A stretch of 64,000 bases of DNA from a bacterium (GTDB taxonomy: Bacteria; Bacillota; Clostridia; Lachnospirales; Lachnospiraceae): positions 52,790 through 116,789 of the forward strand of contig JAUNSO010000005.1 in NCBI GenBank assembly GCA_030539165.1. Reading direction: 5' to 3'. Positions 1 to 64,000 of this stretch are shown piece after piece (position 1 is the first letter of the stretch; every line of letters begins with the position of its first letter). The notes beneath the pieces are model-generated. The model saw only the letters and a program-made list of their open reading frames with translations. It had not been told where the DNA came from and ran no database searches. The position numbers and the translations under genes are program-made.

Positions 1-278
1 GTTTCTACTTCATCGATCAACTGTGTGATCTGTGCTGCCGATATCGGTCTCTTGTGGCACGCACGCAATACTCCTGCTTCGATCTTAGAGCGGTCATAGG
101 TTTCTCTGTTATTATCCTTCTTAATAATAATCAAAGGAATAGTCTCAACCTTCTCATAAGTTGTAAATCTCTTATCGCATTCATCGCATACACGCCGACG
201 ACGAATGGAATTATTGTCGTCCGCCGGACGACTGTCAATGACTCTCGTATTCTCGTGGCCACAAAATGGACATTTCAT
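1..278 (-). CDS. nrdR: Transcriptional repressor NrdR, N-terminal part (cut by window edge)
   Basis: NrdR is the ATP/dATP-sensing repressor of ribonucleotide reductase operons. The first 92 codons are visible. The protein begins with a zinc ribbon with two CxxC pairs (CPFC at residues 3-6, CDEC at 31-34), followed by the Arg-rich stretch and the start of the ATP-cone domain (residues from about 48). The gene runs off the left end of the window, so the C-terminus is not seen. It sits downstream of the YlmC/YmxH gene but has its own promoter in the 176-bp gap. Family assignment is secure from the zinc-ribbon sequence alone. Confidence 0.93.
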
Positions 279-342
279 CGTATCTCCCTCTCATTCTCTC
301 TTTTGTTTTTGCCATAATATGATACAACACCCTTACCTGTTC

Positions 343-372
343 AGTATAATCCAAGATGTAGTATTATGTCAA
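343..372 (-). promoter_or_regulatory. Sigma-A-type promoter of nrdR
   Basis: On the minus strand there is a perfect -35 TTGACA (367-372) and a -10 TATACT (343-348) separated by 18 bp, about 65 bp upstream of the nrdR start codon. No convincing NrdR box was seen around it. Confidence 0.6.
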
Positions 373-454
373 CTCTAACTTTCCATATATATGCCAATTT
401 ATTATATTTTCAGAGACATGGTTTACGTTTTTCCGATTTTATGTTGATTACAGG

Positions 455-691
455 TTATCGTTCCGGAATATCCACTAATATGATGTCCGGACCGATCTGC
501 TTGATCTGACAGAATGGAATGACGCAGTCACTGTCTGAGCAGAACAATGTGCAGATGCTTTTTCGTTCAGGCACGATAATATCCCTGACACATCCTGTAC
601 AGACATCTATTTCCAGATCCCCGATATACCCGATCTTCTTGCAGCTTTTGATATTGACAACTTCTTTTTCCTTTAGCTCTGACAATCTCAT
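455..691 (-). CDS. YlmC/YmxH family sporulation protein (PRC-barrel-like)
   Basis: A 78-aa protein of the YlmC/YmxH family, small beta-barrel proteins found in spore formers next to sigE/sigG. The start is set at the ATG of MRLSEL (691) because AGAGGTG lies 8 nt upstream. An in-frame GTG at 700 is part of that ribosome binding site and is not a credible start. The N-terminus (RLSELKEKEVVNI) and the hydrophobic end (PDIILVDIPE) fit the family; the middle holds five cysteines, unusually many for 78 residues. It follows sigG by about 30 bp and is probably co-transcribed with it. The biochemical function of the family is not known to me. Confidence 0.85.
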   Translation of the reverse strand: MRLSELKEKEVVNIKSCKKIGYIGDLEIDVCTGCVRDIIVPERKSICTLFCSDSDCVIPFCQIKQIGPDIILVDIPER

Positions 692-721
692 CAAAAGCAC
701 CTCTATCCTCTTTAATATATA

Positions 722-1501
722 CTATGCAGTCAGATAATTTTTCATTACCTTCAAAGCATTTTTCTCCAGTCTGCTGACCTGTGCCTGTGATATGCCGATA
801 TAGTCTGCCACCTCCATCTGTGTCTTGCCTTCAAAGAACCGCAGCTGTATGATTTCATGTTCACGACTGCTCAGTTTTTTCATTGCTTCGCTCAAAGACA
901 ACTGTTCTATCCAGTTTTCTTCCTTATTCTTTTTATCGCTGATCTGATCCATGACATAAAGGGTATCTCCGCCCTCTGTGTATACCGGTTCGTAGAGGCT
1001 CATCGGGTTCTGTATGGCATCCAGGGCAAATACCACATCCTCCTTGGATATGCCGATCTCTGCAGCGATCTCTACAATCGTGGGTTCCTTGAGATTCCTC
1101 TTGGTCAATCCCTCTTTTGCATAAATGGCTTTATATGCTGTGTCCTTGAGAGATCTGCTCACACGTATGGTATGGTTATCGCGCAGAAATCTTCTGATCT
1201 CACCAATGATCATAGGCACTGCATAGGTACTGAATTTCACATTCAGGGTAGAATCAAAATTATCAATTGCCTTGATCAGTCCGATACAGCCGATCTGGAA
1301 CAGATCATCCACATTTTCATTGCTGCCCGAAAACCGCTTGATCACACTGAGTACCAGCCTCAGATTTCCTTTGATATATTCCTCTCTTGCCGTATGGTCT
1401 CCTGCTTGTATCTTCGCAAATAATGCTTCCTTCTCCTGTGTCTTCAGCAGCGGGAGCTTAGACGTATTCACCCCGCATATTTCGACTTTTCCTTGCACCA
1501 T
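722..1501 (-). CDS. sigG: RNA polymerase sporulation-specific sigma factor SigG
   Basis: Late forespore sigma factor, 259 aa. The N-terminal VEICGVNTSKLPLL is a hallmark of SigG. Region 2 (about residues 40-110, with DLFQIGCIGLIKAIDNFD), region 3 (about 115-190) and region 4 with an HTH (about 200-255, GKTQMEVADYIGISQAQVSRLE) are complete. It lies directly downstream of sigE, the spoIIGA-sigE-sigG order of Bacillus and Clostridia. The start ATG has AGGAGG 9 nt upstream, but start and SD sit inside a 9-bp inverted repeat (1501-1540) that could hold translation down. The stop codon is TAG, so amber is an ordinary terminator in this genome. Confidence 0.96.
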   Translation of the reverse strand: MVQGKVEICGVNTSKLPLLKTQEKEALFAKIQAGDHTAREEYIKGNLRLVLSVIKRFSGSNENVDDLFQIGCIGLIKAIDNFDSTLNVKFSTYAVPMIIGEIRRFLRDNHTIRVSRSLKDTAYKAIYAKEGLTKRNLKEPTIVEIAAEIGISKEDVVFALDAIQNPMSLYEPVYTEGGDTLYVMDQISDKKNKEENWIEQLSLSEAMKKLSSREHEIIQLRFFEGKTQMEVADYIGISQAQVSRLEKNALKVMKNYLTA

Positions 1502-1540
1502 TTTGTGAACGCCTCCTATCTAATAAAATCATTCACAAAA
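1501..1540 (-). promoter_or_regulatory. Stem-loop over the sigG ribosome binding site and start
   Basis: On the minus strand TTTTGTGAA (1532-1540) pairs perfectly with TTCACAAAA (1501-1509). The 22-nt loop holds the AGGAGG. The right arm runs into the start codon and can extend by a G-U and a C-G pair. The pairing is seen directly; translational control is inference. I recall a translation-damping 5' leader hairpin being described for B. subtilis sigG. Confidence 0.55.
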
Positions 1541-1570
1541 CGGTCTGAAAATATTCACCAAAAGTACAAA

Positions 1571-2308
1571 CTATTCGAATCTCACGATCTCCTTTTTCAA
1601 TCGTTTGATGATCTTCTTTTCCAGTCTGGAAATGTAGGACTGGGAGATGCCAAGCAAGGTGGCAACCTCCTTTTGGGTCAGCTCCTCTCCACTGTCTGAT
1701 TCGAGTCCATATCTGAGATTTACAATTGTCCTTTCACGGTCGGACAGCTTGTCAATGGCCCTGTTCAAAAGATTTCTTTCCACTTCATTTTCAATGTCCT
1801 TGTATATCACATCCTCTTCTGTCCCTAAAATATCCGACAGCAGCAGCTCATTGCCATCCCAGTCTACATTCAGCGGCTCATCAATAGACACCTCCAGCTT
1901 TGTCTTTGAATTGCGTCTCAAATACATCAGTATTTCATTTTCTATACAGCGTGAAGCATAAGTCGCCAGTTTGATTTTCTTGTCCCTGTCGAATGTATTA
2001 ATCGCCTTGATCAGGCCAATGGTTCCTATTGATATCAGATCCTCTACACCGACTCCTGTATTATCAAACTTCTTTGCTATGTACACGACCAGTCTCAGGT
2101 TGTGTTCAATTAATATGGTTTTGGCCTCCTGATCATACTCTGTCCCGAGATCATCTATCACCTCACACTCTTCATCCGCCTCCAGCGGAGCCGGCAGTAC
2201 CTCTGCCCCGCCTATATAGTGAATCTCACCCGGTTCCCCTCCGAGCAATGTAGATTTTGCGATCATTTTAAACCGGAAGCAACCCGGCATTGCTATTTTA
2301 AACAGCAT
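1571..2308 (-). CDS. sigE: RNA polymerase sporulation-specific sigma factor SigE (pro-sigma-E)
   Basis: Mother-cell early sigma factor, 245 aa from the chosen start. The ATG at 2308 is preferred over an in-frame start at 2326 because GGAGG lies a few bases before it. The N-terminus, up to about the [12 protein letters not shown] stretch, is the pro-peptide that SpoIIGA removes; this stretch matches the conserved SigE cleavage region. Region 2 ([31 protein letters not shown]) and a C-terminal HTH ([21 protein letters not shown]) are intact. It overlaps the downstream end of spoIIGA closely, so the two are almost certainly transcribed together. The sequence is typical for Clostridia. Confidence 0.96.
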
Positions 2309-2322
2309 ATGTTCTCCTCCTA

Positions 2323-3129
2323 TCAAATCGTTATGTTCGGGTGCAGGATCATCTCATATTTCCCGTTCCTCGAAACCTTCTGTTCACAGATCCCTATGAC
2401 CGGATTGCTGATGATCATTGTTTCCTCGTTCATCCATACCTGCATCTGATCAGCCGTAAAGCCATGCAGGATGCCGCCCGGATTTCCAACAGAATAGTAT
2501 GGGATGACACGGTAGTTTTCAGGTCGTTCACAGTAATGCAGCTTTACGGCCTGAGCCTGTTCCAGTATACAGACAGGCTTTCCACTGATAGGCTCTGTCA
2601 GCATATTTCCGGTATCGTACAATCCGTTGACTTCAGTCTCATACCCCCGATATGTGAGTTTTACCCGATACACGCTTCCTTCCCTGCGCCAAATACGTTT
2701 CCACAGGTCATACACACCCAGACCGGCCAGATACGATACTCCTGTCAGTATCAGAAATCCGGTCATATCTATGCGTCTTTCCCCCACAAAAAAAGGAGTC
2801 TGACAGATCCACTCCATAAAACCGCCCAATACAAATGTGAAACCATACGCCAGAACCAATGCCTTCACGTACAGATGCCATTTCCTGATACGGAAAACAA
2901 ACCAGATGACCAGCCATCTTCCGCACAGATGCGCAATCATCAGTTTGAACAGGTACGGCATCGCCGGCATCATATATACGATGCAGACCATGAGACTGGC
3001 AAATACACAACCGGCTGCGAGCCTGATATGACTCGTTCGATACTTCAGAATTTTAGACAGCATCGAGAGTACTATGTATTCCGGCAGCAGATTCACAAGA
3101 AAGATCATATCAATATATATCTCATACAT
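2323..3129 (-). CDS. spoIIGA: Sigma-E processing peptidase SpoIIGA
   Basis: Membrane aspartic protease that cleaves pro-sigma-E, 268 aa. The N-terminal half has about five hydrophobic segments (residues 5-150). The C-terminal half is the soluble protease domain, with the single DTGN catalytic motif in GLYDTGNML (around residue 172), as expected for a protease that acts as a dimer. It immediately precedes sigE. The start is unusual: the good AGGAGG (3145-3150) is ideally spaced for an ATG at 3137 in another frame, which opens a 10-codon ORF overlapping the SpoIIGA start, while the SpoIIGA ATG at 3129 is 16 nt from the SD. Confidence 0.9.
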
Positions 3130-3181
3130 AGATCCATTTTGTCTGCCTCCTCTCGCTGCGATATTGTTGTCCCGTTCATTT

Positions 3182-3214
3182 ACTATAAATCATTTTCTCT
3201 GCGATATTTGTCAA
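3182..3214 (-). promoter_or_regulatory. Probable spoIIGA-sigE promoter with long spacer
   Basis: Minus-strand TTGACA (3209-3214) and TATAGT (3182-3187) are 21 bp apart, longer than normal. The B. subtilis spoIIG promoter is also a long-spacer, Spo0A-activated sigma-A promoter. A TGTCAAA match (6/7) to the Spo0A box TGTCGAA overlaps the -35 on the plus strand. Spo0A dependence is inference. Confidence 0.5.
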
Positions 3215-3230
3215 ACGATGGTGTGCACAC

Positions 3231-3259
3231 AAAAAAACCGTCCGGGAAACCCCAGACGG
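3231..3259 (-). terminator. Rho-independent terminator of ftsZ
   Basis: On the minus strand a CCGTC..GGG hairpin with an AAA/TTT-type loop (3238-3259) is followed by seven T (3231-3237). It closes the ftsZ transcript just before the spoIIGA promoter. Confidence 0.85.
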
Positions 3260-3273
3260 TTTTGATGATTTGA

Positions 3274-4650
3274 TTATTTATTATTTTTCAGAAAATCCGG
3301 AATCTTGATTGCCTTGGATTCGATCTTGCTCTCGATAGGAGCCTGCGGTCTCTGCACTCCGCCGAACTGATTCATCGGAGTCGGAATCGGCTGCTGAACC
3401 TGCTGCTGACGCTGCATAGGCTGTCCCATTCCCATACCGCCCATAGGCTGTGCGCCGCCCTGCATCATTCCCATATTGCCCGGCTGCTGCATCGGAGGCT
3501 GCTGTCCCATTCCCATGCCGCCCATAGGCTGATGCATCGGCTGCTGTCCCATAGGTGCCTGTCCTGCTCCACCCATTGGTGCTGCATTGTGTGTCGGCGG
3601 CTGCGTTCCAAAGCCTGTCGCCATACCACCCTGACGCTGTGAATATGTATAACCTGTAGAATATCTGTTCATAGCGGACTGTGCTGCTGATACAGACTGC
3701 TGCATATCCAGACCTGTTGCAATTACGGTAATCGTGCAGGCATCTGACATTCTGTCATCATACATGGCACCGAATATAATATTGGCTGTGTCTCCTGACA
3801 GATCCTGTACATAGCTGACTGCATCATTGGCATCCATCAATGTGATATCGCCTGATACGTTGATGATCACATGTGAAGCTCCTGATATCGTTGTCTCCAG
3901 CAGCGGACTGGCAACTGCCTGTTTCACTGCCTCCAGAGCCTTATCGTCACCCTTTGCAAAACCGATACCGATATGAGCGACACCCTTATCCTGCATAACC
4001 GTCTGTACATCGGCAAAGTCCAGATTGATCAGAGCTGGAACATTAATCAGATCAGTGATGCCCTGTACTGCCTGCTGCAGCACTTCATCTGCCTTCTTTA
4101 ATGCCTCCGGCATGGTTGTCCTTCTGTCAACGATCTCTAACAGCTTATCATTCGGGATAACGATCAGTGTATCTACATTCTCTTTTAACTTCTCAATACC
4201 ACTGACAGCGTTGACCATACGTGTCTTTGCCTCGAATTTAAATGGCTTGGTCACTACGCCTACAGTCAGAATACCCATATCCTTTGCTACCTGTGCCACA
4301 ACCGGAGCTGCACCTGTACCGGTACCGCCGCCCATTCCACAGGTTACGAATACCATATCTGCTCCCTTAATCGCACTTGTAATCTCTTCAATACTTTCCT
4401 CTGCAGCCTTCTCACCGATTTCCGGCTTGGCACCTGCTCCGAGTCCTTTTGTCAGCTTGTCCCCTATCTGTAACAGTCTGGGAGACTTGCATAACTGCAG
4501 AGCCTGCTTATCTGTATTGATTCCGATAAACTCAACTCCTGCTATATTTTCATCGATCATTCTATTTACTGCGTTATTACCTGCTCCACCGACCCCTATT
4601 ACTATAATCTTTGCAGCAGACTCAGCCTCGTTCGTTTTTATTTCAAGCAA
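3274..4650 (-). CDS. ftsZ: Cell division protein FtsZ
   Basis: Tubulin-like GTPase that forms the division ring, 458 aa. The nucleotide-binding start ([17 protein letters not shown], about residues 15-31), the tubulin signature [10 protein letters not shown] (about 107-116) and the T7 loop NLDFADV (about 210) are intact. The C-terminal conserved peptide is present (IKIPDFLKN at the very end), which binds FtsA/SepF-type partners. The linker before it (about residues 335-440) is unusually rich in Gly, Met, Gln and Pro, with repeated PMGGMGMGQ units. It has its own promoter and terminator, so it can be expressed apart from the upstream dcw genes. No ftsA is in the cluster. Confidence 0.98.
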
Positions 4651-4724
4651 GGTTACTTCCTCCTTCTTATGCCGACGCTTATATTTATTTATACTCCTAC
4701 TTATAATACAATCATATTGATACT

Positions 4725-4753
4725 ATCATATAATTTTTTTAGCGATTTATCAA
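4725..4753 (-). promoter_or_regulatory. Promoter of ftsZ
   Basis: Minus-strand TTGATA (4748-4753), a 17-bp spacer and TATGAT (4725-4730), inside the 159-bp AT-rich gap between ftsQ and ftsZ. A strong AAGGAGG follows just before the ftsZ start. Confidence 0.65.
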
Positions 4754-4809
4754 CCTAAATTTAAAAATTTCTTATATTTTTTGTATATTTTGCAACAATT
4801 CATCCAGTT

Positions 4810-5526
4810 TTAATCCTTTTGAAACGTGAATGTCTCATTATCACCGGAGTAATTTTCCATATGAAGTGTTCCGCTCAGCCCGTTCAGCTTGGGCAGCAGG
4901 TACTGAAGCTTGTTGATTTTCTCGTCCAGATTCTCACTTGTTCCAAGATAGATCCTGGCACTTTTAAAGTATAGCGTAATATGATCGCTTGTGTCAAAGT
5001 AAATTCTATCCGTTGTAACTCCATATTTTGTTAGCAGCTGTGTGATGTTCAATATCAGTTTGAAAACAGACTCATCCTCCACCGGCAGCTTTTCATGCAG
5101 TACAACATGATCAAAGGTCAGTCCGGTTACAAACGGGATTCCCGACATCTGCTCTGTGGAGCTTTCAACGATAATACCATCCTTGTCAAAATACAAATAC
5201 CTGCCCAGAAATTCCACGTAACCGGCAACTGCTTTTTCATATACATGAATCACCAAAGTATCCGTAGATTTCAGCTCTACCTCCATTTTTTCAATAAACG
5301 GTATATCCTCGATAGACTGGTTTCTGTATTTAAAGTAATAGTACAAGGTGCTGTTGCCAAACTTCCCGTCCAGCACCATTGCCTCTATTTCCTCATCCGT
5401 ATAATGTTCATTTCCATCGACCTGAACAGCCGTCACTGTATAATTTGCCTTCAAGATGGCGACTAACAATCCCACTGCGACGAATACAATAGCCGATATG
5501 AGAAATATTTTCTGTATTCTGCTCAT
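4810..5526 (-). CDS. ftsQ: Cell division protein FtsQ/DivIB
   Basis: Bitopic divisome protein, 238 aa. It has a short cytoplasmic tail, one membrane helix (about residues 7-27), a POTRA domain (about 32-100, starting VTAVQVDGNEHYTDEEI) and the FtsQ/DivIB beta domain. It scaffolds FtsL and the FtsW/FtsI synthase. It follows murA by 13 bp at the end of the dcw operon. Length and domain order are normal for Firmicutes. DivIB is the usual Gram-positive name. Confidence 0.9.
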   Translation of the reverse strand: MSRIQKIFLISAIVFVAVGLLVAILKANYTVTAVQVDGNEHYTDEEIEAMVLDGKFGNSTLYYYFKYRNQSIEDIPFIEKMEVELKSTDTLVIHVYEKAVAGYVEFLGRYLYFDKDGIIVESSTEQMSGIPFVTGLTFDHVVLHEKLPVEDESVFKLILNITQLLTKYGVTTDRIYFDTSDHITLYFKSARIYLGTSENLDEKINKLQYLLPKLNGLSGTLHMENYSGDNETFTFQKD

Positions 5527-5539
5527 GGTTCATCCCTGT

Positions 5540-6805
5540 CTATAAATACTTGATTGAAGCCGAAAGCTCCTTCAGATCCTTCACGATATCCTCATGACCG
5601 CGTTTGATAAAATGCGCATTTTCCACGATTGTCGTCTGCTGGGCCATCAGTCCTGCTATTACCAGTGCTGCCCCACCCCGCAGCTCACTTGCCTGCAGTG
5701 TTGTGCCCTGTAGTCTCGGAACGCTCTCGATCACAGCTTCTCTGTCCTGTATTGTAATATGAGCGCCCATTTTTTGCAACTCACCAACGATTTTATAGCG
5801 TTCCTCAAATATCGTTTCCAAAATCCTGCTCGTACCGTCTGCCGTTGTCAGTACTGTCATGAGCTGTGACTGCAGATCGGTGGGAAAGCCCGGATATTCC
5901 TTTGTTTCAAGATATTCAACTGCATGAACAGCCTGTTCGGCATCTATCACCAACCCGATCCTGTCTGCATGTCTGATTCTGCTGACTCTGGCGCCCATAC
6001 TCTGGATAATTTTAATGAATGCATCCATTTGATGAATCGGCGCATCATACAAAATGGTGCTGCCCCGCGTCGCCACTGTAGCCAGCGAATAGGTCCCTGC
6101 CACAATTCTGTCTGCCGGTATCTCATACGTCGTCTGCTGCAGTCTCCTGACACCGTTGATTTCGATCGTCTCCGTACCGGCTCCTGTGATTCTGGCTCCT
6201 GCATGATTTAAATAATCGCACAATGCCGCTATTTCCGGTTCTCTAGCGGCTCCGTTGATCCTCGTCCTGCCTCGCGCTGTTACTGCCGCCAGTATGATAT
6301 TCTCCGTTGTACCCACGCTAGGCAGTGCAAGATCCAGCGTAGCCCCTGTGAGTCCGGATGTCTGCGCACTCAAGGTCTTCTCATGCGTCTCAATATGCAC
6401 ATTCATCGTCTGCAGTGCAGCGATATGCATGTCAATCGGACGCTTTCCGATGATACATCCTCCCGGATACGGTACCTGTACCCTTCCGTTTCTTCCGAGC
6501 ACAGAGCCCAGCAGAATAATGGAAGAACGCATCTTTCCGGCATACTGTTCTGCAATTTCATATCCGTCGCAGTCAGCTGCATCAATCACCAGAACATCTT
6601 CATCCTCCCAGAAGACCGTGCATCCTATCTCTCTGAGAATATGAAGCATATATATAATATCCAGAATCTTCGGGCAACGATAAAGTCTTGTTTTGCCCTT
6701 TACAAGCACTGTCGCTGCCAGAATCGGCAGTGCAGCATTTTTTGATCCCTGTATCCTTGTTTCCCCGTATAAGGGTCTTCCTCCGCATACCATAATAGAA
6801 TCCAA
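5540..6805 (-). CDS. murA: UDP-N-acetylglucosamine 1-carboxyvinyltransferase MurA
   Basis: First committed enzyme of peptidoglycan precursor synthesis: it transfers enolpyruvate from PEP to UDP-GlcNAc in the cytoplasm. 421 aa, the usual length. The catalytic cysteine loop is present as GGCIIGKRPIDMH around residue 116, so the fosfomycin-target Cys is retained. The N-terminal GSKNAALPILAA motif is intact. It lies between ftsW and ftsQ, where many dcw clusters carry murG; no murG or murF is seen in the window. Confidence 0.96.
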   Translation of the reverse strand: MDSIMVCGGRPLYGETRIQGSKNAALPILAATVLVKGKTRLYRCPKILDIIYMLHILREIGCTVFWEDEDVLVIDAADCDGYEIAEQYAGKMRSSIILLGSVLGRNGRVQVPYPGGCIIGKRPIDMHIAALQTMNVHIETHEKTLSAQTSGLTGATLDLALPSVGTTENIILAAVTARGRTRINGAAREPEIAALCDYLNHAGARITGAGTETIEINGVRRLQQTTYEIPADRIVAGTYSLATVATRGSTILYDAPIHQMDAFIKIIQSMGARVSRIRHADRIGLVIDAEQAVHAVEYLETKEYPGFPTDLQSQLMTVLTTADGTSRILETIFEERYKIVGELQKMGAHITIQDREAVIESVPRLQGTTLQASELRGGAALVIAGLMAQQTTIVENAHFIKRGHEDIVKDLKELSASIKYL

Positions 6806-6878
6806 GCTGTTCCCTCATACAAACAACACTTATTCTATTTATATGCGTTTTTCAGACAATCGTGCCTGTTACCGTTCG

Positions 6879-8042
6879 CTATTTTTCGAGCTTGATGCTG
6901 CGCGATACACTGAGCACCATTCCGATCTCGATCAGCAGGAACACAACCGAGGAGCCTCCATAACTGATAAACGGAAGTGTAATACCTGTATTCGGAATCG
7001 AATTTGTTACAACCGCAATATTCAGTATGACCTGTATCGACATGTGTGCCATGGTTCCTACTACTAACAGTGCCCCAAATAAATCCTGGGCATTATTTGC
7101 GATGACCATGAATCTCCAGATCAGCAGCATAAACAGAATGATGACAGCAATGGCTCCGAACAGTCCCAGCTCTTCACAGATGATGGAAAAGATCATATCA
7201 TTCTGCGCCTCAGGCAGGAACCCCAGCTTCTGCATACTCTGTCCCAGCCCCTTCCCGAACAGTCCGCCTGAGCCGATCGCATAGAGTGCCTGCAGTGTCT
7301 GGAATCCGCTTCCGCTGGACTACGCTTCCGGATTCAGCCATGCCTTGATACGGGAAAATCGATACGACATATCCTCCGGGATGATCCCCTTGGCAATTGC
7401 CAGTACCATGACTGCGGATACAAAGATCACACACAATGCGCCCAACACATAGCCTTTGTAATCAGGACTTGCCACAAACAGCATCATCAGTACGATTCCA
7501 AAAATAATGATTGCGGAGCTCAGATTACTCGTGATGATCAGTATCTCTCCGGAAATAGGCACAGCCCAGAATACTGTGAATAAAAAGCCTTTTTTATTCC
7601 TGATTCTGGTTCCCATCTTACATACCAGTGACGCGAAAAATATAATCATGCCGACCTTTGCAACCTCTGCCGGCTGCAGTGACATACCGCCCAGATTCAG
7701 CCATCTTCTGGCTCCATTGGCGGAATAGCCTAACGGTGTCATAACCAGTGCGATCATAACTGCTGATACGATATAAGCCAGCATGGCAAAACGTTCCCAG
7801 ATATGATAATCTACACAGGCCACAATGACCATGACGATGACACCCAGTATCGTTGCCTTGATCTGCTTCTTTAAATAAAATGCAGAGTCTCCAAAATCAA
7901 GGTTTGCCTCATAGGAGCTCGTACTGTAGAGCATGACAAGACCAAAGCATATTAAAAAGATGACAATAAACAACAGTGTATAGTCAAAAAAGAATTTCTG
8001 TTTCGTTCGTTGTCTTCTGACTCCATCACGTCTTCCAGCCAT
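6879..8042 (-). pseudogene. ftsW: FtsW/SpoVE-type SEDS glycosyltransferase interrupted by in-frame amber codon
   Basis: SEDS-family lipid II polymerase paired with class B PBPs at the septum or in the spore. The reading frame is continuous over 387 codons except for one TAG at 7320-7322 (codon 241). Upstream it reads AWLNPEA, downstream SSGSGFQTLQALYAIGSGGL; this family normally has a tyrosine codon here (NPEAYSSG), so TAC/TAT to TAG is a one-base change. The part after the stop is intact through the final SEDS helices (NTGITLPFISYGGSS). No SD precedes a restart. The stop would remove the last four or so membrane helices. Options are a sequencing error, a real null with another SEDS gene elsewhere, or amber readthrough. 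TAG ends other genes here, so recoding of the whole code is unlikely. Confidence 0.85.
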
Positions 8043-8049
8043 GCACCAT

Positions 8050-9417
8050 TCACTCCCCGAGTTTGTTTACCAGTTCCTTGAAGATTCTTCCACGTTCTTC
8101 GTAGTTTTTGAACATACCCCAGCTGGCACATGCCGGTGATAATAAAACCGCATCCCCCGCAGAGGCCTTTTCTGAAATATACGCCATAGCTTCTTCCAGA
8201 CTTTCTTCAAAGACAATGCTTTGAAAGCCGTGTGCCCTCGCACAGTCTGCAATGGCAGTTCTGGTCGCACCCAGCAGGATCAGTTCCTTGACCTTTCCGT
8301 CAAATGCCTCGATCCATTCATCATAGGTTGCTCCCTTGTCATATCCGCCGCCGATCAGGTATGTCGGCTTTACCATTGCCTGTATTCCTTTGATGGCTGC
8401 ATCTACATTGGTACCCTTGGAATCATTATAGTAGTCAACACCGCGTTTCGTCGCTACAAACTCGATTCTGTGTTCCACAGCATGAAAGACCTTCACTGCT
8501 GCAATGATGGTATCCATCGGAACCCCATATGCATCGGTCATTGCCATCGCTGCCATGATGTTCTCATAGCTGTGTGTGCCTAACAGCAATGTATCATGTA
8601 TATTCAGTAATGCTTCTGACACTCCGTTTGCAGCCTTATAGATGATGTCATCCTGTAAATAGAACCCGTCCTGCAGCGCTCTTGCTGAACTGAAGTATAC
8701 CACCTTCGCTTTTGTGTGTTCTCCGAAGGAACGCGTCACTTCATCTTCATAATTTAAGACAATTGTCTCATTTGCAGTCTGGTTCATTGCGATTTTTTCT
8801 TTGACTGCTATATAGTTTTCCAGTGAATGATGTCTGTCAATATGATCCGGAGTAATATTCAAAATAGCACTGACAGCCGGTCTGAACTGTTCTATCGTTT
8901 CCAGCTGAAAGCTGCTGATTTCTGCTACTGTTACAGAGTCAGGTGCCGTATTCAGAACCTCTCCCGTATATGGACTGCCGATGTTGCCCACGACAAATGT
9001 GTGTCCGTTTGCCGCCTGCATGATCTCACCTGTCAGAGCTGTTGTCGTTGTTTTTCCGTTTGTTCCGGTGATGGCGATCACATGCCCCTGTTCAAATGCA
9101 TAAGCAAGTTCGATCTCACCCCATACCTTGATGCCACGGCCTGCGAAGCGCCTGACAAATGTGCTGTCGACAGGAACCCCCGGACTCAGAACCAGACGTT
9201 CTATGGAGTTTTCCACGTCTTCCGGCAGCTCTCCAATGTATACAGGTACCTGTCGATCCGTACCCAGCTTCTCTCTGATATCGTCTGCGTTCAGTTTTTC
9301 ATTCCCGTCATACAGGATCGGGATTGCCTGTGCTTTTAACAGTAGCCTGACTGCACCGATACCGCTGATACCTGTACCGATTACCAGTACTGTCTGATTC
9401 TTCAATATGTTATTCAT
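8050..9417 (-). CDS. murD: UDP-N-acetylmuramoyl-L-alanine--D-glutamate ligase MurD
   Basis: ATP-dependent Mur ligase that adds D-Glu to UDP-MurNAc-L-Ala in the cytoplasm, 455 aa. An N-terminal Rossmann-like domain (VLVIGTGISGIGAVRLL) is followed by the central ATPase domain with the P-loop AITGTNGKTTTTAL (about residues 112-125). The C-terminal domain carries HRIEFV and YNDSKGTN motifs typical of MurD. It lies between mraY and ftsW with short gaps, as in most dcw clusters. Intact. Confidence 0.96.
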   Translation of the reverse strand: MNNILKNQTVLVIGTGISGIGAVRLLLKAQAIPILYDGNEKLNADDIREKLGTDRQVPVYIGELPEDVENSIERLVLSPGVPVDSTFVRRFAGRGIKVWGEIELAYAFEQGHVIAITGTNGKTTTTALTGEIMQAANGHTFVVGNIGSPYTGEVLNTAPDSVTVAEISSFQLETIEQFRPAVSAILNITPDHIDRHHSLENYIAVKEKIAMNQTANETIVLNYEDEVTRSFGEHTKAKVVYFSSARALQDGFYLQDDIIYKAANGVSEALLNIHDTLLLGTHSYENIMAAMAMTDAYGVPMDTIIAAVKVFHAVEHRIEFVATKRGVDYYNDSKGTNVDAAIKGIQAMVKPTYLIGGGYDKGATYDEWIEAFDGKVKELILLGATRTAIADCARAHGFQSIVFEESLEEAMAYISEKASAGDAVLLSPACASWGMFKNYEERGRIFKELVNKLGE

Positions 9418-9438
9418 ATGCTACCTCTGTTCAATCTA

Positions 9439-10395
9439 TTATAATGCCATCAGCCCGATCAGGCATAATACAGCCGTCACGATTGAAAATACCGCTACTA
9501 CTCTGGTTTCTGACCAGCCGCAAAGCTCAAAATGATGATGGATCGGTGCCATCTTGAAAATTCTCTTTCCACCTGATATCTTAAAATATCCCACCTGCAG
9601 CATAACAGAAACTACTTCCATCAGATAGATAAACGCAACGATCAGCAGGAACAACGGCATCTGCAGCACATATGCTGTGGCCGCCACAAAACCTCCCAGT
9701 GCCAATGAGCCGGTATCTCCCATAAAGACGCTTGCAGGATACACATTAAACAACAGGAACCCAAGCAGTGCTCCGACTACAGCCAGAGTGATCGGCTCGA
9801 TACCGCTGGAAACTCCGATTGCCACGACAGAGAAAAAGGTTGCGATCAGAACCGTTACACTGGATGCAAGACCGTCCAGACCATCTGTGAAATTTGCACC
9901 GTTGACAGTCCCCAGCACAACGATGAATAAAAGAGGTATGTTAAAGATTCCAAAATCAATGTATTGATCCGGCATAAAAGGGATCTTCATAGCGAGGTCT
10001 ATCTGTGCCACATTCACTACATAATATGCAAATACTCCGGTCACAACGATCTGCAGCAGCATCTTCTGCCATGCACGCAGTCCCATAGAGCGTTTCAGCA
10101 CCACCTTGATATAGTCATCCAGAAAGCCGATCAGGCCAAATCCAAGCGTCATAAATAAAATCGGCAGTATCTTGGGATCATTCCTGATATAAATCAAGGA
10201 TGTGATAACAACCGCACTCAGGATGATGACACCTCCCATTGTCGGAGTACCGCTTTTCTTTAAATGTGTCTGGGGTCCGTCATCCCGCACAGTCTGCCCC
10301 ACCTTCAGCTTCCTTAAATACGGAATCACAAATGGTCCGAGCAGTACACTGATCACAAATGCAATGATTACAGGAATAAAAATTGTATTGTTCAT
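9439..10395 (-). CDS. mraY: Phospho-N-acetylmuramoyl-pentapeptide-transferase MraY
   Basis: Integral membrane enzyme that makes lipid I from UDP-MurNAc-pentapeptide and undecaprenyl phosphate, 318 aa with about ten hydrophobic helices. The Asp motif FLDDYIKV (about residue 90), NFTDGLDGLA and the His-rich loop PIHHHFEL near the C-terminus are all present. It is co-oriented between the 582-aa PBP and murD. Confidence 0.96.
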   Translation of the reverse strand: MNNTIFIPVIIAFVISVLLGPFVIPYLRKLKVGQTVRDDGPQTHLKKSGTPTMGGVIILSAVVITSLIYIRNDPKILPILFMTLGFGLIGFLDDYIKVVLKRSMGLRAWQKMLLQIVVTGVFAYYVVNVAQIDLAMKIPFMPDQYIDFGIFNIPLLFIVVLGTVNGANFTDGLDGLASSVTVLIATFFSVVAIGVSSGIEPITLAVVGALLGFLLFNVYPASVFMGDTGSLALGGFVAATAYVLQMPLFLLIVAFIYLMEVVSVMLQVGYFKISGGKRIFKMAPIHHHFELCGWSETRVVAVFSIVTAVLCLIGLMAL

Positions 10396-10478
10396 CTTTT
10401 CACCTCTATATATACTTCTTTCGTGACCGAAGTCAGCCTAGGATAGTATAAGACTTTTCCTCAAATTTATCAACCGCT

Positions 10479-12227
10479 TTATTCCTCTGTATTCTCGGGT
10501 ATTTCGACTTGTTTCTCGATCTGCAGATACGGAAGGATATTCTCAAACAGTTCCCTCACGAGCGGTGCCGCTATCGTTCCCCCATAATAAATTCCCTTTG
10601 GATGATTGATGATCAGCAATACAAGAACCTGTGGATCATCCGTCGGTGCAAAACCGATAAAGGAAGATATATATTTGCCGCTTCCCCTTGGCAGTGTCTG
10701 ACTCGTTGCCGTTTTTCCTCCGATCATATAGCCCGGTACTGCTGCATTTCTCCCGGTGCCCTCTGATACGACCTTTTCCAGCATATACTGCATTTTTTCA
10801 GAGGTTTCAGACGATATGATCCTGACATGATCCTGATATTGAAATTCCTTGACAGTCTTTTGCTCCTGATCGAGCACCTCCATTGCAAAATGTGGAGTCA
10901 CTCTGGTTCCACCATTTACGATGGAGCTGACTGTTGTTGCCAGCTGGATCGGTGTGATCTGGAAGGACTGTCCGAAGGATACGGTTGCCAGCTCTACTAG
11001 CCCGATATTTTCTTTTTGGTGCATGATCGTACCCGCTTCTCCGGGCAAATCGATTCCCGTTTTCTGCAGCAGTCCAAACTTTCTGAAATAATCATAAAAA
11101 TCATTGGCTCCGATTCTAAGTCCCACTGCGACAAAGACCGGATTGCAGGAATTCATGGTTGCCTGCAGAAACGTCTGTGAACCATGACCTGCAATTTTAT
11201 GGCACCGGATCCTGCGATCCTCCACCACTGTATAGCCGGGGCAGTGAAATCCGTCGTCCATAGTGACAACTCCCGCCTCAAAGCCTGCAGCTGCCGTGAT
11301 GATCTTAAACGTCGAGCCCGGCTCATAGGTATCATTCATGCAGCCGTTACGCCACATCTGGTTCAAAAGATCCTGCTGGTCATCCGCGCTCAGTCCCGCA
11401 GTTTCCGTCTGCAGCGCATAGGGTTCATTCAGATTGAACTCGGGAACATTGACCATCGACAGCACTTCCCCGTCAGATGGATTCATGACAATCACGCTCA
11501 CACTGTCTGCCTGCTTTTGTACCATGGCCTTCTCAGCGATCTGCTGTGCATACTTCTGTATATTGATATCCATGCTGATTCGCAGATCATTTCCATCTAC
11601 CGGTTCTATCCGATCCTCACCAGCCTCTGGCAGTTCCACACCTCTCGCATCTGTCAGAGCTAATATCTTGCCGTTTTTTCCTTTCAGATACTCCTCATAG
11701 ATGACTTCCAGTCCAATGATTCCCTGATTGTCACCGCCTGTAAAGCCCAGGACCTTTGAAGCGCATTCCTCATATGGATAGTAACGTTTATAATCCTCAT
11801 CCACCTTAACACCTGACAAATTACACAGGCGGACGGCATCTCCTGTTTTTTTATCTACATTTGCCTTGACCCGTTCAATCGAAGATACTTTTTCCACTCT
11901 TTTTCTGACTGACTCTTCTGAAAGATTAAGCAGCTGTGAAAGTGTTGCGATCACTTTCTCAGGCTCTCTGATCTGGCTATGTATGACGGACACTGTGCAA
12001 ACCGTTCGGTTCGCTGCAAGCACCTCTCCATTCCGGTCCAGTATCCTGCCGCGCGCCGCCTTGATATCCCGTTCCCGTTCATGCAGTGCCTGTGCCTCAC
12101 TCGTATAATAATCTGAGCAGCAGATCATCAGGTACGTCAGCCGTCCCGTCAGAATCAGCAGTGCAATGATACAGGCGCATGTATAGAATACGATCTTTTT
12201 TCTGTATGCTGTTTTATTCCTTAACAT
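10479..12227 (-). CDS. Class B penicillin-binding protein (FtsI/SpoVD-type transpeptidase) with KTA in place of KTG
   Basis: Septal or spore-cortex D,D-transpeptidase, 582 aa, one N-terminal membrane anchor (about residues 12-32), a dimerisation domain and a transpeptidase domain. The active serine motif is YEPGSTFK (around residue 303) and the second motif SCN is present. The third box reads GGKTATSQTLPRG (around residue 504), so the usual KTG is KTA. No PASTA domain follows, unlike SpoVD of Bacillus. It is the second of two tandem class B PBPs, probably one for division and one for sporulation; which is which cannot be decided from sequence alone. Confidence 0.9.
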   Translation of the reverse strand: MLRNKTAYRKKIVFYTCACIIALLILTGRLTYLMICCSDYYTSEAQALHERERDIKAARGRILDRNGEVLAANRTVCTVSVIHSQIREPEKVIATLSQLLNLSEESVRKRVEKVSSIERVKANVDKKTGDAVRLCNLSGVKVDEDYKRYYPYEECASKVLGFTGGDNQGIIGLEVIYEEYLKGKNGKILALTDARGVELPEAGEDRIEPVDGNDLRISMDINIQKYAQQIAEKAMVQKQADSVSVIVMNPSDGEVLSMVNVPEFNLNEPYALQTETAGLSADDQQDLLNQMWRNGCMNDTYEPGSTFKIITAAAGFEAGVVTMDDGFHCPGYTVVEDRRIRCHKIAGHGSQTFLQATMNSCNPVFVAVGLRIGANDFYDYFRKFGLLQKTGIDLPGEAGTIMHQKENIGLVELATVSFGQSFQITPIQLATTVSSIVNGGTRVTPHFAMEVLDQEQKTVKEFQYQDHVRIISSETSEKMQYMLEKVVSEGTGRNAAVPGYMIGGKTATSQTLPRGSGKYISSFIGFAPTDDPQVLVLLIINHPKGIYYGGTIAAPLVRELFENILPYLQIEKQVEIPENTEE

Positions 12228-12307
12228 ACAATACCTCGTAAGAGCTGTTATAATAGCTTATTAACATTCTTACAAGGTTATGTATATTCCTTCAATATCA
12301 ATTCTCA

Positions 12308-14680
12308 TTACAGACCCTGCAGGTCTGAAACAGTCGTATCAATCGGCTGACCGGTCTGCGGATCTAAGACAAGCCCGGTAGATGGATCAATCGGATATCC
12401 TGTTGCTGGATCATACTGGATTTCGGGTTCCGGTGTTGGTGTCGGAGTTGTCTGCTCTCCGGATGTATCGCCTTCTGTTCCCTCTGTATTTTCCTCAGGT
12501 GCCGGGGTCGGGGTTGCCTGCTCTCCGGATGCTCCGGCTGAGAAGCTCTGCTGGGACTCCGCCAGTGCTGCCTGTTCTTCCTCGGTCAGTGTCTCTGTCT
12601 GATAAATCTTCATATAGGGCAGAACCTCTGTCAGGATATCCTTGGCCAGTACAGTTGCATACTTTGCATTTGGCTGATAGGCTACATTCGGTTCATCAAT
12701 GACAACATAAATAGCAAGCTGCGGATTTTCTGCCGGAGCAAATCCGATAAAGGAAACAACATAGTTTTCTGTTCCACGCGGATACTTTTCTGCTGTTCCG
12801 GTTTTACCGCCAATCAGATAACCTGCAGGACGTGCACTGTGGCCTGTACCATTGACAACAGCGCTGACACACATTTCTCTGATTTTATCTGATGTTTCAG
12901 ATGAAATGGTCTGCTTCAGTACACGAGGCTCTATGACCTCTACCGTGGCTCCGTCTGCCGTCAGGATCTCGCTGACCATATGCGGCTGATAATATTCACC
13001 ACCATTGATCAGAGAGCAAAAGCCTGTGATCATCTGTATCATAGTCGCATTGAAGCCCTGTCCAAAGGAGCCGATTGCAAGGTCAGTCGGTGTCATAGTA
13101 GACTCATCAAATACGACTGTTGTTGTCAGCGTCTCACCGGTCAGATCGATATTGGTCTTTAGTCCGAAATTAAATAATTTATTATATTTCACAAATGTAG
13201 AGCGGCCAATTGTCGCACCAATCTTCATCAATGCCACGTTACAGGACTGTTCTATCGCTCCGGTCAGAGTCAATGTACCATGTCCGAGTCTGTTATTACA
13301 ATGAATCTTGTGATCGCCCACTTCCATGACGCCATTGCATTCATAGGTTTCATTTCCGGTCAGCTCGCCTGTCTCCAGTCCTGCCGCGATTGTAAACGGC
13401 TTTGCTGTAGAGCCCGGCTCATAGGTATCCGAGATGCAGAAATTCTTCCAGAGGGCAGCCAGTGCTTCCATTTGTGCATCCTCTTTTGCTTTTGCCGCTT
13501 TCTCTTCCGCTGTCATTTCCTTGACTGCATTATCGGATACGCTGCCTCCACGTTCTGCTGCGACGTCAGCTAACTCATCATTTCCGGTTCCTCCTGCATG
13601 TTCAGGATTTGCTCCGTCTCCTTCAGGAGCCGTGTTTTCGTCTGTTCCCTCCGAATCGTCGGCCGGCGTTGTTCCGTCTGTGTTTTCTGAACTGTCTGCA
13701 GGTGTTGTTTCATCCGTATTTTCTGGATCTTCAGTCGTTTCTTCCTCAGGAAGCTTGATTCTGGATAAATCGCGTGGATTATTCAGATCATAAACCGGAT
13801 AGCTGGCCATAGCCAGTACTTCTCCATTGTTCGGATCCATGATGATGACACCTGTATTAGAGCTTCCTTCGCCCTCGCGGTATTCATCCTTATGTTCTTC
13901 ATTAAATGCAAGAATATGTTTTTCTACAATACTCTGTATGTTGACATCTAGTGTCGTCACAAGGGTTTGTCCATCCTCAGCCGACTTAATGGTTCGCTCC
14001 AGATTCTCATCGTCATTCAGATAACCGTACTCTCTTCCGTTGATTCCGTTCAGACGATCATTATAATACTCTTCCAGTCCATAGGTTCCGAGATTATCAC
14101 CCTGTACGAATCCAATCACATCGCACGCCAGAGTATCATACGGATACCTTCTCTGATAGTCATTTTCCAGCCAGATACCCTTCACATCCGGATACTCTGT
14201 TGTGTTTGCCAGAATTTCCATCAGGGAGCTGACACTGTCATAGGGCTGTTTCTTTGCCACGATACGATACTGGGACGTCGGATTATTGATCATATAATTT
14301 CTGATCTCTTCCTCTGTATACTCAAACTTTGCACCTGACTGCAGCAGTGTCCTGAGTGATGTTTCCAGATACTTTCCTTCCTCTGCCGTCATGGCCTTTG
14401 TATCAATGACAATATTATATACTTTTTCACTGACTGCTATTTTAGATCCTTTGCGGTCTACGATATCACCACGCTTGGCCGGTAACGTGATGCTGTCATA
14501 TTTCTGCTGAGACAAAACCTGTTTTTTATACTTTTCGCCATCGTTTCTGCTGATTTTCATCAGACGGAGATTTAACGCAGCAAAAGCCGCCAGTACCAAT
14601 ATAAACAGTACTACCAGCTTCTTTTGCATTTTTATAGAAAATTTCTGCTGTTGTTCCCCTTCTCGTTCCCTGCGTTTCAA
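12308..14680 (-). CDS. Class B penicillin-binding protein (FtsI-like) with acidic insert and repeat tail
   Basis: D,D-transpeptidase, 790 aa, with one membrane anchor (about residues 18-40). The start is TTG at 14680, with AGGAG 9 nt upstream. Motifs are canonical: YEPGSTAK (around 424), SCN, and GGKTGTAEKYPRG. Two additions stand out. A roughly 95-residue Thr/Glu/Asp/Ala-rich insert (about 310-405) with repeats of the type SENTDGTTPADD sits just before the active serine. A C-terminal tail of TPTPAPEE-like sequence ends in three copies of a DPxTGxPI-type unit. The protein follows the FtsL-like gene, fitting the divisome transpeptidase. Confidence 0.92.
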   Translation of the reverse strand: MKRREREGEQQQKFSIKMQKKLVVLFILVLAAFAALNLRLMKISRNDGEKYKKQVLSQQKYDSITLPAKRGDIVDRKGSKIAVSEKVYNIVIDTKAMTAEEGKYLETSLRTLLQSGAKFEYTEEEIRNYMINNPTSQYRIVAKKQPYDSVSSLMEILANTTEYPDVKGIWLENDYQRRYPYDTLACDVIGFVQGDNLGTYGLEEYYNDRLNGINGREYGYLNDDENLERTIKSAEDGQTLVTTLDVNIQSIVEKHILAFNEEHKDEYREGEGSSNTGVIIMDPNNGEVLAMASYPVYDLNNPRDLSRIKLPEEETTEDPENTDETTPADSSENTDGTTPADDSEGTDENTAPEGDGANPEHAGGTGNDELADVAAERGGSVSDNAVKEMTAEEKAAKAKEDAQMEALAALWKNFCISDTYEPGSTAKPFTIAAGLETGELTGNETYECNGVMEVGDHKIHCNNRLGHGTLTLTGAIEQSCNVALMKIGATIGRSTFVKYNKLFNFGLKTNIDLTGETLTTTVVFDESTMTPTDLAIGSFGQGFNATMIQMITGFCSLINGGEYYQPHMVSEILTADGATVEVIEPRVLKQTISSETSDKIREMCVSAVVNGTGHSARPAGYLIGGKTGTAEKYPRGTENYVVSFIGFAPAENPQLAIYVVIDEPNVAYQPNAKYATVLAKDILTEVLPYMKIYQTETLTEEEQAALAESQQSFSAGASGEQATPTPAPEENTEGTEGDTSGEQTTPTPTPEPEIQYDPATGYPIDPSTGLVLDPQTGQPIDTTVSDLQGL

Positions 14681-14692
14681 CGAAATAATCTC

Positions 14693-15175
14693 CTACTCAT
14701 CTATATCGATATATTGTCTCACATAATCGCCCTCTTCGCTGTTATATGTGACAATCTGATCTTCCTTTGCATACTGCATACCCAGTTCATCCATTGCCTG
14801 CTTCTTAATGGTTTCGATTCCGACAGAGCCCTTGATTCTGCTCTCTGTTTCGTCATTTTCCGTTTTGAGTTCATTGTAGCGGCTCTCCAGGACAGCAATG
14901 TTTTTCACTCTGTTTGTTATATCGGACTGCAGCTGTAAATACTGAATACAAAAATAGCCTGTTACAATCATTGCCAGCGTAAGAAATAAGATATACCCCG
15001 GATTCATATTAGCTGCTTTTTCCCGGTTCTTTCTGGTCGTATTGCTCAGTCTTTTTGGTGCTTTGGTTCTCTCTCCGGCAGGTATATATTCCGGCTGTAC
15101 CTTTCTGACTGTATTTCCATCTACATAGGTGTCTCTTCTGTATGAAGTTTGTCTTCCCTGACGTCTTGTTGCCAT
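14693..15175 (-). CDS. FtsL-like bitopic cell division protein
   Basis: A 160-aa protein with a long basic cytoplasmic N-terminus (residues 1-57), one membrane helix (about 59-79) and an extracytoplasmic coiled coil (about 80-120). This is the architecture and map position (between rsmH and the PBP genes) of FtsL/FtsL-like divisome subunits. Sequence similarity to FtsL is weak in the whole class, so the call rests mainly on topology and synteny. The stop codon is TAG. Confidence 0.8.
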   Translation of the reverse strand: MATRRQGRQTSYRRDTYVDGNTVRKVQPEYIPAGERTKAPKRLSNTTRKNREKAANMNPGYILFLTLAMIVTGYFCIQYLQLQSDITNRVKNIAVLESRYNELKTENDETESRIKGSVGIETIKKQAMDELGMQYAKEDQIVTYNSEEGDYVRQYIDIDE

Positions 15176-15216
15176 ACTGCAACCTCCCCCTATTTTTCAC
15201 TCTTCATGAAAGAGAC

Positions 15217-16164
15217 TTACTGGTCATTCCGTTCAAATACCCTCAGTTTTGCGCTCTTTGACCGGCTGTTTTCTTCCATTTCCGCCTCACTCGGAAGAAT
15301 TGGTTTTCTGGTGACCACTCGTCCTTTTGATACGTTGCCACATACGCATACCGGAAAATCCGGTGGACACGTGCAGGGATTTTCATTTTTTTTGAAAATC
15401 GTCTTGACGATCCTGTCTTCCAGAGAATGAAATGTGATAATGCAGATTCTTCCTCCCGGATTTAGCAGTGCGATCATATCATCCAGTGTATCCCGTAATA
15501 CATCCAATTCCTGATTGAGTTCAATGCGAATTGCCTGAAATGTTTTTTTTGCCGGATGTCCCATCGTCTTTTGAACCTTCATCGGTATGGCTGCCTTAAT
15601 AACCTCTACCAGCTCTCCTGTCGATGTGATTTCTTTTTGTCCTCTGGCTTTTACGATGTGTTTTGCGATATTCTTGGCGAACTGATCCTCGCCATAATCT
15701 CTGATGATACGGTAAAGCTCCATCTCAGAGTAACCATTGATGATATCCTTTGCCGTCATTTCATTTCTTCTGTCCATCCTCATATCAAGAGGCGCGTCTT
15801 CTTTATAGCTAAAGCCTCTCTCCACGGTGTCTATCTGGTAGGAGGATACTCCAAGATCCAGTACGATCCCGTCTACTCTGTCGATTCCAACATGCTGCAG
15901 TTCTTCTCTGATGTTGCAGTAATTGCTTCTGATGTAAGTGATATTCCTGGTCGTTTCAAATTCCTTCAGACGGCTTCCGGCGGCTTGAAGCGCCGCGTCG
16001 TCTTGATCTATCCCTATGAATCTCCCCAGATTCGATAGCCTTTGCAAGACCTCGTAAGCATGTCCGCCGCCGCCTAATGTTCCATCAACATAGGTTCCCT
16101 CGGGACGGATGCTCAAATTCTCGATTGTCTCGCCTAACAATACAGATTTGTGTTCAAAGCTCAT
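15217..16164 (-). CDS. rsmH: 16S rRNA (cytosine(1402)-N(4))-methyltransferase RsmH (MraW)
   Basis: SAM-dependent methyltransferase for N4 of C1402 in the 30S decoding centre, 315 aa. The start is placed at the ATG of [12 protein letters not shown] (16164) because AGAGG lies 8 nt upstream; the frame stays open to 16185. The SAM-binding [14 protein letters not shown] and the family motif [12 protein letters not shown] are present. The C-terminal half carries a [13 protein letters not shown] cysteine cluster common in this family. Second gene of the dcw operon, 32 bp after mraZ. Confidence 0.96.
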
Positions 16165-16196
16165 AGTCCATACCTCTTTCCCCAAATTGGTCTTTC

Positions 16197-16628
16197 CTAT
16201 ATTCCGAGCCCCAAATCTGCCATTCTCTCTGCGATTCCGTCCATGTCTTCATAGACTGCCTCGCCTAAGTAACGTTCTTTGCTCCAAACTTCAATTCTGC
16301 TGCCGACGCCGGCAAGTACTGTATCCTTGTCAAGTCCTGCGAATTCCCTTAAATTCGCCGGAAGAAGGATACGGCCTTGCTTGTCCACCTCGACACTTGC
16401 TGCTCCTGCTAAGAAGAATCTCACAAACTGTCTTGCGTCTTTGCTGGTAAGTGGTAATCCCTTGAGTGTCTCTTCGAAAGCCTGCCATTCTTCGTTATCA
16501 TACACAAAAAGGCATCCGTCCAAACCCTTCGTAACAACAAATTCGTCCCCTAGCTGTTCTCTGAACTTTGACGGAATAATGAGTCTGCCCTTAGCATCGA
16601 TTGTATGGTTGTATTCACCCATGAACAT
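16197..16628 (-). CDS. mraZ: Transcriptional regulator MraZ
   Basis: DNA-binding repressor of the dcw operon, 143 aa. The start is the ATG of [15 protein letters not shown] (16628), with AAGGTG 7 nt upstream; the open frame to 16673 overlaps the operator repeats and is not used. Two SpoVT/AbrB-like MraZ domains are visible ([13 protein letters not shown] at the N-terminus and [17 protein letters not shown] in the second half). MraZ forms a ring and binds short direct repeats in its own promoter, which are seen here at 16669-16705. First gene of the cluster; the stop is TAG. Confidence 0.95.
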
Positions 16629-16668
16629 AACGAAGCACCTTCTCATTTCTTCCTTGGTCTTTGCTGAC

Positions 16669-16705
16669 ACCACTTTCTACCACTTGGCACCACTTTTCAC
16701 CACTT
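16669..16705 (-). promoter_or_regulatory. MraZ operator: four AAGTGGT boxes at 10-bp period
   Basis: On the minus strand AAGTGGT occurs at 16699-16705, 16689-16695, 16679-16685 and 16669-16675, exactly 10 bp apart with variable 3-bp linkers. They lie just downstream of the -10 of the mraZ promoter. Direct repeats of this kind (AAAGTG-type with 3-nt linkers in Mollicutes, TGGG-type in E. coli) are the established MraZ target. Confidence 0.85.
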
Positions 16706-16713
16706 ATGAGTAA

Positions 16714-16742
16714 ATATTAACCCCTTTTTGATAAAAATGCAA
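16714..16742 (-). promoter_or_regulatory. Promoter of the mraZ (dcw) operon
   Basis: Minus-strand TTGCAT (16737-16742), a 17-bp spacer and TAATAT (16714-16719). The expected transcription start falls at about 16707, right at the edge of the MraZ boxes, so bound MraZ would block initiation or early elongation. Confidence 0.75.
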
Positions 16743-16760
16743 CCTTTTTTTATGATTTAA

Positions 16761-16791
16761 GCAAATAAAAAACGCCCGATTTACGGGCGTT
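16761..16791 (-). terminator. Rho-independent terminator downstream of ychF
   Basis: A perfect 8-bp stem AACGCCCG/CGGGCGTT with a 5-nt loop (16771-16791), followed on the minus strand by TTTTATTTGC. It separates the ychF transcript from the mraZ promoter. Confidence 0.85.
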
Positions 16792-16941
16792 TCAAGCGTT
16801 TTTACAGGCATATGGCACAAGATGTTGTGTCGTTTGTGATTCATGCTTTGTTTTGTATCAATATATAGTTTTTATTGAAATTTCTGTGAATCCATAAAAT
16901 AATAGGGTTCTGTTTCCCCTGCAGCATTTGATTGGTGATGA

Positions 16942-18039
16942 TCACACATTAAAACGGAATAAAATCACATCTCCATCCTTCACTACATAGTCCTTGCCTT
17001 CCAATCCGACAAGTCCCTTTTCCTTTGCTGCGGATAAGGAGCCGCACTCCAAAAGATCTTTATAGTTAACTACCTCAGCACGGATAAATCCGCGTTCAAA
17101 ATCCGTATGGATCTTTCCGGCTGCCTGTGGCGCTTTCATACCATTCTTGATCGTCCATGCGCGCGTCTCATCCTCACCTGATGTCAGAAATGACAGCAGA
17201 CCAAGCAGCTGATAGCTTGCCTTGATCATCTTCTCAAGGCCTGACTCTTTCAGTCCCAGATCCTCTAAAAACATTGCCTTTTCTTCGTCATCCAGCTCTG
17301 CGATCTCCTGCTCGATCTGCGCACAGATCACGAACACCTCACTGCTTGTCTCAGCCGCGTACTTGCGTACTGCCGCCACATGTGCATTGGTTGTGCCGTC
17401 ATCTGCCAGATCATCCTCTCCCACATTTGCTGCAAAAATGACAGGCTTTGCGGTCAATAGATTATAGGAAGAAACCAGTGCTTCCTCATCTTCATCTGTC
17501 GGCTCATATGTAATCGCCAGTCTGCCGTCCTCCAGATGTGCAATCAAACGCTTTAGCAGCTCTACCTCAGCAGCAATCTTCTTATCATTCAGCGCCGCTC
17601 TGCCTGCCTTAGCTACACGACGCTCCAGTATCTCGATATCAGAAAAGATCAGTTCCAGATTGATGGTCTCAATGTCCCGAACCGGATCTACACTGCCGTC
17701 TACATGAACGACATTCGTATCCTCAAAGCATCTGACCACATGTACAATGGCATCCACCTCACGGATGTTGCTTAAGAACTGATTGCCCAGTCCCTCTCCC
17801 TTGGATGCTCCCTTTACAAGTCCTGCAATATCTACGAATTCAATCACCGCAGGTGTTACCTTCTTAGAATGATACAAATCTCCCAACAGCTTCAGACGTT
17901 CATCCGGTACTGTGACGATTCCCACATTCGGGTCGATTGTACAGAACGGATAATTGGCTGATTCTGCGCCTGCCTTTGTCAAAGAATTAAACAGTGTACT
18001 TTTGCCTACGTTTGGCAGTCCAACAATACCTAATTTCAT
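16942..18039 (-). CDS. ychF: Redox/ribosome-associated GTPase (ATPase) YchF
   Basis: OBG-family P-loop protein that binds ATP rather than GTP and associates with ribosomes, 365 aa. The P-loop GLPNVGKSTLFN, switch region and DIAGLVKGASKGEGLGNQFL are intact. The C-terminal TGS domain (from about residue 280, with WTIKNGMKAPQAAGKIHTDFERGFIRAEV) is highly typical. The start is placed at ATG 18039 (MKLGIVGLP) rather than an in-frame GTG at 18045. It is monocistronic, between the signalling operon and mraZ. Confidence 0.95.
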   Translation of the reverse strand: MKLGIVGLPNVGKSTLFNSLTKAGAESANYPFCTIDPNVGIVTVPDERLKLLGDLYHSKKVTPAVIEFVDIAGLVKGASKGEGLGNQFLSNIREVDAIVHVVRCFEDTNVVHVDGSVDPVRDIETINLELIFSDIEILERRVAKAGRAALNDKKIAAEVELLKRLIAHLEDGRLAITYEPTDEDEEALVSSYNLLTAKPVIFAANVGEDDLADDGTTNAHVAAVRKYAAETSSEVFVICAQIEQEIAELDDEEKAMFLEDLGLKESGLEKMIKASYQLLGLLSFLTSGEDETRAWTIKNGMKAPQAAGKIHTDFERGFIRAEVVNYKDLLECGSLSAAKEKGLVGLEGKDYVVKDGDVILFRFNV

Positions 18040-18175
18040 TTCCACACTTACCTATTCAAAAAGCCTTGTAATAACAGACTTCTTGCCTTCCCTGATTTTC
18101 AATGAGCCTATTATAGCACACTCAAAATACTTTGAAAATGCCTTTCTTGCCAGATTGTTATTCCGGATGTGGACA

Positions 18176-20107
18176 TTACTCCTGTGTGGATTCCTGCAGT
18201 TTTTCTGCAATAACCTGATACATCAGCTGCGGATCAACCGGCTTCGCGATATGCCCGTTCATGCCGGCATCCAGACAATTTTGAATATCTTCGGCATAAG
18301 TGTTTGCCGTTAATGCAATAATGGGAATTCTGGCTGCATCCGTTCTTTTCAGTGCTCTGATCTCTCTTGTTGCCGTCACTCCATCCATCACAGGCATGCG
18401 GATATCCATCAGGATCAAGTCAAACGTTCCTGCCTCTTCCTTTTGAAAGAGCTCCAGACCATCCCTGCCATTTTGAGCAACCGTTACATGACAGTCATGC
18501 TTTTCCAGCAATACAGTCGTAATCTCAGCATTCAGTGGCTGATCCTCACACAGCAGAATGTGTTTATGACAGAGTATATTCCATAATTCTGTCTTCTGTT
18601 CCTCCCCACTGTCTGTCTCCGAGATTGCCGGAGTCACCTCTGCCATCTCAAAATCCAGACTCACGATGACGGTTGTTCCTTCTCCCTGCACACTCTCTAC
18701 CCGAATCCTTCCGCCCATCAGATCAATCAGATTTTTAACAATCGATAATCCAAGGCCGGGGCCTCCGTATTGGGTCGTCACAGAGTTCTGCTCCTGTGCG
18801 AAGGGCTGGAACAGATGCTGTTTGATAAACTCCTCGCTCATACCGATCCCGGTGTCCTTTACCCGAAAACAATAGTGTGATATTTTGCCATCTGTTCCGG
18901 TACACTCCATATAGAACTGAATCGTTCCGTTCTCCGGAGTGAACTTGATCGCATTTGAAATCAGATTGATAAAAATCTGCTGCAGCCTGAGTGTATCAGC
19001 GTAGAGCATACTGTCCATATCAATATTGTGATTGCATAATATCAATTGTATCCTTTTCTCTTCTGCTGACGATTTCATCATCAATGAAATATCCTGAACA
19101 ACATCTCCAAACCGTACTGCACGGTATGATAATTTCAGCTTTCCGGCATCCAGTGTCTGGATATCCAGCGTGTCATTGATCAACCGAAGCATATACTGCC
19201 CGGATTCCCTGATCCGTGAGAAATTATGATGCAGTGTATCTACGTCATTTTCCTGCATGGATATTTCGGCCATACCAAGAATGCCGTTCATTGGTGTTCG
19301 CATGTCATGACTCATTCTGGAGTAAAAATCAAAATAAAGCCGGCTTTCCTTTAACCTCATATTCTGAAAATGAAAATAAAGAAATACCACCACCAGTGCC
19401 AGCAATGTCACTGAAAAGACCATCATCAGAACGGTGATCATTCTTTTGGCTCTTGTCTGATAGAGATCAATATCCATATCAATTCCCAACAGACCGGCAA
19501 AATGTCCTTCCGCCGTATAGACAGGTGCATAACCGGTGATAAAGTTTCCCCATGCATCCTGACTGTAATCTCCAAAGGCAGCCTGTTCCCTAAGTCCCCT
19601 TCGCTGTGTATCTGTCAGATGGGTATACCGGTAAATATCTTCTCTCTGCGCTACCTCGAACCGACCGTTGTCATCAATCTTCCCGTTCAGCAGCCAGATT
19701 CCATCCAGCGCTGTTCCTTCGTCATAACCAAAAAAGTCAGCATAATCATGTTCTGCTATATACTTCATATCCTCTTGTGAAAGCTCTGCCAGAAGATAAA
19801 CATTTCTGATACCCGCATTGAAAGCAATCCCATTGCCAACATCCATCAGACGTTTATTAATCGAATCCACTTCCATCTCATTAAATGTCAGTGACTTCAT
19901 ATAAGCCACTTCGGCATCTGTTATCTGAAAATTATTTTTCACAAGCAGTGCAAAATCAACAGCCATATTCTTATTTGCCTGCAGCAGCTGATCACTGATA
20001 AACTTACTTCCGCCAAAAAGACCGATTCCTGCAATCAGGATCAGCGTGACGGTCAATATCCATATATGTTTCCTGTTTTTATTCCGGTGATTCTTTTCTC
20101 TGTTCAT
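18176..20107 (-). CDS. Membrane hybrid sensor histidine kinase (HK-REC)
   Basis: 643 aa. Two membrane helices (about residues 13-31 and 227-250) bracket an extracytoplasmic sensor domain of about 190 residues. HisKA carries the phospho-acceptor in RMSHDMRTPMNG (His at about 267). The HATPase domain has GPGLGLSIVKNL. A C-terminal receiver (about 515-635) has its Asp in LILMDIRMPVMDG (about 568). There is no Hpt of its own; the Hpt genes at 27168-27861 in the same operon are candidates. The ATG overlaps the end of the previous kinase by 4 nt (ATGA). The ligand is unknown. Last gene of the signalling operon. Confidence 0.92.
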   Translation of the reverse strand: MNREKNHRNKNRKHIWILTVTLILIAGIGLFGGSKFISDQLLQANKNMAVDFALLVKNNFQITDAEVAYMKSLTFNEMEVDSINKRLMDVGNGIAFNAGIRNVYLLAELSQEDMKYIAEHDYADFFGYDEGTALDGIWLLNGKIDDNGRFEVAQREDIYRYTHLTDTQRRGLREQAAFGDYSQDAWGNFITGYAPVYTAEGHFAGLLGIDMDIDLYQTRAKRMITVLMMVFSVTLLALVVVFLYFHFQNMRLKESRLYFDFYSRMSHDMRTPMNGILGMAEISMQENDVDTLHHNFSRIRESGQYMLRLINDTLDIQTLDAGKLKLSYRAVRFGDVVQDISLMMKSSAEEKRIQLILCNHNIDMDSMLYADTLRLQQIFINLISNAIKFTPENGTIQFYMECTGTDGKISHYCFRVKDTGIGMSEEFIKQHLFQPFAQEQNSVTTQYGGPGLGLSIVKNLIDLMGGRIRVESVQGEGTTVIVSLDFEMAEVTPAISETDSGEEQKTELWNILCHKHILLCEDQPLNAEITTVLLEKHDCHVTVAQNGRDGLELFQKEEAGTFDLILMDIRMPVMDGVTATREIRALKRTDAARIPIIALTANTYAEDIQNCLDAGMNGHIAKPVDPQLMYQVIAEKLQESTQE

Positions 20108-22329
20108 GATATTGCCTCGTTTTCATGATTGATAAGCTCTGCCAGTGTATGCAGCAGCTGCCGGCTGTCAACCGGCTTTGCCAGATGTTCGTTCATACCC
20201 GCATCCAGACAGGCCTGCACATCTGTATCATAAGCATTGGCTGTCAATGCTATGATAGGGATACTGTACAGATCTTCCCGTTCTTCGGTAGCCCTGATTG
20301 CCTTAGCAGCATCCAATCCGTTCATGACCGGCATCCGCACATCCATCAGTACCGCATCATAATATCCCGGTTCAGAGCTTCTCAGCATATCAACCCCGAT
20401 CTTTCCGTTCTCTGCTGTTTCAATGATGATGTCCTCGCGTTCCAGCAGGCGAACTATGATCTTGGTATTCAAGGGCTGATCCTCGCAGAGCAGCACACGT
20501 CTGCCCCTCAGATTGAAATCATGACAGTTTCTTGAATCAGTCTGCAGCATCTGATCCGAAAGATCTGTTTCAAGCTGTACATAAAATGTAGTTCCTTTTC
20601 CAACAGCACTTTCTACGCGAATGGAGCCGCCCATGATTTCCACAAGATTCTTTACAATCGCAAGCCCGAGACCTGTTCCCGGCATCTGCTGTTCTTCCTG
20701 TCTGTCCTCCTGTGAAAAAGCAGAAAACATATTCTTTTGAAATTCGTCGCTCATACCGATGCCATCATCGCTGACCGAAAAATTCAGCTGTGCTCTGTCT
20801 GTTTTGATCTTTGTTACAGTGATGTCCAAAGCTACATGTCCGTTTTCTGGTGAAAATTTCACTGCATTTGATAAGAGATTAAAGAAAATCTGGTTTAATC
20901 TCATTTTGTCAATGCAAAGTACAAGATTTTCTGGCTCGCATTTCAGTGTAAACAGAATGTTTTTAGAGATACACATAGGTAAAATAATCGCATTGATATA
21001 AGACTTGAATTCTGCATATGGGTAGGCTCCCGGATGCAGTTCCATTTTCCCGCTTTCTACCTTATTCATATCCAGAATATCGTTGACCAGTCCAAGAAGA
21101 AAGGCACTTGATGCACGAATATCATCAAGATATTCTTTTGTAGCGGGCGGATTGTCCTCATGTATGGCAAGCTCCGTCATACCATTGATGACATTGATCG
21201 GTGTACGGATATCATGGCTCATACGTGAAAGGAAATCTGTTTTCGCCTCGCTTGCAACCTGTGCCTCCTTTGTTCTGTGGCTCAGCTTGCGATTGATAAA
21301 CATTACAAATGCAATATCTACAAGAAACAGCAGACCAAAAAGCACTACAAATAGAATAAAACGATTACCAAAACGATAATCATTATGAAAAGAATCTAAA
21401 GGTACGATGCTCAAAATATACCAGTCACTGTCCTGTACCGTAACGATTGTATAAGCACAATCCTGATTGCGGTTATTATGATAGAATAAAACATCATTAT
21501 AATCCGGCTGCTGCAGTTTCTCTGACAGCTCCTTTACCCTCTCCTTCGTAAAGCTGTCATTATACAGAGCCATATAATCCATAAAATTTGTTCCTTGGAA
21601 CTGCTCATTAGAAATCACATAATTACCGGCACGGTCTACAATGATGCTGGAATAATCAAAATAGGTCAGCGTACTCAGGTCATGATTGCTTGCAAGAAGA
21701 TCTCTGATGTATGTGTTTTTCAATAGAAGCATCAACGTTTTATACTCATACCCGTTCTCTGTCCGCAGACGAACAACACTGGTAATGGCAGATACCTTTT
21801 CTAATGCAGGGGATGAATCAGTGAATTCGCTTGTACAATGCACTTCTCCGATGGTTTCTTCAGACGCTGCACAGAAAATCTTCGCGAGCTCAGGATAAGC
21901 CTGTGCACTATAACTGAATCTGCTGTTTTTCGCATCTCCCGGAATATAGGCAGAAAAGCCACGTGATGCGCCTGCCTGGTTATCTAATTGACTGTCCACA
22001 AGTTCCCATCGGCATGTCGTATCCTGTAAGTCATAAAGATCATCCAAAAAGGCAACCAGCTGCTCTTCTGTCATTCCGATGTTGTGATACTGATTTGCGC
22101 AGGCGGCGATTTTCCGAATTTCCTTTGTATGGTGTGCATATTCCAGCTCGATTTTTTCTGCTGATGCATCCGTCAGCGTACGAATATTCTCAATATTCTG
22201 TGAAAAGGAGGTGTCCTCAGCACTAATCAGAGCAGTTCTGACAGATAACACAACACAGGTAATCAAAATGACATTGATAACCGCCACGATAACCCTGATA
22301 CTATTTGAGTAGTTCCTCACCTTATCCAT
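20104..22329 (-). CDS. Membrane hybrid sensor histidine kinase (HK-REC)
   Basis: 741 aa from the ATG at 22329 (MDKVRNYSN), which begins 1 nt after the TAG of the solute-binding protein gene and has GGTGG upstream; the frame is open further but that part lies inside the neighbour. It has two membrane helices (about residues 10-32 and 325-345), a large dCache-like extracytoplasmic domain between them, HisKA with RMSHDIRTPINV (His about 371), HATPase with GTGLGLAIVKNL, and a receiver with Asp in VLMDVRMPVMNG (about 662). Tight coupling to the upstream lipoprotein gene suggests the two work together (inference). Confidence 0.9.
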   Translation of the reverse strand: MDKVRNYSNSIRVIVAVINVILITCVVLSVRTALISAEDTSFSQNIENIRTLTDASAEKIELEYAHHTKEIRKIAACANQYHNIGMTEEQLVAFLDDLYDLQDTTCRWELVDSQLDNQAGASRGFSAYIPGDAKNSRFSYSAQAYPELAKIFCAASEETIGEVHCTSEFTDSSPALEKVSAITSVVRLRTENGYEYKTLMLLLKNTYIRDLLASNHDLSTLTYFDYSSIIVDRAGNYVISNEQFQGTNFMDYMALYNDSFTKERVKELSEKLQQPDYNDVLFYHNNRNQDCAYTIVTVQDSDWYILSIVPLDSFHNDYRFGNRFILFVVLFGLLFLVDIAFVMFINRKLSHRTKEAQVASEAKTDFLSRMSHDIRTPINVINGMTELAIHEDNPPATKEYLDDIRASSAFLLGLVNDILDMNKVESGKMELHPGAYPYAEFKSYINAIILPMCISKNILFTLKCEPENLVLCIDKMRLNQIFFNLLSNAVKFSPENGHVALDITVTKIKTDRAQLNFSVSDDGIGMSDEFQKNMFSAFSQEDRQEEQQMPGTGLGLAIVKNLVEIMGGSIRVESAVGKGTTFYVQLETDLSDQMLQTDSRNCHDFNLRGRRVLLCEDQPLNTKIIVRLLEREDIIIETAENGKIGVDMLRSSEPGYYDAVLMDVRMPVMNGLDAAKAIRATEEREDLYSIPIIALTANAYDTDVQACLDAGMNEHLAKPVDSRQLLHTLAELINHENEAIS

Positions 22330-22330
22330 G

Positions 22331-23892
22331 CTAATCCACCCTATATTTTGCGAACTCATTTTCGGTATCATCCATAAAATAATCAAACGTACAGTATGCA
22401 TAGCCCGGCTTTGCAGGATCAGCCTCACCTACCGATTCCGGATAGATAACAGTCTCTCCATTGCCCAGATACAAAAACTCTTTGCCCTCGGCATCTGTTT
22501 CATACTGAATATTTCCATTTGCATCAAGATTCAGATTCACCATATATTTCTGTGCATTACACTTCAGTATGGTCACAAGAGATGCAGCAAGCGGGTCAAA
22601 TCCATTATAATCATCAGAGAACAGGATCTGACCGCAGAGAGCAATATCCTGCTCTGCATCCAATCCGTATTGTTTCGCAGCCACCTGCATTGCGTCCGTT
22701 GTATTGGGAATGATATTTGCTTCCTCTGCATAAATCTTGTTCTGCTCCGGTTGGAAAATAAAATTCACAAATTCTCTGATCCAGACCAGATTTTCGCTGT
22801 TTTTATTGGCACAGATTCCATAATAGGGTGTGACATAAGCAGGAGAAACACTGCCTTCATCATTCATCGGAGAGCAGATAAATACATACTCGGTCTGCAG
22901 CTCATACTCATCAATCAGCGTATCAAGCGTTGTTCCCATGGAGCTGATATAGGGCATAAATACTACATATCCATAACCGTTTTCCGGCTTGGTCACTTCA
23001 AATGTATTCTCATCCGTTTGCAGTCCCAAAAAGCTCTGTGCCTGTCCCAGTTCAGTTGTAAGTGTAAAATATCCGTTTTCTTCTGCCGCTTTATAATCGA
23101 TATACCGGTTGGTTGCAAGTGTATAATATTTACGAAGGATATCCTCAAATAATGTACTGACACCCTCTTCAGCCGTACTCATTCTGCGTAGAGCCGTTTC
23201 ATCATGTACTACCGGATTGACTGCCGATGCAAGACCCAGACTGTAGGCCGCTGTACTGACTCCTCCCTGAATGGGAATCAGACCGTTCTGCTTCAGTGTC
23301 TCACAACAGGATAGCAGTTCCGTATAATTTGTTGGTACAGATAAACCATAGGTATCCAGGAGCGTTTTGTTGACAAAGACTCCCCTCGTCTCTCCACCTA
23401 ATGGATAACTATAGATATATTCTGTTTCTGCTCCATCGGAATTGATATACGCATGACGATAATTATTGGAAATATCTGATGATGTGCCAGAAAAGTCAAT
23501 TTCCGTATCTGCCGCATAGTTATAGAAATAGTCGTCCGGCATCTCTCCGGTCGGTATCTTCTCTCCGCTTTCTTCATCCTTCATCATATACTCCTCGTTC
23601 AGAATCCCCTTCTGCAGAATCATATCCAGACGATTATCCTTAAAGAGCTGTACTGCATTCGTGTCATAGTCCTCTACATACTGCAGGTTGACACTGACAT
23701 TCGGATACTGTGTCATAAAGGAATTGGCAACCGTATTGAGTGCCTTGTTCGTTTCATAGGGAATCGCAATGGTCAAGGTTACCTTTTGATTCGTATCCAG
23801 ATTGGAAACGGTGGTATGATACGCTCCCGACTTTCCACAACCACAGAGCATACACATTAAAAATAGTCCTGTTGTCATCAAGATATGTTTTT

Positions 23893-23896
<4 letters not shown>
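22331..23896 (-). CDS. Extracellular solute-binding lipoprotein (family 1 type)
   Basis: 521 aa. A signal peptide ends in the lipobox LCGC (about residues 17-20), so the protein is membrane-anchored outside the cell. The fold is that of sugar-type solute-binding proteins: VTLTIAIPYETNKALNTVANSFMTQYP near the start, then a long alpha/beta body. No ABC permease or ATPase gene is nearby. It sits between two sensor kinases, overlapping the upstream kinase by 4 nt and ending 1 nt before the downstream one. That context points to a sensory binding protein rather than an importer subunit. The ligand cannot be told from the sequence. Confidence 0.85.
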
Positions 23897-27120
<3,224 letters not shown>

Positions 27121-27167
27121 CTCAGTTCACGCTTTCTTCTGTATATGCTGTCCCAGCTGCAACCCTG

Positions 27168-27512
27168 TTAAAACAAAATTTTCTGATACTGCTTCCGCAT
27201 TTCCAACAGTGCCTTAAATTTTTTCGTCAGATGATCACAGCTGCCGGCACGCAACGGTTCTACAATTTCAGCAGCCAGCTGATACATTGGCGTCAGCCCC
27301 ACATTGCCGAGCAGTCCCTTCAATGCATGTGCATAATCAAATGCCGCCTCCACATCCTTTTCCTTCAGAGCCTTATTGAGCCCGTCAAATCCCGGATGAT
27401 CCAACACCTCCTGCAAACATTCCATATAAAACTCCTCATCATCAGCCATACGTTTGAGTGCTTCTGTCGTATCGCAGCCCATATTATGAAGCTTTTCAAT
27501 TTTCTTTTCCAT
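27168..27512 (-). CDS. Histidine phosphotransfer (Hpt) protein
   Basis: A 114-aa helical protein with the Hpt motif DYAHALKGLLGNVGL; the His is the phospho-carrier (around residue 63). It passes phosphate between receivers in a phosphorelay. It overlaps the preceding Hpt gene by 17 nt and lies directly ahead of the two-receiver kinase, which lacks an Hpt domain of its own. The pair of adjacent Hpt genes looks like divergent duplicates. Confidence 0.88.
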   Translation of the reverse strand: MEKKIEKLHNMGCDTTEALKRMADDEEFYMECLQEVLDHPGFDGLNKALKEKDVEAAFDYAHALKGLLGNVGLTPMYQLAAEIVEPLRAGSCDHLTKKFKALLEMRKQYQKILF

Positions 27513-27861
27513 GAAACTCCTCCTTTACTGCACAGTATGCAGTATCATATAATGCCTCTGCCTTCTGGAGCATTGCTAACAACGAACGATCCTTTACACC
27601 TGCACGTAAAGCCTCAACCAGTTCACATATTTGATCAAAATACGCAGCAATACTGAGGTTACCTGCTCCTCCCTTGAGATTATGTGCAATTTTAAAAGCA
27701 GAATCATAGTCCTCGTCCTCCAGTGCCTGACGCAGCATCGGAAGATCATTCTGATCAAAAAACTTCAAAAGATATTTTTCATAAATCTGTGGTGTTCCTC
27801 CAAATCGGTAAACTCCTTCTTCATATTGAATACCTGCTTGGATCAATGCCTCTTTATTCAT
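27496..27861 (-). CDS. Histidine phosphotransfer (Hpt) protein
   Basis: 121 aa from the ATG at 27861, chosen because AAGGAG lies 10 nt upstream; it overlaps the stop of the upstream kinase by 8 nt (ATGAATAA), so translation is coupled. The Hpt motif is AHNLKGGAGNLSI with the phospho-accepting His. The N-terminus (NKEALIQAGIQYEEGVYRFGG) is typical for clostridial Hpt proteins acting with hybrid kinases. Probably receives phosphate from the 1047-aa kinase receiver encoded just before it. Confidence 0.88.
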   Translation of the reverse strand: MNKEALIQAGIQYEEGVYRFGGTPQIYEKYLLKFFDQNDLPMLRQALEDEDYDSAFKIAHNLKGGAGNLSIAAYFDQICELVEALRAGVKDRSLLAMLQKAEALYDTAYCAVKEEFHGKEN

Positions 27862-30800
27862 TATTTTTCTGCTCCTTTGACAGTAAGATTTGTGCAGCAA
27901 GCATTTCAAAAAGCGCATCCGGCTTGAATGGCTTGGCAAGATGTGCATTCATCCCTGCTTCCTTTGTCATCCTGGTATCTTCGTCATATGCATTTGCCGA
28001 CAATGCAATAATTGGTACACACGCTGCATCAGATCTTTTTAGCTTTCGTATTTCTTTTGTTGCTGTCAGACCGTCCATGACCGGCATTCGGATATCCATC
28101 AAAATCGCATGATAATATCCCACCGGAGATTCCTGAAATTTCTCCAGTCCGGCCTTACCATTTTCCGCCCAAGTCACTTCACATCTTTGTATCTCCAGTA
28201 TCTTCTTGGTAATCTTTGCATTCAGCGGCTGATCTTCGCATAACAGGATATGCCGTCCGGCAAGATTTTGAATGGCAAGCGTCTGTTCCTGCGTCACCGC
28301 CGGACGTTGTGCCAGAGGAAAGTTGATATATACAGTTACCTCTGTACCCTGATTTTCTATACTCTCTACCGTAATGGTTCCATCCATTAGTTCTACGAGC
28401 TGCTTCACAATCGGCAAACCGAGTCCTGTTCCGTTATTCGCATCTATATGACCGCGATTCTCCTGCCGGAAGGTTTCAAATATATGCGGTAAAAAGTCTT
28501 GACTGATCCCGATCCCATTATCTTTGATCACAAACCTGTCCCGAATGACCGTCTCTGTCTGAGAGACCAACTGCATGATAAAATCAATCCTGCCTCCGTC
28601 TGGTGTGAATTTGATTGCATTGCTTAATAAATTGATAAAAATCTGTTTGACACGCTGCTCATCAAGCAGCATATACTGCCACTCAATATCAATTTTCTCA
28701 AAATGAAAATCTATATTTTTTTCTTTGAGCAGTGGCATGACCATTTCTATAATGGATGAAAACAGGAGCTCCTCATTGCAGATCTTCGGCTCTAACACCA
28801 TCTTCCCGCTTTCAATACGGCTGACATCCAGCACATCATTGATCAGCTGCAGCAGATATTCTCCTGACTCCTGCAGCTGCAGGATCTGCTGTTTCAGCAC
28901 TGTCATATCTGTCTGTTCCGACATCAGATAGGCCAATCCGAGAATCCCGTTCAACGGCGTGCGCATATCATGGCTCATATTGGACATGAATTCACTCTTT
29001 GCCTGATTTGCTGCATTGGCAACATCCGCCGATTCCTGCAAGATTCGACGTTGTTCCTTTTCTGTGTCATAGACATCTGTAACATCGCGCCGTGCTATCA
29101 CAAAGTCGGCATGTGTATCATCAATGTAAAATGCCCTCATCACTTTGTAAGCAACCTCATCCCCACTCAGCTGCTTTCGATAGGTCACTATGATTTCGCC
29201 TTCCTCGTCAAGTCGTCTCAAAACCTCCTGCAGATTAGCAAATTCCATACATTTTTGCTGATCCTCCGGACATACAGAGCTTGCAATCATAGCTTTTAGT
29301 ATGGAGTCAAAGCATGCGTTTTCCCAGCTCTGCGATTCCGTCTGACTGCCCTTTCCGCGTACCAGATGACATTTACCGGTTCTGGCATTCACCATGATAA
29401 TGTAGTCAATTTCATCATCCACCAGACTGTCAATGGCGATACGATCCTTTTTTTCAAGATCGATATCATGGCAATATTCATACATCATCACATCCCCGGA
29501 TATCGGATCACACAGGATGTCCATTGTCGTTTTGACCCAGTGAACAGAACCATCTGCCAGCCGGCGGCGAAATTCATATACTTTGCTGGTTCCGCCACTT
29601 TCATAATATTTCAATAATGCATCACGATCATGTACTGCTATAAATTTCTGACGATTCTCTTCATCCGCATAATAAGGTGCACTGTTGCCTGTTGAAACAG
29701 CGATACTGGTTCCGTCAATGGCTGTGGGCATGTTGCGTGAAACACGTTTATGTGAAATCACACGATCCTTTGTCAGGTTCGTCACTACATAACCAAGCAA
29801 TGCCTCCCGATTGGAAAATGGTTTCTGACGTTCCAGCTCAATACGGGATTCCAGCCGCTTTTTACTGCTGCGAAGCTGCTCCTCAGTCTGTTTGAGCTCT
29901 GTAATATCTGTCAGATATTCAATGATGGCAGGCTTGCCGTTCCAGTCTGTTTCTTTTGCATGAACCAGATGGGTACATCCCAGATCCGGTGTATAGATCT
30001 CCACTGCCTGTCCTGTCTCTATAGCGGAATGCAGTATGCAGTCCTCGCAAGGCGATGTGCGGTGGTGCATCACATCGTAGCAGGTGCGTCCAAGATAACT
30101 GCAGGGCTCTGCTTTCAGCGTCTCAAACCCAGCTTTATTGATATAATAGAGTTCGTAAGTCATTCTGTCTATAATATAGATCCCGGTATTGGTCGCATCC
30201 AGAATATTGATCTGTGACGAAAACTGCTGGGATGCAGGCGTAAAGATGGCTTGAATCAGCGGTTTGCCGTCATCTGTCCTTCCATACTTCGAAAAAACAC
30301 CATTGATCCATATATAGCTGCCATCCTTGTGTGGTGAACGATAGGTCAGTGAGGTTGACTCTCCCCGGAGCATTGCTGCTTCCACAGTTGAACGCAGCAT
30401 ACTCACATCAGCCTCATAGACAGAGGCTCCGATATTCCCTGCATATAGAGCCTTATATTCCTCTACTGTCATGCCCAGAAGCTTTGCAACTCCTGCTGAG
30501 ACAAATTCAGGATAGAAATGATTACCTTCCACCCGAAAGGTTGCAATGCCTCCATTCATGGAGGATAACAGTTGCTCTACCAGCTGCAGACGATCATGAA
30601 TGAGATAGCTCTCATCCGCATATCGTCCGGAATCTGCAACAGAAATGTGAATGGAAAACAGTTTGCTTTCCCCTTTTTCCACTCCTGCATATGCAGAAAC
30701 CCGCATGCACACCGGTGCACTATCCCCTTCCAGTACCACCTTGACCATGGCAACGCTGGAAGACTCACAGCACATCATCAATGTATCATCGACTATTTCT

Positions 30801-30997
30801 ACATGATAGGACATATTCATATGTGCGTTTTCTTTTTTTAAATAGAAAAGAGCTTGTGCGCGATCCCTGATTTGTCTTTTATCCGATGTGCCGATCACAC
30901 AGACATGCTCAGATAACAGCATGGCCGCCTTCTCGGCATCCCTCTCATAAAATTCTGCCTGACACAGCTCCTGAAGCAGTTCCAGTGCATTTTTCAT
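27854..30997 (-). CDS. Cytoplasmic multi-PAS hybrid histidine kinase with SnoaL-like N-terminus
   Basis: 1047 aa with no membrane helix, so it senses inside the cell. The N-terminal 135 residues look like a SnoaL/NTF2-like domain (LCQAEFYERDAEKAAMLLSEHVCVIG). Several PAS-like modules follow; one contains CYDVMHHRTSPCEDC, the same CY(x9)PCxxC pattern found in the XRE-PAS protein at the head of the operon. HisKA has NMSHDMRTPLNG (His about 676), HATPase has GTGLGLPIVKQL, and the C-terminal receiver has ILMDIRMPVMDG (Asp about 966). It overlaps an Hpt gene. The cysteines could bind a metal, haem or redox cofactor, which is inference. Confidence 0.9.
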   Translation of the reverse strand: MKNALELLQELCQAEFYERDAEKAAMLLSEHVCVIGTSDKRQIRDRAQALFYLKKENAHMNMSYHVEIVDDTLMMCCESSSVAMVKVVLEGDSAPVCMRVSAYAGVEKGESKLFSIHISVADSGRYADESYLIHDRLQLVEQLLSSMNGGIATFRVEGNHFYPEFVSAGVAKLLGMTVEEYKALYAGNIGASVYEADVSMLRSTVEAAMLRGESTSLTYRSPHKDGSYIWINGVFSKYGRTDDGKPLIQAIFTPASQQFSSQINILDATNTGIYIIDRMTYELYYINKAGFETLKAEPCSYLGRTCYDVMHHRTSPCEDCILHSAIETGQAVEIYTPDLGCTHLVHAKETDWNGKPAIIEYLTDITELKQTEEQLRSSKKRLESRIELERQKPFSNREALLGYVVTNLTKDRVISHKRVSRNMPTAIDGTSIAVSTGNSAPYYADEENRQKFIAVHDRDALLKYYESGGTSKVYEFRRRLADGSVHWVKTTMDILCDPISGDVMMYEYCHDIDLEKKDRIAIDSLVDDEIDYIIMVNARTGKCHLVRGKGSQTESQSWENACFDSILKAMIASSVCPEDQQKCMEFANLQEVLRRLDEEGEIIVTYRKQLSGDEVAYKVMRAFYIDDTHADFVIARRDVTDVYDTEKEQRRILQESADVANAANQAKSEFMSNMSHDMRTPLNGILGLAYLMSEQTDMTVLKQQILQLQESGEYLLQLINDVLDVSRIESGKMVLEPKICNEELLFSSIIEMVMPLLKEKNIDFHFEKIDIEWQYMLLDEQRVKQIFINLLSNAIKFTPDGGRIDFIMQLVSQTETVIRDRFVIKDNGIGISQDFLPHIFETFRQENRGHIDANNGTGLGLPIVKQLVELMDGTITVESIENQGTEVTVYINFPLAQRPAVTQEQTLAIQNLAGRHILLCEDQPLNAKITKKILEIQRCEVTWAENGKAGLEKFQESPVGYYHAILMDIRMPVMDGLTATKEIRKLKRSDAACVPIIALSANAYDEDTRMTKEAGMNAHLAKPFKPDALFEMLAAQILLSKEQKNNE

Positions 30998-31006
30998 ATT
31001 ATGTCC

Positions 31007-33139
31007 TCAATCATAAAGTGTCGTATTACAGATAACCTCCATAACATGCTTTACACGTGCTACGACGATCTCCTTCTGGAACGGTTTTGTAATATAGTCA
31101 TATGCGCCCTCATGAAAAGCCTCCACCTGATCAGCTACCGTATCATTCGCTGTAATCATGATTTTCGGAATTGCATTCAGATCCTCATCTTCCCTGCAGT
31201 AGCGTAAAAACTCCATGCCGCTCATGCCCGGCATCACATTGTCTACCAGCATGAGTCTGACCTTGTTCTTATTATGTCGAAGATAAGCCAGTGCCTCCTC
31301 AGCACTTTCGCACATTTGAATATGATAAAACATCTTAAAGTTCTCGAGCAGAACTGCACGGTCAAATTCATTATCATCAATCACGAGAATCGTTAAATTA
31401 TGCCGCGGTGCTGCACAGTCCGCAGATGACTCTGACGTTCTGCCGTTTTCTTCTCCAACCAGACTGTCTATATATTTTTCTTCATACTCTGCAGCCGGAA
31501 TCGGTCTCGAATAGAAAAATCCCTGTACGCAGTCACAGCCGGCTCCCTCCAGAAAGTCCCGCTGCTGTCTCGTCTCTACACCTTCTACTACGACATGCAT
31601 GCCCAGCCAGTTCGCCATCTTGATGACACTGGACAGGATGATCTCTGCCCGTCCGACCTCCTCGCCTATGGGCAGGAACTTCATATCTACCTTCAGCACA
31701 TCCATGTCGATTTCCTTCAGCGTATTCAATGATGAGTAACCACTTCCGAAATCATCCATCAGAATCGTAAAGCCCGCTTCATGCAGAGCAGCGATTGTCT
31801 CCTTCATCAGCCCCGGGTTGGTCATATATGCACTTTCTGTAATCTCCAGCTGCAGCAGATAGGGAGGAATCTCAAACTCCTTCACGAGTCCCTTCAGCAA
31901 TTCAGGCAGCTGCGGATTATATAAACTGATGCGGGATATATTGACAGATACAGGATATGGTTGAATGCCCATACCCAGCCACTTTTTCAGAAGTGCGCAG
32001 GTTTTCTTCCACACATAGTAATCTAACTTGGAAATAAAACCGTTGCGTTCAAAAACCGGTATGAAAACACCCGGTGAAACCAGGCCTTTTTCAGGATGCA
32101 GCCAACGAATCAACGCCTCAGCGCCGCAGGCTCTTTCTACCGTCAGATCAAATTTAGGCTGCAGATAGACTACAAATTGCTCTTCATCCAGAGCCTTCTG
32201 CATTTCTGCCGTAATTGCCAGCTCCTCAGTCAGCCGCTGCACGGATGTCTCATCATAATAAGCCAGATGCTGGTCATATCTGTCCTTGCACTTTTGTGAA
32301 GCCATATTGGCACGCAGATAATAATCGTCTGCACCCAGTGTCCGGTCTTCCATGCGGCAGACACCAACTGAAATTTCCAGTCTGTAATCCTCACGATAAG
32401 CTAAAACAGCAGCCTGCAGTTCTTCCACCTTGCTGTCCAATACACTGACGTCATCGTCGTATGAAGCACAGATGCAAAATACATCAGCATTCATACGTCC
32501 ACAAACAGAATATTGACAGGTACCGGCAATACTCTCAATTTTATCCGCCAGAAACTTCAAGAGTTTGTTTCCTTCCCCCTCTCCAAAAGAAGTATTAAAG
32601 AGAGAGAAATGGTCAATATCGACACGGATAAAAAGGAACTCCTCATCTGCATGCTTCTGAAACAGCAAGTTGGTCTCAGCAAACATTTTGCTGCGGGAAT
32701 ACAGTCCTGTCAGTTCATCATGTTCTGAAAGATACTGCAGTCTCTCAAAGCCGGCGAGCTGACTTCTTGCGACAGCATTGTTCAGACGTGTCAGGAGGAT
32801 CTGTGGATTAAAGGGCTTGGTAATAAAATCCCACGCTCCTTTGTTTAATGCCTGCTGTTCAGATTTATCATCGACGGCACTCGTAATCACGATTACTGGC
32901 AGCTCCTCGATCTTTGCCTCCTGCATTTTTGCAAGAACGGCATAGCCATCCATGACCGGCATTCTGAGATCCAGCAAAACAGCCGAGAATTCAGCATATC
33001 TCACTGAAAGAATGTCCCATGCATCTGCTCCGTTGGAGGCTTCGGCAATTTCGTATTGATCCTCCAGAAACTTTGTCAGTATTTTGCGGTTGACCGGTTC
33101 ATCCTCTACAATCAGGATTGTCCTTTTGTTCTTTATCAT
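31007..33139 (-). CDS. REC-GGDEF(degenerate)-EAL-REC protein, probable c-di-GMP phosphodiesterase
   Basis: 710 aa. Receiver 1 spans about residues 5-120 (AVLLDLRMPVMDG). A GGDEF domain follows, but its signature reads GRMNADVF, so it is unlikely to make c-di-GMP. The EAL domain (about 315-560) keeps EALIRW (about 341), EITESAY, DDFGSGYSSL, KVDM and EGVET, so it should hydrolyse c-di-GMP. A second receiver closes the protein (LMLVDNVMPGMSG). It is the only clear output protein in this operon, so the phosphorelay probably ends in c-di-GMP control. Ten base pairs separate it from the PAS kinase downstream. Confidence 0.9.
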   Translation of the reverse strand: MIKNKRTILIVEDEPVNRKILTKFLEDQYEIAEASNGADAWDILSVRYAEFSAVLLDLRMPVMDGYAVLAKMQEAKIEELPVIVITSAVDDKSEQQALNKGAWDFITKPFNPQILLTRLNNAVARSQLAGFERLQYLSEHDELTGLYSRSKMFAETNLLFQKHADEEFLFIRVDIDHFSLFNTSFGEGEGNKLLKFLADKIESIAGTCQYSVCGRMNADVFCICASYDDDVSVLDSKVEELQAAVLAYREDYRLEISVGVCRMEDRTLGADDYYLRANMASQKCKDRYDQHLAYYDETSVQRLTEELAITAEMQKALDEEQFVVYLQPKFDLTVERACGAEALIRWLHPEKGLVSPGVFIPVFERNGFISKLDYYVWKKTCALLKKWLGMGIQPYPVSVNISRISLYNPQLPELLKGLVKEFEIPPYLLQLEITESAYMTNPGLMKETIAALHEAGFTILMDDFGSGYSSLNTLKEIDMDVLKVDMKFLPIGEEVGRAEIILSSVIKMANWLGMHVVVEGVETRQQRDFLEGAGCDCVQGFFYSRPIPAAEYEEKYIDSLVGEENGRTSESSADCAAPRHNLTILVIDDNEFDRAVLLENFKMFYHIQMCESAEEALAYLRHNKNKVRLMLVDNVMPGMSGMEFLRYCREDEDLNAIPKIMITANDTVADQVEAFHEGAYDYITKPFQKEIVVARVKHVMEVICNTTLYD

Positions 33140-33171
33140 TCGTCACCTCTTTCTGCCAATGGCATCTTCCA

Positions 33172-34204
33172 TCAGCGTTCTTGATCCTCATTATAATCCA
33201 TAGTTTGAAACTGGCAATAAAACGTGCTCTTCTCGGTGTCTTTTTTGATTAGTTTTCCATGGAGATGCAGAAGCTGATATTCTCCATCATATACGCGCAT
33301 ATGTAAGTTCACATCAACATCTCTTTTCTCTCTCAGTGCTGTCCTGATCTCTTCCCACATACATATCTGGTCATCCGGATGGATCAGACAAAGATCAGAC
33401 TTTCCGTCTTTCAGCAGCGTCCTTCTGCGTTCCTCTCCAATCATCTTATAGAGATGTCCGTTCATAAAGACTAACTCCATATGATGATCATAATATACAT
33501 TATAAATTCCGACACCATGTGGAATATCATTGGTCAGTTCATATAAAGCATTGATTTCTGCATCCCTTCTTGTAACATCGCTCAAATAGATGACATATAC
33601 TTTACATCCTTTCATTTTGGATGTTTTTCCGTGAATATGAAGAATCCGTCCGGTTTCCGGAATTGTAACCGTTGTATCCAGGCAATCCTTCTCAGCCATC
33701 TCCTTCATCGGACAAAACGGGCACGGTACATCTAATCCCCCCAAAGTAATGATAGCAACGCTTGTCTGACTGATCCGGAAGTCTGCGCTCACCAACCGTT
33801 TGATTACGTTCACGAGCATATCTTGCAGCAGATTTTTCTGCCTGTCTGTTTGCATATAATATTTTATAGGTATCTGCTTCGATCACATAAAGCGCATTGG
33901 TCGAGCTGTCAGCCAGCTGAAATAAAAAATCCTTGTCAATATCGGGAAATCCATAAGGTCTTGCAGACCTACCTCTTTTCATGTCAGGTTTTAGAATGTC
34001 ATATAAATAGTCATAGCATTCCTCTGATACCTCACCTTTTTGAGCAATTTCAAGAATGCTTCTGGCATTATCACGACTTGGAAAGCCCTTTCCATTCTCC
34101 CACCGGTTCACAGTCAGAAAAGATTTATGAACCATGTCAGCCAGATCCATCTGGGTAATTCCAAGTTCCAGTCTCATCTGTCTTAATGCTTCCTGAAGAC
34201 TCAT
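33172..34204 (-). pseudogene. XRE-HTH plus PAS regulator, frameshifted in a G6 run
   Basis: Head gene of the signalling operon. The start is ATG 34204 (MSLQEALRQMRLE) with AGAGGTGG upstream. An XRE-type HTH (about residues 3-60, LGITQMDLADMVHKSFLTVNRWENG) is followed by a PAS domain. The frame is broken at six G (plus strand C6, 33727-33732). Removing one G restores CYHYFGGLDVPCPFC, which matches residue for residue the spacing of CYDVMHHRTSPCEDC in the kinase encoded downstream. After correction the protein is about 343 aa with a second PAS-like domain ending at 33172. As read, it truncates to about 170 aa. Sequencing error, real loss or phase variation are all possible. Confidence 0.85.
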
Positions 34205-34255
34205 TACGATCCACCTCTTATTCAAAAACGATATATTAAATGATATATATATTTT

Positions 34256-34283
34256 ATTATATACTTCTTAAATGGTATGTCAA
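34256..34283 (-). promoter_or_regulatory. Promoter of the signalling operon
   Basis: Minus-strand TTGACA (34278-34283), a 16-bp spacer and TATAAT (34256-34261), about 50 bp upstream of the XRE-PAS start. The AT-rich, partly palindromic stretch between promoter and gene (34230-34262) could hold the XRE operator. Confidence 0.7.
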
Positions 34284-34342
34284 CGTTTTACTATGGAAAG
34301 GAATGGAAAGGAATGGATGTACAAGAAATTTGTACCATTTTT

Positions 34343-34371
34343 TTGACAAATACAATGTCAACGAGTAAAAT
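34343..34371 (+). promoter_or_regulatory. Promoter of the radical SAM gene
   Basis: TTGACA (34343-34348), 17 bp, TAAAAT (34366-34371), 76 bp ahead of the start at 34448. Divergent from the signalling operon promoter; ATGTCAACG occurs near both promoters as a direct repeat. Confidence 0.65.
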
Positions 34372-34447
34372 GTAGTTTGTGACTGTCACCGATACGGACA
34401 GTTACCTGTACCAGACAACCGGATACGACGAAAGGAACTTATAGATT

Positions 34448-35890
34448 ATGGAAAGAGTACTCTTATTTTACCCTCCCGGACCGCTGTTTCAGCGCGGAGA
34501 GGATCGCTGCCAGCAAAACGTAGATGATGGTTCCGCACAGGCTATGCGTGCCTGCAACGATCTCGGCTATGCAGCAGCCATTTTGTTAAAAAAGGATTAT
34601 GAAGTCAAGCTTCGTGACTATCAGACACAAAAGGATACACTGGAGGATCTGTATCATGACATGGAAACATTTCAGCCGGATCTGATCATGATCAGTGTGA
34701 CGAATACGACGATCTTTGAAGACATCAAGCTGGTGGCTGAATTAAAGAAGAAATATAACCCCGTTGTTGTTTTAAAGGGTGCGATTTTCTATGCGCCGGA
34801 GCAGGCAATGTTAGATCTGCTGGATCTCTCCTGCGTAGATTATATGATCGGCGGTGAGGTCGACTTTGCCATCGGTGAGGTCGCTGATTATGCGCTGCGT
34901 CATCAGGGAGAGGTATCCTCCATCCTGAGCATTTTATATAAGGATGCTGACGGAAAGCTGCAGCAGACTGCATTTCATACATGGGGGCAGGATCTGGATC
35001 AGATGCCGTTCCCTGCAAGACATCTGATGAATAATGCACTCTATACAAGACCTGACACAGATGCACCCATGGCTACGATCCAAACAGCCCGTGGCTGTCC
35101 TTCTACCTGTACCTTTTGTCTGACTCCTGAGATCTCCGGCAAATGCGTCCGGTTCAGAAGCCCTCAGAATGTGATGGAAGAATTGACTGAGTGCTACGAA
35201 AAGCATGGCATCAAGGACTTTTTCTTTAAGGCTGACACCTTTACCATCAATGCAAAATGGGTCAAGGAAATGTGTGAGCTGATCATCAACTCTCCGCTTC
35301 ATGGTAAGATTCAATTCACAGCCAATTCACGCGTCCGTCCGCTCGCTAAGGAAACACTGCAGCTGATGAAGGAAGCCGGCTGTTTCATGGTAGCCTTCGG
35401 TTTCGAGTCGGGTTCTCAGGAAATTCTGGATTCCATCCGCAAGGGCACGACTGTAGAGGAAAACCTGCAGGCGGCAAAATGGTGTCATGAGGTTGGCATT
35501 CCTTTCTGGGGATTTTTCGTAATCGGATTTCCAGAAGAGAAAAAAGAACATATTTTGCAGACAAAGAAGCTGATTCTCAAAGCGGATCCTGATTTCATCG
35601 AAGTCACAATTGCACTGCCGTTCTACGGAACACCGCTTTATGATACCTGTAAGGAGAATCACCTGATTGCCGAGAATGTACTCGGAAGCGATTTCTTCCA
35701 CTCCAGCATGACAGGCACCAAATATCTGTCTCTGGACGAGCTAATGAAGCTGCGCCGCAATATCCTGCTCTCCTTCTATCTGCGTCCGACCTATATCTTC
35801 AGGAAAATGGGACAGTGCATCAAGCATCCGAGTATTTTTGCAAACTATGTAAAGTACGGCATTAAGCTGGTACTGAATCTGTTTAAATAA
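34448..35890 (+). CDS. B12-binding-type radical SAM protein
   Basis: 480 aa. A B12-binding-like Rossmann domain fills residues 1-150, followed by a radical SAM core with the 4Fe-4S cysteines in ARGCPSTCTFCLTP (CxxxCxxC, about residues 216-223). The C-terminus is helical and basic. The family is broad (methyltransferases, cyclases, hopanoid and lipid enzymes) and the substrate cannot be told. It stands alone on the plus strand with its own promoter and terminator, facing the HAD/UbiA pair. The HAD/UbiA neighbourhood makes a lipid-linked or cell-surface substrate conceivable, but this is guesswork. Confidence 0.85.
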   Translation: MERVLLFYPPGPLFQRGEDRCQQNVDDGSAQAMRACNDLGYAAAILLKKDYEVKLRDYQTQKDTLEDLYHDMETFQPDLIMISVTNTTIFEDIKLVAELKKKYNPVVVLKGAIFYAPEQAMLDLLDLSCVDYMIGGEVDFAIGEVADYALRHQGEVSSILSILYKDADGKLQQTAFHTWGQDLDQMPFPARHLMNNALYTRPDTDAPMATIQTARGCPSTCTFCLTPEISGKCVRFRSPQNVMEELTECYEKHGIKDFFFKADTFTINAKWVKEMCELIINSPLHGKIQFTANSRVRPLAKETLQLMKEAGCFMVAFGFESGSQEILDSIRKGTTVEENLQAAKWCHEVGIPFWGFFVIGFPEEKKEHILQTKKLILKADPDFIEVTIALPFYGTPLYDTCKENHLIAENVLGSDFFHSSMTGTKYLSLDELMKLRRNILLSFYLRPTYIFRKMGQCIKHPSIFANYVKYGIKLVLNLFK

Positions 35891-35901
35891 ATAAACGAAT
35901 A

Positions 35902-35935
35902 AAGCTCCGCATTCATGATCAAGAATGCGGAGCTT
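35902..35935. terminator. Bidirectional terminator
   Basis: A long perfect stem, AAGCTCCGCATTC with GAATGCGGAGCTT, with T-rich sequence on the plus side (TTTTCATTTTATT) and TTTATTCG on the minus side. It serves the radical SAM gene and the convergent HAD gene. Confidence 0.88.
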
Positions 35936-35941
35936 TTCATT

Positions 35942-36637
35942 TTATTGATCTAATTCCCTCAAGAGTTCTGCGTACAGCTTCTCTCGCGCTGTCGCAGACT
36001 TTTCAAGAATGATATAATCAGTGCCGGCATTGATTGCTGCCTGGCCATCCTTGCTCATACGGTCTCCGATCATGATGATCTCTGACGGCTGAAAATGATT
36101 TTCCTCCATGATCACCCGCAGTCCCTTAGGATCAGGTTTCAGGCTCATAATACTCTCATCCAGTGCAGAATATTGTTTGTCTGCCTTAATATCCAGTGCA
36201 CGCAGCTTATCCGTGACCGGGTAATCCGAGTAAATCATCACGGGAATACCCTTGACATGAATGGCATTGATCAGATCCACCAAGGCTTCATCCCTGCATT
36301 CCGGCAGGATTGTTAACGGCTTCTCGTACATCCATTTTTCCACTGCAGCCTGTACACGCTCCGGCGGCATTTTCATTTCTCTGCCGACATAGCTGTACTG
36401 TGCCTCATCTAACTGCAGTTCTGTTTTGCCCACAGCAAGCTCATCCCATCGCTCCCGCACCTTACGGAATTTTCTGATTGCCAAAAGCTCCTTCAGTCTC
36501 CAGAAATGTGTACAGTAGTATCCTACCAGACGACAGGCCATCATCATGCGCAGCTTTGTCTGAAAATACAAAGTGCCGTCAAGATCAAATATGACGGCAC
36601 GGTATTTACTTAATATTTGTTTTTTAGAAAGCTTCAT
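35942..36637 (-). CDS. HAD-family hydrolase (phosphatase)
   Basis: 231 aa. HAD motif I is VIFDLDGTLY (about residues 15-24), motif II MIYSD, motif III lysine near SLKPDPKG, motif IV IMIGDRMSKDGQAA. These are the residues of an active Asp-nucleophile phosphatase. The gene starts 1 nt after the UbiA stop, so the two are translationally linked. In actinobacteria a phosphatase completes the step after the UbiA-like DPPR synthase; a similar pairing is likely here, but the substrate is inferred only. Confidence 0.85.
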   Translation of the reverse strand: MKLSKKQILSKYRAVIFDLDGTLYFQTKLRMMMACRLVGYYCTHFWRLKELLAIRKFRKVRERWDELAVGKTELQLDEAQYSYVGREMKMPPERVQAAVEKWMYEKPLTILPECRDEALVDLINAIHVKGIPVMIYSDYPVTDKLRALDIKADKQYSALDESIMSLKPDPKGLRVIMEENHFQPSEIIMIGDRMSKDGQAAINAGTDYIILEKSATAREKLYAELLRELDQ

Positions 36638-36638
36638 T

Positions 36639-37565
36639 TTACACTCCGATCAGCCTGATATCTACCCAGTAGTTCAATGCCGGAATATTCACAAATGTCA
36701 GCACAATAAATAATAAAATCAAAAAGGCAATATAGGCTAACAGCTTTTTCTCCTTATACAGCTTTTCCGGCTTCTGCACTGCAGAATCCTCTTTAAAGCT
36801 GATATAGAAATAAGCACAGAACAGTCCAAATATAAATGGCATGCCGATCAGATACTCGATTCTGTACTTGATCATAAAGATACCACAGAAAAATGTGGAT
36901 GCCATCGCATAAAAGAATGCTGATACCAACAGCAGATGCTCGCTGTAATACTTGAAGGATTTCCGGTAAAGTCCTGCCTGCTCCGGATTTCCAATCATAC
37001 GGTATTCCGCATAGCGCTTGATTGCCATTAAAAAAGCTCCGCCCATCCAGTAGCCGATCAGAATCGAGCTGGGTGGCTGCAGCTCACTGTTGATGATAAA
37101 CCAGCCCAACAGCAGACGAATCATATTATTGACAGATTCGGACAGAACATCCAGATAAGGAATATCCTTGGTACGAATCGGTTTCACATTATACAAAATT
37201 CCCATAATCAAAAGCCACAGCTCTGTATACAAAAAGGCTCTGGAAATCAATAAGGAGCAGCCGATCCCTGCCAGTGCAAAAATCGCATACTCTACCATAA
37301 CGAGTGAAAACTTCATATTTTCGGAAACCACCGGACGGTACTTTTTTGTCGGATGGTACTTATCAAAGTCTGCATCCAGCCACTCATTGATGACATAATT
37401 CGCCGAGGCGATAAAGCAGGTTGCAAAAAAGCCTATGATAAATTTCCAGATGTATGAAAGATCAAATGTAAAGTCTGTTAATAATACGGCTATGACAACA
37501 CCGGGCACAATAAACGCATTCTTAACCCAGTGATCCAGTCTGGCTATCTTTATATAATTTTTCAT
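36639..37565 (-). CDS. UbiA-family prenyltransferase, decaprenyl-phosphate phosphoribosyltransferase-like
   Basis: 308 aa, about eight or nine membrane helices. The Asp-rich motif NEWLDADFDKYHPTKKYRPV (about residues 61-80) resembles DPPR synthases, which join PRPP to a polyprenyl phosphate to start lipid-linked pentose (arabinose/ribose) synthesis, more than quinone or haem O UbiA enzymes. A second Asp motif is not obvious. With the adjoining HAD phosphatase this suggests polyprenyl-phosphoryl-ribose production for a surface glycan. The acceptor glycan and later enzymes are not in the window. Confidence 0.78.
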   Translation of the reverse strand: MKNYIKIARLDHWVKNAFIVPGVVIAVLLTDFTFDLSYIWKFIIGFFATCFIASANYVINEWLDADFDKYHPTKKYRPVVSENMKFSLVMVEYAIFALAGIGCSLLISRAFLYTELWLLIMGILYNVKPIRTKDIPYLDVLSESVNNMIRLLLGWFIINSELQPPSSILIGYWMGGAFLMAIKRYAEYRMIGNPEQAGLYRKSFKYYSEHLLLVSAFFYAMASTFFCGIFMIKYRIEYLIGMPFIFGLFCAYFYISFKEDSAVQKPEKLYKEKKLLAYIAFLILLFIVLTFVNIPALNYWVDIRLIGV

Positions 37566-37597
37566 TTTGTCATTCCCCTTTATTCCGGTCTTCCCTT

Positions 37598-38278
37598 TTA
37601 TCTGTTTGTCTGACTCTGTTCAAATGCTTCCAGTCTTTTCTGGAAATAAACTGTATTATCTGTAATATCTCCTCTGAAAACAGAGGAACCGGTTACGATT
37701 ACATTCGCGCCTGCCTCGAGTACAATATGCAGATTGTCTCTTGTAATACCGCCGTCTACCTGTATATCTGTATGCAGCCCCCGGCTGCCCAGCATCTCTC
37801 GCAGCTCCCGGATCTTTTCTGTACAGGAATCCATATATTTCTGTCCGCCAAAGCCAGGCTCTACGGTCATAATCAGGAACATATCTGCCAGATCAAGGAC
37901 CGGCAGCAGCTGATCTGCAGGAGTCTTCGGACTGATTGATACTCCCGCACGCAGCCCTTTTGCACGAATCAGCTCCAATGTCTTTCTCAGTGGTTTGCAG
38001 GCTTCCTGATGAATCGTGATGCCATCTGCTCCACACGCAATAAATTCCTCGATGTAGCGTTCCGGTTCCTGTATCATCAAATGCACATCGAAGAATTTCT
38101 GAGTCACTTTTCTGATTGACTGAATGACCGGCATCCCAAATGAAATGCTGGGTACGAATATCCCATCCATCACATCTATATGAATATATTCTGCGCCTGC
38201 CATATCTGCTTTTTCAATCTCCTCACCGAGCTTTGAAAAATCAGCAGCAAGAATGGATGGTGACAATATATAGTGCAT
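37598..38278 (-). CDS. rpe: Ribulose-phosphate 3-epimerase
   Basis: TIM-barrel enzyme of the pentose phosphate pathway (ribulose-5-P to xylulose-5-P), 226 aa. The start is ATG 38278 (MHYILSPSILAADF) with AAGGAG 8 nt upstream, 1 nt after the rsgA stop. Metal and catalytic motifs are present: HIDVMDGIFVP, FDVHLMIQEPERYI, MTVEPGFGGQK and QVDGGI. Last gene of the priA-to-rpe operon; the UbiA gene begins 33 bp further on and may be an extension of it. Confidence 0.95.
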   Translation of the reverse strand: MHYILSPSILAADFSKLGEEIEKADMAGAEYIHIDVMDGIFVPSISFGMPVIQSIRKVTQKFFDVHLMIQEPERYIEEFIACGADGITIHQEACKPLRKTLELIRAKGLRAGVSISPKTPADQLLPVLDLADMFLIMTVEPGFGGQKYMDSCTEKIRELREMLGSRGLHTDIQVDGGITRDNLHIVLEAGANVIVTGSSVFRGDITDNTVYFQKRLEAFEQSQTNR

Positions 38279-38279
38279 G

Positions 38280-39158
38280 TTAATATCTCCTTCGTTCCTT
38301 GATTTCCTCATAGATCTGCATATAGTTCTCATATCTGGTTCTGCTGATTCTGCCGGTCTCAACCGCATGCTTGACCGCACAGTCCGGTTCATTGATGTGT
38401 GCACATCCGCCAAATCTGCAGTCCGGTTCATACGCAGTAAACTCGGCATAATATCCTGCCAGCTCCTCTTTTTGCAGTTCCGGTGCCTCCAGACTGCTAA
38501 AGCCCGGTGTATCTATGATAAACGTATCCTCATTCACAGGAATCAGTTCCGCATGTCTGGTAGTATGTTTTCCGCGCTCTACCTTTTCGCTGATTGCTCC
38601 GGTCTGCATCCTGACCGTTCCCTGCATCAGATTGATCAGAGAGGATTTCCCCACTCCTGACGGTCCGGATACTGTTACGGTCTTATGAGCGATTTTCTGT
38701 ATCAGTTCAGCAATTCCGGTCTTCTCATGCGCACTTGTGAATAGAATTTCATAACCGCAGTCTGCATAGATCCCACGCATGGCATCTAACTCCTCACGGG
38801 ATGCCAGATCCATTTTATTAAAACAGATCAAGACAGGAAGCCCCTGCATTTTGTATCGCAGCATCAGCCGGTCCAGCAGATTCAGGTTTGGCTCCGGTCT
38901 GACCATGGCAAAAATCAACAGTGCACAATCCACATTGGCCACTGTCGGACGCAGTAAAGTGTTTTTCCGCGCCTTCAAGCCCACTATATTGCCTGTCATC
39001 TGCGTCTCATCTAATACTTCTATCTCTGCGACATCACCTACCAAAGGCTTCATCTGGTCATGTCTGAAAATTCCCTTTGCCTTACATTCATACATTCCGT
39101 GCTCCGGAACATATACATAATAAAACCCGGCGATTCCTTTTGTGATTTTTCCGGTCAT
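38280..39158 (-). CDS. rsgA: Small ribosomal subunit biogenesis GTPase RsgA
   Basis: Circularly permuted GTPase acting late in 30S assembly, 292 aa. An N-terminal OB fold (residues 1-65) precedes the permuted G motifs: FNKMDL (G4), then SGPSGVGKSSLIN (G1 P-loop, about residue 168) and DTPGF (G3). The C-terminal zinc-binding region shows CRFGGCAHINEPDCAVK. Located between prkC and rpe, the classic Firmicutes order. Confidence 0.96.
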   Translation of the reverse strand: MTGKITKGIAGFYYVYVPEHGMYECKAKGIFRHDQMKPLVGDVAEIEVLDETQMTGNIVGLKARKNTLLRPTVANVDCALLIFAMVRPEPNLNLLDRLMLRYKMQGLPVLICFNKMDLASREELDAMRGIYADCGYEILFTSAHEKTGIAELIQKIAHKTVTVSGPSGVGKSSLINLMQGTVRMQTGAISEKVERGKHTTRHAELIPVNEDTFIIDTPGFSSLEAPELQKEELAGYYAEFTAYEPDCRFGGCAHINEPDCAVKHAVETGRISRTRYENYMQIYEEIKERRRY

Positions 39159-39161
39159 ACA

Positions 39162-41384
39162 CTATTCCTTTGTAAACGTAACTGCGACCGGTGCCGAATT
39201 TGCCCATTGTCCGTCAGTCTTTAGATAAGTCACGGTAATGGCTCCTGACTCGCTGCCTACGATGCCGCTGTGATTCAATGCAAACGGGAAGCTGCTGGTC
39301 GTATAGCGTGCCAGCTCTACACCGAGATTGTTCGTCAGCACAACGATTGCCTCTGATCCGGCACTGTAGTCACCGGGTGCACCGACACTATAATTACAGC
39401 TGTAGCCTACCGGTCCCAGACTGAGTACAAAGTCTACACTCGTGCCCTCTGCCACCGTCATACCTGCCGTATAGCTCTGGCTGACTACCAGTCCCACTGT
39501 GACTGTATCGCTGTTTTCTTCCCCGATTGTAGTCCATTTCAATCCTGCTGCTGTCAGTGCCGCCTTCGCTGCCGTCTCATCCAGTCCCAGCAGATTCGGC
39601 ACTGTAATTTCTGATGCCGCCGTTCCTGAACAGACTGTCACGGTTACCGTACTGCCGGCAGCTGCACTTGACCCACTCTGCGGATTCTGTGTGATGACAC
39701 TGCCCTTCGCAACAGAATCACTCTCTGCTGTTTCCTTGACCATGATAAAGCCCTCTGCCTCCAGAGCAACCTTTGCTTCAGCCTCTGTCTTGCCGACAAC
39801 CGACGGTACCATCACTCCGTTTGTACCGGAGCTGACGACCAGATTGATGGTTGTATTCTTGGCTACCTTACTGTCCGCTGCTACATCCTGTGTCATGACA
39901 ATATCCTGACCATATTTATCAGATGCCTCGTATGACTCTGCAACAGCCAGTCCCAGACCATTCAATGTATTCTTTGCCTCTGTTAAGGAGATCCCGATGA
40001 CATTTGGCATCGTAACCTCTTCTGCAGCCTCAGTTTCTGTTGCTGTCTCCGGGTCTGATGGTGTGGCATTGAAAAGACCCAGAACCTTACCGACAAGAAA
40101 CAGGGCTACCAGTCCGATGATAATCGCCGTAATAATCGTAAGAACCGTCATGACCTTTTCCATCTTCGGATCTACATCATCCTCGTAATCTTCATCTTCC
40201 TCATCTTCTTCGTAATAGTCACGTCTTGTATTCGTCTTCTTCGGAGGCGCACTCTTTTTATGATTTGCTGCATTTCTCTTAGAAGGAGTCTGTTTTCTGC
40301 CTCTGCTCTCTTCCTCTTCAGCACGGCTTCTCCTGCTCTCTCTCGGGATATATTCCTGTACCGGCTCTTCTTCATAGTAATCCGGTTCGATTCTCTGTCT
40401 GCCATATCCTGCAGCGGGCTCCTGCATCATCATGGACTGTGGCTGCTGCTCATAACCGCCGTAATTCTCATAGGACTGCTGTTTGATTGCCATCCTGTCG
40501 CCATCTGAGATGGCCTTTGTGCCCTCACTGCCGGGCATGGGGATCATCTTGACGAAGTCCTCATCCGGACTGATCAGAGAACGCTTCAGATCCTGTATCA
40601 ACTCTGCCACATTGGCATATCTGCGATCCGGATTCTTCTGTGTACATTTAAAAATAATCTGCTCGACACTGACCGGGATCTCTGCCACATAGTCTCTGGG
40701 TGACGGGATCTCATTCTGGATATGCTGAATAGCGATGGATACCGTCGTCTCTCCGTCAAACGGAACCCGCCCTGTCAGCATCTCAAACATCGTAATGCCA
40801 AGCGAATATATATCACTCTTTGCATCACTGTAACCGCCTCTTGCCTGTTCCGGTGATGTATAATGCACTGACCCCATCGCATGGGATGTGATGGTATCGC
40901 TGGTGGCTGCTCTGGCAATGCCGAAGTCTGCTACCTTGACCTTTCCTTCCTTGGATATGATAATATTCTGAGGCTTGATGTCTCTATGGATGATTCCGTT
41001 GTTATGTGCGGCCTCGATACCCATGGATACCTGTATTGCAATGCTGATGGCTTCCTTGACTGACAGTCTCAGCTTCTTTTCAATATAGTTTTTCAGTGTG
41101 ATGCCCTCAACGAGTTCCATCACAAAATAGTGGATGCCGTCCTCTTCTCCAACATCATACACATTTACGATATTCGGATGCATCAGTCCTGCTGCAGACT
41201 GTGCCTCCACCCTGAATTTGCTGACAAAGTTCTTATTGGCTGAGAACTCTGCCTTCAGCACCTTTACGGCGACGAATCTGTTCAGCTTATGATCCTTTGC
41301 CTTATATACATCTGACATACCGCCGGTGCCGATGATATCGATGATTTCATATCTGTCACTGATTATTGTCCCCGGTCTTAACAT
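39162..41384 (-). CDS. prkC: PASTA-domain Ser/Thr protein kinase PrkC/StkP
   Basis: 740 aa. A cytoplasmic kinase domain (about residues 10-270; HRDIKPQNI, DFGIA, APE-like SPEQA) is followed by a low-complexity charged linker (about 300-405), one membrane helix (about 412-434), three PASTA repeats (from about 455, VPNVIG, VPSVVG, VPNLLG) and a C-terminal beta-rich domain of about 80 residues. PASTA domains sense muropeptides or lipid II and the kinase controls wall synthesis, division and germination. It overlaps the PP2C gene by 7 nt, its usual partner. Confidence 0.96.
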   Translation of the reverse strand: MLRPGTIISDRYEIIDIIGTGGMSDVYKAKDHKLNRFVAVKVLKAEFSANKNFVSKFRVEAQSAAGLMHPNIVNVYDVGEEDGIHYFVMELVEGITLKNYIEKKLRLSVKEAISIAIQVSMGIEAAHNNGIIHRDIKPQNIIISKEGKVKVADFGIARAATSDTITSHAMGSVHYTSPEQARGGYSDAKSDIYSLGITMFEMLTGRVPFDGETTVSIAIQHIQNEIPSPRDYVAEIPVSVEQIIFKCTQKNPDRRYANVAELIQDLKRSLISPDEDFVKMIPMPGSEGTKAISDGDRMAIKQQSYENYGGYEQQPQSMMMQEPAAGYGRQRIEPDYYEEEPVQEYIPRESRRSRAEEEESRGRKQTPSKRNAANHKKSAPPKKTNTRRDYYEEDEEDEDYEDDVDPKMEKVMTVLTIITAIIIGLVALFLVGKVLGLFNATPSDPETATETEAAEEVTMPNVIGISLTEAKNTLNGLGLAVAESYEASDKYGQDIVMTQDVAADSKVAKNTTINLVVSSGTNGVMVPSVVGKTEAEAKVALEAEGFIMVKETAESDSVAKGSVITQNPQSGSSAAAGSTVTVTVCSGTAASEITVPNLLGLDETAAKAALTAAGLKWTTIGEENSDTVTVGLVVSQSYTAGMTVAEGTSVDFVLSLGPVGYSCNYSVGAPGDYSAGSEAIVVLTNNLGVELARYTTSSFPFALNHSGIVGSESGAITVTYLKTDGQWANSAPVAVTFTKE

Positions 41385-42124
41385 ACACTCACCTCATCTG
41401 CAAACGGTTCTATAATGATGACTCCAATATTATCCTTGCCGCCATTATTGTTTGCTGCCTTGATTAATTCCTCCGCCTTTCCTGCAACATCACGCTGACC
41501 CTTCATTATCCTGCAAATGTCACTGTCCTCCAGCATATTTGTCAGGCCGTCGGTACACATTAATATCGTATCTTCCCTTTTCAGATCGATTTCAAAGAAA
41601 TCTATTTCTATCTCTTCTGCCGCTCCGATTGCCCTTGTAATAATATTTTTATCAGGATGCGTCCTTGCAGACTCCCTGTCTATCTCTCCGATTCTGACCA
41701 TTTCCTCCACCAGGGAATGATCTCTGGTAACCTGTCTGATCTCCTGATCCATAATATACAGCCGGCTGTCTCCAACATTGGCCACATACAGACATTCGCC
41801 TATAATCGTTGCCACTACAACTGTCGTTCCCATGCCGCGCAGTGCTTCTTCCGCTTCGGATTTACGTCTGATAGAACTATTTGCATTCTGTATTGCCTGC
41901 TTGATGATTCTCACCGGTTCTGTTTCAGCTGCATCCGAAATCGTCTGCACAATCACCTCTACTGTATGCTTAGATGCAAAATCACCGGCATTGTGTCCTC
42001 CCATACCGTCTGCTACCACGAACAGATTCGGAAGATTTCCGATCGGAGCCTCACACGAATACACATAATCCTGATTCAATTTTCTTTTTCGTCCGATGTC
42101 AGTCATTGAAAAAGTCTTCAGCAT
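41378..42124 (-). CDS. stp: PP2C-family Ser/Thr phosphatase (Stp/PrpC)
   Basis: 248 aa from ATG 42124 (MLKTFSMTDIG), with GGAG 10 nt upstream; the frame stays open to 42184 without a better start. Metal-binding motifs are VADGMGGHNAGDFAS, ANVGDSRLY, CTDGLTNML and GGKDNIGVIII. It dephosphorylates PrkC and its targets. The first gene after a 158-bp gap, so it probably has its own promoter as well as readthrough from upstream. Confidence 0.95.
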   Translation of the reverse strand: MLKTFSMTDIGRKRKLNQDYVYSCEAPIGNLPNLFVVADGMGGHNAGDFASKHTVEVIVQTISDAAETEPVRIIKQAIQNANSSIRRKSEAEEALRGMGTTVVVATIIGECLYVANVGDSRLYIMDQEIRQVTRDHSLVEEMVRIGEIDRESARTHPDKNIITRAIGAAEEIEIDFFEIDLKREDTILMCTDGLTNMLEDSDICRIMKGQRDVAGKAEELIKAANNNGGKDNIGVIIIEPFADEVSVC

Positions 42125-42223
42125 GACGTAATATCTCCTCTCTCCTGACCTTCCTGTACAGATATCATCAAAACAGCCTTCCACTTATTTTATCACATAA
42201 GCATTGCACCTATACATTAGCAT

Positions 42224-42252
42224 ATTTTAGCACAATCAATGAAAAAGAACAA
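42224..42252 (-). promoter_or_regulatory. Possible promoter for stp-prkC
   Basis: Minus-strand TTGTTC (42247-42252), a 17-bp spacer and TAAAAT (42224-42229), about 100 bp upstream of the stp start in the gap after rlmN. The -35 is weak. Confidence 0.4.
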
Positions 42253-42282
42253 GGAGCAATCAACCGGCGGCCTGCTGCCCGC

Positions 42283-43317
42283 TCAGCCCTCCATGTATCT
42301 TCTTCTCAGCTGACCACAGGCACCGTCTATGTCCCGGCCCATTTCCCGCCTGATGGTGGCATTGATCTTGTTTTGTTCCAGCTTTTTCTGAAACCTGATA
42401 ACGTCTGCATGCTTAGATTCCTGATAACTGCGCTCTTTAACAGGATTGACGGGAATCAGGTTGACATGGCAGTTCATACCCCTGATGAGGCTGATCAGCT
42501 CAGACGCATCCTGATCGGTATCGTTCACCCCTCCGACCAGACTGTATTCAAATGTGATTCTGCGTCCCGTCCGGCTGAAATAAAAGTCACAGGCATCCAT
42601 GACCTCTGCAAGAGAATACCGGTTTGCAATCGGCATCAGTTCTTTTCTTTTCTCATCTGTCGCCGCATGCAGGGACAATGCCAGTGTCATCTGCAGATGT
42701 TCCTCTGCCAGTTCACGCATCCTCGGAACCAGTCCACAGGTGGATACGGTCAGATTCCGCTGGCTGATGTTGAGTCCATGCTCATCGGTCAGCATATGGA
42801 TGTATTTCAATAATGTATCATAATTATCAAGTGGTTCACCGGATCCCATCACCACTACATTGGAAACCCGTTCCTTTGTATACCGTGTGATCTCATAAAT
42901 CTGGGACAGCATCTCACCTGCCGTCAGATTCCGTTCCAGTCCATCTATGGTGGAAGCGCAGAATCGGCAGCCCATACGACAGCCGACCTGCGAAGAGATG
43001 CAGACTGAGTTGCCATGCTGATACTGCATCCACACGCTCTCGATCATATTGCCGTCCTGCAGAGAAAATAAGAACTTTCTCGTCCCGTCAATCTGCGATT
43101 CCTGCACGGTTACGACCTTCACTCCATGTAGTGCATAGCGCTGCTGCAACTCCTCCCGGAGTTTTTTTGACAGATTTGTCATGTCGTCAAAGTCCGTCAC
43201 AAGCTTACTGTGCAGCCATTCATAGATCTGAGCCGCCCGAAAGGGCTTCTCTCCCATTGATGCCATATCACTTTTCAGTTCTTCAAATGTCAGTGATAAT
43301 ATATCTGTTTTCTCCAT
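42283..43317 (-). CDS. rlmN: 23S rRNA/tRNA (adenine-C2)-methyltransferase RlmN
   Basis: Radical SAM methylase of A2503 in 23S rRNA and A37 in some tRNAs, 344 aa. The 4Fe-4S motif is CRMGCRFCAS (about residues 114-121). The methyl-carrying cysteine lies in DIDGACGQLRRRY at the C-terminus. The N-terminal helical domain is complete. Follows rsmB with a 16-bp gap. RlmN rather than Cfr is indicated by operon context and the conserved C-terminal GQL. Confidence 0.96.
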   Translation of the reverse strand: MEKTDILSLTFEELKSDMASMGEKPFRAAQIYEWLHSKLVTDFDDMTNLSKKLREELQQRYALHGVKVVTVQESQIDGTRKFLFSLQDGNMIESVWMQYQHGNSVCISSQVGCRMGCRFCASTIDGLERNLTAGEMLSQIYEITRYTKERVSNVVVMGSGEPLDNYDTLLKYIHMLTDEHGLNISQRNLTVSTCGLVPRMRELAEEHLQMTLALSLHAATDEKRKELMPIANRYSLAEVMDACDFYFSRTGRRITFEYSLVGGVNDTDQDASELISLIRGMNCHVNLIPVNPVKERSYQESKHADVIRFQKKLEQNKINATIRREMGRDIDGACGQLRRRYMEG

Positions 43318-43333
43318 GCTCTCATCCTAACCG

Positions 43334-44692
43334 CTATTTGTTTCTGATCAGTCTGGCCATAAAAAAGCCATCTGTGTCATGTTCTCCTGGCAGTAACTGC
43401 AGATACCCCTGTCTGGTTGTCTCACTGTGCAGCTCCTCCGGCAGATAGGAATCGATCGAATCCAGCTGGTAAGCATAATGGTTCACAAACCACATCAGAT
43501 TATCCACATTTTCCTCCTGATTCACGGTACAGGTGCTGTAGATCAGGATTCCGCCCGGTTTTACATAGTCCTGTACTGTACCCAGGATCTCTCTCTGCAG
43601 TGCCGCCAGTTCTCCCAGCTGCTGCTCTGACAGATGATACTTGATATCACTTTTTCGTCCGATAACGCCCAGACCTGAACAGGGCAGATCGGCAATCAGA
43701 ATATCTGCCTTCTCTATGGATGCCTCATCATGTACCAGAGCATCCTGTACAACTGCTTCTATATTATGCAGCTGGCACCTTTCTATATTGTCCTTGATGA
43801 ATTGTGTCTTGTTTTCTGACAGATCTCTGGCAGCTACATGTCCTGTTCCCTGTAATTGGTCTGCGATACAGATTGCTTTGCCGCCGGGTGCTGCACATAC
43901 ATCTATCACATGGCTTTCCGGCTTCACACCGGCTATCTCTCCAATCAGCATGGAACTGACATCCTGTACCTGAAACAGTCCCTGCCGGAACGACTGCAGG
44001 GCGCCCAGATGATCATATCCGCTGATCTCATATGCCCCCTCCGGATAAAGAAGTCTCGTGACCTTCACATGCTCCTGTTCCAGCTGCTGTTCCAGCTCTG
44101 CCGGGCTCACACGGCTCTGGTTACAGCGGATGGTTGTACGGCTGCTTTGTAAAAATGACTGCAGCATCTTCTCTGTCATGTCAAATCCATATTCCGTCAT
44201 CCATTTCTCTACGATCCATTCCGGCATGGAATAGGTCACTGATAAATACTGCTTTGGCTGCTCCTTCGCATCGGGGTATTGGATCTGAGCCTTGCTGCGT
44301 TCGATATTGCGCAGTACACCGTTCACAAATCCCTTCAGATTGTGAAAGTGCTTTTTCTCTGCAAGCTTGACTGCTTCATTACACACCGCCGAGGCCGGTA
44401 CAGAATCCATGAAAAAGAGCTGGTAAACACTCATACGCAGAATGCATAGGATTACCGGCTTCATTTTTGCTGTTTTGGTTTTGGAAAACTGATCAATGAT
44501 GTAATCCAGCAGAATACGGTTTTCTATGGTTCCCTCCGTCACCCGCTTGATAAAAGCACGCTCCTGCTGATCCAGATACTGATACTTTTCCAGTACATCC
44601 CGCAGTAGGATATGTGCATATTGACGGTCATTCTGCTGTATCTCAAGCAAAATCCCCAGGATCAGTTCTCTGATATTGATACCCTTAGTCAC
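43334..44692 (-). CDS. rsmB: 16S rRNA (cytosine(967)-C(5))-methyltransferase RsmB
   Basis: 452 aa from a GTG start at 44692 (VTKGINIREL), chosen because GGAGG lies 8 nt upstream and the homologous N-terminal NusB-like domain starts here; it overlaps the end of the metallopeptidase gene by 8 nt. The SAM methyltransferase domain has VCAAPGGKA (motif I), the catalytic-site LPCSGLGVIGRK and YSTCTVNQEEN with the active-site cysteine. Complete. Confidence 0.94.
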   Translation of the reverse strand: MTKGINIRELILGILLEIQQNDRQYAHILLRDVLEKYQYLDQQERAFIKRVTEGTIENRILLDYIIDQFSKTKTAKMKPVILCILRMSVYQLFFMDSVPASAVCNEAVKLAEKKHFHNLKGFVNGVLRNIERSKAQIQYPDAKEQPKQYLSVTYSMPEWIVEKWMTEYGFDMTEKMLQSFLQSSRTTIRCNQSRVSPAELEQQLEQEHVKVTRLLYPEGAYEISGYDHLGALQSFRQGLFQVQDVSSMLIGEIAGVKPESHVIDVCAAPGGKAICIADQLQGTGHVAARDLSENKTQFIKDNIERCQLHNIEAVVQDALVHDEASIEKADILIADLPCSGLGVIGRKSDIKYHLSEQQLGELAALQREILGTVQDYVKPGGILIYSTCTVNQEENVDNLMWFVNHYAYQLDSIDSYLPEELHSETTRQGYLQLLPGEHDTDGFFMARLIRNK

Positions 44693-45395
44693 GCCTTCTG
44701 CCTCCGCCAAACAACAATATGAGTCGTAACAGCTGCAAAATAGAAGCTGCCGCTGCTGCAACATACGTTAAGGCCGCTGCCCGAAGCACTCTTCCGGCAT
44801 TGTCCAGTTCTCCTGTTCCGAGGATTCCACCGCTTTCCAATACCGCCAGTGCTCTGCGGGAAGCATTGAACTCTACCGGAAGCGTAACAATCTGAAACAA
44901 AACAGATATGGCAAACACCCAGATACCGATTGTAATCAGTCCTGAGAATGCACTAAATATCAAACCGAGTAAAATAATCGGGATGCCAAGTCTGGAACCG
45001 ATATTCGCAGCCGGTACCAGTGTGGTGCGCACACGCAGAGGGAGGTAATCCTTCTGATCCTGTATGGCATGCCCACACTCATGTGCTGCTACACCAATGG
45101 CAGCTACTGAAGCAGAGCCATAAACACGGTCAGACAGACGGATCATTTTTCGTCTGGAATCATAATGATCTGTCAGATCACCTGACACCTGCTCTATGCC
45201 GACATCATAGATACCTGACATCCGCAGGATCTTCTCTGCTGCCTCCGCGCCTGTCATACCTGACGCGCATCTGACATGTGAATACTTAGAATAAGTTGCT
45301 TTCACTCTGGCTGATGCCCAGATTGAAAGAATCGCTCCGATCAGCACCAGCAGATAAGTGCTGTCCATATAATAGAAAAAAGGATTATAATACAT
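44685..45395 (-). CDS. YugP-family zinc metallopeptidase
   Basis: 236-aa membrane protein with three or four hydrophobic helices and the zinc motif HECGHAIQD (about residues 108-116). This is the YugP/putative neutral zinc metallopeptidase family regularly found between fmt and rsmB in Clostridia. The C-terminus is rich in Ala and Leu and ends in GGGRRRD. The substrate is unknown to me. Confidence 0.88.
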   Translation of the reverse strand: MYYNPFFYYMDSTYLLVLIGAILSIWASARVKATYSKYSHVRCASGMTGAEAAEKILRMSGIYDVGIEQVSGDLTDHYDSRRKMIRLSDRVYGSASVAAIGVAAHECGHAIQDQKDYLPLRVRTTLVPAANIGSRLGIPIILLGLIFSAFSGLITIGIWVFAISVLFQIVTLPVEFNASRRALAVLESGGILGTGELDNAGRVLRAAALTYVAAAAASILQLLRLILLFGGGRRRD

Positions 45396-45409
45396 TATGC
45401 CATTCCTCC

Positions 45410-46342
45410 TTACTCTTCAAATGCAGTGCCGGCTGTCACAGGGTATCCCAACAGGAAGCATGCCGTATCCATTCTCTTCTTGCCCTCCAGCTGAACCTCG
45501 AGCAGTTCCAAAAGTCCATCGCCTGTGTTGACAATAATGGATTGCTTTGTCACCTCTGCCACCGTACCGGGAGTACCTGTTGCTTCTCTGTCCAGTACCT
45601 TTGCTCTCCAGATCTTAAATGTCTTACCATTTAAGTAGGTATATGCACTTGGCCATGAATTCAGACCGCGTATCAGACGTTCAATTTCTACAGCACTTTT
45701 ACTGAAACGGATATGACCCATTTCTTTTGTCAGTCTCTTTGCATAGGTTGCCTGCGTACTGTCCTGTACAGTTGCATGAAGCTCACCATGCTCGATGACA
45801 GCAAGCACATCCGTACATAGAACTGCTCCGGCAGCTGCCAGCTTATCATGCATGGAATCACCTGTATCCTCGGGTGTGATTGGAACGACTGTCTTCAGGA
45901 TCATATCACCCGTATCCATGCCCTCGTTCATCTGCATGATTGTTACGCCCGTTTCCTGCTCACCATTGATCACAGACCACTGAATCGGTGCTGCGCCTCT
46001 GTATTTCGGCAGCAAAGAGGCATGCACATTGATACATCCATACCTCGGCATATCCAGTATTTCCTTGGACAGGATCTGCCCGAATGCAGCAACCACAAAA
46101 ATATCAGCATCCAGTGTTCTCAGCTCTTCCACCGCTTCCGGTGCTTTGATGCGTTCCGGCTGCAGTACTTGTATCCCATGCTCCAGAGCACATTCTTTCA
46201 CGGGAGAAAACTGTACTTCCTTCCCCCGTCCCTTTTGTTTGTCCGGCTGTGTCACAACTGCTGTTACCGTATGAGGACTCTCAATCAATGCATTCAATAT
46301 ACTCACTGCGAAGTCCGGGGTTCCCATAAATACGATTTTCAC
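45410..46342 (-). CDS. fmt: Methionyl-tRNA formyltransferase
   Basis: Formylates initiator Met-tRNA using 10-formyl-THF, 310 aa. The catalytic region NVHASLLPKYRGAAPIQW (Asn, His) and the Asp in EGMDTGDM are intact. The C-terminal tRNA-binding domain begins near residue 205. It overlaps def by 4 nt, the typical pairing of formylation and deformylation genes. Confidence 0.96.
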   Translation of the reverse strand: MKIVFMGTPDFAVSILNALIESPHTVTAVVTQPDKQKGRGKEVQFSPVKECALEHGIQVLQPERIKAPEAVEELRTLDADIFVVAAFGQILSKEILDMPRYGCINVHASLLPKYRGAAPIQWSVINGEQETGVTIMQMNEGMDTGDMILKTVVPITPEDTGDSMHDKLAAAGAVLCTDVLAVIEHGELHATVQDSTQATYAKRLTKEMGHIRFSKSAVEIERLIRGLNSWPSAYTYLNGKTFKIWRAKVLDREATGTPGTVAEVTKQSIIVNTGDGLLELLEVQLEGKKRMDTACFLLGYPVTAGTAFEE

Positions 46343-46833
46343 TCGTCCTCGTCCTCCTCGTCATCGCCATAGACATCTCTGACATCCATCAGTTTTCCCT
46401 CTACCCTGTCTACGTACAGCTTTCCGTCCAGATGTTCCAGTTCGTGGCAGATTGCACGTGCGAGCAGCTGTGTTCCTTCTAATTCATATGGCTGCATATC
46501 TTCGTTTAATGCAACCGCCTTGACATAGTCCGGTCTTGTCACAACTCCGGTTTTACCGGGTACACTCAGACACCCCTCATTTCCAGTCTGCTCACCGGAG
46601 GTCTCCACGATTCTCGGATTTACGAGTACATGCGGCCCGTCTCCCGCATCTATGACAACGATTCTTTTTAAAATACCTACCTGAGGAGCAGCCAGTCCGG
46701 CTCCCTCCGCTTCATACATTGTCTCCAGCATATCGTCGATCAGTGTCCGTAAACGAGGTGTCATCTCTGTAACCTCTTTGCATACCTTTGTCAGTACCGG
46801 ATCGCCGATTTCTCTGATTGTTCTGATTGCCAT
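46339..46833 (-). CDS. def: Peptide deformylase
   Basis: Metal hydrolase removing the N-formyl group from nascent proteins, 164 aa. The three motifs are GAGLAAPQVG, EGCLSVPG and CHELEHLDG; the Cys and two His bind the metal. The C-terminal tail is acidic (YGDDEEDEDE). Between priA and fmt, as usual. Confidence 0.96.
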   Translation of the reverse strand: MAIRTIREIGDPVLTKVCKEVTEMTPRLRTLIDDMLETMYEAEGAGLAAPQVGILKRIVVIDAGDGPHVLVNPRIVETSGEQTGNEGCLSVPGKTGVVTRPDYVKAVALNEDMQPYELEGTQLLARAICHELEHLDGKLYVDRVEGKLMDVRDVYGDDEEDEDE

Positions 46834-46847
46834 CTAAAAAACCTCCG

Positions 46848-49115
46848 TTAGTAAGAATTCATCGGGTCAAAGTCAAGCTGTACTCTGATCTCTTTTATTT
46901 CATCTGTTTCTATATACTGTTCCAGTCTGTCCTTGCACATCGTCAGAGTATTATAATCTGCCGATTTCACATAAATCATTCGACGATAGACATCGCTTAT
47001 TTTTTTTATAGAAGCTTCTGCAGGTCCAATGACAGAAAAAGCAGTATTTATTATAGCATATTCCGGCGAATGATTCATCTTTTTTGTGAGATCACGCAGT
47101 GCAGCTGCCAGCCGTTCACTGTACTGCTCTGTCTGTTCCTCATCTGCACCCTCAGTCAGCACTGCAAGCATATGGCCTGCCGGCGGATAATTCATCAGTG
47201 TCCGATAGCCGATTTCCTCCTGATAAAAGCTTTTATAATCCTGATTGGCAGCTGTTATGATGCTGTAATGCTCCGGGTGATAGGTCTGGATCACGACTTC
47301 GCCGGGCTTCTGTTCCCTGCCTGCCCGTCCGGCTGCCTGTGTCAGCAGCTGAAAGGTTCTCTCTGCCGCACGGTAATCATTCACATTCAGTGAAAGATCC
47401 GCTGCCAGTATCCCAACCAGTGTGACATTTGGAAAGTCATGTCCCTTCACGATCATCTGTGTTCCGACCAGAATGTCTGCTTCCTGATTGGCAAATGCAC
47501 TCAGTATCCTTTCATGGCCATCCTTATGGCGTGTCGTATCCAGGTCCATACGCAGCACTCCGGCCTGTGGAAATGCCTTTCGGATTGCCTGTTCGACCTG
47601 CTGTGTTCCTGCCTTCATGCCTCCGATGTACTTAGAACCACACTTTGGACACGTCTTCACCTGCGGCTGTTCATACCCACAGTAATGACATACCAGCTTC
47701 TGATTCTCATGTGCGGAGAGAGAGACATCGCAATGCGGACATTTCATCACATGACCACAGGCGCGGCACGATACAAAGCCCGCGTACCCTCGTCTGTTCA
47801 GAAACAGCATCGTCTGTTCATGCTTATTCAGCCTGTCTTCAATCAGCTCCTGCAGCCGCTCGCTGAAAATGGAACGATTGCCTCTGTGCAGCTCCTCCCG
47901 CAGATCCACAGTATAAACCTGTGGCAAAGATGCATTGACCGCACGCTTCGACAGCTCATACAGCTGATATTCCCCGTTTTGAGCCTTATAGTAAGACTCC
48001 ACAGACGGTGTTGCTGATCCCAGTATCACAGATGCTCCGTGCAGTGCCGCGAGCTCTATTGCCGTCTCCCTTGCATGGTATTTCGGCATCGTATCACTTT
48101 TATAGGCACCCTCATGTTCCTCATCTATGACAATCAGACCAATATTGGCAAACGGCGTAAAGAGTGCTGATCTGGGGCCAATCATCACATCCAGCATTCC
48201 TTTTTTGGCACGTTCAAACTGATCATACTTCTCACCGTCAGACAGCTTGGAATGCAGCGTAGATACCCGGTCACCAAATCTTTTATAAAATCGCATGACG
48301 GTCTGATAGGTCAGGGCGATCTCCGGAATCAGGACAATGGCCTGCCTCCCAGACCGCACTGTTTCCTCAATCAGATCCATGTATACTTCCGTCTTTCCGC
48401 TGCCGGTCACCCCGTAGAGCAGATAAGTTTTATGAATCTGTGCTCTCATATCCTGCCGGATTGCATCAGCTACCTGCTGCTGCATCGGATTTAAGACACA
48501 GCCCTTGTGTTCCTGCTCCGTATGTGCGACGGGATTACGATAGATCTGTTCTGTCCCGATTTTCAGGATCCCCTGCTCCTCAAAAGCCCTGATCGTGGCA
48601 GGCGAGATATTCAGCTTTGTCGTCACCAGGTCATACATCAGTACATTTTCTTTGATCAGCTCCGCAAGCAGTCTCTCGCGTGCCGTCTGATGTTTTGCAT
48701 GATAATAGGCGAGCTGGCTGTTGGCCTCCTGCACCTCTAATGCCAGAAACAGATATTTCTTTTCTTTTGGTTTCATCTGTTTCTTAATTGGCAGTACCGT
48801 TTTCAATGCCGTAATCATAGTGGCTCCGTAGTTCTGTTTCATCCACCATGCCAGACGGATCAGCTTTGACTCCACAAGCGTATCATCCGTAATCACGCTG
48901 TGAATGCTCTTCATGCGTTCTTCCGGAAACTCTGCACAGTCGGTTGTTTCCAGTATATAGCCCTTTATCATCCTGTTTCCTTTGCCAAAAGGGACAAAAA
49001 CCAAGGCACCCGGTTGCAGGCTGCCTTGTAATCGATCCGGAATCAGATATTGAAATGTCTTATCCAGCTTCTCATGTGATATATCTACGATAATATTGGC
49101 GTACTTTCCATTCAT
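46848..49115 (-). CDS. priA: Primosomal protein N' (replication restart helicase PriA)
   Basis: 3'-to-5' helicase that reloads the replisome at stalled forks, 755 aa from ATG 49115 (MNGKYANIIVDIS), which matches PriA N-termini. Walker A GVTGSGKTEVYMD, Walker B VIDEEHEGAYK, the zinc-binding CxxC pairs (CRACG, CPHC, CHYCG, CPKCG) and helicase C motifs are all present. No SD precedes the start, and the promoter at 49122-49150 puts the transcription start at or next to the ATG, so the mRNA may be leaderless. First gene of the operon ending at rpe. Confidence 0.95.
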   Translation of the reverse strand: MNGKYANIIVDISHEKLDKTFQYLIPDRLQGSLQPGALVFVPFGKGNRMIKGYILETTDCAEFPEERMKSIHSVITDDTLVESKLIRLAWWMKQNYGATMITALKTVLPIKKQMKPKEKKYLFLALEVQEANSQLAYYHAKHQTARERLLAELIKENVLMYDLVTTKLNISPATIRAFEEQGILKIGTEQIYRNPVAHTEQEHKGCVLNPMQQQVADAIRQDMRAQIHKTYLLYGVTGSGKTEVYMDLIEETVRSGRQAIVLIPEIALTYQTVMRFYKRFGDRVSTLHSKLSDGEKYDQFERAKKGMLDVMIGPRSALFTPFANIGLIVIDEEHEGAYKSDTMPKYHARETAIELAALHGASVILGSATPSVESYYKAQNGEYQLYELSKRAVNASLPQVYTVDLREELHRGNRSIFSERLQELIEDRLNKHEQTMLFLNRRGYAGFVSCRACGHVMKCPHCDVSLSAHENQKLVCHYCGYEQPQVKTCPKCGSKYIGGMKAGTQQVEQAIRKAFPQAGVLRMDLDTTRHKDGHERILSAFANQEADILVGTQMIVKGHDFPNVTLVGILAADLSLNVNDYRAAERTFQLLTQAAGRAGREQKPGEVVIQTYHPEHYSIITAANQDYKSFYQEEIGYRTLMNYPPAGHMLAVLTEGADEEQTEQYSERLAAALRDLTKKMNHSPEYAIINTAFSVIGPAEASIKKISDVYRRMIYVKSADYNTLTMCKDRLEQYIETDEIKEIRVQLDFDPMNSY

Positions 49116-49121
49116 GTGACA

Positions 49122-49150
49122 AGAATACCACAAAATGATACTGATTTCAA
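49122..49150 (-). promoter_or_regulatory. Promoter of the priA operon, abutting the start codon
   Basis: Minus-strand TTGAAA (49145-49150), a 17-bp spacer and TATTCT (49122-49127). The priA ATG begins 7 nt after the -10, so an untranslated leader would be essentially absent. Confidence 0.5.
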
Positions 49151-49347
49151 ACCATATCACCGCCCTGCCGGTGACACCGTCGATGGGAAAAATTGTTCTT
49201 TTTTGAGTACAATCTTTTTTCGTGAAACAAAACTGTATATTCTATCGTTCATCATAATAGGTACTATGGAATCATTATTTGTGATACATGACAAAAGTAA
49301 CTTCACATTTTCTGTCGTATCAAGTAAAATAAAAAGCAATGTGGTTA

Positions 49348-49376
49348 TTGACATATTAATTTTTATGTATTATTGT
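49348..49376 (+). promoter_or_regulatory. Promoter of the MacAB-like ABC operon
   Basis: TTGACA (49348-49353), 17 bp, TATTGT (49371-49376), 74 bp upstream of the TTG start. The AT-rich sequence after the -10 has TTGT..ACAA-type inverted sequence (49373-49402) that could bind a regulator. Confidence 0.65.
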
Positions 49377-49449
49377 ACTACTGTATTATTGTTTTAATAC
49401 AATCGTATGAATTGATTGGATATCAATCCATAATCAGGAGGAATCAAGT

Positions 49450-50154
49450 TTGGAAGCTTTAATTACAATTCGGGATATGTGCAAGATCTATAACCCCGGA
49501 GAAAACGAAGTGCGTGCACTCGATCACATCAATCTGACCATTAATCGCGGCGAATATGTTGCCATCATCGGTCAGTCCGGAAGCGGTAAATCCACCTTAA
49601 TGAATATGCTTGGCTGTCTGGATGTTCCGACCAGCGGAGATTACTATCTGAACGGTTCTGACGTAGCCTCTCTCGAGGACGATGAACTCTCGGACATCCG
49701 AAACCATGAAATAGGCTTTATCTTTCAGGGCTTCAACCTGATTGCCGGTCTGACAGCTCTGGAAAATGTAGAACTGCCGTTAATGTACCGTGGCGTTTCC
49801 AAGACCAAGCGTGAAAAGCTCTCGATTGATGCATTAAATAAAGTAGGACTCGGCAAGCGAATGACACACAAGCCTGCTGAAATGTCCGGCGGACAACAGC
49901 AGCGTGTAGCCATCGCAAGAGCCATTGCCCAGGCTCCTCCTATCATACTGGCAGATGAGCCGACCGGTAATCTGGATACCCATTCCACAAAGGAGATCAT
50001 CACCATCCTGAAGGAATTACATAAAGAAGGCAGAACCGTGATCCTGATTACACATGACAACGAAATTGCCGCACAGGCAAAACGAGTCGTAAAAATACGC
50101 GACGGAAAGATAGAAAAAGATTATAGTAACGAAGACGAGGGAGAAGAACAATGA
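49450..50154 (+). CDS. MacB-type ABC transporter ATP-binding protein
   Basis: 234 aa. Start codon TTG at 49450 with AGGAGG 7 nt upstream. Walker [10 protein letters not shown] (about residues 41-49), signature [14 protein letters not shown], Walker [12 protein letters not shown] and the switch His in ITHD are present. It belongs to the LolD/MacB/FtsE-like class used by mechanotransmission exporters of peptides, lipoproteins or drugs. It overlaps the next gene by 4 nt, so the operon is translationally coupled. Confidence 0.93.
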
Positions 50155-51980
50155 AATTAGGAAAGAACAACAAACAAATTGAGACATCTGCAGAGACTGA
50201 TCAGGAATTACGCCCTGCAGAAGGACCGGATGAATCCGGTATTACTGTGGATCCCGAGCTGGAAGTCGTTGAGCTGGTACCAAAGAAAAAAGATCCCGCA
50301 AAAGCGCGTAAAAAGAAAAAAATCGTACGCCGCTGCATCATAGGTGGTGTTCTGGTCGTTATTATTGTTTTGATTATCTACGGAAATGTGACTGCCAAAA
50401 ATGCAGTTCCGATGGTCGGTGTCGCAGACCTGACTATGGGTGATGTGGAGGAAACCATATCCTCCAGCGGTTTTATTACAAGTGAAAAAACAAAAACCTA
50501 CTTCGCTCCCGCTAACGTTACCATCGGCGAGATTGCACTGAAAGCCGGAGATCGTGTCAATAAAGATGACAAACTACTCTCCTTTGATACCTCAGAGCTG
50601 ACGATAGAAACGGAAAAAACAGCTCTGACTGCAGAGTCAGCTGACGAAAACTATCAGCAGTCTCTATATACAAGCGCCAAGGCAGAACAAGACTATGCGA
50701 TTGCAAAGGCAAATGTGGATACCTATAAATTATTGATTGCTTTACAGCGTAACTATATCAATGATATCAATGCTGCCATCTCAGGAAAAACCAACAATCT
50801 TGCCCAGAGTGCACAGTGCATCAAGGATGGTATTGCAAAGCAGATCAATTCTAAAAATGATGAAATCACAGGCAAAAGAAAAGAATTAAATGATCTTGCC
50901 AAGGACAATAGCGGTGCTGTCATCGATAAGAGTCGTTCCACACAGTTAAATAATGAAATTCTGGATCTCCAGAATGAAACCAGTAAGCTTTCTTCTTCCG
51001 AAGCACATGTATTTTATGTAGTAGATACCATTGCAGAAAGCAGACAGCTGGCAGATGCCCAGAGTCTGCTGTCAGATATGCAGTCATATCTCTCCAAAGA
51101 CGAAGCCAAGATGGAAGCTGCTGAAAAAGCAAAGCTGGATGCACATGCACGTGAAAAACTCAAGATAGACAACCAGATCCAGCAGATTTCTGCTGAGTCA
51201 GCACAGGAAACTCTGTCAAAAGCAACAGAAGGCATCTTCGCCGACTTTAACGGTATTATCTCTGATCTGACAGCCATCAGCGGCAGCCCTGTCGTAAAGG
51301 GCGGTCAGCTGCTGACCCTTCAGAGTGTTGATGATGTCATGGTCAGTGTCCCGATCTCAAAATACAATCTGTCAAAGGTTGCTATCGGACAGTCTGCTGA
51401 TATCACCATTGCAGGAAATACCTATCACGGAACCGTGACCCGTATCAATGGAATTGCTACAAAGAATGAGTCAGGTACACCTGTCATTAATGCAGAGGTA
51501 CATATTGATGATGCAGACCAGCAGATTTTCCTTGGCATCGAGGCTAAGGTCATCATCCATACTGCCTCCTCTACAAACGTACTGCTTGCACCGGTTGAGG
51601 CTATTAATACGGATAATGAAGGTCAGTTCTGCTATGTGATTGAAAATGATACTTTAACCCGCAAAAACGTTGTCACAGGTGTATCCTCTGATACCATGAT
51701 TGAGATCAAGGAAGGACTCAAGCCTGATAATCAGGTTGTAAATGACTATACAATGACACTGACTGACGGCATGGCTGCAAAGCCTCTGCCGGTTATGACG
51801 GATAACGCTGAGGGCGGTGATGCTGCTGATACTACAGATAGTACAGAGGCTGGCACCGATTCTGAGGAAGGCACTGACACAAATGACAGTTCCGACTCAG
51901 AAGATACTACAGAAACAGACGATACTGCTGCTGATACCTCAGTTTCACTGAGTGCCGGAGCATCTACGGTAACAGAATAA
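50151..51980 (+). CDS. MacA/HlyD-type membrane fusion (adaptor) protein
   Basis: 609 aa. A charged cytoplasmic N-terminus (residues 1-60) precedes one membrane helix (about 62-84). Then come a split biotinyl-lipoyl-like domain, a long coiled-coil hairpin (about 150-350) and beta-barrel domains (about 360-530). The last 60 residues are Asp/Glu/Ser/Thr-rich and low complexity, ending LSAGASTVTE. In Gram-positives such adaptors bridge MacB-like permeases and the wall or act in antimicrobial peptide resistance. The substrate is not evident. Confidence 0.9.
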   Translation: MKLGKNNKQIETSAETDQELRPAEGPDESGITVDPELEVVELVPKKKDPAKARKKKKIVRRCIIGGVLVVIIVLIIYGNVTAKNAVPMVGVADLTMGDVEETISSSGFITSEKTKTYFAPANVTIGEIALKAGDRVNKDDKLLSFDTSELTIETEKTALTAESADENYQQSLYTSAKAEQDYAIAKANVDTYKLLIALQRNYINDINAAISGKTNNLAQSAQCIKDGIAKQINSKNDEITGKRKELNDLAKDNSGAVIDKSRSTQLNNEILDLQNETSKLSSSEAHVFYVVDTIAESRQLADAQSLLSDMQSYLSKDEAKMEAAEKAKLDAHAREKLKIDNQIQQISAESAQETLSKATEGIFADFNGIISDLTAISGSPVVKGGQLLTLQSVDDVMVSVPISKYNLSKVAIGQSADITIAGNTYHGTVTRINGIATKNESGTPVINAEVHIDDADQQIFLGIEAKVIIHTASSTNVLLAPVEAINTDNEGQFCYVIENDTLTRKNVVTGVSSDTMIEIKEGLKPDNQVVNDYTMTLTDGMAAKPLPVMTDNAEGGDAADTTDSTEAGTDSEEGTDTNDSSDSEDTTETDDTAADTSVSLSAGASTVTE

Positions 51981-51995
51981 AAACAGGAGCTTATT

Positions 51996-53249
51996 ATGGC
52001 ACAGTTTATGGAATATGTAAAAATGGCTCTTCAGAATCTGCGTTCCAACAAGGGACGCTCTCTTCTGACCATGCTGGGTATCATCATCGGTATCTCTTCT
52101 GTTATCATGATCATATCCATCGGAAACGGAGTCAAAGGCAGTATCAGTGCTGATCTGAACAAAATGTCCAGCGGACAGATTGGTGTCAGTGTTGATGAAA
52201 CGAAAAAGAAAGATAACGCCTTCTACTTTAATCAGGTGGATATGGATACAATCGAAAATAATGTTTCTCATGTCAAGGGTGTCACGCCGGGAAGCAATTA
52301 CCGCTTCTGGCCTACAGTGACAAGCCCGAAGGCTACAAATCAGGAAGCCATGCTCTATGTCGGCACAGAGGCCTTTCAATATGCTTACCCACAGCCGATT
52401 ATGAAAGGTGCTTACTTCACCAAGGAAGATGTCGACAGCGGTGCGCCGGTTTGCGTGCTGACGGAAATGGGTGCCAGGACATTGTTTGGCACTACAGATA
52501 ATATCATTGGTATGCCGATTGAAATCAATCTCTGGGGCATGACAGCTGATTTAACGGTTGTCGGCATCGAGAAAGACAGCGAATCTTCTACTATGAATAT
52601 GATGACAGGTGCAAATCAGACAATCATGATCCAGTCTCCCTATACCATGATGTCAACGCTCTTTGGATGGGAAATGGATGAGTTCGACAGCTTCTTTATC
52701 TTCTCCGAGGCGCCCGAATATTCGAAAACCATCAGTACTTCAGTTGTGAAAATTCTGGAAGCCAGATATGATGTCCGCGGAGAAGGATTTTTTATCATTA
52801 ACAACTCAGATGATTCACTTGGACAGATCCTGGATATTTTATCTTATATCACAATTTTTATTGTATTTGTTGCTTCTATCTCACTGCTGGTTGGCGGTAT
52901 TGGCGTTATGAATATCATGCTTGTTTCCGTTACGGAACGTACACAGGAAATCGGTATCAGAAAAGCACTCGGAGCAAAAACAAATGCCATTATGACACAG
53001 TTTCTTGCCGAAGCGGCCATGATCACTCTTGTAGGAGGCATCATCGGTATTTTTCTTGGTGTTCTCGGAGCCTTCGGAATATGCAGTCTGCTGACATCGC
53101 TGAAGGTACTGGAATGTTCCGCCAAGGTAACATTTTCGACTGTATTGATTGCAAGCGTCTTCTCTTCCGCCGTTGGTATCTTCTTTGGTATCTACCCGGC
53201 TAAGAAGGCAGCAAGATTAAGTCCGATCGAAGCATTGAGACATGAGTAA
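51996..53249 (+). CDS. MacB-like ABC permease (first of two)
   Basis: 417 aa. One N-terminal helix (about 22-42, LLTMLGIIIGISSVIMI), a large extracytoplasmic MacB-PCD domain (about 45-285) and three C-terminal helices form the FtsX-type core with SLLVGGIGVMNIMLVSVTERTQEIGIRKALGA. It is a close paralogue of the next gene, with near identity in the N-terminal helix and the FtsX core and divergence in the extracytoplasmic domain. The pair probably forms a heterodimer with one ATPase. Confidence 0.92.
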   Translation: MAQFMEYVKMALQNLRSNKGRSLLTMLGIIIGISSVIMIISIGNGVKGSISADLNKMSSGQIGVSVDETKKKDNAFYFNQVDMDTIENNVSHVKGVTPGSNYRFWPTVTSPKATNQEAMLYVGTEAFQYAYPQPIMKGAYFTKEDVDSGAPVCVLTEMGARTLFGTTDNIIGMPIEINLWGMTADLTVVGIEKDSESSTMNMMTGANQTIMIQSPYTMMSTLFGWEMDEFDSFFIFSEAPEYSKTISTSVVKILEARYDVRGEGFFIINNSDDSLGQILDILSYITIFIVFVASISLLVGGIGVMNIMLVSVTERTQEIGIRKALGAKTNAIMTQFLAEAAMITLVGGIIGIFLGVLGAFGICSLLTSLKVLECSAKVTFSTVLIASVFSSAVGIFFGIYPAKKAARLSPIEALRHE

Positions 53250-53275
53250 CATAGAACCGGAATCGAGGAAATATA

Positions 53276-54523
53276 ATGACTCAGATATTTGAATATATTA
53301 AAATGGCATTGAAAAATCTAAAGAGTAATAAGGGACGTTCCCTTCTGACCATGCTCGGCATTATTATCGGTATCTCCTCCGTCATCATGATCATCTCCAT
53401 CGGTAACGGAATCAAAGGCAGTATTGATGATACTCTGAAGGATTTCATGGGCGGTCAGCTCTACGTTTATCTGGATTCAAAAAAGCAAAAAGAAAATATG
53501 ATCGAACTGACTCCCGAAGATTTTGAAGCAATCGAAGAAAAGGTTCCTCATGTGAAAGCCGTCACTCCTGAGTACTGGCATTACGGCACTGTCACAGGGG
53601 CAAAAGGAGTGGATAAAGATGCCACCGTAAAAGGTGGTATGGCCGGTTATGAATTCATGGTGAAGGAGCCGATCATCAAAGGTTCCTACTTTACAAAAGA
53701 CGATGTTGATGCCGCTGAGAAGGTCTGTGTCCTCAGTGAAGCCGGTGCAAAAGCACTGTTCGGTACTACCGACAACATCATCGGTATGCCTGTTGATGTC
53801 ACACTCTATGGACTGTCTACACAGTTAAGAGTCATCGGTATCAGACAGGATTCCTCCTCTGCCATGTTAAACATGATGACCGGCGCTGACACGCGTTATA
53901 CTGTTGAAATACCATATACGGTATTTGGTTCTTCATTTGGCTTCTGGGTAGAAACATTTGATGGTGCTTACATCATCGGCGAAAGTGCCCAGTATTCAAA
54001 GGAGATTTACTCAGCTACCATCAATCTGCTGGAAGCACGGTATGATGCCCGTGGTGAAGGATACTTTGTACTGCAGGATTTGAATGATCAGATTTCTACC
54101 ATTACCACCGTTCTGGACGGTATCACTGTTTTCGTTGTATTTGTCGCTTCTATCGCACTGTTAGTCGGCGGTATCGGTGTTATGAACATCATGCTTGTTT
54201 CCGTTACAGAACGCACACGTGAAATCGGTATCAGAAAAGCGCTTGGGGCAAAAACAAATGCGATCATGATGCAGTTCCTGTCAGAAGCTGCAATGATCAC
54301 ATTGGTTGGTGGTGTTATCGGTATTGTTCTTGGTGTATTCGGTGCAGTCGGGATCTGTAATCTGCTGACCTCGCTTGACTTTATAGAATGCAGTGCCAAG
54401 GTAGAGCCCTCTACAGTGATTATAGCCAGTCTGTTTTCCTCTGCCGTCGGTATCTTCTTTGGTATCTATCCGGCAAAAAAAGCGGCACATCTGAGTCCGA
54501 TTGAAGCACTCAGACACGAGTAA
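53276..54523 (+). CDS. MacB-like ABC permease (second of two)
   Basis: 415 aa, same topology as the gene before it: N-terminal helix, MacB-PCD domain, three helices with LLVGGIGVMNIMLVSVTERTREIGIRKALGA and the C-terminal HLSPIEALRHE. It arose by tandem duplication (seen from the near-identical ends). The stop codon abuts the stop of the convergent murE gene with no base between and no terminator, so the two operons run into each other. Confidence 0.92.
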   Translation: MTQIFEYIKMALKNLKSNKGRSLLTMLGIIIGISSVIMIISIGNGIKGSIDDTLKDFMGGQLYVYLDSKKQKENMIELTPEDFEAIEEKVPHVKAVTPEYWHYGTVTGAKGVDKDATVKGGMAGYEFMVKEPIIKGSYFTKDDVDAAEKVCVLSEAGAKALFGTTDNIIGMPVDVTLYGLSTQLRVIGIRQDSSSAMLNMMTGADTRYTVEIPYTVFGSSFGFWVETFDGAYIIGESAQYSKEIYSATINLLEARYDARGEGYFVLQDLNDQISTITTVLDGITVFVVFVASIALLVGGIGVMNIMLVSVTERTREIGIRKALGAKTNAIMMQFLSEAAMITLVGGVIGIVLGVFGAVGICNLLTSLDFIECSAKVEPSTVIIASLFSSAVGIFFGIYPAKKAAHLSPIEALRHE

Positions 54524-55987
54524 TTAAAGATCACTCGATAAAATATCCTGAATGATATTTCTTTCATCCATCGGATACTTCTGTCCCTTGATCTCCTGAT
54601 AGTCTTCATGACCCTTACCCGCGAGTACGATCACGTCTCCGGGCTGCCCGTTATGAATCACATATGCGATTGCCTCCCGGCGGTCGCATATTTCTATATA
54701 TTCTCCTGCTGTTTTCTGGATACCGGTCCGAATATCCGCAATGATGTCCTCCGGTTCCTCAAAACGTGGATTATCCGAAGTAATCACTGTCAGATCTGCC
54801 AGTCTCCCGGATACCTCCCCCATCTCGTAACGGCGTAATTTAGACCTGTTTCCGCCGCAGCCAAACATACAGACGATTCGCTTTGGATTGTACTCTCTCA
54901 GCGTCGTCAACAGGCTTTCCAGAGCCATGGCATTGTGTGCATAATCGATCATGAGTGCAAAGTCATCAGACACCTTCACCATTTCGATTCTGCCCTTGAC
55001 CTGTGCCTCACGAAGTGCACGGACAATGTCGGATCGATCGATCTGAAAATGACGGCACACCGCAATTGCTGCAAGTGCATTGTAAACACTGAATTTGCCC
55101 GGTGTATCAACCGTAACCTCCAGACTGATCAGTCCCTGCGTACGGAAAGACACACCCAGATACCCGGGAGCCGATACCAGTTCGATATCCTTTGCCACAA
55201 GATCTGCCCCGTCCTGCAGACCATAGCTCTCAAGGCGGCAGGTATGACCCTCTGTCACCTGTTTTGCATGTACATCATCCGCATTGACAATCCCTACTTT
55301 GCACTGGCGAAACAGCAGACCCTTGCATGCCATATATTCTTCAAAGCTGGCATGTTCGTTCGGTCCGATGTGATCCGGTTCTATATTGGTAAAGATGCCA
55401 AGTTCAAACTCTATCGCCTGTGTACGGTGCATCATCAGTCCCTGGGAGGATACCTCCATCACGACGATCTCAATGCCGGCATCTGCCATACGTTTAAAAT
55501 ATTCCTGCAGCACATAGGACTCCGGTGTCGTATTGGCTGCCGGAATATGCTCCTCACCGATCACAGCCTCAATCGTTCCGATTAACCCTACCCTGTATCC
55601 TGCGTTTTCCAGAATGGACTTGATCAGATAGGTCGTCGTTGTCTTCCCTTTCGTGCCTGTGATGCCGATGATTTTCATCCTGCGTGCCGGATATCCGAAA
55701 TATGCCGCACTGATATGTGCCATGGCATATCTGGTATCTGCTACACGAATAACAGTCACATCTGCCGGTACTGCTACCTGTTTTTCAACAATCAGTACTG
55801 CTGCTCCATTTGCCGCCGCCTCCGATGCGATGCTGTGACCATCAAAATTTGCGCCCACGATACAAATAAACAGACAGTCCTTTTCAATCTTGCGGGAATC
55901 GTAAACCACCTTATCCACTTCCCGTTCAGTCGTGCCCTGTATACATTCATATTCAAATCCCTGCAGTAATTCCTTAAGCTGTCTCAT
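54524..55987 (-). CDS. murE: UDP-N-acetylmuramoyl-L-alanyl-D-glutamate--2,6-diaminopimelate ligase MurE
   Basis: 487 aa Mur ligase adding the third stem residue. P-loop GITGTKGKTTTTYL (about residues 109-122). The specificity motif reads DNPRFEEP (around 405), the signature for meso-diaminopimelate. The central domain carries NAMALESLL and CMFGCGGNRS. It is outside the dcw cluster, at the end of the STAS-cls operon, and ends exactly where the convergent ABC permease ends. Confidence 0.95.
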   Translation of the reverse strand: MRQLKELLQGFEYECIQGTTEREVDKVVYDSRKIEKDCLFICIVGANFDGHSIASEAAANGAAVLIVEKQVAVPADVTVIRVADTRYAMAHISAAYFGYPARRMKIIGITGTKGKTTTTYLIKSILENAGYRVGLIGTIEAVIGEEHIPAANTTPESYVLQEYFKRMADAGIEIVVMEVSSQGLMMHRTQAIEFELGIFTNIEPDHIGPNEHASFEEYMACKGLLFRQCKVGIVNADDVHAKQVTEGHTCRLESYGLQDGADLVAKDIELVSAPGYLGVSFRTQGLISLEVTVDTPGKFSVYNALAAIAVCRHFQIDRSDIVRALREAQVKGRIEMVKVSDDFALMIDYAHNAMALESLLTTLREYNPKRIVCMFGCGGNRSKLRRYEMGEVSGRLADLTVITSDNPRFEEPEDIIADIRTGIQKTAGEYIEICDRREAIAYVIHNGQPGDVIVLAGKGHEDYQEIKGQKYPMDERNIIQDILSSDL

Positions 55988-56005
55988 ATCATATCCTCTT
56001 CTCTT

Positions 56006-56464
56006 CTATGCTTCATTATTCATAATATATTCTTCCAGCATCCTGGCTGCATCTCCAACCCTGTCTACACAGGGACGCTTTTGATAGTATTCCGGTGTGC
56101 GCTCCTCCGGAACCGGTGGATCCTGCTTTTGCTGCAGTCCCAGCAGCTCTCTGCATACGATCGAACCATTCTGTCCCTTGAAGACATTGGCTAACTCCTG
56201 GATTCTGGCATAATGCTCCGCCTTCTCATCCTTAGCCTTTGGATCACTGTAGCCATACTTGATTCCTGCCGCCATAAACATACCGCTGACAGCACCGCAC
56301 ACCTCGCGCAGACGTCCCATACCGCCTCCAAATGAGGAGGACAGCTTCAGTGCCGTTTCCTGATCCACTCCCAGTTCATCGCTAAAGGCACAAAACACTG
56401 CCTGTGCACAGTTGTAGCCCTCCAAAAACAGCTGTCTTGCTTTTTCTTCATGAGTACCCATCAT
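56006..56464 (-). CDS. C_GCAxxG_C_C family protein
   Basis: 152 aa. The four conserved cysteine elements are visible: GYNCAQAV, EVCGAVSG (GCAxxG-type), IVCREL and RPCVDRV. The family is thought to bind a redox centre through these cysteines and is frequent in anaerobes; the precise function is not established to my knowledge. It lies between cardiolipin synthase and murE in the same direction. Confidence 0.88.
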   Translation of the reverse strand: MMGTHEEKARQLFLEGYNCAQAVFCAFSDELGVDQETALKLSSSFGGGMGRLREVCGAVSGMFMAAGIKYGYSDPKAKDEKAEHYARIQELANVFKGQNGSIVCRELLGLQQKQDPPVPEERTPEYYQKRPCVDRVGDAARMLEEYIMNNEA

Positions 56465-56492
56465 TCATCCTCCTGTGTGACTCCGGTCTCAT

Positions 56493-58064
56493 TTACATCA
56501 ATGGCCCGAATATCTTTGATATGCTTCCTATGATCCTCTGTATGATCGGAATCCTGTCCATTTCCTTTTGTGTCATCAGAATACTCTTCTGTTTTGTTTT
56601 CTGAAAATCCTGTTCTATGTCATCAATGACGCTGTTCTTGTATGCATATACTGCACACTCGAAATGATGATACAGACTTCTGTAGTCAAGGTTGATAGAG
56701 CCTACAACCGCCTTTTCATCATCGCTTACAAATGACTTTGCATGCAGAAAGCCCGGTTCATATTCATAAACCCTCACGCCTGCAAGATTCAGCGTTTCAT
56801 AATAAGTCCTTGCGATATAGAACGGGATTGTTTTATCCGGTACATGCGGCAGGATCAATTCCACCTCCACACCTCGTTTTGCTGCAAAGCACAGTGCGGA
56901 GAGCATTTCATGATCCAGAATCAGATATGGGGTCATAATGTGCACATACCTGCGGGATTTATTCAACAGATCTCTGTAGATATCCTCTGCAACATCCTCA
57001 TCGTTGGTGGGTCCGTCTCCATAAGGTACGATATAGCCCTCTGCGTCCTTGATGGTATCCTGTGTCACATGGAAATACGCTTCATCTCCACCATGTCTTG
57101 GTTCTGATGCATTCCACATCTGCAGATACATAGCCGTCATGCTTTTGACTGCATCGCCCTCTATACGGATAGCTGTGTCCTTCCAGTGTCCGTACAGATT
57201 CTTTTCATTGATATATTCATCTGCCAGATTGATACCGCCTGTAAATCCTATTTTCCCATCTACGACAATGATCTTTCTGTGATCCCTGTTGTTCTGGTGC
57301 GTGGATAAAAACGGTCTGATTGGTGCATACATCTTGGCCTTCAGACCCATCCTGCGCAGACGCTTTGGATAGCTGTACGGCAGGCATGCAACCGTGCATG
57401 TTCCATCATACATAACGCGTACCTCTACACCGGCTTCTGCTTTTTTCTTCAGTATCTCCAGTACCGTATTCCACATAATCCCTTCAGAGATAATAAAAAA
57501 CTCAATAAATATAAACTTCTCTGCCCGCTCCAAAGCATCCTGAATCGCGACAAAAGCCTCTTCTCCGGATGCATAATACTTTGCAGCAGTATTCTGATAA
57601 GTCGGGAATTTTCCTGTATGCTCCAAATAGTATGATAAATCTGAGAAATGCGGTTCTTTGGTCTCCAGCTCATTGCGGATCTTAGGCTCAGTTTCCAGAT
57701 ATTTTTCTGTATCTGCACAGGTTCTTTGCATTTCCTTCTTTAACCCGATTGCTCCCGGATTGATCTTTACGAATAAATACAGTAAAACTCCAAACAAAGG
57801 AAAGACACACAAAGGAACCATCCATGCAAGCTTGAACTCCGGACGACCATTCATATTGATCATGTATACAACCAATACAGCACTTAATATGTTGAAACCT
57901 ATGATATAATATTCACGATATGGATTCAGATAATAAAAGACTCCGAAGAGAACCAATATTTGAATTAATAATAAAAGAAAGGTAATCATTGTCCGGCTGA
58001 AGAGAATACGGAATAACAATCTTCGGCTTTTATGTCTTACCTTTGCTGATATATGATCGCTCAT
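56493..58064 (-). CDS. cls: Cardiolipin synthase (phospholipase D family)
   Basis: Makes cardiolipin from two phosphatidylglycerols at the membrane, 523 aa. Three hydrophobic segments lie at the N-terminus (about residues 17-80). Two HKD motifs follow: NNRDHRKIIVVDGKIGFTGG and FLHAKSFVSDDEKAVVGSIN. It follows the STAS gene by 32 bp. Confidence 0.93.
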   Translation of the reverse strand: MSDHISAKVRHKSRRLLFRILFSRTMITFLLLLIQILVLFGVFYYLNPYREYYIIGFNILSAVLVVYMINMNGRPEFKLAWMVPLCVFPLFGVLLYLFVKINPGAIGLKKEMQRTCADTEKYLETEPKIRNELETKEPHFSDLSYYLEHTGKFPTYQNTAAKYYASGEEAFVAIQDALERAEKFIFIEFFIISEGIMWNTVLEILKKKAEAGVEVRVMYDGTCTVACLPYSYPKRLRRMGLKAKMYAPIRPFLSTHQNNRDHRKIIVVDGKIGFTGGINLADEYINEKNLYGHWKDTAIRIEGDAVKSMTAMYLQMWNASEPRHGGDEAYFHVTQDTIKDAEGYIVPYGDGPTNDEDVAEDIYRDLLNKSRRYVHIMTPYLILDHEMLSALCFAAKRGVEVELILPHVPDKTIPFYIARTYYETLNLAGVRVYEYEPGFLHAKSFVSDDEKAVVGSINLDYRSLYHHFECAVYAYKNSVIDDIEQDFQKTKQKSILMTQKEMDRIPIIQRIIGSISKIFGPLM

Positions 58065-58096
58065 GACTTCACCTGCCAGTCTACTCTATAGGGATA

Positions 58097-58402
58097 TCAG
58101 TCCTCTATTTCAAACAGTGGTATAAAACCGACCATCTCCATTGTATTTCTCACTGTCTCACTCAAATGTCTCAGGACGACTCCGCTGCCGATCTCATTGC
58201 CAATTTTTTTGGCGCGCAAAATCACGCCCAGACCAGAACTGCTGATATACGGAACATCCTTAAAATCAAATGTGATCTTTTTAGGGCTGTCCTTACGGCA
58301 CGCCTCTACCGCATCCATGAAAGCCTGAGCCACCGGCGTATCTATCGCCCCTGATAGTTTGATGATGGTCTCATAATTATGTGTCTCTTTCTCCACTGTC
58401 AT
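58097..58402 (-). CDS. STAS-domain protein (anti-sigma factor antagonist type)
   Basis: 101 aa single STAS domain. The phosphorylatable serine region reads DVPYISSSGLGVILRA, as in SpoIIAA/RsbV proteins. No partner kinase or sigma gene lies next to it. First gene of the operon with cardiolipin synthase; a partner-switching role is inference from the family. Confidence 0.85.
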   Translation of the reverse strand: MTVEKETHNYETIIKLSGAIDTPVAQAFMDAVEACRKDSPKKITFDFKDVPYISSSGLGVILRAKKIGNEIGSGVVLRHLSETVRNTMEMVGFIPLFEIED

Positions 58403-58454
58403 TTGTCACAAGCCTCCTTCTTCCCCAAGTAAGCTTAAAGTACTAACTCTGTAT

Positions 58455-58483
58455 ATTATACATGATAATTCACATCTTGTTAA
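58455..58483 (-). promoter_or_regulatory. Promoter of the STAS-cls-murE operon
   Basis: Minus-strand TTAACA (58478-58483), a 17-bp spacer and a perfect TATAAT (58455-58460), about 50 bp upstream of the STAS start codon, which has AAGGAGG. Confidence 0.7.
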
Positions 58484-58523
58484 GAGAAACTTTTTAGAGT
58501 AAAAACCAATTTATCAAAAGAGA

Positions 58524-58551
58524 AATCCCACGGATGTTTCACCGTGGGATT
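58524..58551 (-). terminator. Isolated strong hairpin, probable minus-strand terminator
   Basis: A perfect 10-bp stem AATCCCACGG/CCGTGGGATT with an 8-nt loop. On the minus strand it is followed by TCTCTTTTG. No minus-strand gene directly precedes it, so it may be the terminator of a host transcription unit now displaced by the prophage (inference). Confidence 0.5.
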
Positions 58552-58752
58552 AAATCTCTTATGAGGGGGGAGATAGTGAGTGCGTCTGAAAATCAAATTT
58601 TCTATTTTTCTACTTTGCAGTAAATACGCCATTTGCAAGGCTTTTATATTTCAAACCTGTTACTTTTTTGTTACTTGTTTGTCAGTTCTAACCCATATTT
58701 ATTTATCCGTATTTAATTTTTGTATAATTATCCATGCTCATTTAATCCACCA
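58552..58752. other. Non-coding stretch at host/prophage border
   Basis: Together with the flanking promoter and hairpin this makes a gene-free span of 398 bp (58403-58800). It is AT-rich and contains two GTTACTT direct repeats (58659-58678) and no credible ORF. This is where the prophage attachment site would be expected, but no core repeat can be identified because the other prophage end is outside the window. Confidence 0.4.
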
Positions 58753-58781
58753 TTGAGTATGCTCAACTTTCCAGATATAAT
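58753..58781 (+). promoter_or_regulatory. Promoter of the 54-aa gene
   Basis: TTGAGT (58753-58758), 17 bp, perfect TATAAT (58776-58781), 19 bp before the start codon, with GAGGTG as SD. Confidence 0.7.
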
Positions 58782-58800
58782 ACTAATGAGGTGATAATTC

Positions 58801-58965
58801 ATGAATAATCAGACATGCTCTCTTCCAGAAGATCTCCCCTGTCCTCATAGATCAGATAAGACATGCACCATAGTAAATACTAAGTGCGGATTCTACGAAG
58901 AAGCCAAGTCAGAAGTAAAGTATGAACGTAAAGAGAAGTGGTTTGAAAAATATTATAGAAAGTAA
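58801..58965 (+). CDS. Small cysteine-containing protein (54 aa)
   Basis: 54 aa, not recognised. The first 30 residues carry four cysteines and a histidine (C6, C14, H16, C22, C29), compatible with a small zinc-binding knuckle. The last 20 are Lys/Glu/Tyr-rich and likely helical (YERKEKWFEKYYRK). SD GAGGTG 8 nt upstream, its own promoter and a strong terminator directly after the stop make it a real, independently expressed gene. It faces the Cas7 operon and shares the terminator with it. It probably belongs to the prophage border. Confidence 0.7.
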   Translation: MNNQTCSLPEDLPCPHRSDKTCTIVNTKCGFYEEAKSEVKYERKEKWFEKYYRK

Positions 58966-58967
58966 AA

Positions 58968-58996
58968 AGAGCCGATTGATTATCTTTGTCGGCTCT
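58968..58996. terminator. Bidirectional terminator of the Cas7 operon and the 54-aa gene
   Basis: Stem AGAGCCGA/TCGGCTCT. On the plus side it is followed by CTGTATTTTATATTTTTTT, on the minus side by TTTTTAC. The sequence is nearly the same as the terminator at 61172-61198 on the other side of the Cas7 operon. Confidence 0.85.
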
Positions 58997-59003
58997 CTGT
59001 ATT

Positions 59004-59588
59004 TTATATTTTTTTGAATAACATTGTCTGTATTTTCTCCCAGTACTCTGTTAATCCCGGTTCATAATCCATTACATTAACTATATCCTGTATCTCTTTC
59101 TGATTTCCATATGATAAATAAAATGATTTATCCGATCCCGTTTTTTGCAGAGATTTAATTGTTGTCCCACATATTTGATTTAGCATACTGTTAATTCCGC
59201 CTAGCATCTTCTCTGTTCCATATACACGGATTCTGACTTTTTTATATTTCTTTCCCCTGTCTCCACTATATGCCGTTTGCCAATCAGCTCTTGAATGTAT
59301 TTCGAGATAGGCCTTTAGAAAATCAATACCGGCTGATTCCGGAATTGTCCTATCTGCGTCATTTCTTTTTCCGTATCCTATGTCACACAAACTCTTTATA
59401 TCAACGGAATACATTTTTAATACGTACTGCGGTTTTCCGTTTATTATTTGTCCGTATACCGTATTACAAGTTGATTGAGCTACCTGATCTAAAAAAAATT
59501 TGTTTTGATGTCGCACAACAATTGCATTCTCTGTACATGATGATGTTGCAAAAATAATACCAAGCTGGTAGTCATTAAATGTTATCAT
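59004..59588 (-). CDS. LAGLIDADG-fold protein with degenerate catalytic motifs
   Basis: 194 aa from the second of two adjacent ATG codons (59588), which has AGAGG 6 nt upstream; the first ATG (59591) is also possible. Two LAGLIDADG-like halves can be seen. In the first, YQLGIIFATSSCTENAIVVRHQ (split: YQLGIIFATSS, then ENAIVVRHQNKFFL) stands where LGLIFADGS is expected; in the second, FLKAYLEIHSRADW stands for FLRGFFDGDGS, followed by VRIRVYGTEKMLGGINSML. Both catalytic Asp positions are lost, so DNA or RNA binding without cleavage is likely (inference). It overlaps the cas7 end by 14 nt. Not a Cas5 or Cas8 by eye. Confidence 0.65.
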   Translation of the reverse strand: MITFNDYQLGIIFATSSCTENAIVVRHQNKFFLDQVAQSTCNTVYGQIINGKPQYVLKMYSVDIKSLCDIGYGKRNDADRTIPESAGIDFLKAYLEIHSRADWQTAYSGDRGKKYKKVRIRVYGTEKMLGGINSMLNQICGTTIKSLQKTGSDKSFYLSYGNQKEIQDIVNVMDYEPGLTEYWEKIQTMLFKKI

Positions 59589-60411
59589 CATAAACCTCTA
59601 ATTCTATTCCCGGAATAATATCTGGATTAACTCTATAATATGGAAATACATCAATAGGCTCAATATGCAGTAATCTATGTATATACGATGATGATTTTGT
59701 GCCTAAAGGACAATTATGTGTCCACCAATATAGAGCCAGAGACATACTCCCACCAGGGCGCGCTGCGCTTGCATCATTATCAAGCATATGTATGATAGAC
59801 TGTTTTAAATCATCTACATCATCATCACTAAATCCCGTTAGACCCGCGAGTTGTGGAAAAATAGAACCATACGACACATACACACCCTTATCCACTATAT
59901 ATTTTAATCCAAATGTACTTGAATCCTTTTTAAATGGATCGTCATCAATCAAATCATTGTTGATGCATTTGGTTATATTTACTGTGTGTATATCAATCAA
60001 ATCCAAGCTTCTGGCGGTCCCGACTGTCACAGGGCCGCGTACCCCTATAGATATACTCCCGGACTTTGTTTTTAATGCAAACACTTGTCCAAATGTCCTG
60101 ACATCTATCCACTTTGAGCATGCATGTTTTACAAACTCTTGATCATCTTTTTTCTTTATAAACTCTGCTAAAATATTGTCCGACTCGACTTTTTCTTTGA
60201 TTGATACTTTACCGATAGAATTACAATCTCCTATATTAAGTACATTCTGGCCATCAATGGCCATCTGATTTCTGATTTTGTGCTTTACACACACGTCTGT
60301 CATCAGACCATAACCATCATAATCCTGTCTCGGTCTGTTTCCTCCTGTCGGGTCTCCATTTGGGTTACATCTTTCTGCCGTCATAACAATTGCAAAATCA
60401 ATTTTATTCAT
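59575..60411 (-). CDS. Orphan type I-C Cas7 (Csd2) homologue
   Basis: 278 aa, full length for Csd2. The start is ATG 60411 (MNKIDFAIVMT) with GAGGGGG 6 nt upstream, overlapping the HTH gene stop by 8 nt. Family hallmarks are NPNGDPTGGNRPRQDYDGYG near the N-terminus, DVCVKHKIRN, WIDVRTFGQVFA, ISIGVRGPVTVG, ITKCIN and NDASAARPGGSMSLALYWW. In type I-C Cascade several Cas7 copies coat the crRNA. No cas3, cas5, cas8c, cas4, cas1, cas2 or repeat array is nearby. It is the third gene of a prophage operon with its own promoter and terminator. Confidence 0.9.
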   Translation of the reverse strand: MNKIDFAIVMTAERCNPNGDPTGGNRPRQDYDGYGLMTDVCVKHKIRNQMAIDGQNVLNIGDCNSIGKVSIKEKVESDNILAEFIKKKDDQEFVKHACSKWIDVRTFGQVFALKTKSGSISIGVRGPVTVGTARSLDLIDIHTVNITKCINNDLIDDDPFKKDSSTFGLKYIVDKGVYVSYGSIFPQLAGLTGFSDDDVDDLKQSIIHMLDNDASAARPGGSMSLALYWWTHNCPLGTKSSSYIHRLLHIEPIDVFPYYRVNPDIIPGIELEVYDDNI

Positions 60412-60745
60412 TTTCTTCCCCCTCAAATACCGTGTAAGCTACCAATGCAACAAGGTAGTCCGCTACTTTATTGTCCCCGCTTTCCCAGTCCTGCAGAGTA
60501 CGTCTGGGGATCCCGTATGTCTCATAAAAACTTATCTGAGACAATCCAAGCATACTCCGCAAGTACCTTATTGACAGTTTACTCAGATTATAAATTCTTG
60601 TCAAAATTTCTGCTACTTTACTGGCATCATCAGTTGGTGAATATTTATCCATCCAATCCTGCCATCCACGTTCTGCGATGTACATATCTACATCATTGTA
60701 ATCCTTTGCTTCATCATAAAACTTTTTAAACAAATCATACTTCAT
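60404..60745 (-). CDS. Helix-turn-helix protein, candidate operon regulator
   Basis: 113 aa. The N-terminal part (residues 1-60) is helical and acidic (YDEAKDYNDVDMYIAERGW). A HTH follows at about 65-100 (LGLSQISFYETYGIPRRTLQDWESG). SD GGAGGG upstream. It overlaps cas7. The most likely role is autoregulation through the palindrome in the operon promoter, in the manner of Aca proteins of anti-CRISPR loci; this is inference from layout. Confidence 0.82.
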   Translation of the reverse strand: MKYDLFKKFYDEAKDYNDVDMYIAERGWQDWMDKYSPTDDASKVAEILTRIYNLSKLSIRYLRSMLGLSQISFYETYGIPRRTLQDWESGDNKVADYLVALVAYTVFEGEENE

Positions 60746-60767
60746 AGTTTTCCCTCCATTGTTAATC

Positions 60768-60787
60768 CTCCCCGGTTTCCCGGGGAG
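60768..60787 (-). other. GC-rich stem-loop between operon genes
   Basis: A perfect 8-bp stem CTCCCCGG/CCGGGGAG with a 4-nt loop, in the gap between the 70-aa gene and the HTH gene, without a T run. It could stabilise the upstream mRNA, act as a weak terminator or be a processing site that sets different expression of the first gene. Confidence 0.55.
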
Positions 60788-60798
60788 CTGATTATTAT

Positions 60799-61011
60799 CT
60801 ACATGTTCTGATATTCAGTTGTTTTCTGTACCATTTCTTCATACTTCTTTATTGTATCTTCTTTTGATACTCTGTGACTTACAACTTTATCATGATAATC
60901 CTGATCTGCGAATTTTTCAGCTTCATTTTTATCTTCGAAGCAGGCTGTTAAATCTCTGTCTACTCCCCATGTTCTGAAGTTAACTGTATAAAATGTTCTT
61001 GATGTTGTCAT
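60799..61011 (-). CDS. Small prophage protein (70 aa), first gene of the Cas7 operon
   Basis: 70 aa, not recognised. Start ATG with AGGAAG 7 nt upstream. Short beta-like N-terminus (RTFYTVNFRTWGVDRD) and a charged helical C-terminal half. No signal peptide or membrane segment. Being the promoter-proximal gene followed by an HTH gene, it is in the position of a small anti-CRISPR or toxin/antitoxin-like effector, but nothing in the sequence proves a function. Confidence 0.65.
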   Translation of the reverse strand: MTTSRTFYTVNFRTWGVDRDLTACFEDKNEAEKFADQDYHDKVVSHRVSKEDTIKKYEEMVQKTTEYQNM

Positions 61012-61025
61012 ATTTTTCTTCCTGT

Positions 61026-61093
61026 GCTACAATGTAGCTACCTTTCTTATTGATTGGTGCCGTCCTGGTTAACTTAGCGGTTGTTGGGACGGC
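61026..61093 (-). other. Structured 5' leader of the Cas7 operon
   Basis: Two stem-loops lie between the promoter and the first gene: GCCGTCC/GGACGGC (61059-61065 with 61087-61093, 21-nt loop) and GCTAC/GTAGC (61026-61030 with 61034-61038) directly before the SD. On the minus strand neither has a T run. Confidence 0.45.
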
Positions 61094-61112
61094 TTTGTTA
61101 TTTGTTAATATA

Positions 61113-61141
61113 AACATAGCACGTTATACGTGCTATGTCAA
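61113..61141 (-). promoter_or_regulatory. Promoter with embedded perfect palindrome (Cas7 operon)
   Basis: Minus-strand TTGACA (61136-61141), a 17-bp spacer and TATGTT (61113-61118) with an extended TG. A perfect 11-3-11 palindrome, ACATAGCACGT-TAT-ACGTGCTATGT on the plus strand (61114-61138), fills the spacer and touches both core elements. A repressor bound here would exclude RNA polymerase. Confidence 0.88.
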
Positions 61142-61171
61142 CACTTATTTTAAAATTATTTAAGAAAAAAA

Positions 61172-61198
61172 GAGCCGAAGGATTATCTCCATCGGCTC
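61172..61198 (-). terminator. Terminator after the endolysin gene
   Basis: Stem GAGCCGA/TCGGCTC, followed on the minus strand by TTTTTTTCTT. It ends the prophage late/lysis transcript and separates it from the Cas7 operon promoter. Near-duplicate of 58968-58996. Confidence 0.85.
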
Positions 61199-61262
61199 CC
61201 TGTATCTCGTAATAAATCATATATTTCCACGTCACTATTAACTATATCTATCCATTATGTGA

Positions 61263-61985
61263 CTACATATCACAGATAAGTGCTCTCCGTGTGATCTGTC
61301 CACAAATTCTATCCGGCTCAATTTTTGCTGATTGCTGAAATGCTTCCAGAGCTGCATCCGTTATGGCTTCAAATGATCCATGTACATTCACCGGAATATT
61401 GTAGCCGGCTTCGATCAATTCAAACTGCAACCATCTGACATCTTGTCCCACCATACCAATATACAGATTTCGTACCGGTTCAATATATGGGTTCTTGGTC
61501 TTCCACGTCCCGGGCACTTTCTTTGTAATGTCATATGACAGTTCTCTGAATGTCAATCCATACTGCCACTTGGTTGCGGCAACCTTTTGCTTGACGGTTC
61601 CATAATTAATACCCTTTGCCTCAACGTCAAAAAGCACTGATCCGTTACCGAGATAAACACCTACATGACCAGATTTCCACAGCGCCGTTCCTGGAGCCAT
61701 GTCAGCTATAGCTGATATTGGTAGCCGCGTATATGCCGCAGAATACATCTGCGCGGATCCAATTACCTTACCGGTGTACGCGCTGATCAGCCCACTGCAA
61801 TCTGTCGCAATCTGCCCGATGTACCTGCAGGCCTTTGTTATGTACGCTGCAGTATAGATGTTTGGATACGCTTTGGCCAGACGTTTGATCTTTTCCTCTG
61901 TCACGATCTCCATCTTAAATCCATATACATACGGTGTACCTATCTTACTGACTGCATAATCAGCCAATCCTTGCCCTGTAAGCAT
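61263..61985 (-). CDS. Phage endolysin: NlpC/P60 peptidase plus peptidoglycan-binding domain
   Basis: 240 aa from ATG 61985 (MLTGQGLADYAVSK), 1 nt after the holin stop, with AGGTGG upstream. The NlpC/P60 domain (about residues 1-150) has the catalytic Cys in ATDCSGLI and His in SGHVGVYLGNG. A C-terminal PG_binding_1 domain (about 175-238) contains GQDVRWLQFELIEAGY and FEAITDAALEAFQ. No signal peptide, so export relies on the holin. It cleaves the peptide stem of peptidoglycan at lysis. Confidence 0.9.
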   Translation of the reverse strand: MLTGQGLADYAVSKIGTPYVYGFKMEIVTEEKIKRLAKAYPNIYTAAYITKACRYIGQIATDCSGLISAYTGKVIGSAQMYSAAYTRLPISAIADMAPGTALWKSGHVGVYLGNGSVLFDVEAKGINYGTVKQKVAATKWQYGLTFRELSYDITKKVPGTWKTKNPYIEPVRNLYIGMVGQDVRWLQFELIEAGYNIPVNVHGSFEAITDAALEAFQQSAKIEPDRICGQITRRALICDM

Positions 61986-61986
61986 A

Positions 61987-62298
61987 TTAATCACCACCTG
62001 TCTTGCTGATCTGTGTGATCAGCTGCATAACCTTGTCGTATCCAACCATAGCTCCTAACCAGTTACCTGCAGCCAGCAAAAACATCATAATAATATTTAA
62101 TGCTGAAAACGGAATATCCAGTAACAGATATGCCACAGCAGATACTGATAATCCGATTACAATTGCTACTACCAGTGCAATCATATTTGAGGAGTATGTC
62201 AGCTGCTTATCCTCAAATACCTTTTTTAATGCCTGCGTCATCATAGCGGTGATTGCTGCACAAATCGTTAATAATCCTAAAAATAATTCTAGTGTCAT
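61987..62298 (-). CDS. Phage holin
   Basis: 103 aa with three hydrophobic segments (about residues 5-22, 38-60, 65-85) and a short polar C-terminus. It sits directly ahead of the endolysin gene, its start overlapping the stop of the gene before (TAATG). Holin identity is from topology and position. Confidence 0.8.
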   Translation of the reverse strand: MTLELFLGLLTICAAITAMMTQALKKVFEDKQLTYSSNMIALVVAIVIGLSVSAVAYLLLDIPFSALNIIMMFLLAAGNWLGAMVGYDKVMQLITQISKTGGD

Positions 62299-62663
62299 TA
62301 CACTACCTCCTGTTCTAGGGCTTCAGCCCTGTTGACGTCCTTAAACTTCCTACAGTTTTCTACTTTTGACTTCCACACAATAAATCCTGTGTGAATACCT
62401 AATTCCGTGAATGCAGCAGTATCTACCGTACAGATTGGTGATAGATCTGTGATTCCTAACTTCCCTGAGAAGATCACAATCGTAAATGTCGCAATTGTCG
62501 TTGCCGTCACAAAGATCACATTGTACAGATACAGCTTGTCCATCTTGCCCCATTTCTTAGGCCGATATAAATCAAGTCTGGATTTTCCTGTAAAATACAT
62601 ATCAGCCGCCCACATTAGGAGTGCACCGGTGCACATCCCAATCACGAAAATTATCACGCTCAT
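62298..62663 (-). CDS. Prophage membrane protein of the lysis region
   Basis: 121 aa with two hydrophobic segments (about residues 2-20 and 47-68) and a charged C-terminal tail. Not recognised. Its ATG overlaps the upstream stop (ATGA) and its stop overlaps the holin start, so it is translated as part of the lysis cassette; a second holin or holin-antagonist is possible. Confidence 0.7.
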   Translation of the reverse strand: MSVIIFVIGMCTGALLMWAADMYFTGKSRLDLYRPKKWGKMDKLYLYNVIFVTATTIATFTIVIFSGKLGITDLSPICTVDTAAFTELGIHTGFIVWKSKVENCRKFKDVNRAEALEQEVV

Positions 62664-62962
62664 TCTTTTTGCACTCCCTCAACTTTATCCATGCGCTTAT
62701 GTAATGACTTGATACTGTTTTCCGCTACTGCCAAGCGTTCCCCCTGTGCATTCACTCTCTCAGTGGTTGTCCTATTTTCAACTTTGATTTCTTTTAGGTC
62801 ATCCGATATGGACTCTAACTTGACTATCACAGCGGTACTCCTCTCGCTTCCCGCTTTAGCTTCGTCTTTATCATCCTTGTTGTTCTTTCTCATTGCCTGA
62901 AATACGTTGAATGCCAGCGACGCAATTGCAATAATTACTGCCGCTGTTAGTTCTATTGTCAT
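62660..62962 (-). CDS. Prophage membrane-anchored coiled-coil protein (XhlA-like layout)
   Basis: 100 aa from ATG 62962 (MTIELTAAV), with AGGAGG 8 nt upstream. One membrane helix at the N-terminus (about residues 6-24) and a long heptad-type coiled coil (about 45-95, KLESISDDLKEIKVENRTT). This layout occurs in phage lysis-accessory proteins of the XhlA kind, though there the helix is often C-terminal, so the assignment is loose. Confidence 0.7.
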   Translation of the reverse strand: MTIELTAAVIIAIASLAFNVFQAMRKNNKDDKDEAKAGSERSTAVIVKLESISDDLKEIKVENRTTTERVNAQGERLAVAENSIKSLHKRMDKVEGVQKE

Positions 62963-63075
62963 TGGTTTTTCCTCCTGCTGTCTCGAATTGATATTGTTAT
63001 CCCTGTCACCATACAAATTACTGTAAAACATGAAAAGATTAGTATAGACGTATTCTCAATTACTACTTTCATCAT
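62959..63075 (-). CDS. Small single-helix membrane peptide (38 aa)
   Basis: 38 aa: MMKVVIENTS, a hydrophobic helix of about 20 residues, then a basic tail RDSRRKNQ. It overlaps the 49-aa gene before it and the coiled-coil gene after it (ATGA-type overlaps), and has GAAGGTG upstream. Probably a small lysis-region membrane peptide. Confidence 0.6.
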   Translation of the reverse strand: MMKVVIENTSILIFSCFTVICMVTGITISIRDSRRKNQ

Positions 63076-63221
63076 CTTTTCCGCACCTTCTCTCGAATGC
63101 TCCGTAGCTTATCTTTTAAAACATCAATTAACCCCTTTTCATATTCTTCTTTAATTTCTGGCGCTTCTCTTTGTTGGAATCCGCCCAAAGAATTGTTTCC
63201 ATACAAATCCTCATAATTCAT
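63072..63221 (-). CDS. Small prophage protein (49 aa)
   Basis: 49 aa, not recognised; MNYEDLYGNNSLGG followed by a highly charged helix (EYEKGLIDVLKDKLRSIREK). SD GGGGAG 8 nt upstream. It is the first gene after the terminator at 63243-63276 and leads the lysis cassette. Confidence 0.65.
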   Translation of the reverse strand: MNYEDLYGNNSLGGFQQREAPEIKEEYEKGLIDVLKDKLRSIREKVRKR

Positions 63222-63242
63222 AGATTCATCTCCCCTCGTAAA

Positions 63243-63276
63243 AAGGCTTGATTAGTATTTCTACTAACCAAGCCTT
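63243..63276 (-). terminator. Terminator inside the prophage late region
   Basis: A 15-bp stem with one G-T pair, AAGGCTTGGTTAGTA/TACTAATCAAGCCTT, 4-nt loop, followed on the minus strand by TTTTTAC. It lies between the tail-region genes and the lysis cassette, so lysis genes need readthrough, antitermination or their own promoter. Confidence 0.85.
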
Positions 63277-63294
63277 CACAATCGCCTTTTGGAT

Positions 63295-63402
63295 TTAATT
63301 ATCCGCATTCAACTTTTCTTCGACTGCTGCCCTCCATCTCTCTGGGACATCTTTTAAATACATCTTTCCTGATTTAATTCTCTTAACATAAAAGGCCACC
63401 AT
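63295..63402 (-). CDS. CD1375-like small phage protein (35 aa)
   Basis: 35 aa; pattern YVKRIKSGKMYLKDVPERWRAAVEEKL (two parts: YVKRIKSGKMYLKDVP and ERWRAAVEEKL) resembles the CD1375 family found after tail-fibre genes in clostridial phages. SD GGAGGTG 5 nt upstream. It begins 2 nt after the stop of the preceding gene. Confidence 0.7.
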   Translation of the reverse strand: MVAFYVKRIKSGKMYLKDVPERWRAAVEEKLNADN

Positions 63403-63404
63403 AT

Positions 63405-63848
63405 TTACACCTCCCCAGCTACCAGATTAGCTAATTCTTCTATGGCTGCATCTTGTGTCTCCTGATCCTCCTGAATCTTTGTTACCGTTTTTTCGATAAC
63501 TGTTGGCTTACTCAGTGTCACAGTGGTAATGTTGTGAGCCTCCTCTGCAAATCCGCTCACTGTAGTATCATCCTCAGTTGTGTAATCAGTATCAGTAACT
63601 ACATTGTACCTTGTGCTGACTGTATCAAGTTTTGTAAAGCCTGCATATGCCATCAGTAACGATTCTGATTCTGCCAATCCCGTCTGATCTACTGACATCA
63701 CTTCAATTTTTCTCACGTTGTCAGTATTCATCTTTGCAACTAGGACTCCCAGATCAACATCATGCACTGAAAATGATAATACTGTATCCGTTGCATTTAA
63801 GCTCTTGATGTCATACTCTTGTCCGTCTACTAATTTAATTCTTTCCAT
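63405..63848 (-). CDS. Prophage protein of the tail/lysis junction
   Basis: 147 aa from ATG 63848 (MERIKLVDGQEYDIKSL), with AAGGAG 9 nt upstream. Beta-rich N-terminal half, Thr-rich middle and a helical C-terminus (KIQEDQETQDAAIEELANLVAGEV). Not recognised; such proteins commonly follow tail-fibre or baseplate genes and may be a fibre chaperone or accessory. The remaining 150 bp to the window end show no further credible complete gene. Confidence 0.7.
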   Translation of the reverse strand: MERIKLVDGQEYDIKSLNATDTVLSFSVHDVDLGVLVAKMNTDNVRKIEVMSVDQTGLAESESLLMAYAGFTKLDTVSTRYNVVTDTDYTTEDDTTVSGFAEEAHNITTVTLSKPTVIEKTVTKIQEDQETQDAAIEELANLVAGEV

Positions 63849-64000
63849 GTTCTCATTCTCCTTCTTTTTATTATTTATCTGAAAAGCTATCTGCTTTTTC
63901 ATTCATATTTATCAACTAAAATAAGACCATAAAGTTTTACTCTACAGTCAATTTTATCTATTATTCTATTTATAATTCAATCCCACTATATAGCAATTTA

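What the first reader, a model, noticed from the sequence alone, without database searches (positions are those of the whole stretch)
59004..61141. Orphan type I-C Cas7 operon in a prophage moron position
A full-length Csd2/Cas7 lies in a four-gene operon (70-aa protein, HTH protein, Cas7, LAGLIDADG-fold protein) just beyond the endolysin of a prophage, with its own promoter and terminators. No effector partner, adaptation gene or array is present. Known: Cas7 alone coats crRNA in type I-C Cascade. Inference: the phage Cas7 may act as a decoy that poisons the host's I-C Cascade, steal crRNAs, or with its two partners form a minimal RNA-guided or RNA-binding defence or superinfection device.
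Basis: partly seen in the sequence, partly recalled or inferred. Interest (0 to 1): 0.93.

Follow-up and report, generated by a model that had tools for sequence, protein, structure and literature searches.

The report
Prophage's lone Cas7, likely CRISPR saboteur
A prophage in an unnamed bacterium carries one complete CRISPR protein gene, cas7, in a genome where no other part of that CRISPR type was found, in a small operon laid out like known anti-CRISPR operons; it is likely a captured CRISPR part that would jam another cell's CRISPR complex, though no activity has been tested.

Summary
The minus-strand operon at 59004-61141 encodes a 70-aa protein, an HTH protein, a full-length type I-C Cas7 (TIGR02589, 242 bits, cut-off 182) and a LAGLIDADG-fold protein, between a phage endolysin and host genes. 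The window's draft genome has one Cas7 and no match to Cas1, Cas5, Cas8c or an I-C repeat. New here: (1) the promoter holds an 11-nt perfect inverted repeat between -35 and -10, as in acr-aca operons; (2) the order promoter-operator / small ORF / HTH / lone Cas7 recurs in another prophage contig (L008); (3) in L008 and two close kin a solitary type I-C repeat, with a promoter-like site, lies just past cas7, as known for RNA anti-CRISPRs; the window has none. Cas7 dN/dS among these kin is 0.13-0.20. In contrast, 133 of 133 other Cas7 locus entries fetched from genomes sit beside other cas genes. Best reading: a Cas7-derived type I-C anti-CRISPR that poisons Cascade or holds guide RNA. Cas-derived anti-CRISPRs are known (AcrIB3, a Cas5 mimic), so this is a new variant, not a new kind. 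Activity is untested.

The parts
61113..61141 (-). sigma-70-like promoter TTGACA-17-TATGTT of the operon
   Evidence: 10 of 12 consensus positions, TG before the second hexamer
61114..61138 (.). predicted operator: 11-nt perfect inverted repeat ACATAGCACGT/ACGTGCTATGT between -35 and -10
   Evidence: the only one of 22 promoter-like sites in the 64-kb window with such a repeat
60799..61011 (-). 70-aa small leader protein; L008 and several other HTH cassettes have a small ORF in the same place, with little sequence in common
60768..60787 (.). 8-bp GC hairpin between the 70-aa and HTH genes; not a convincing CRISPR repeat
60404..60745 (-). 113-aa HTH protein (phrog_25567 family), predicted Aca-like autoregulator
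   Evidence: HTH_3 21.8 bits, just under the cut-off of 23; phrog_25567 E 1.8e-32; homologues
59575..60411 (-). solitary type I-C Cas7 (Csd2), 278 aa
59004..59591 (-). 195-aa LAGLIDADG-fold protein, predicted to lack catalytic acids
58969..58998 (-). terminator-like hairpin AGAGCCGA...TCGGCTCT followed by T-run, end of operon
   Evidence: sequence (not listed by the scanner)
61163..61207 (-). terminator-like hairpin between endolysin and operon; similar in sequence to the downstream one
61263..61997 (-). phage endolysin (PG_binding_1; NlpC/P60 just under cut-off), upstream neighbour

Best explanation
A prophage carries a complete but solitary type I-C cas7 gene in an operon predicted to be autoregulated like an anti-CRISPR operon, and its protein most likely acts as an anti-CRISPR that would jam type I-C Cascade. 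Proposed mechanism: (1) after infection or induction the operon is transcribed from a strong promoter until the HTH protein binds the inverted repeat between -35 and -10 and shuts it off (inferred from anatomy). (2) The phage Cas7, which is predicted to keep the whole Cas7 fold, binds crRNA or joins the host's Cas7 filament (inferred). (3) Because it comes alone and has diverged from Cas7 of complete systems, the complexes it joins would be defective, or the guide RNA would be locked up without Cas5/Cas8 (inferred). In a relative prophage group a solitary repeat RNA encoded next to cas7 would add a decoy RNA (repeat shown, function inferred). The LAGLIDADG-fold protein is treated as separate cargo or a DNA-binding accessory (inferred).
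For: Full I-C Cas7 by profile and predicted fold. No partner genes or I-C repeats found in the genome. In viral contigs a pattern that allowed both Cys and Ala before NPNGDP found 8 Cas7 loci: 5 of 8 had no other cas match in the DNA held (three of the five are close kin) and 3 of 8 did. Cassette order and operator position shared with L008. A strong promoter match with an inverted repeat of 9 nt or more inside came up in 1 of 626 promoter matches of random sequence. PMC9410906 (abstract and passages) predicts such a repeat within the core promoter for each Aca family. Solitary I-C repeat in 3 of 3 Cas7-bearing contigs of the L006-L008 group, 0 in 30 Mb of random sequence, each preceded by a promoter-like site. 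dN/dS 0.13-0.20 among the three. Precedent: AcrIB3 is a Cas5 mimic that enters Cascade (PMC13131331 section 12); a Racr forms an aberrant Cas6f-Cas7f complex (PMC10651486 passages).
Against: No activity shown. The window's own genome shows no I-C system to inhibit and no solitary repeat. The Cas7 fold has no missing part that would explain a dominant-negative effect, unlike AcrIB3. Of 1,736 spacers from the fetched I-C arrays, the part of the output that was shown has only short matches to these phages (best to the window's phage 18 nt, output cut). The HTH family also governs cassettes without Cas7, and of 10 other HTH-bearing loci scanned with the strict operator rule only 3 (L008, L185, L186) had the operator. 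In L007 the HTH frame is broken.
Confidence: 0.5

Rival explanations
1. The lone Cas7 is an RNA-binding protein that coats a phage or host small RNA (a phage-made ribonucleoprotein) and serves gene regulation or superinfection exclusion rather than CRISPR inhibition.
For: Cas7 fold predicted complete; relatives encode a structured RNA-like element with a promoter-like site and a following GC hairpin beside cas7.
Against: That element is a type I-C repeat mimic, which points to CRISPR; none was found near the window's operon.
Confidence: 0.18
2. Defence device: the operon protects the lysogen from other phages, with Cas7 and the LAGLIDADG-fold protein as partners.
For: Moron position; overlapping genes that suggest coupled translation.
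Against: The LAGLIDADG partner was not found beside any of the 5 lone-Cas7 viral loci, though L006 and L011 lack one flank; it was found in 1 of 392 genomes of the order, the window's own; five metagenomic homologues exist with unknown context; its catalytic acids are replaced (motif recalled); PADLOC matched nothing but Cas7 models.
Confidence: 0.12
3. Passenger or relic: a piece of an old I-C locus caught by a phage, not under selection.
For: Found in one genome only; Cas7 matches listed in the other family genomes are 48% identical at most, and those fetched lie in ordinary loci.
Against: Intact frame; 66 of 87 positions that are at least 95% identical in 78 Cas7 of complete loci are retained; own promoter and operator; recurrence in other prophages with dN/dS 0.13-0.20.
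Confidence: 0.1
4. The Cas7 complements a split I-C system elsewhere (in the missing 5% of the genome or on another element).
For: Draft genome, 124 contigs.
Against: No Cas1, Cas5, Cas8c or I-C repeat found in 3.39 Mb; the other lone copies lie in viral contigs too.
Confidence: 0.04

Closest known systems
Cas-derived anti-CRISPRs: AcrIB3 (Cas5 mimic), AcrIB4 (Cas8b C-terminal homologue), AcrVIA2 (Cas3 helicase homologue), as told in PMC13131331 section 12; the source study (Nature 2024, recalled) is not in the library
   Same: A single homologue of a CRISPR subunit encoded on a mobile element without the rest of the system
   Different: Here the subunit is Cas7 of type I-C, full length, in an operon with an HTH regulator; no inhibition shown; no structural deletion like the missing hook of AcrIB3
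RNA anti-CRISPRs (Racr; RacrIF1, RacrIC1; PMC10651486, passages)
   Same: Phage-borne solitary repeat, often near anti-CRISPR genes; RacrIF1 binds Cas6f and Cas7f
   Different: In the window no solitary repeat was found; in L006-L008 the repeat lies beside a phage Cas7, a pairing not named in the passages read
acr-aca operons (PMC9410906, abstract and passages)
   Same: HTH gene in operon, inverted repeat within the core promoter, mobile element
   Different: The HTH family (phrog_25567) is not shown to be a known Aca, and it precedes the cargo; no known acr identified
Type I-C Cas7/Csd2 of complete systems (7kha, 8g9s, 9jhb)
   Same: Sequence family and predicted fold
   Different: No Cas5, Cas8, adaptation genes or array found; falls outside the groups of Cas7 from complete loci
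I-C Cascade genes on a very large viral contig (L010, 392 kb)
   Same: Cas7 on a viral contig
   Different: L010 also has Cas3, Cas5 and Cas8 matches

Membership tests
Cas7/Csd2 protein family (TIGR02589) | Score above the curated cut-off | tested here: met
   242.4 bits against 182.25
Cas7/Csd2 protein family (TIGR02589) | Cas7 fold | tested here: met
[quoted passage not shown]
   none found in 3.39 Mb, genome 95% complete; Cas3 not searched for
Cas-derived anti-CRISPR | Lone homologue of a CRISPR subunit on a mobile element | tested here: met
Cas-derived anti-CRISPR | Inhibits CRISPR interference | not testable with these tools
   needs a plasmid or phage interference assay
Cas-derived anti-CRISPR | Lost interface that makes the complex defective (as the hook in AcrIB3) | tested here: inconclusive
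   no fold element missing; of 87 positions at least 95% identical in 78 Cas7 of complete loci, 21 differ or are gapped in the window copy, not mapped to interfaces
acr-aca operon | HTH gene in the operon and inverted repeat within the core promoter | tested here: met
   pattern told in PMC9410906
acr-aca operon | HTH protein belongs to a described Aca family | not tested
   no Aca models among the libraries searched
Racr (solitary repeat RNA) | Type I-C repeat hairpin plus handle near the operon | tested here: not met
   window: none; L006, L007, L008: one each; L167, found by the repeat itself, also one
LAGLIDADG homing endonuclease (195-aa partner) | LAGLIDADG fold | tested here: met
   predicted model, 2dch E 1.8e-8, TM 0.67/0.65
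LAGLIDADG homing endonuclease (195-aa partner) | Acidic catalytic residue at the end of each motif helix | tested here: not met
   T or another non-acid in the first helix and an invariant H98 in the second, read off alignment A3 of 6 rows; motif register recalled

The most novel reading that the evidence does not exclude
Temperate phages carry a separate lineage of lone I-C-type Cas7 proteins as swappable moron cargo, and some pair it with their own solitary repeat RNA, so that the phage brings both protein and RNA of a decoy Cascade that assembles on contact with the host's I-C system and disables it: a two-part, phage-made ribonucleoprotein anti-CRISPR.
Probability: 0.25. Interest if true: 0.85.

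Novelty: new variant of a known kind. Interest (0 to 1): 0.64.

Why it matters
A 2024 review calls it an enigma that viruses broadly recruited CRISPR repeat RNA as inhibitors while Cas proteins apparently were not (PMC11656645 section 5). Prophages that keep a lone Cas7 in an acr-aca-like cassette, in one group beside a solitary I-C repeat and under purifying selection, make that question directly testable. It would add the most abundant Cascade subunit to the short list of Cas-derived anti-CRISPR candidates, and it hints at a large pool: 76 of the 120 listed protein hits, the window's own included, share the residue found in the lone I-C-type copies here. The genomic context of those hits is unknown, and the residue also occurs in I-B-type loci.

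Tried and rejected
Solitary repeat in the window: the hairpin at 60768-60787 followed by GGATTAACAA and the palindrome at 58520-58556 were considered; neither meets the repeat rule, and the one near-handle in the window, at 58938, has no stem. The rule was fixed after the L008 repeat had been seen. Rfam gave nothing at 58000-62500 up to E 1 and nothing at gathering scores in the whole window. For L008, Rfam CRISPR-DR9 matches the repeat at only 20.5 bits (E 0.26), below its gathering score of 45. The random-sequence count inside one search used too high a threshold and is not used; one search replaced it.

Cys before NPNGDP as a marker of lone Cas7: among I-C-type loci 16 matches with Cys (6 distinct places, duplicates from repeated fetches) had no other cas match, and 138 matches with Ala, Gly or Ser had one in 135 cases, the 3 others (L143, L153, L155) in longer stretches. 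But a pattern search of 391 genomes of the class found 5 with it, the window's and 4 others, and those 4 lie in loci that read as type I-B: Cas3 matches beside 3 of 4, neighbours of the fourth (L176) judged by reading only. So the residue is a lineage mark, not a diagnostic.

One origin of the Cys group: not rejected (p-AU 0.305) and not shown; the best tree needs two changes. One row was dropped for lack of sequence (A_L144). The first tree joined L126 to long branches.

The four unannotated 'phage' records (L002-L005) all have other cas matches. Of 64 plasmid records, 40 were listed: 36 annotated as I-C Cas7, 1 as I-B Cas7, 3 without annotation under the match; the one opened was a multi-gene I-C locus.

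L008-type Cas7 was not found in 397 family genomes at E 1e-85, an empty answer without a positive control, so the host and its CRISPR status remain unknown. Spacers from the fetched arrays against the phages: only short matches in the shown part. Contexts of P0002-P0056 could not be fetched. The partner protein was not found in viral contigs.

Viral-contig searches with the window's Cas7 alone gave none, and with L126's Cas7 only itself.

Full report
What is there. The minus strand of 59004-61141 holds four genes behind one promoter: a 70-aa protein, a 113-aa HTH protein, a 278-aa Cas7 and a 195-aa protein. The last three reading frames overlap by 8 and 17 nt, which suggests coupled translation. 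Upstream lies a phage endolysin and further small genes, three of them with PHROG matches, to the end of the contig; downstream lie STAS and phospholipase-D-like genes taken as host. The contig ends where the window ends, so most of the prophage is not in view.

It is alone. The genome (3.39 Mb, 124 contigs, 95% complete) holds one PF05107 match and none for Cas1, Cas5 or Csd1 at E 0.001; Cas3 was not searched for. The I-C handle with at most one mismatch occurs 24 times in scattered places against 10 for the reversed control; 0 of the 24 have a stem of 5 or more.

Controls. tblastn with the cas genes of an I-C locus (L003, plus a Cas8 of L002) was run over the Cas7 loci fetched (recounted in 127). 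Of the 80 best genome loci (a capped list), 80 had another cas match. Of 29 further family loci fetched (own genome left out; matches without a fetched locus were not looked at), 29 did. Of 24 order loci fetched (own left out), 22 did in the short stretch and the other 2 (L143, L153) in longer stretches. That is 133 of 133 entries, some from the same genomes. Of 8 viral-contig Cas7 loci, 3 (L009, L010, L012) had other cas matches and 5 (L006, L007, L008, L011, L013) had none. L006, L007 and L008 are close kin. L006 and L011 begin close to the gene, so one flank is missing there; L013 is GC-rich and distant, so its cas neighbours could be missed.

Relatives with the same cassette. L008 (13 kb held of a 38-kb viral contig, IMG 2585427815) reads: promoter, 84-aa small ORF, HTH protein 33% identical to the window's, Cas7 45% identical, then the endolysin on the other strand. 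L007 is a near relative, but the first half of its HTH frame is broken. The HTH proteins of the window and L008 match phrog_25567. The same HTH family occurs in streptococcal and other phage contigs, in several cases just past the lysin, in others near an integrase-like gene, often behind a small ORF, with other cargo such as cysteine-rich proteins of 166-406 aa (cargo judged by reading). Cas7 therefore looks like one swappable cargo of a moron cassette. The window's LAGLIDADG-fold protein was not found in the other loci.

Regulation. The window's promoter TTGACATAGCACGTATAACGTGCTATGTT and that of L008, TTGACATACCACCCATTGAGTGGTATAAT, both carry an inverted repeat between -35 and -10. Under one rule (inverted repeat of 9 nt or more inside a strong promoter) the window has 1 of 22 promoter-like sites, the operon's own; L008 1 of 7; L186 1 of 2; L185 2 of 4; and L180, L181, L182, L183, L184, L129, L130 and L126 none. 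In 10 Mb of random sequence 1 of 626 qualified. With a looser rule L182 also shows a 7-nt repeat. The Aca survey PMC9410906 (abstract and passages) predicts an inverted repeat within the core promoter for each Aca family. That the HTH protein binds here is inferred.

Solitary repeat in relatives. L006, L007 and L008 carry one type I-C repeat-like hairpin plus handle, GTTCGCCCGTTTCGGGCGTGGATTGAAAA, about 150 bp past the cas7 stop on the opposite strand. A pattern search with part of it found one more contig, L167, which begins just after that stop. A fixed rule (handle with at most one mismatch after a perfect stem of 5 or more), set after the first sight of the repeat, finds it in 3 of 3 Cas7-bearing contigs of this group, recognises 48 of 59 array-bearing loci, and gives 0 hits in 30 Mb of random sequence; the window, L126 and L013 have none. 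A near-consensus promoter (11 of 12, with TG) precedes it in 3 of 3, and a GC hairpin follows in L008 (fold). Rfam's best CRISPR match there is below its gathering score. Racrs are phage solitary repeats that inhibit CRISPR, including an I-C one (PMC10651486, passages). The surrounding DNA of these contigs is very similar, so they count as one lineage.

Selection and phylogeny. dN/dS of cas7 among L006-L008 is 0.13, 0.14 and 0.20 (Nei-Gojobori in my script). In a tree of 58 rows, Cas7 of complete loci with Ala before NPNGDP form one supported group (97/99) and those with Gly another (100/100); the window, the lone copies and the metagenomic relatives with Cys lie outside, with the window in a supported Cys-only set of 23 rows (95/92). 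That all Cys rows are one clade is neither shown nor rejected (p-AU 0.305). The Cys also occurs in four I-B-like loci.

Mechanism. The most likely role is a Cas7-derived anti-CRISPR against type I-C: the phage subunit would enter Cascade or hold crRNA without Cas5/Cas8. Shown: complete cas7, no partners found, mobile context, inverted repeat in promoter, recurrence, and a repeat mimic in relatives. Inferred: repression by HTH, entry into Cascade or RNA sequestration, and inhibition. Against: no I-C system found in this genome, no broken interface found, no spacer evidence.

What is known. Cas-derived anti-CRISPRs exist: AcrIB3 replaces Cas5 in Cascade, AcrIB4 resembles part of Cas8b, and AcrVIA2 derives from a Cas3 helicase (PMC13131331 section 12, read whole). 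The primary study, recalled as Nature 2024 and recalled to have reported orphan cas genes in viral databases, is not held, so whether it lists Cas7 could not be checked. Searches of the held library for orphan, solitary, lone or phage-encoded Cas7 and related terms showed no title on a phage lone I-C Cas7 in their listings; most of the listed papers were not opened. A late-2024 review states that it is an enigma why Cas proteins were apparently not broadly recruited as inhibitors (PMC11656645 section 5, read whole).

Verdict. Observation confirmed; interpretation partly supported; a new variant of a known kind, with a testable and bolder possibility (phage Cas7 plus repeat RNA as a two-part decoy) in its relatives.

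Noticed in passing
L008 about 11008-11055 (minus), L006 about 1134-1160, L007 about 7289-7315, L167 151-174: Solitary type I-C repeat-like hairpin with handle, flanked by an 11-nt inverted repeat and followed by a GC hairpin, just past a lone cas7 in viral contigs.
   Followed up: yes
window 58969-58998 and 61163-61207: The two terminator-like hairpins that flank the operon are similar in sequence, as if the cassette were bounded by duplicated terminators.
   Followed up: no
window 58520-58556: Long inverted repeat (GAGAAATCCCACGG...CCGTGGGATTAAATCTC) near the presumed phage-host boundary, possibly a terminator or part of the attachment region.
   Followed up: no
window 58801-58965 (plus): 54-aa ORF rich in cysteine, convergent to the operon; no convincing family match.
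   Followed up: no
L181, L182, L183, L186, L187, L129, L130: The phrog_25567 HTH family sits in moron-like cassettes, several of them behind phage lysins, with varied cargo (cysteine-rich proteins; one that reads like a helicase in L183); a possible guide to unknown anti-defence genes.
   Followed up: partly
L013:7254-7979: Another Cas7 without recognisable cas neighbours in a GC-rich 104-kb viral contig; neighbours look unlike CRISPR genes.
   Followed up: partly
L126:1-1271: Lone Cas7 behind a 140-aa phrog_14350 protein next to an endolysin gene of a third prophage contig, convergent with it.
   Followed up: partly
P0002-P0056: Dozens of metagenomic Cas7 proteins mostly of the same Cys type, with unknown genomic context; P0006 alone stands for 97 contigs.
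   Followed up: partly
L007:5923-6246: The HTH gene in front of the lone cas7 is broken in L007 while cas7 itself is intact.
   Followed up: partly
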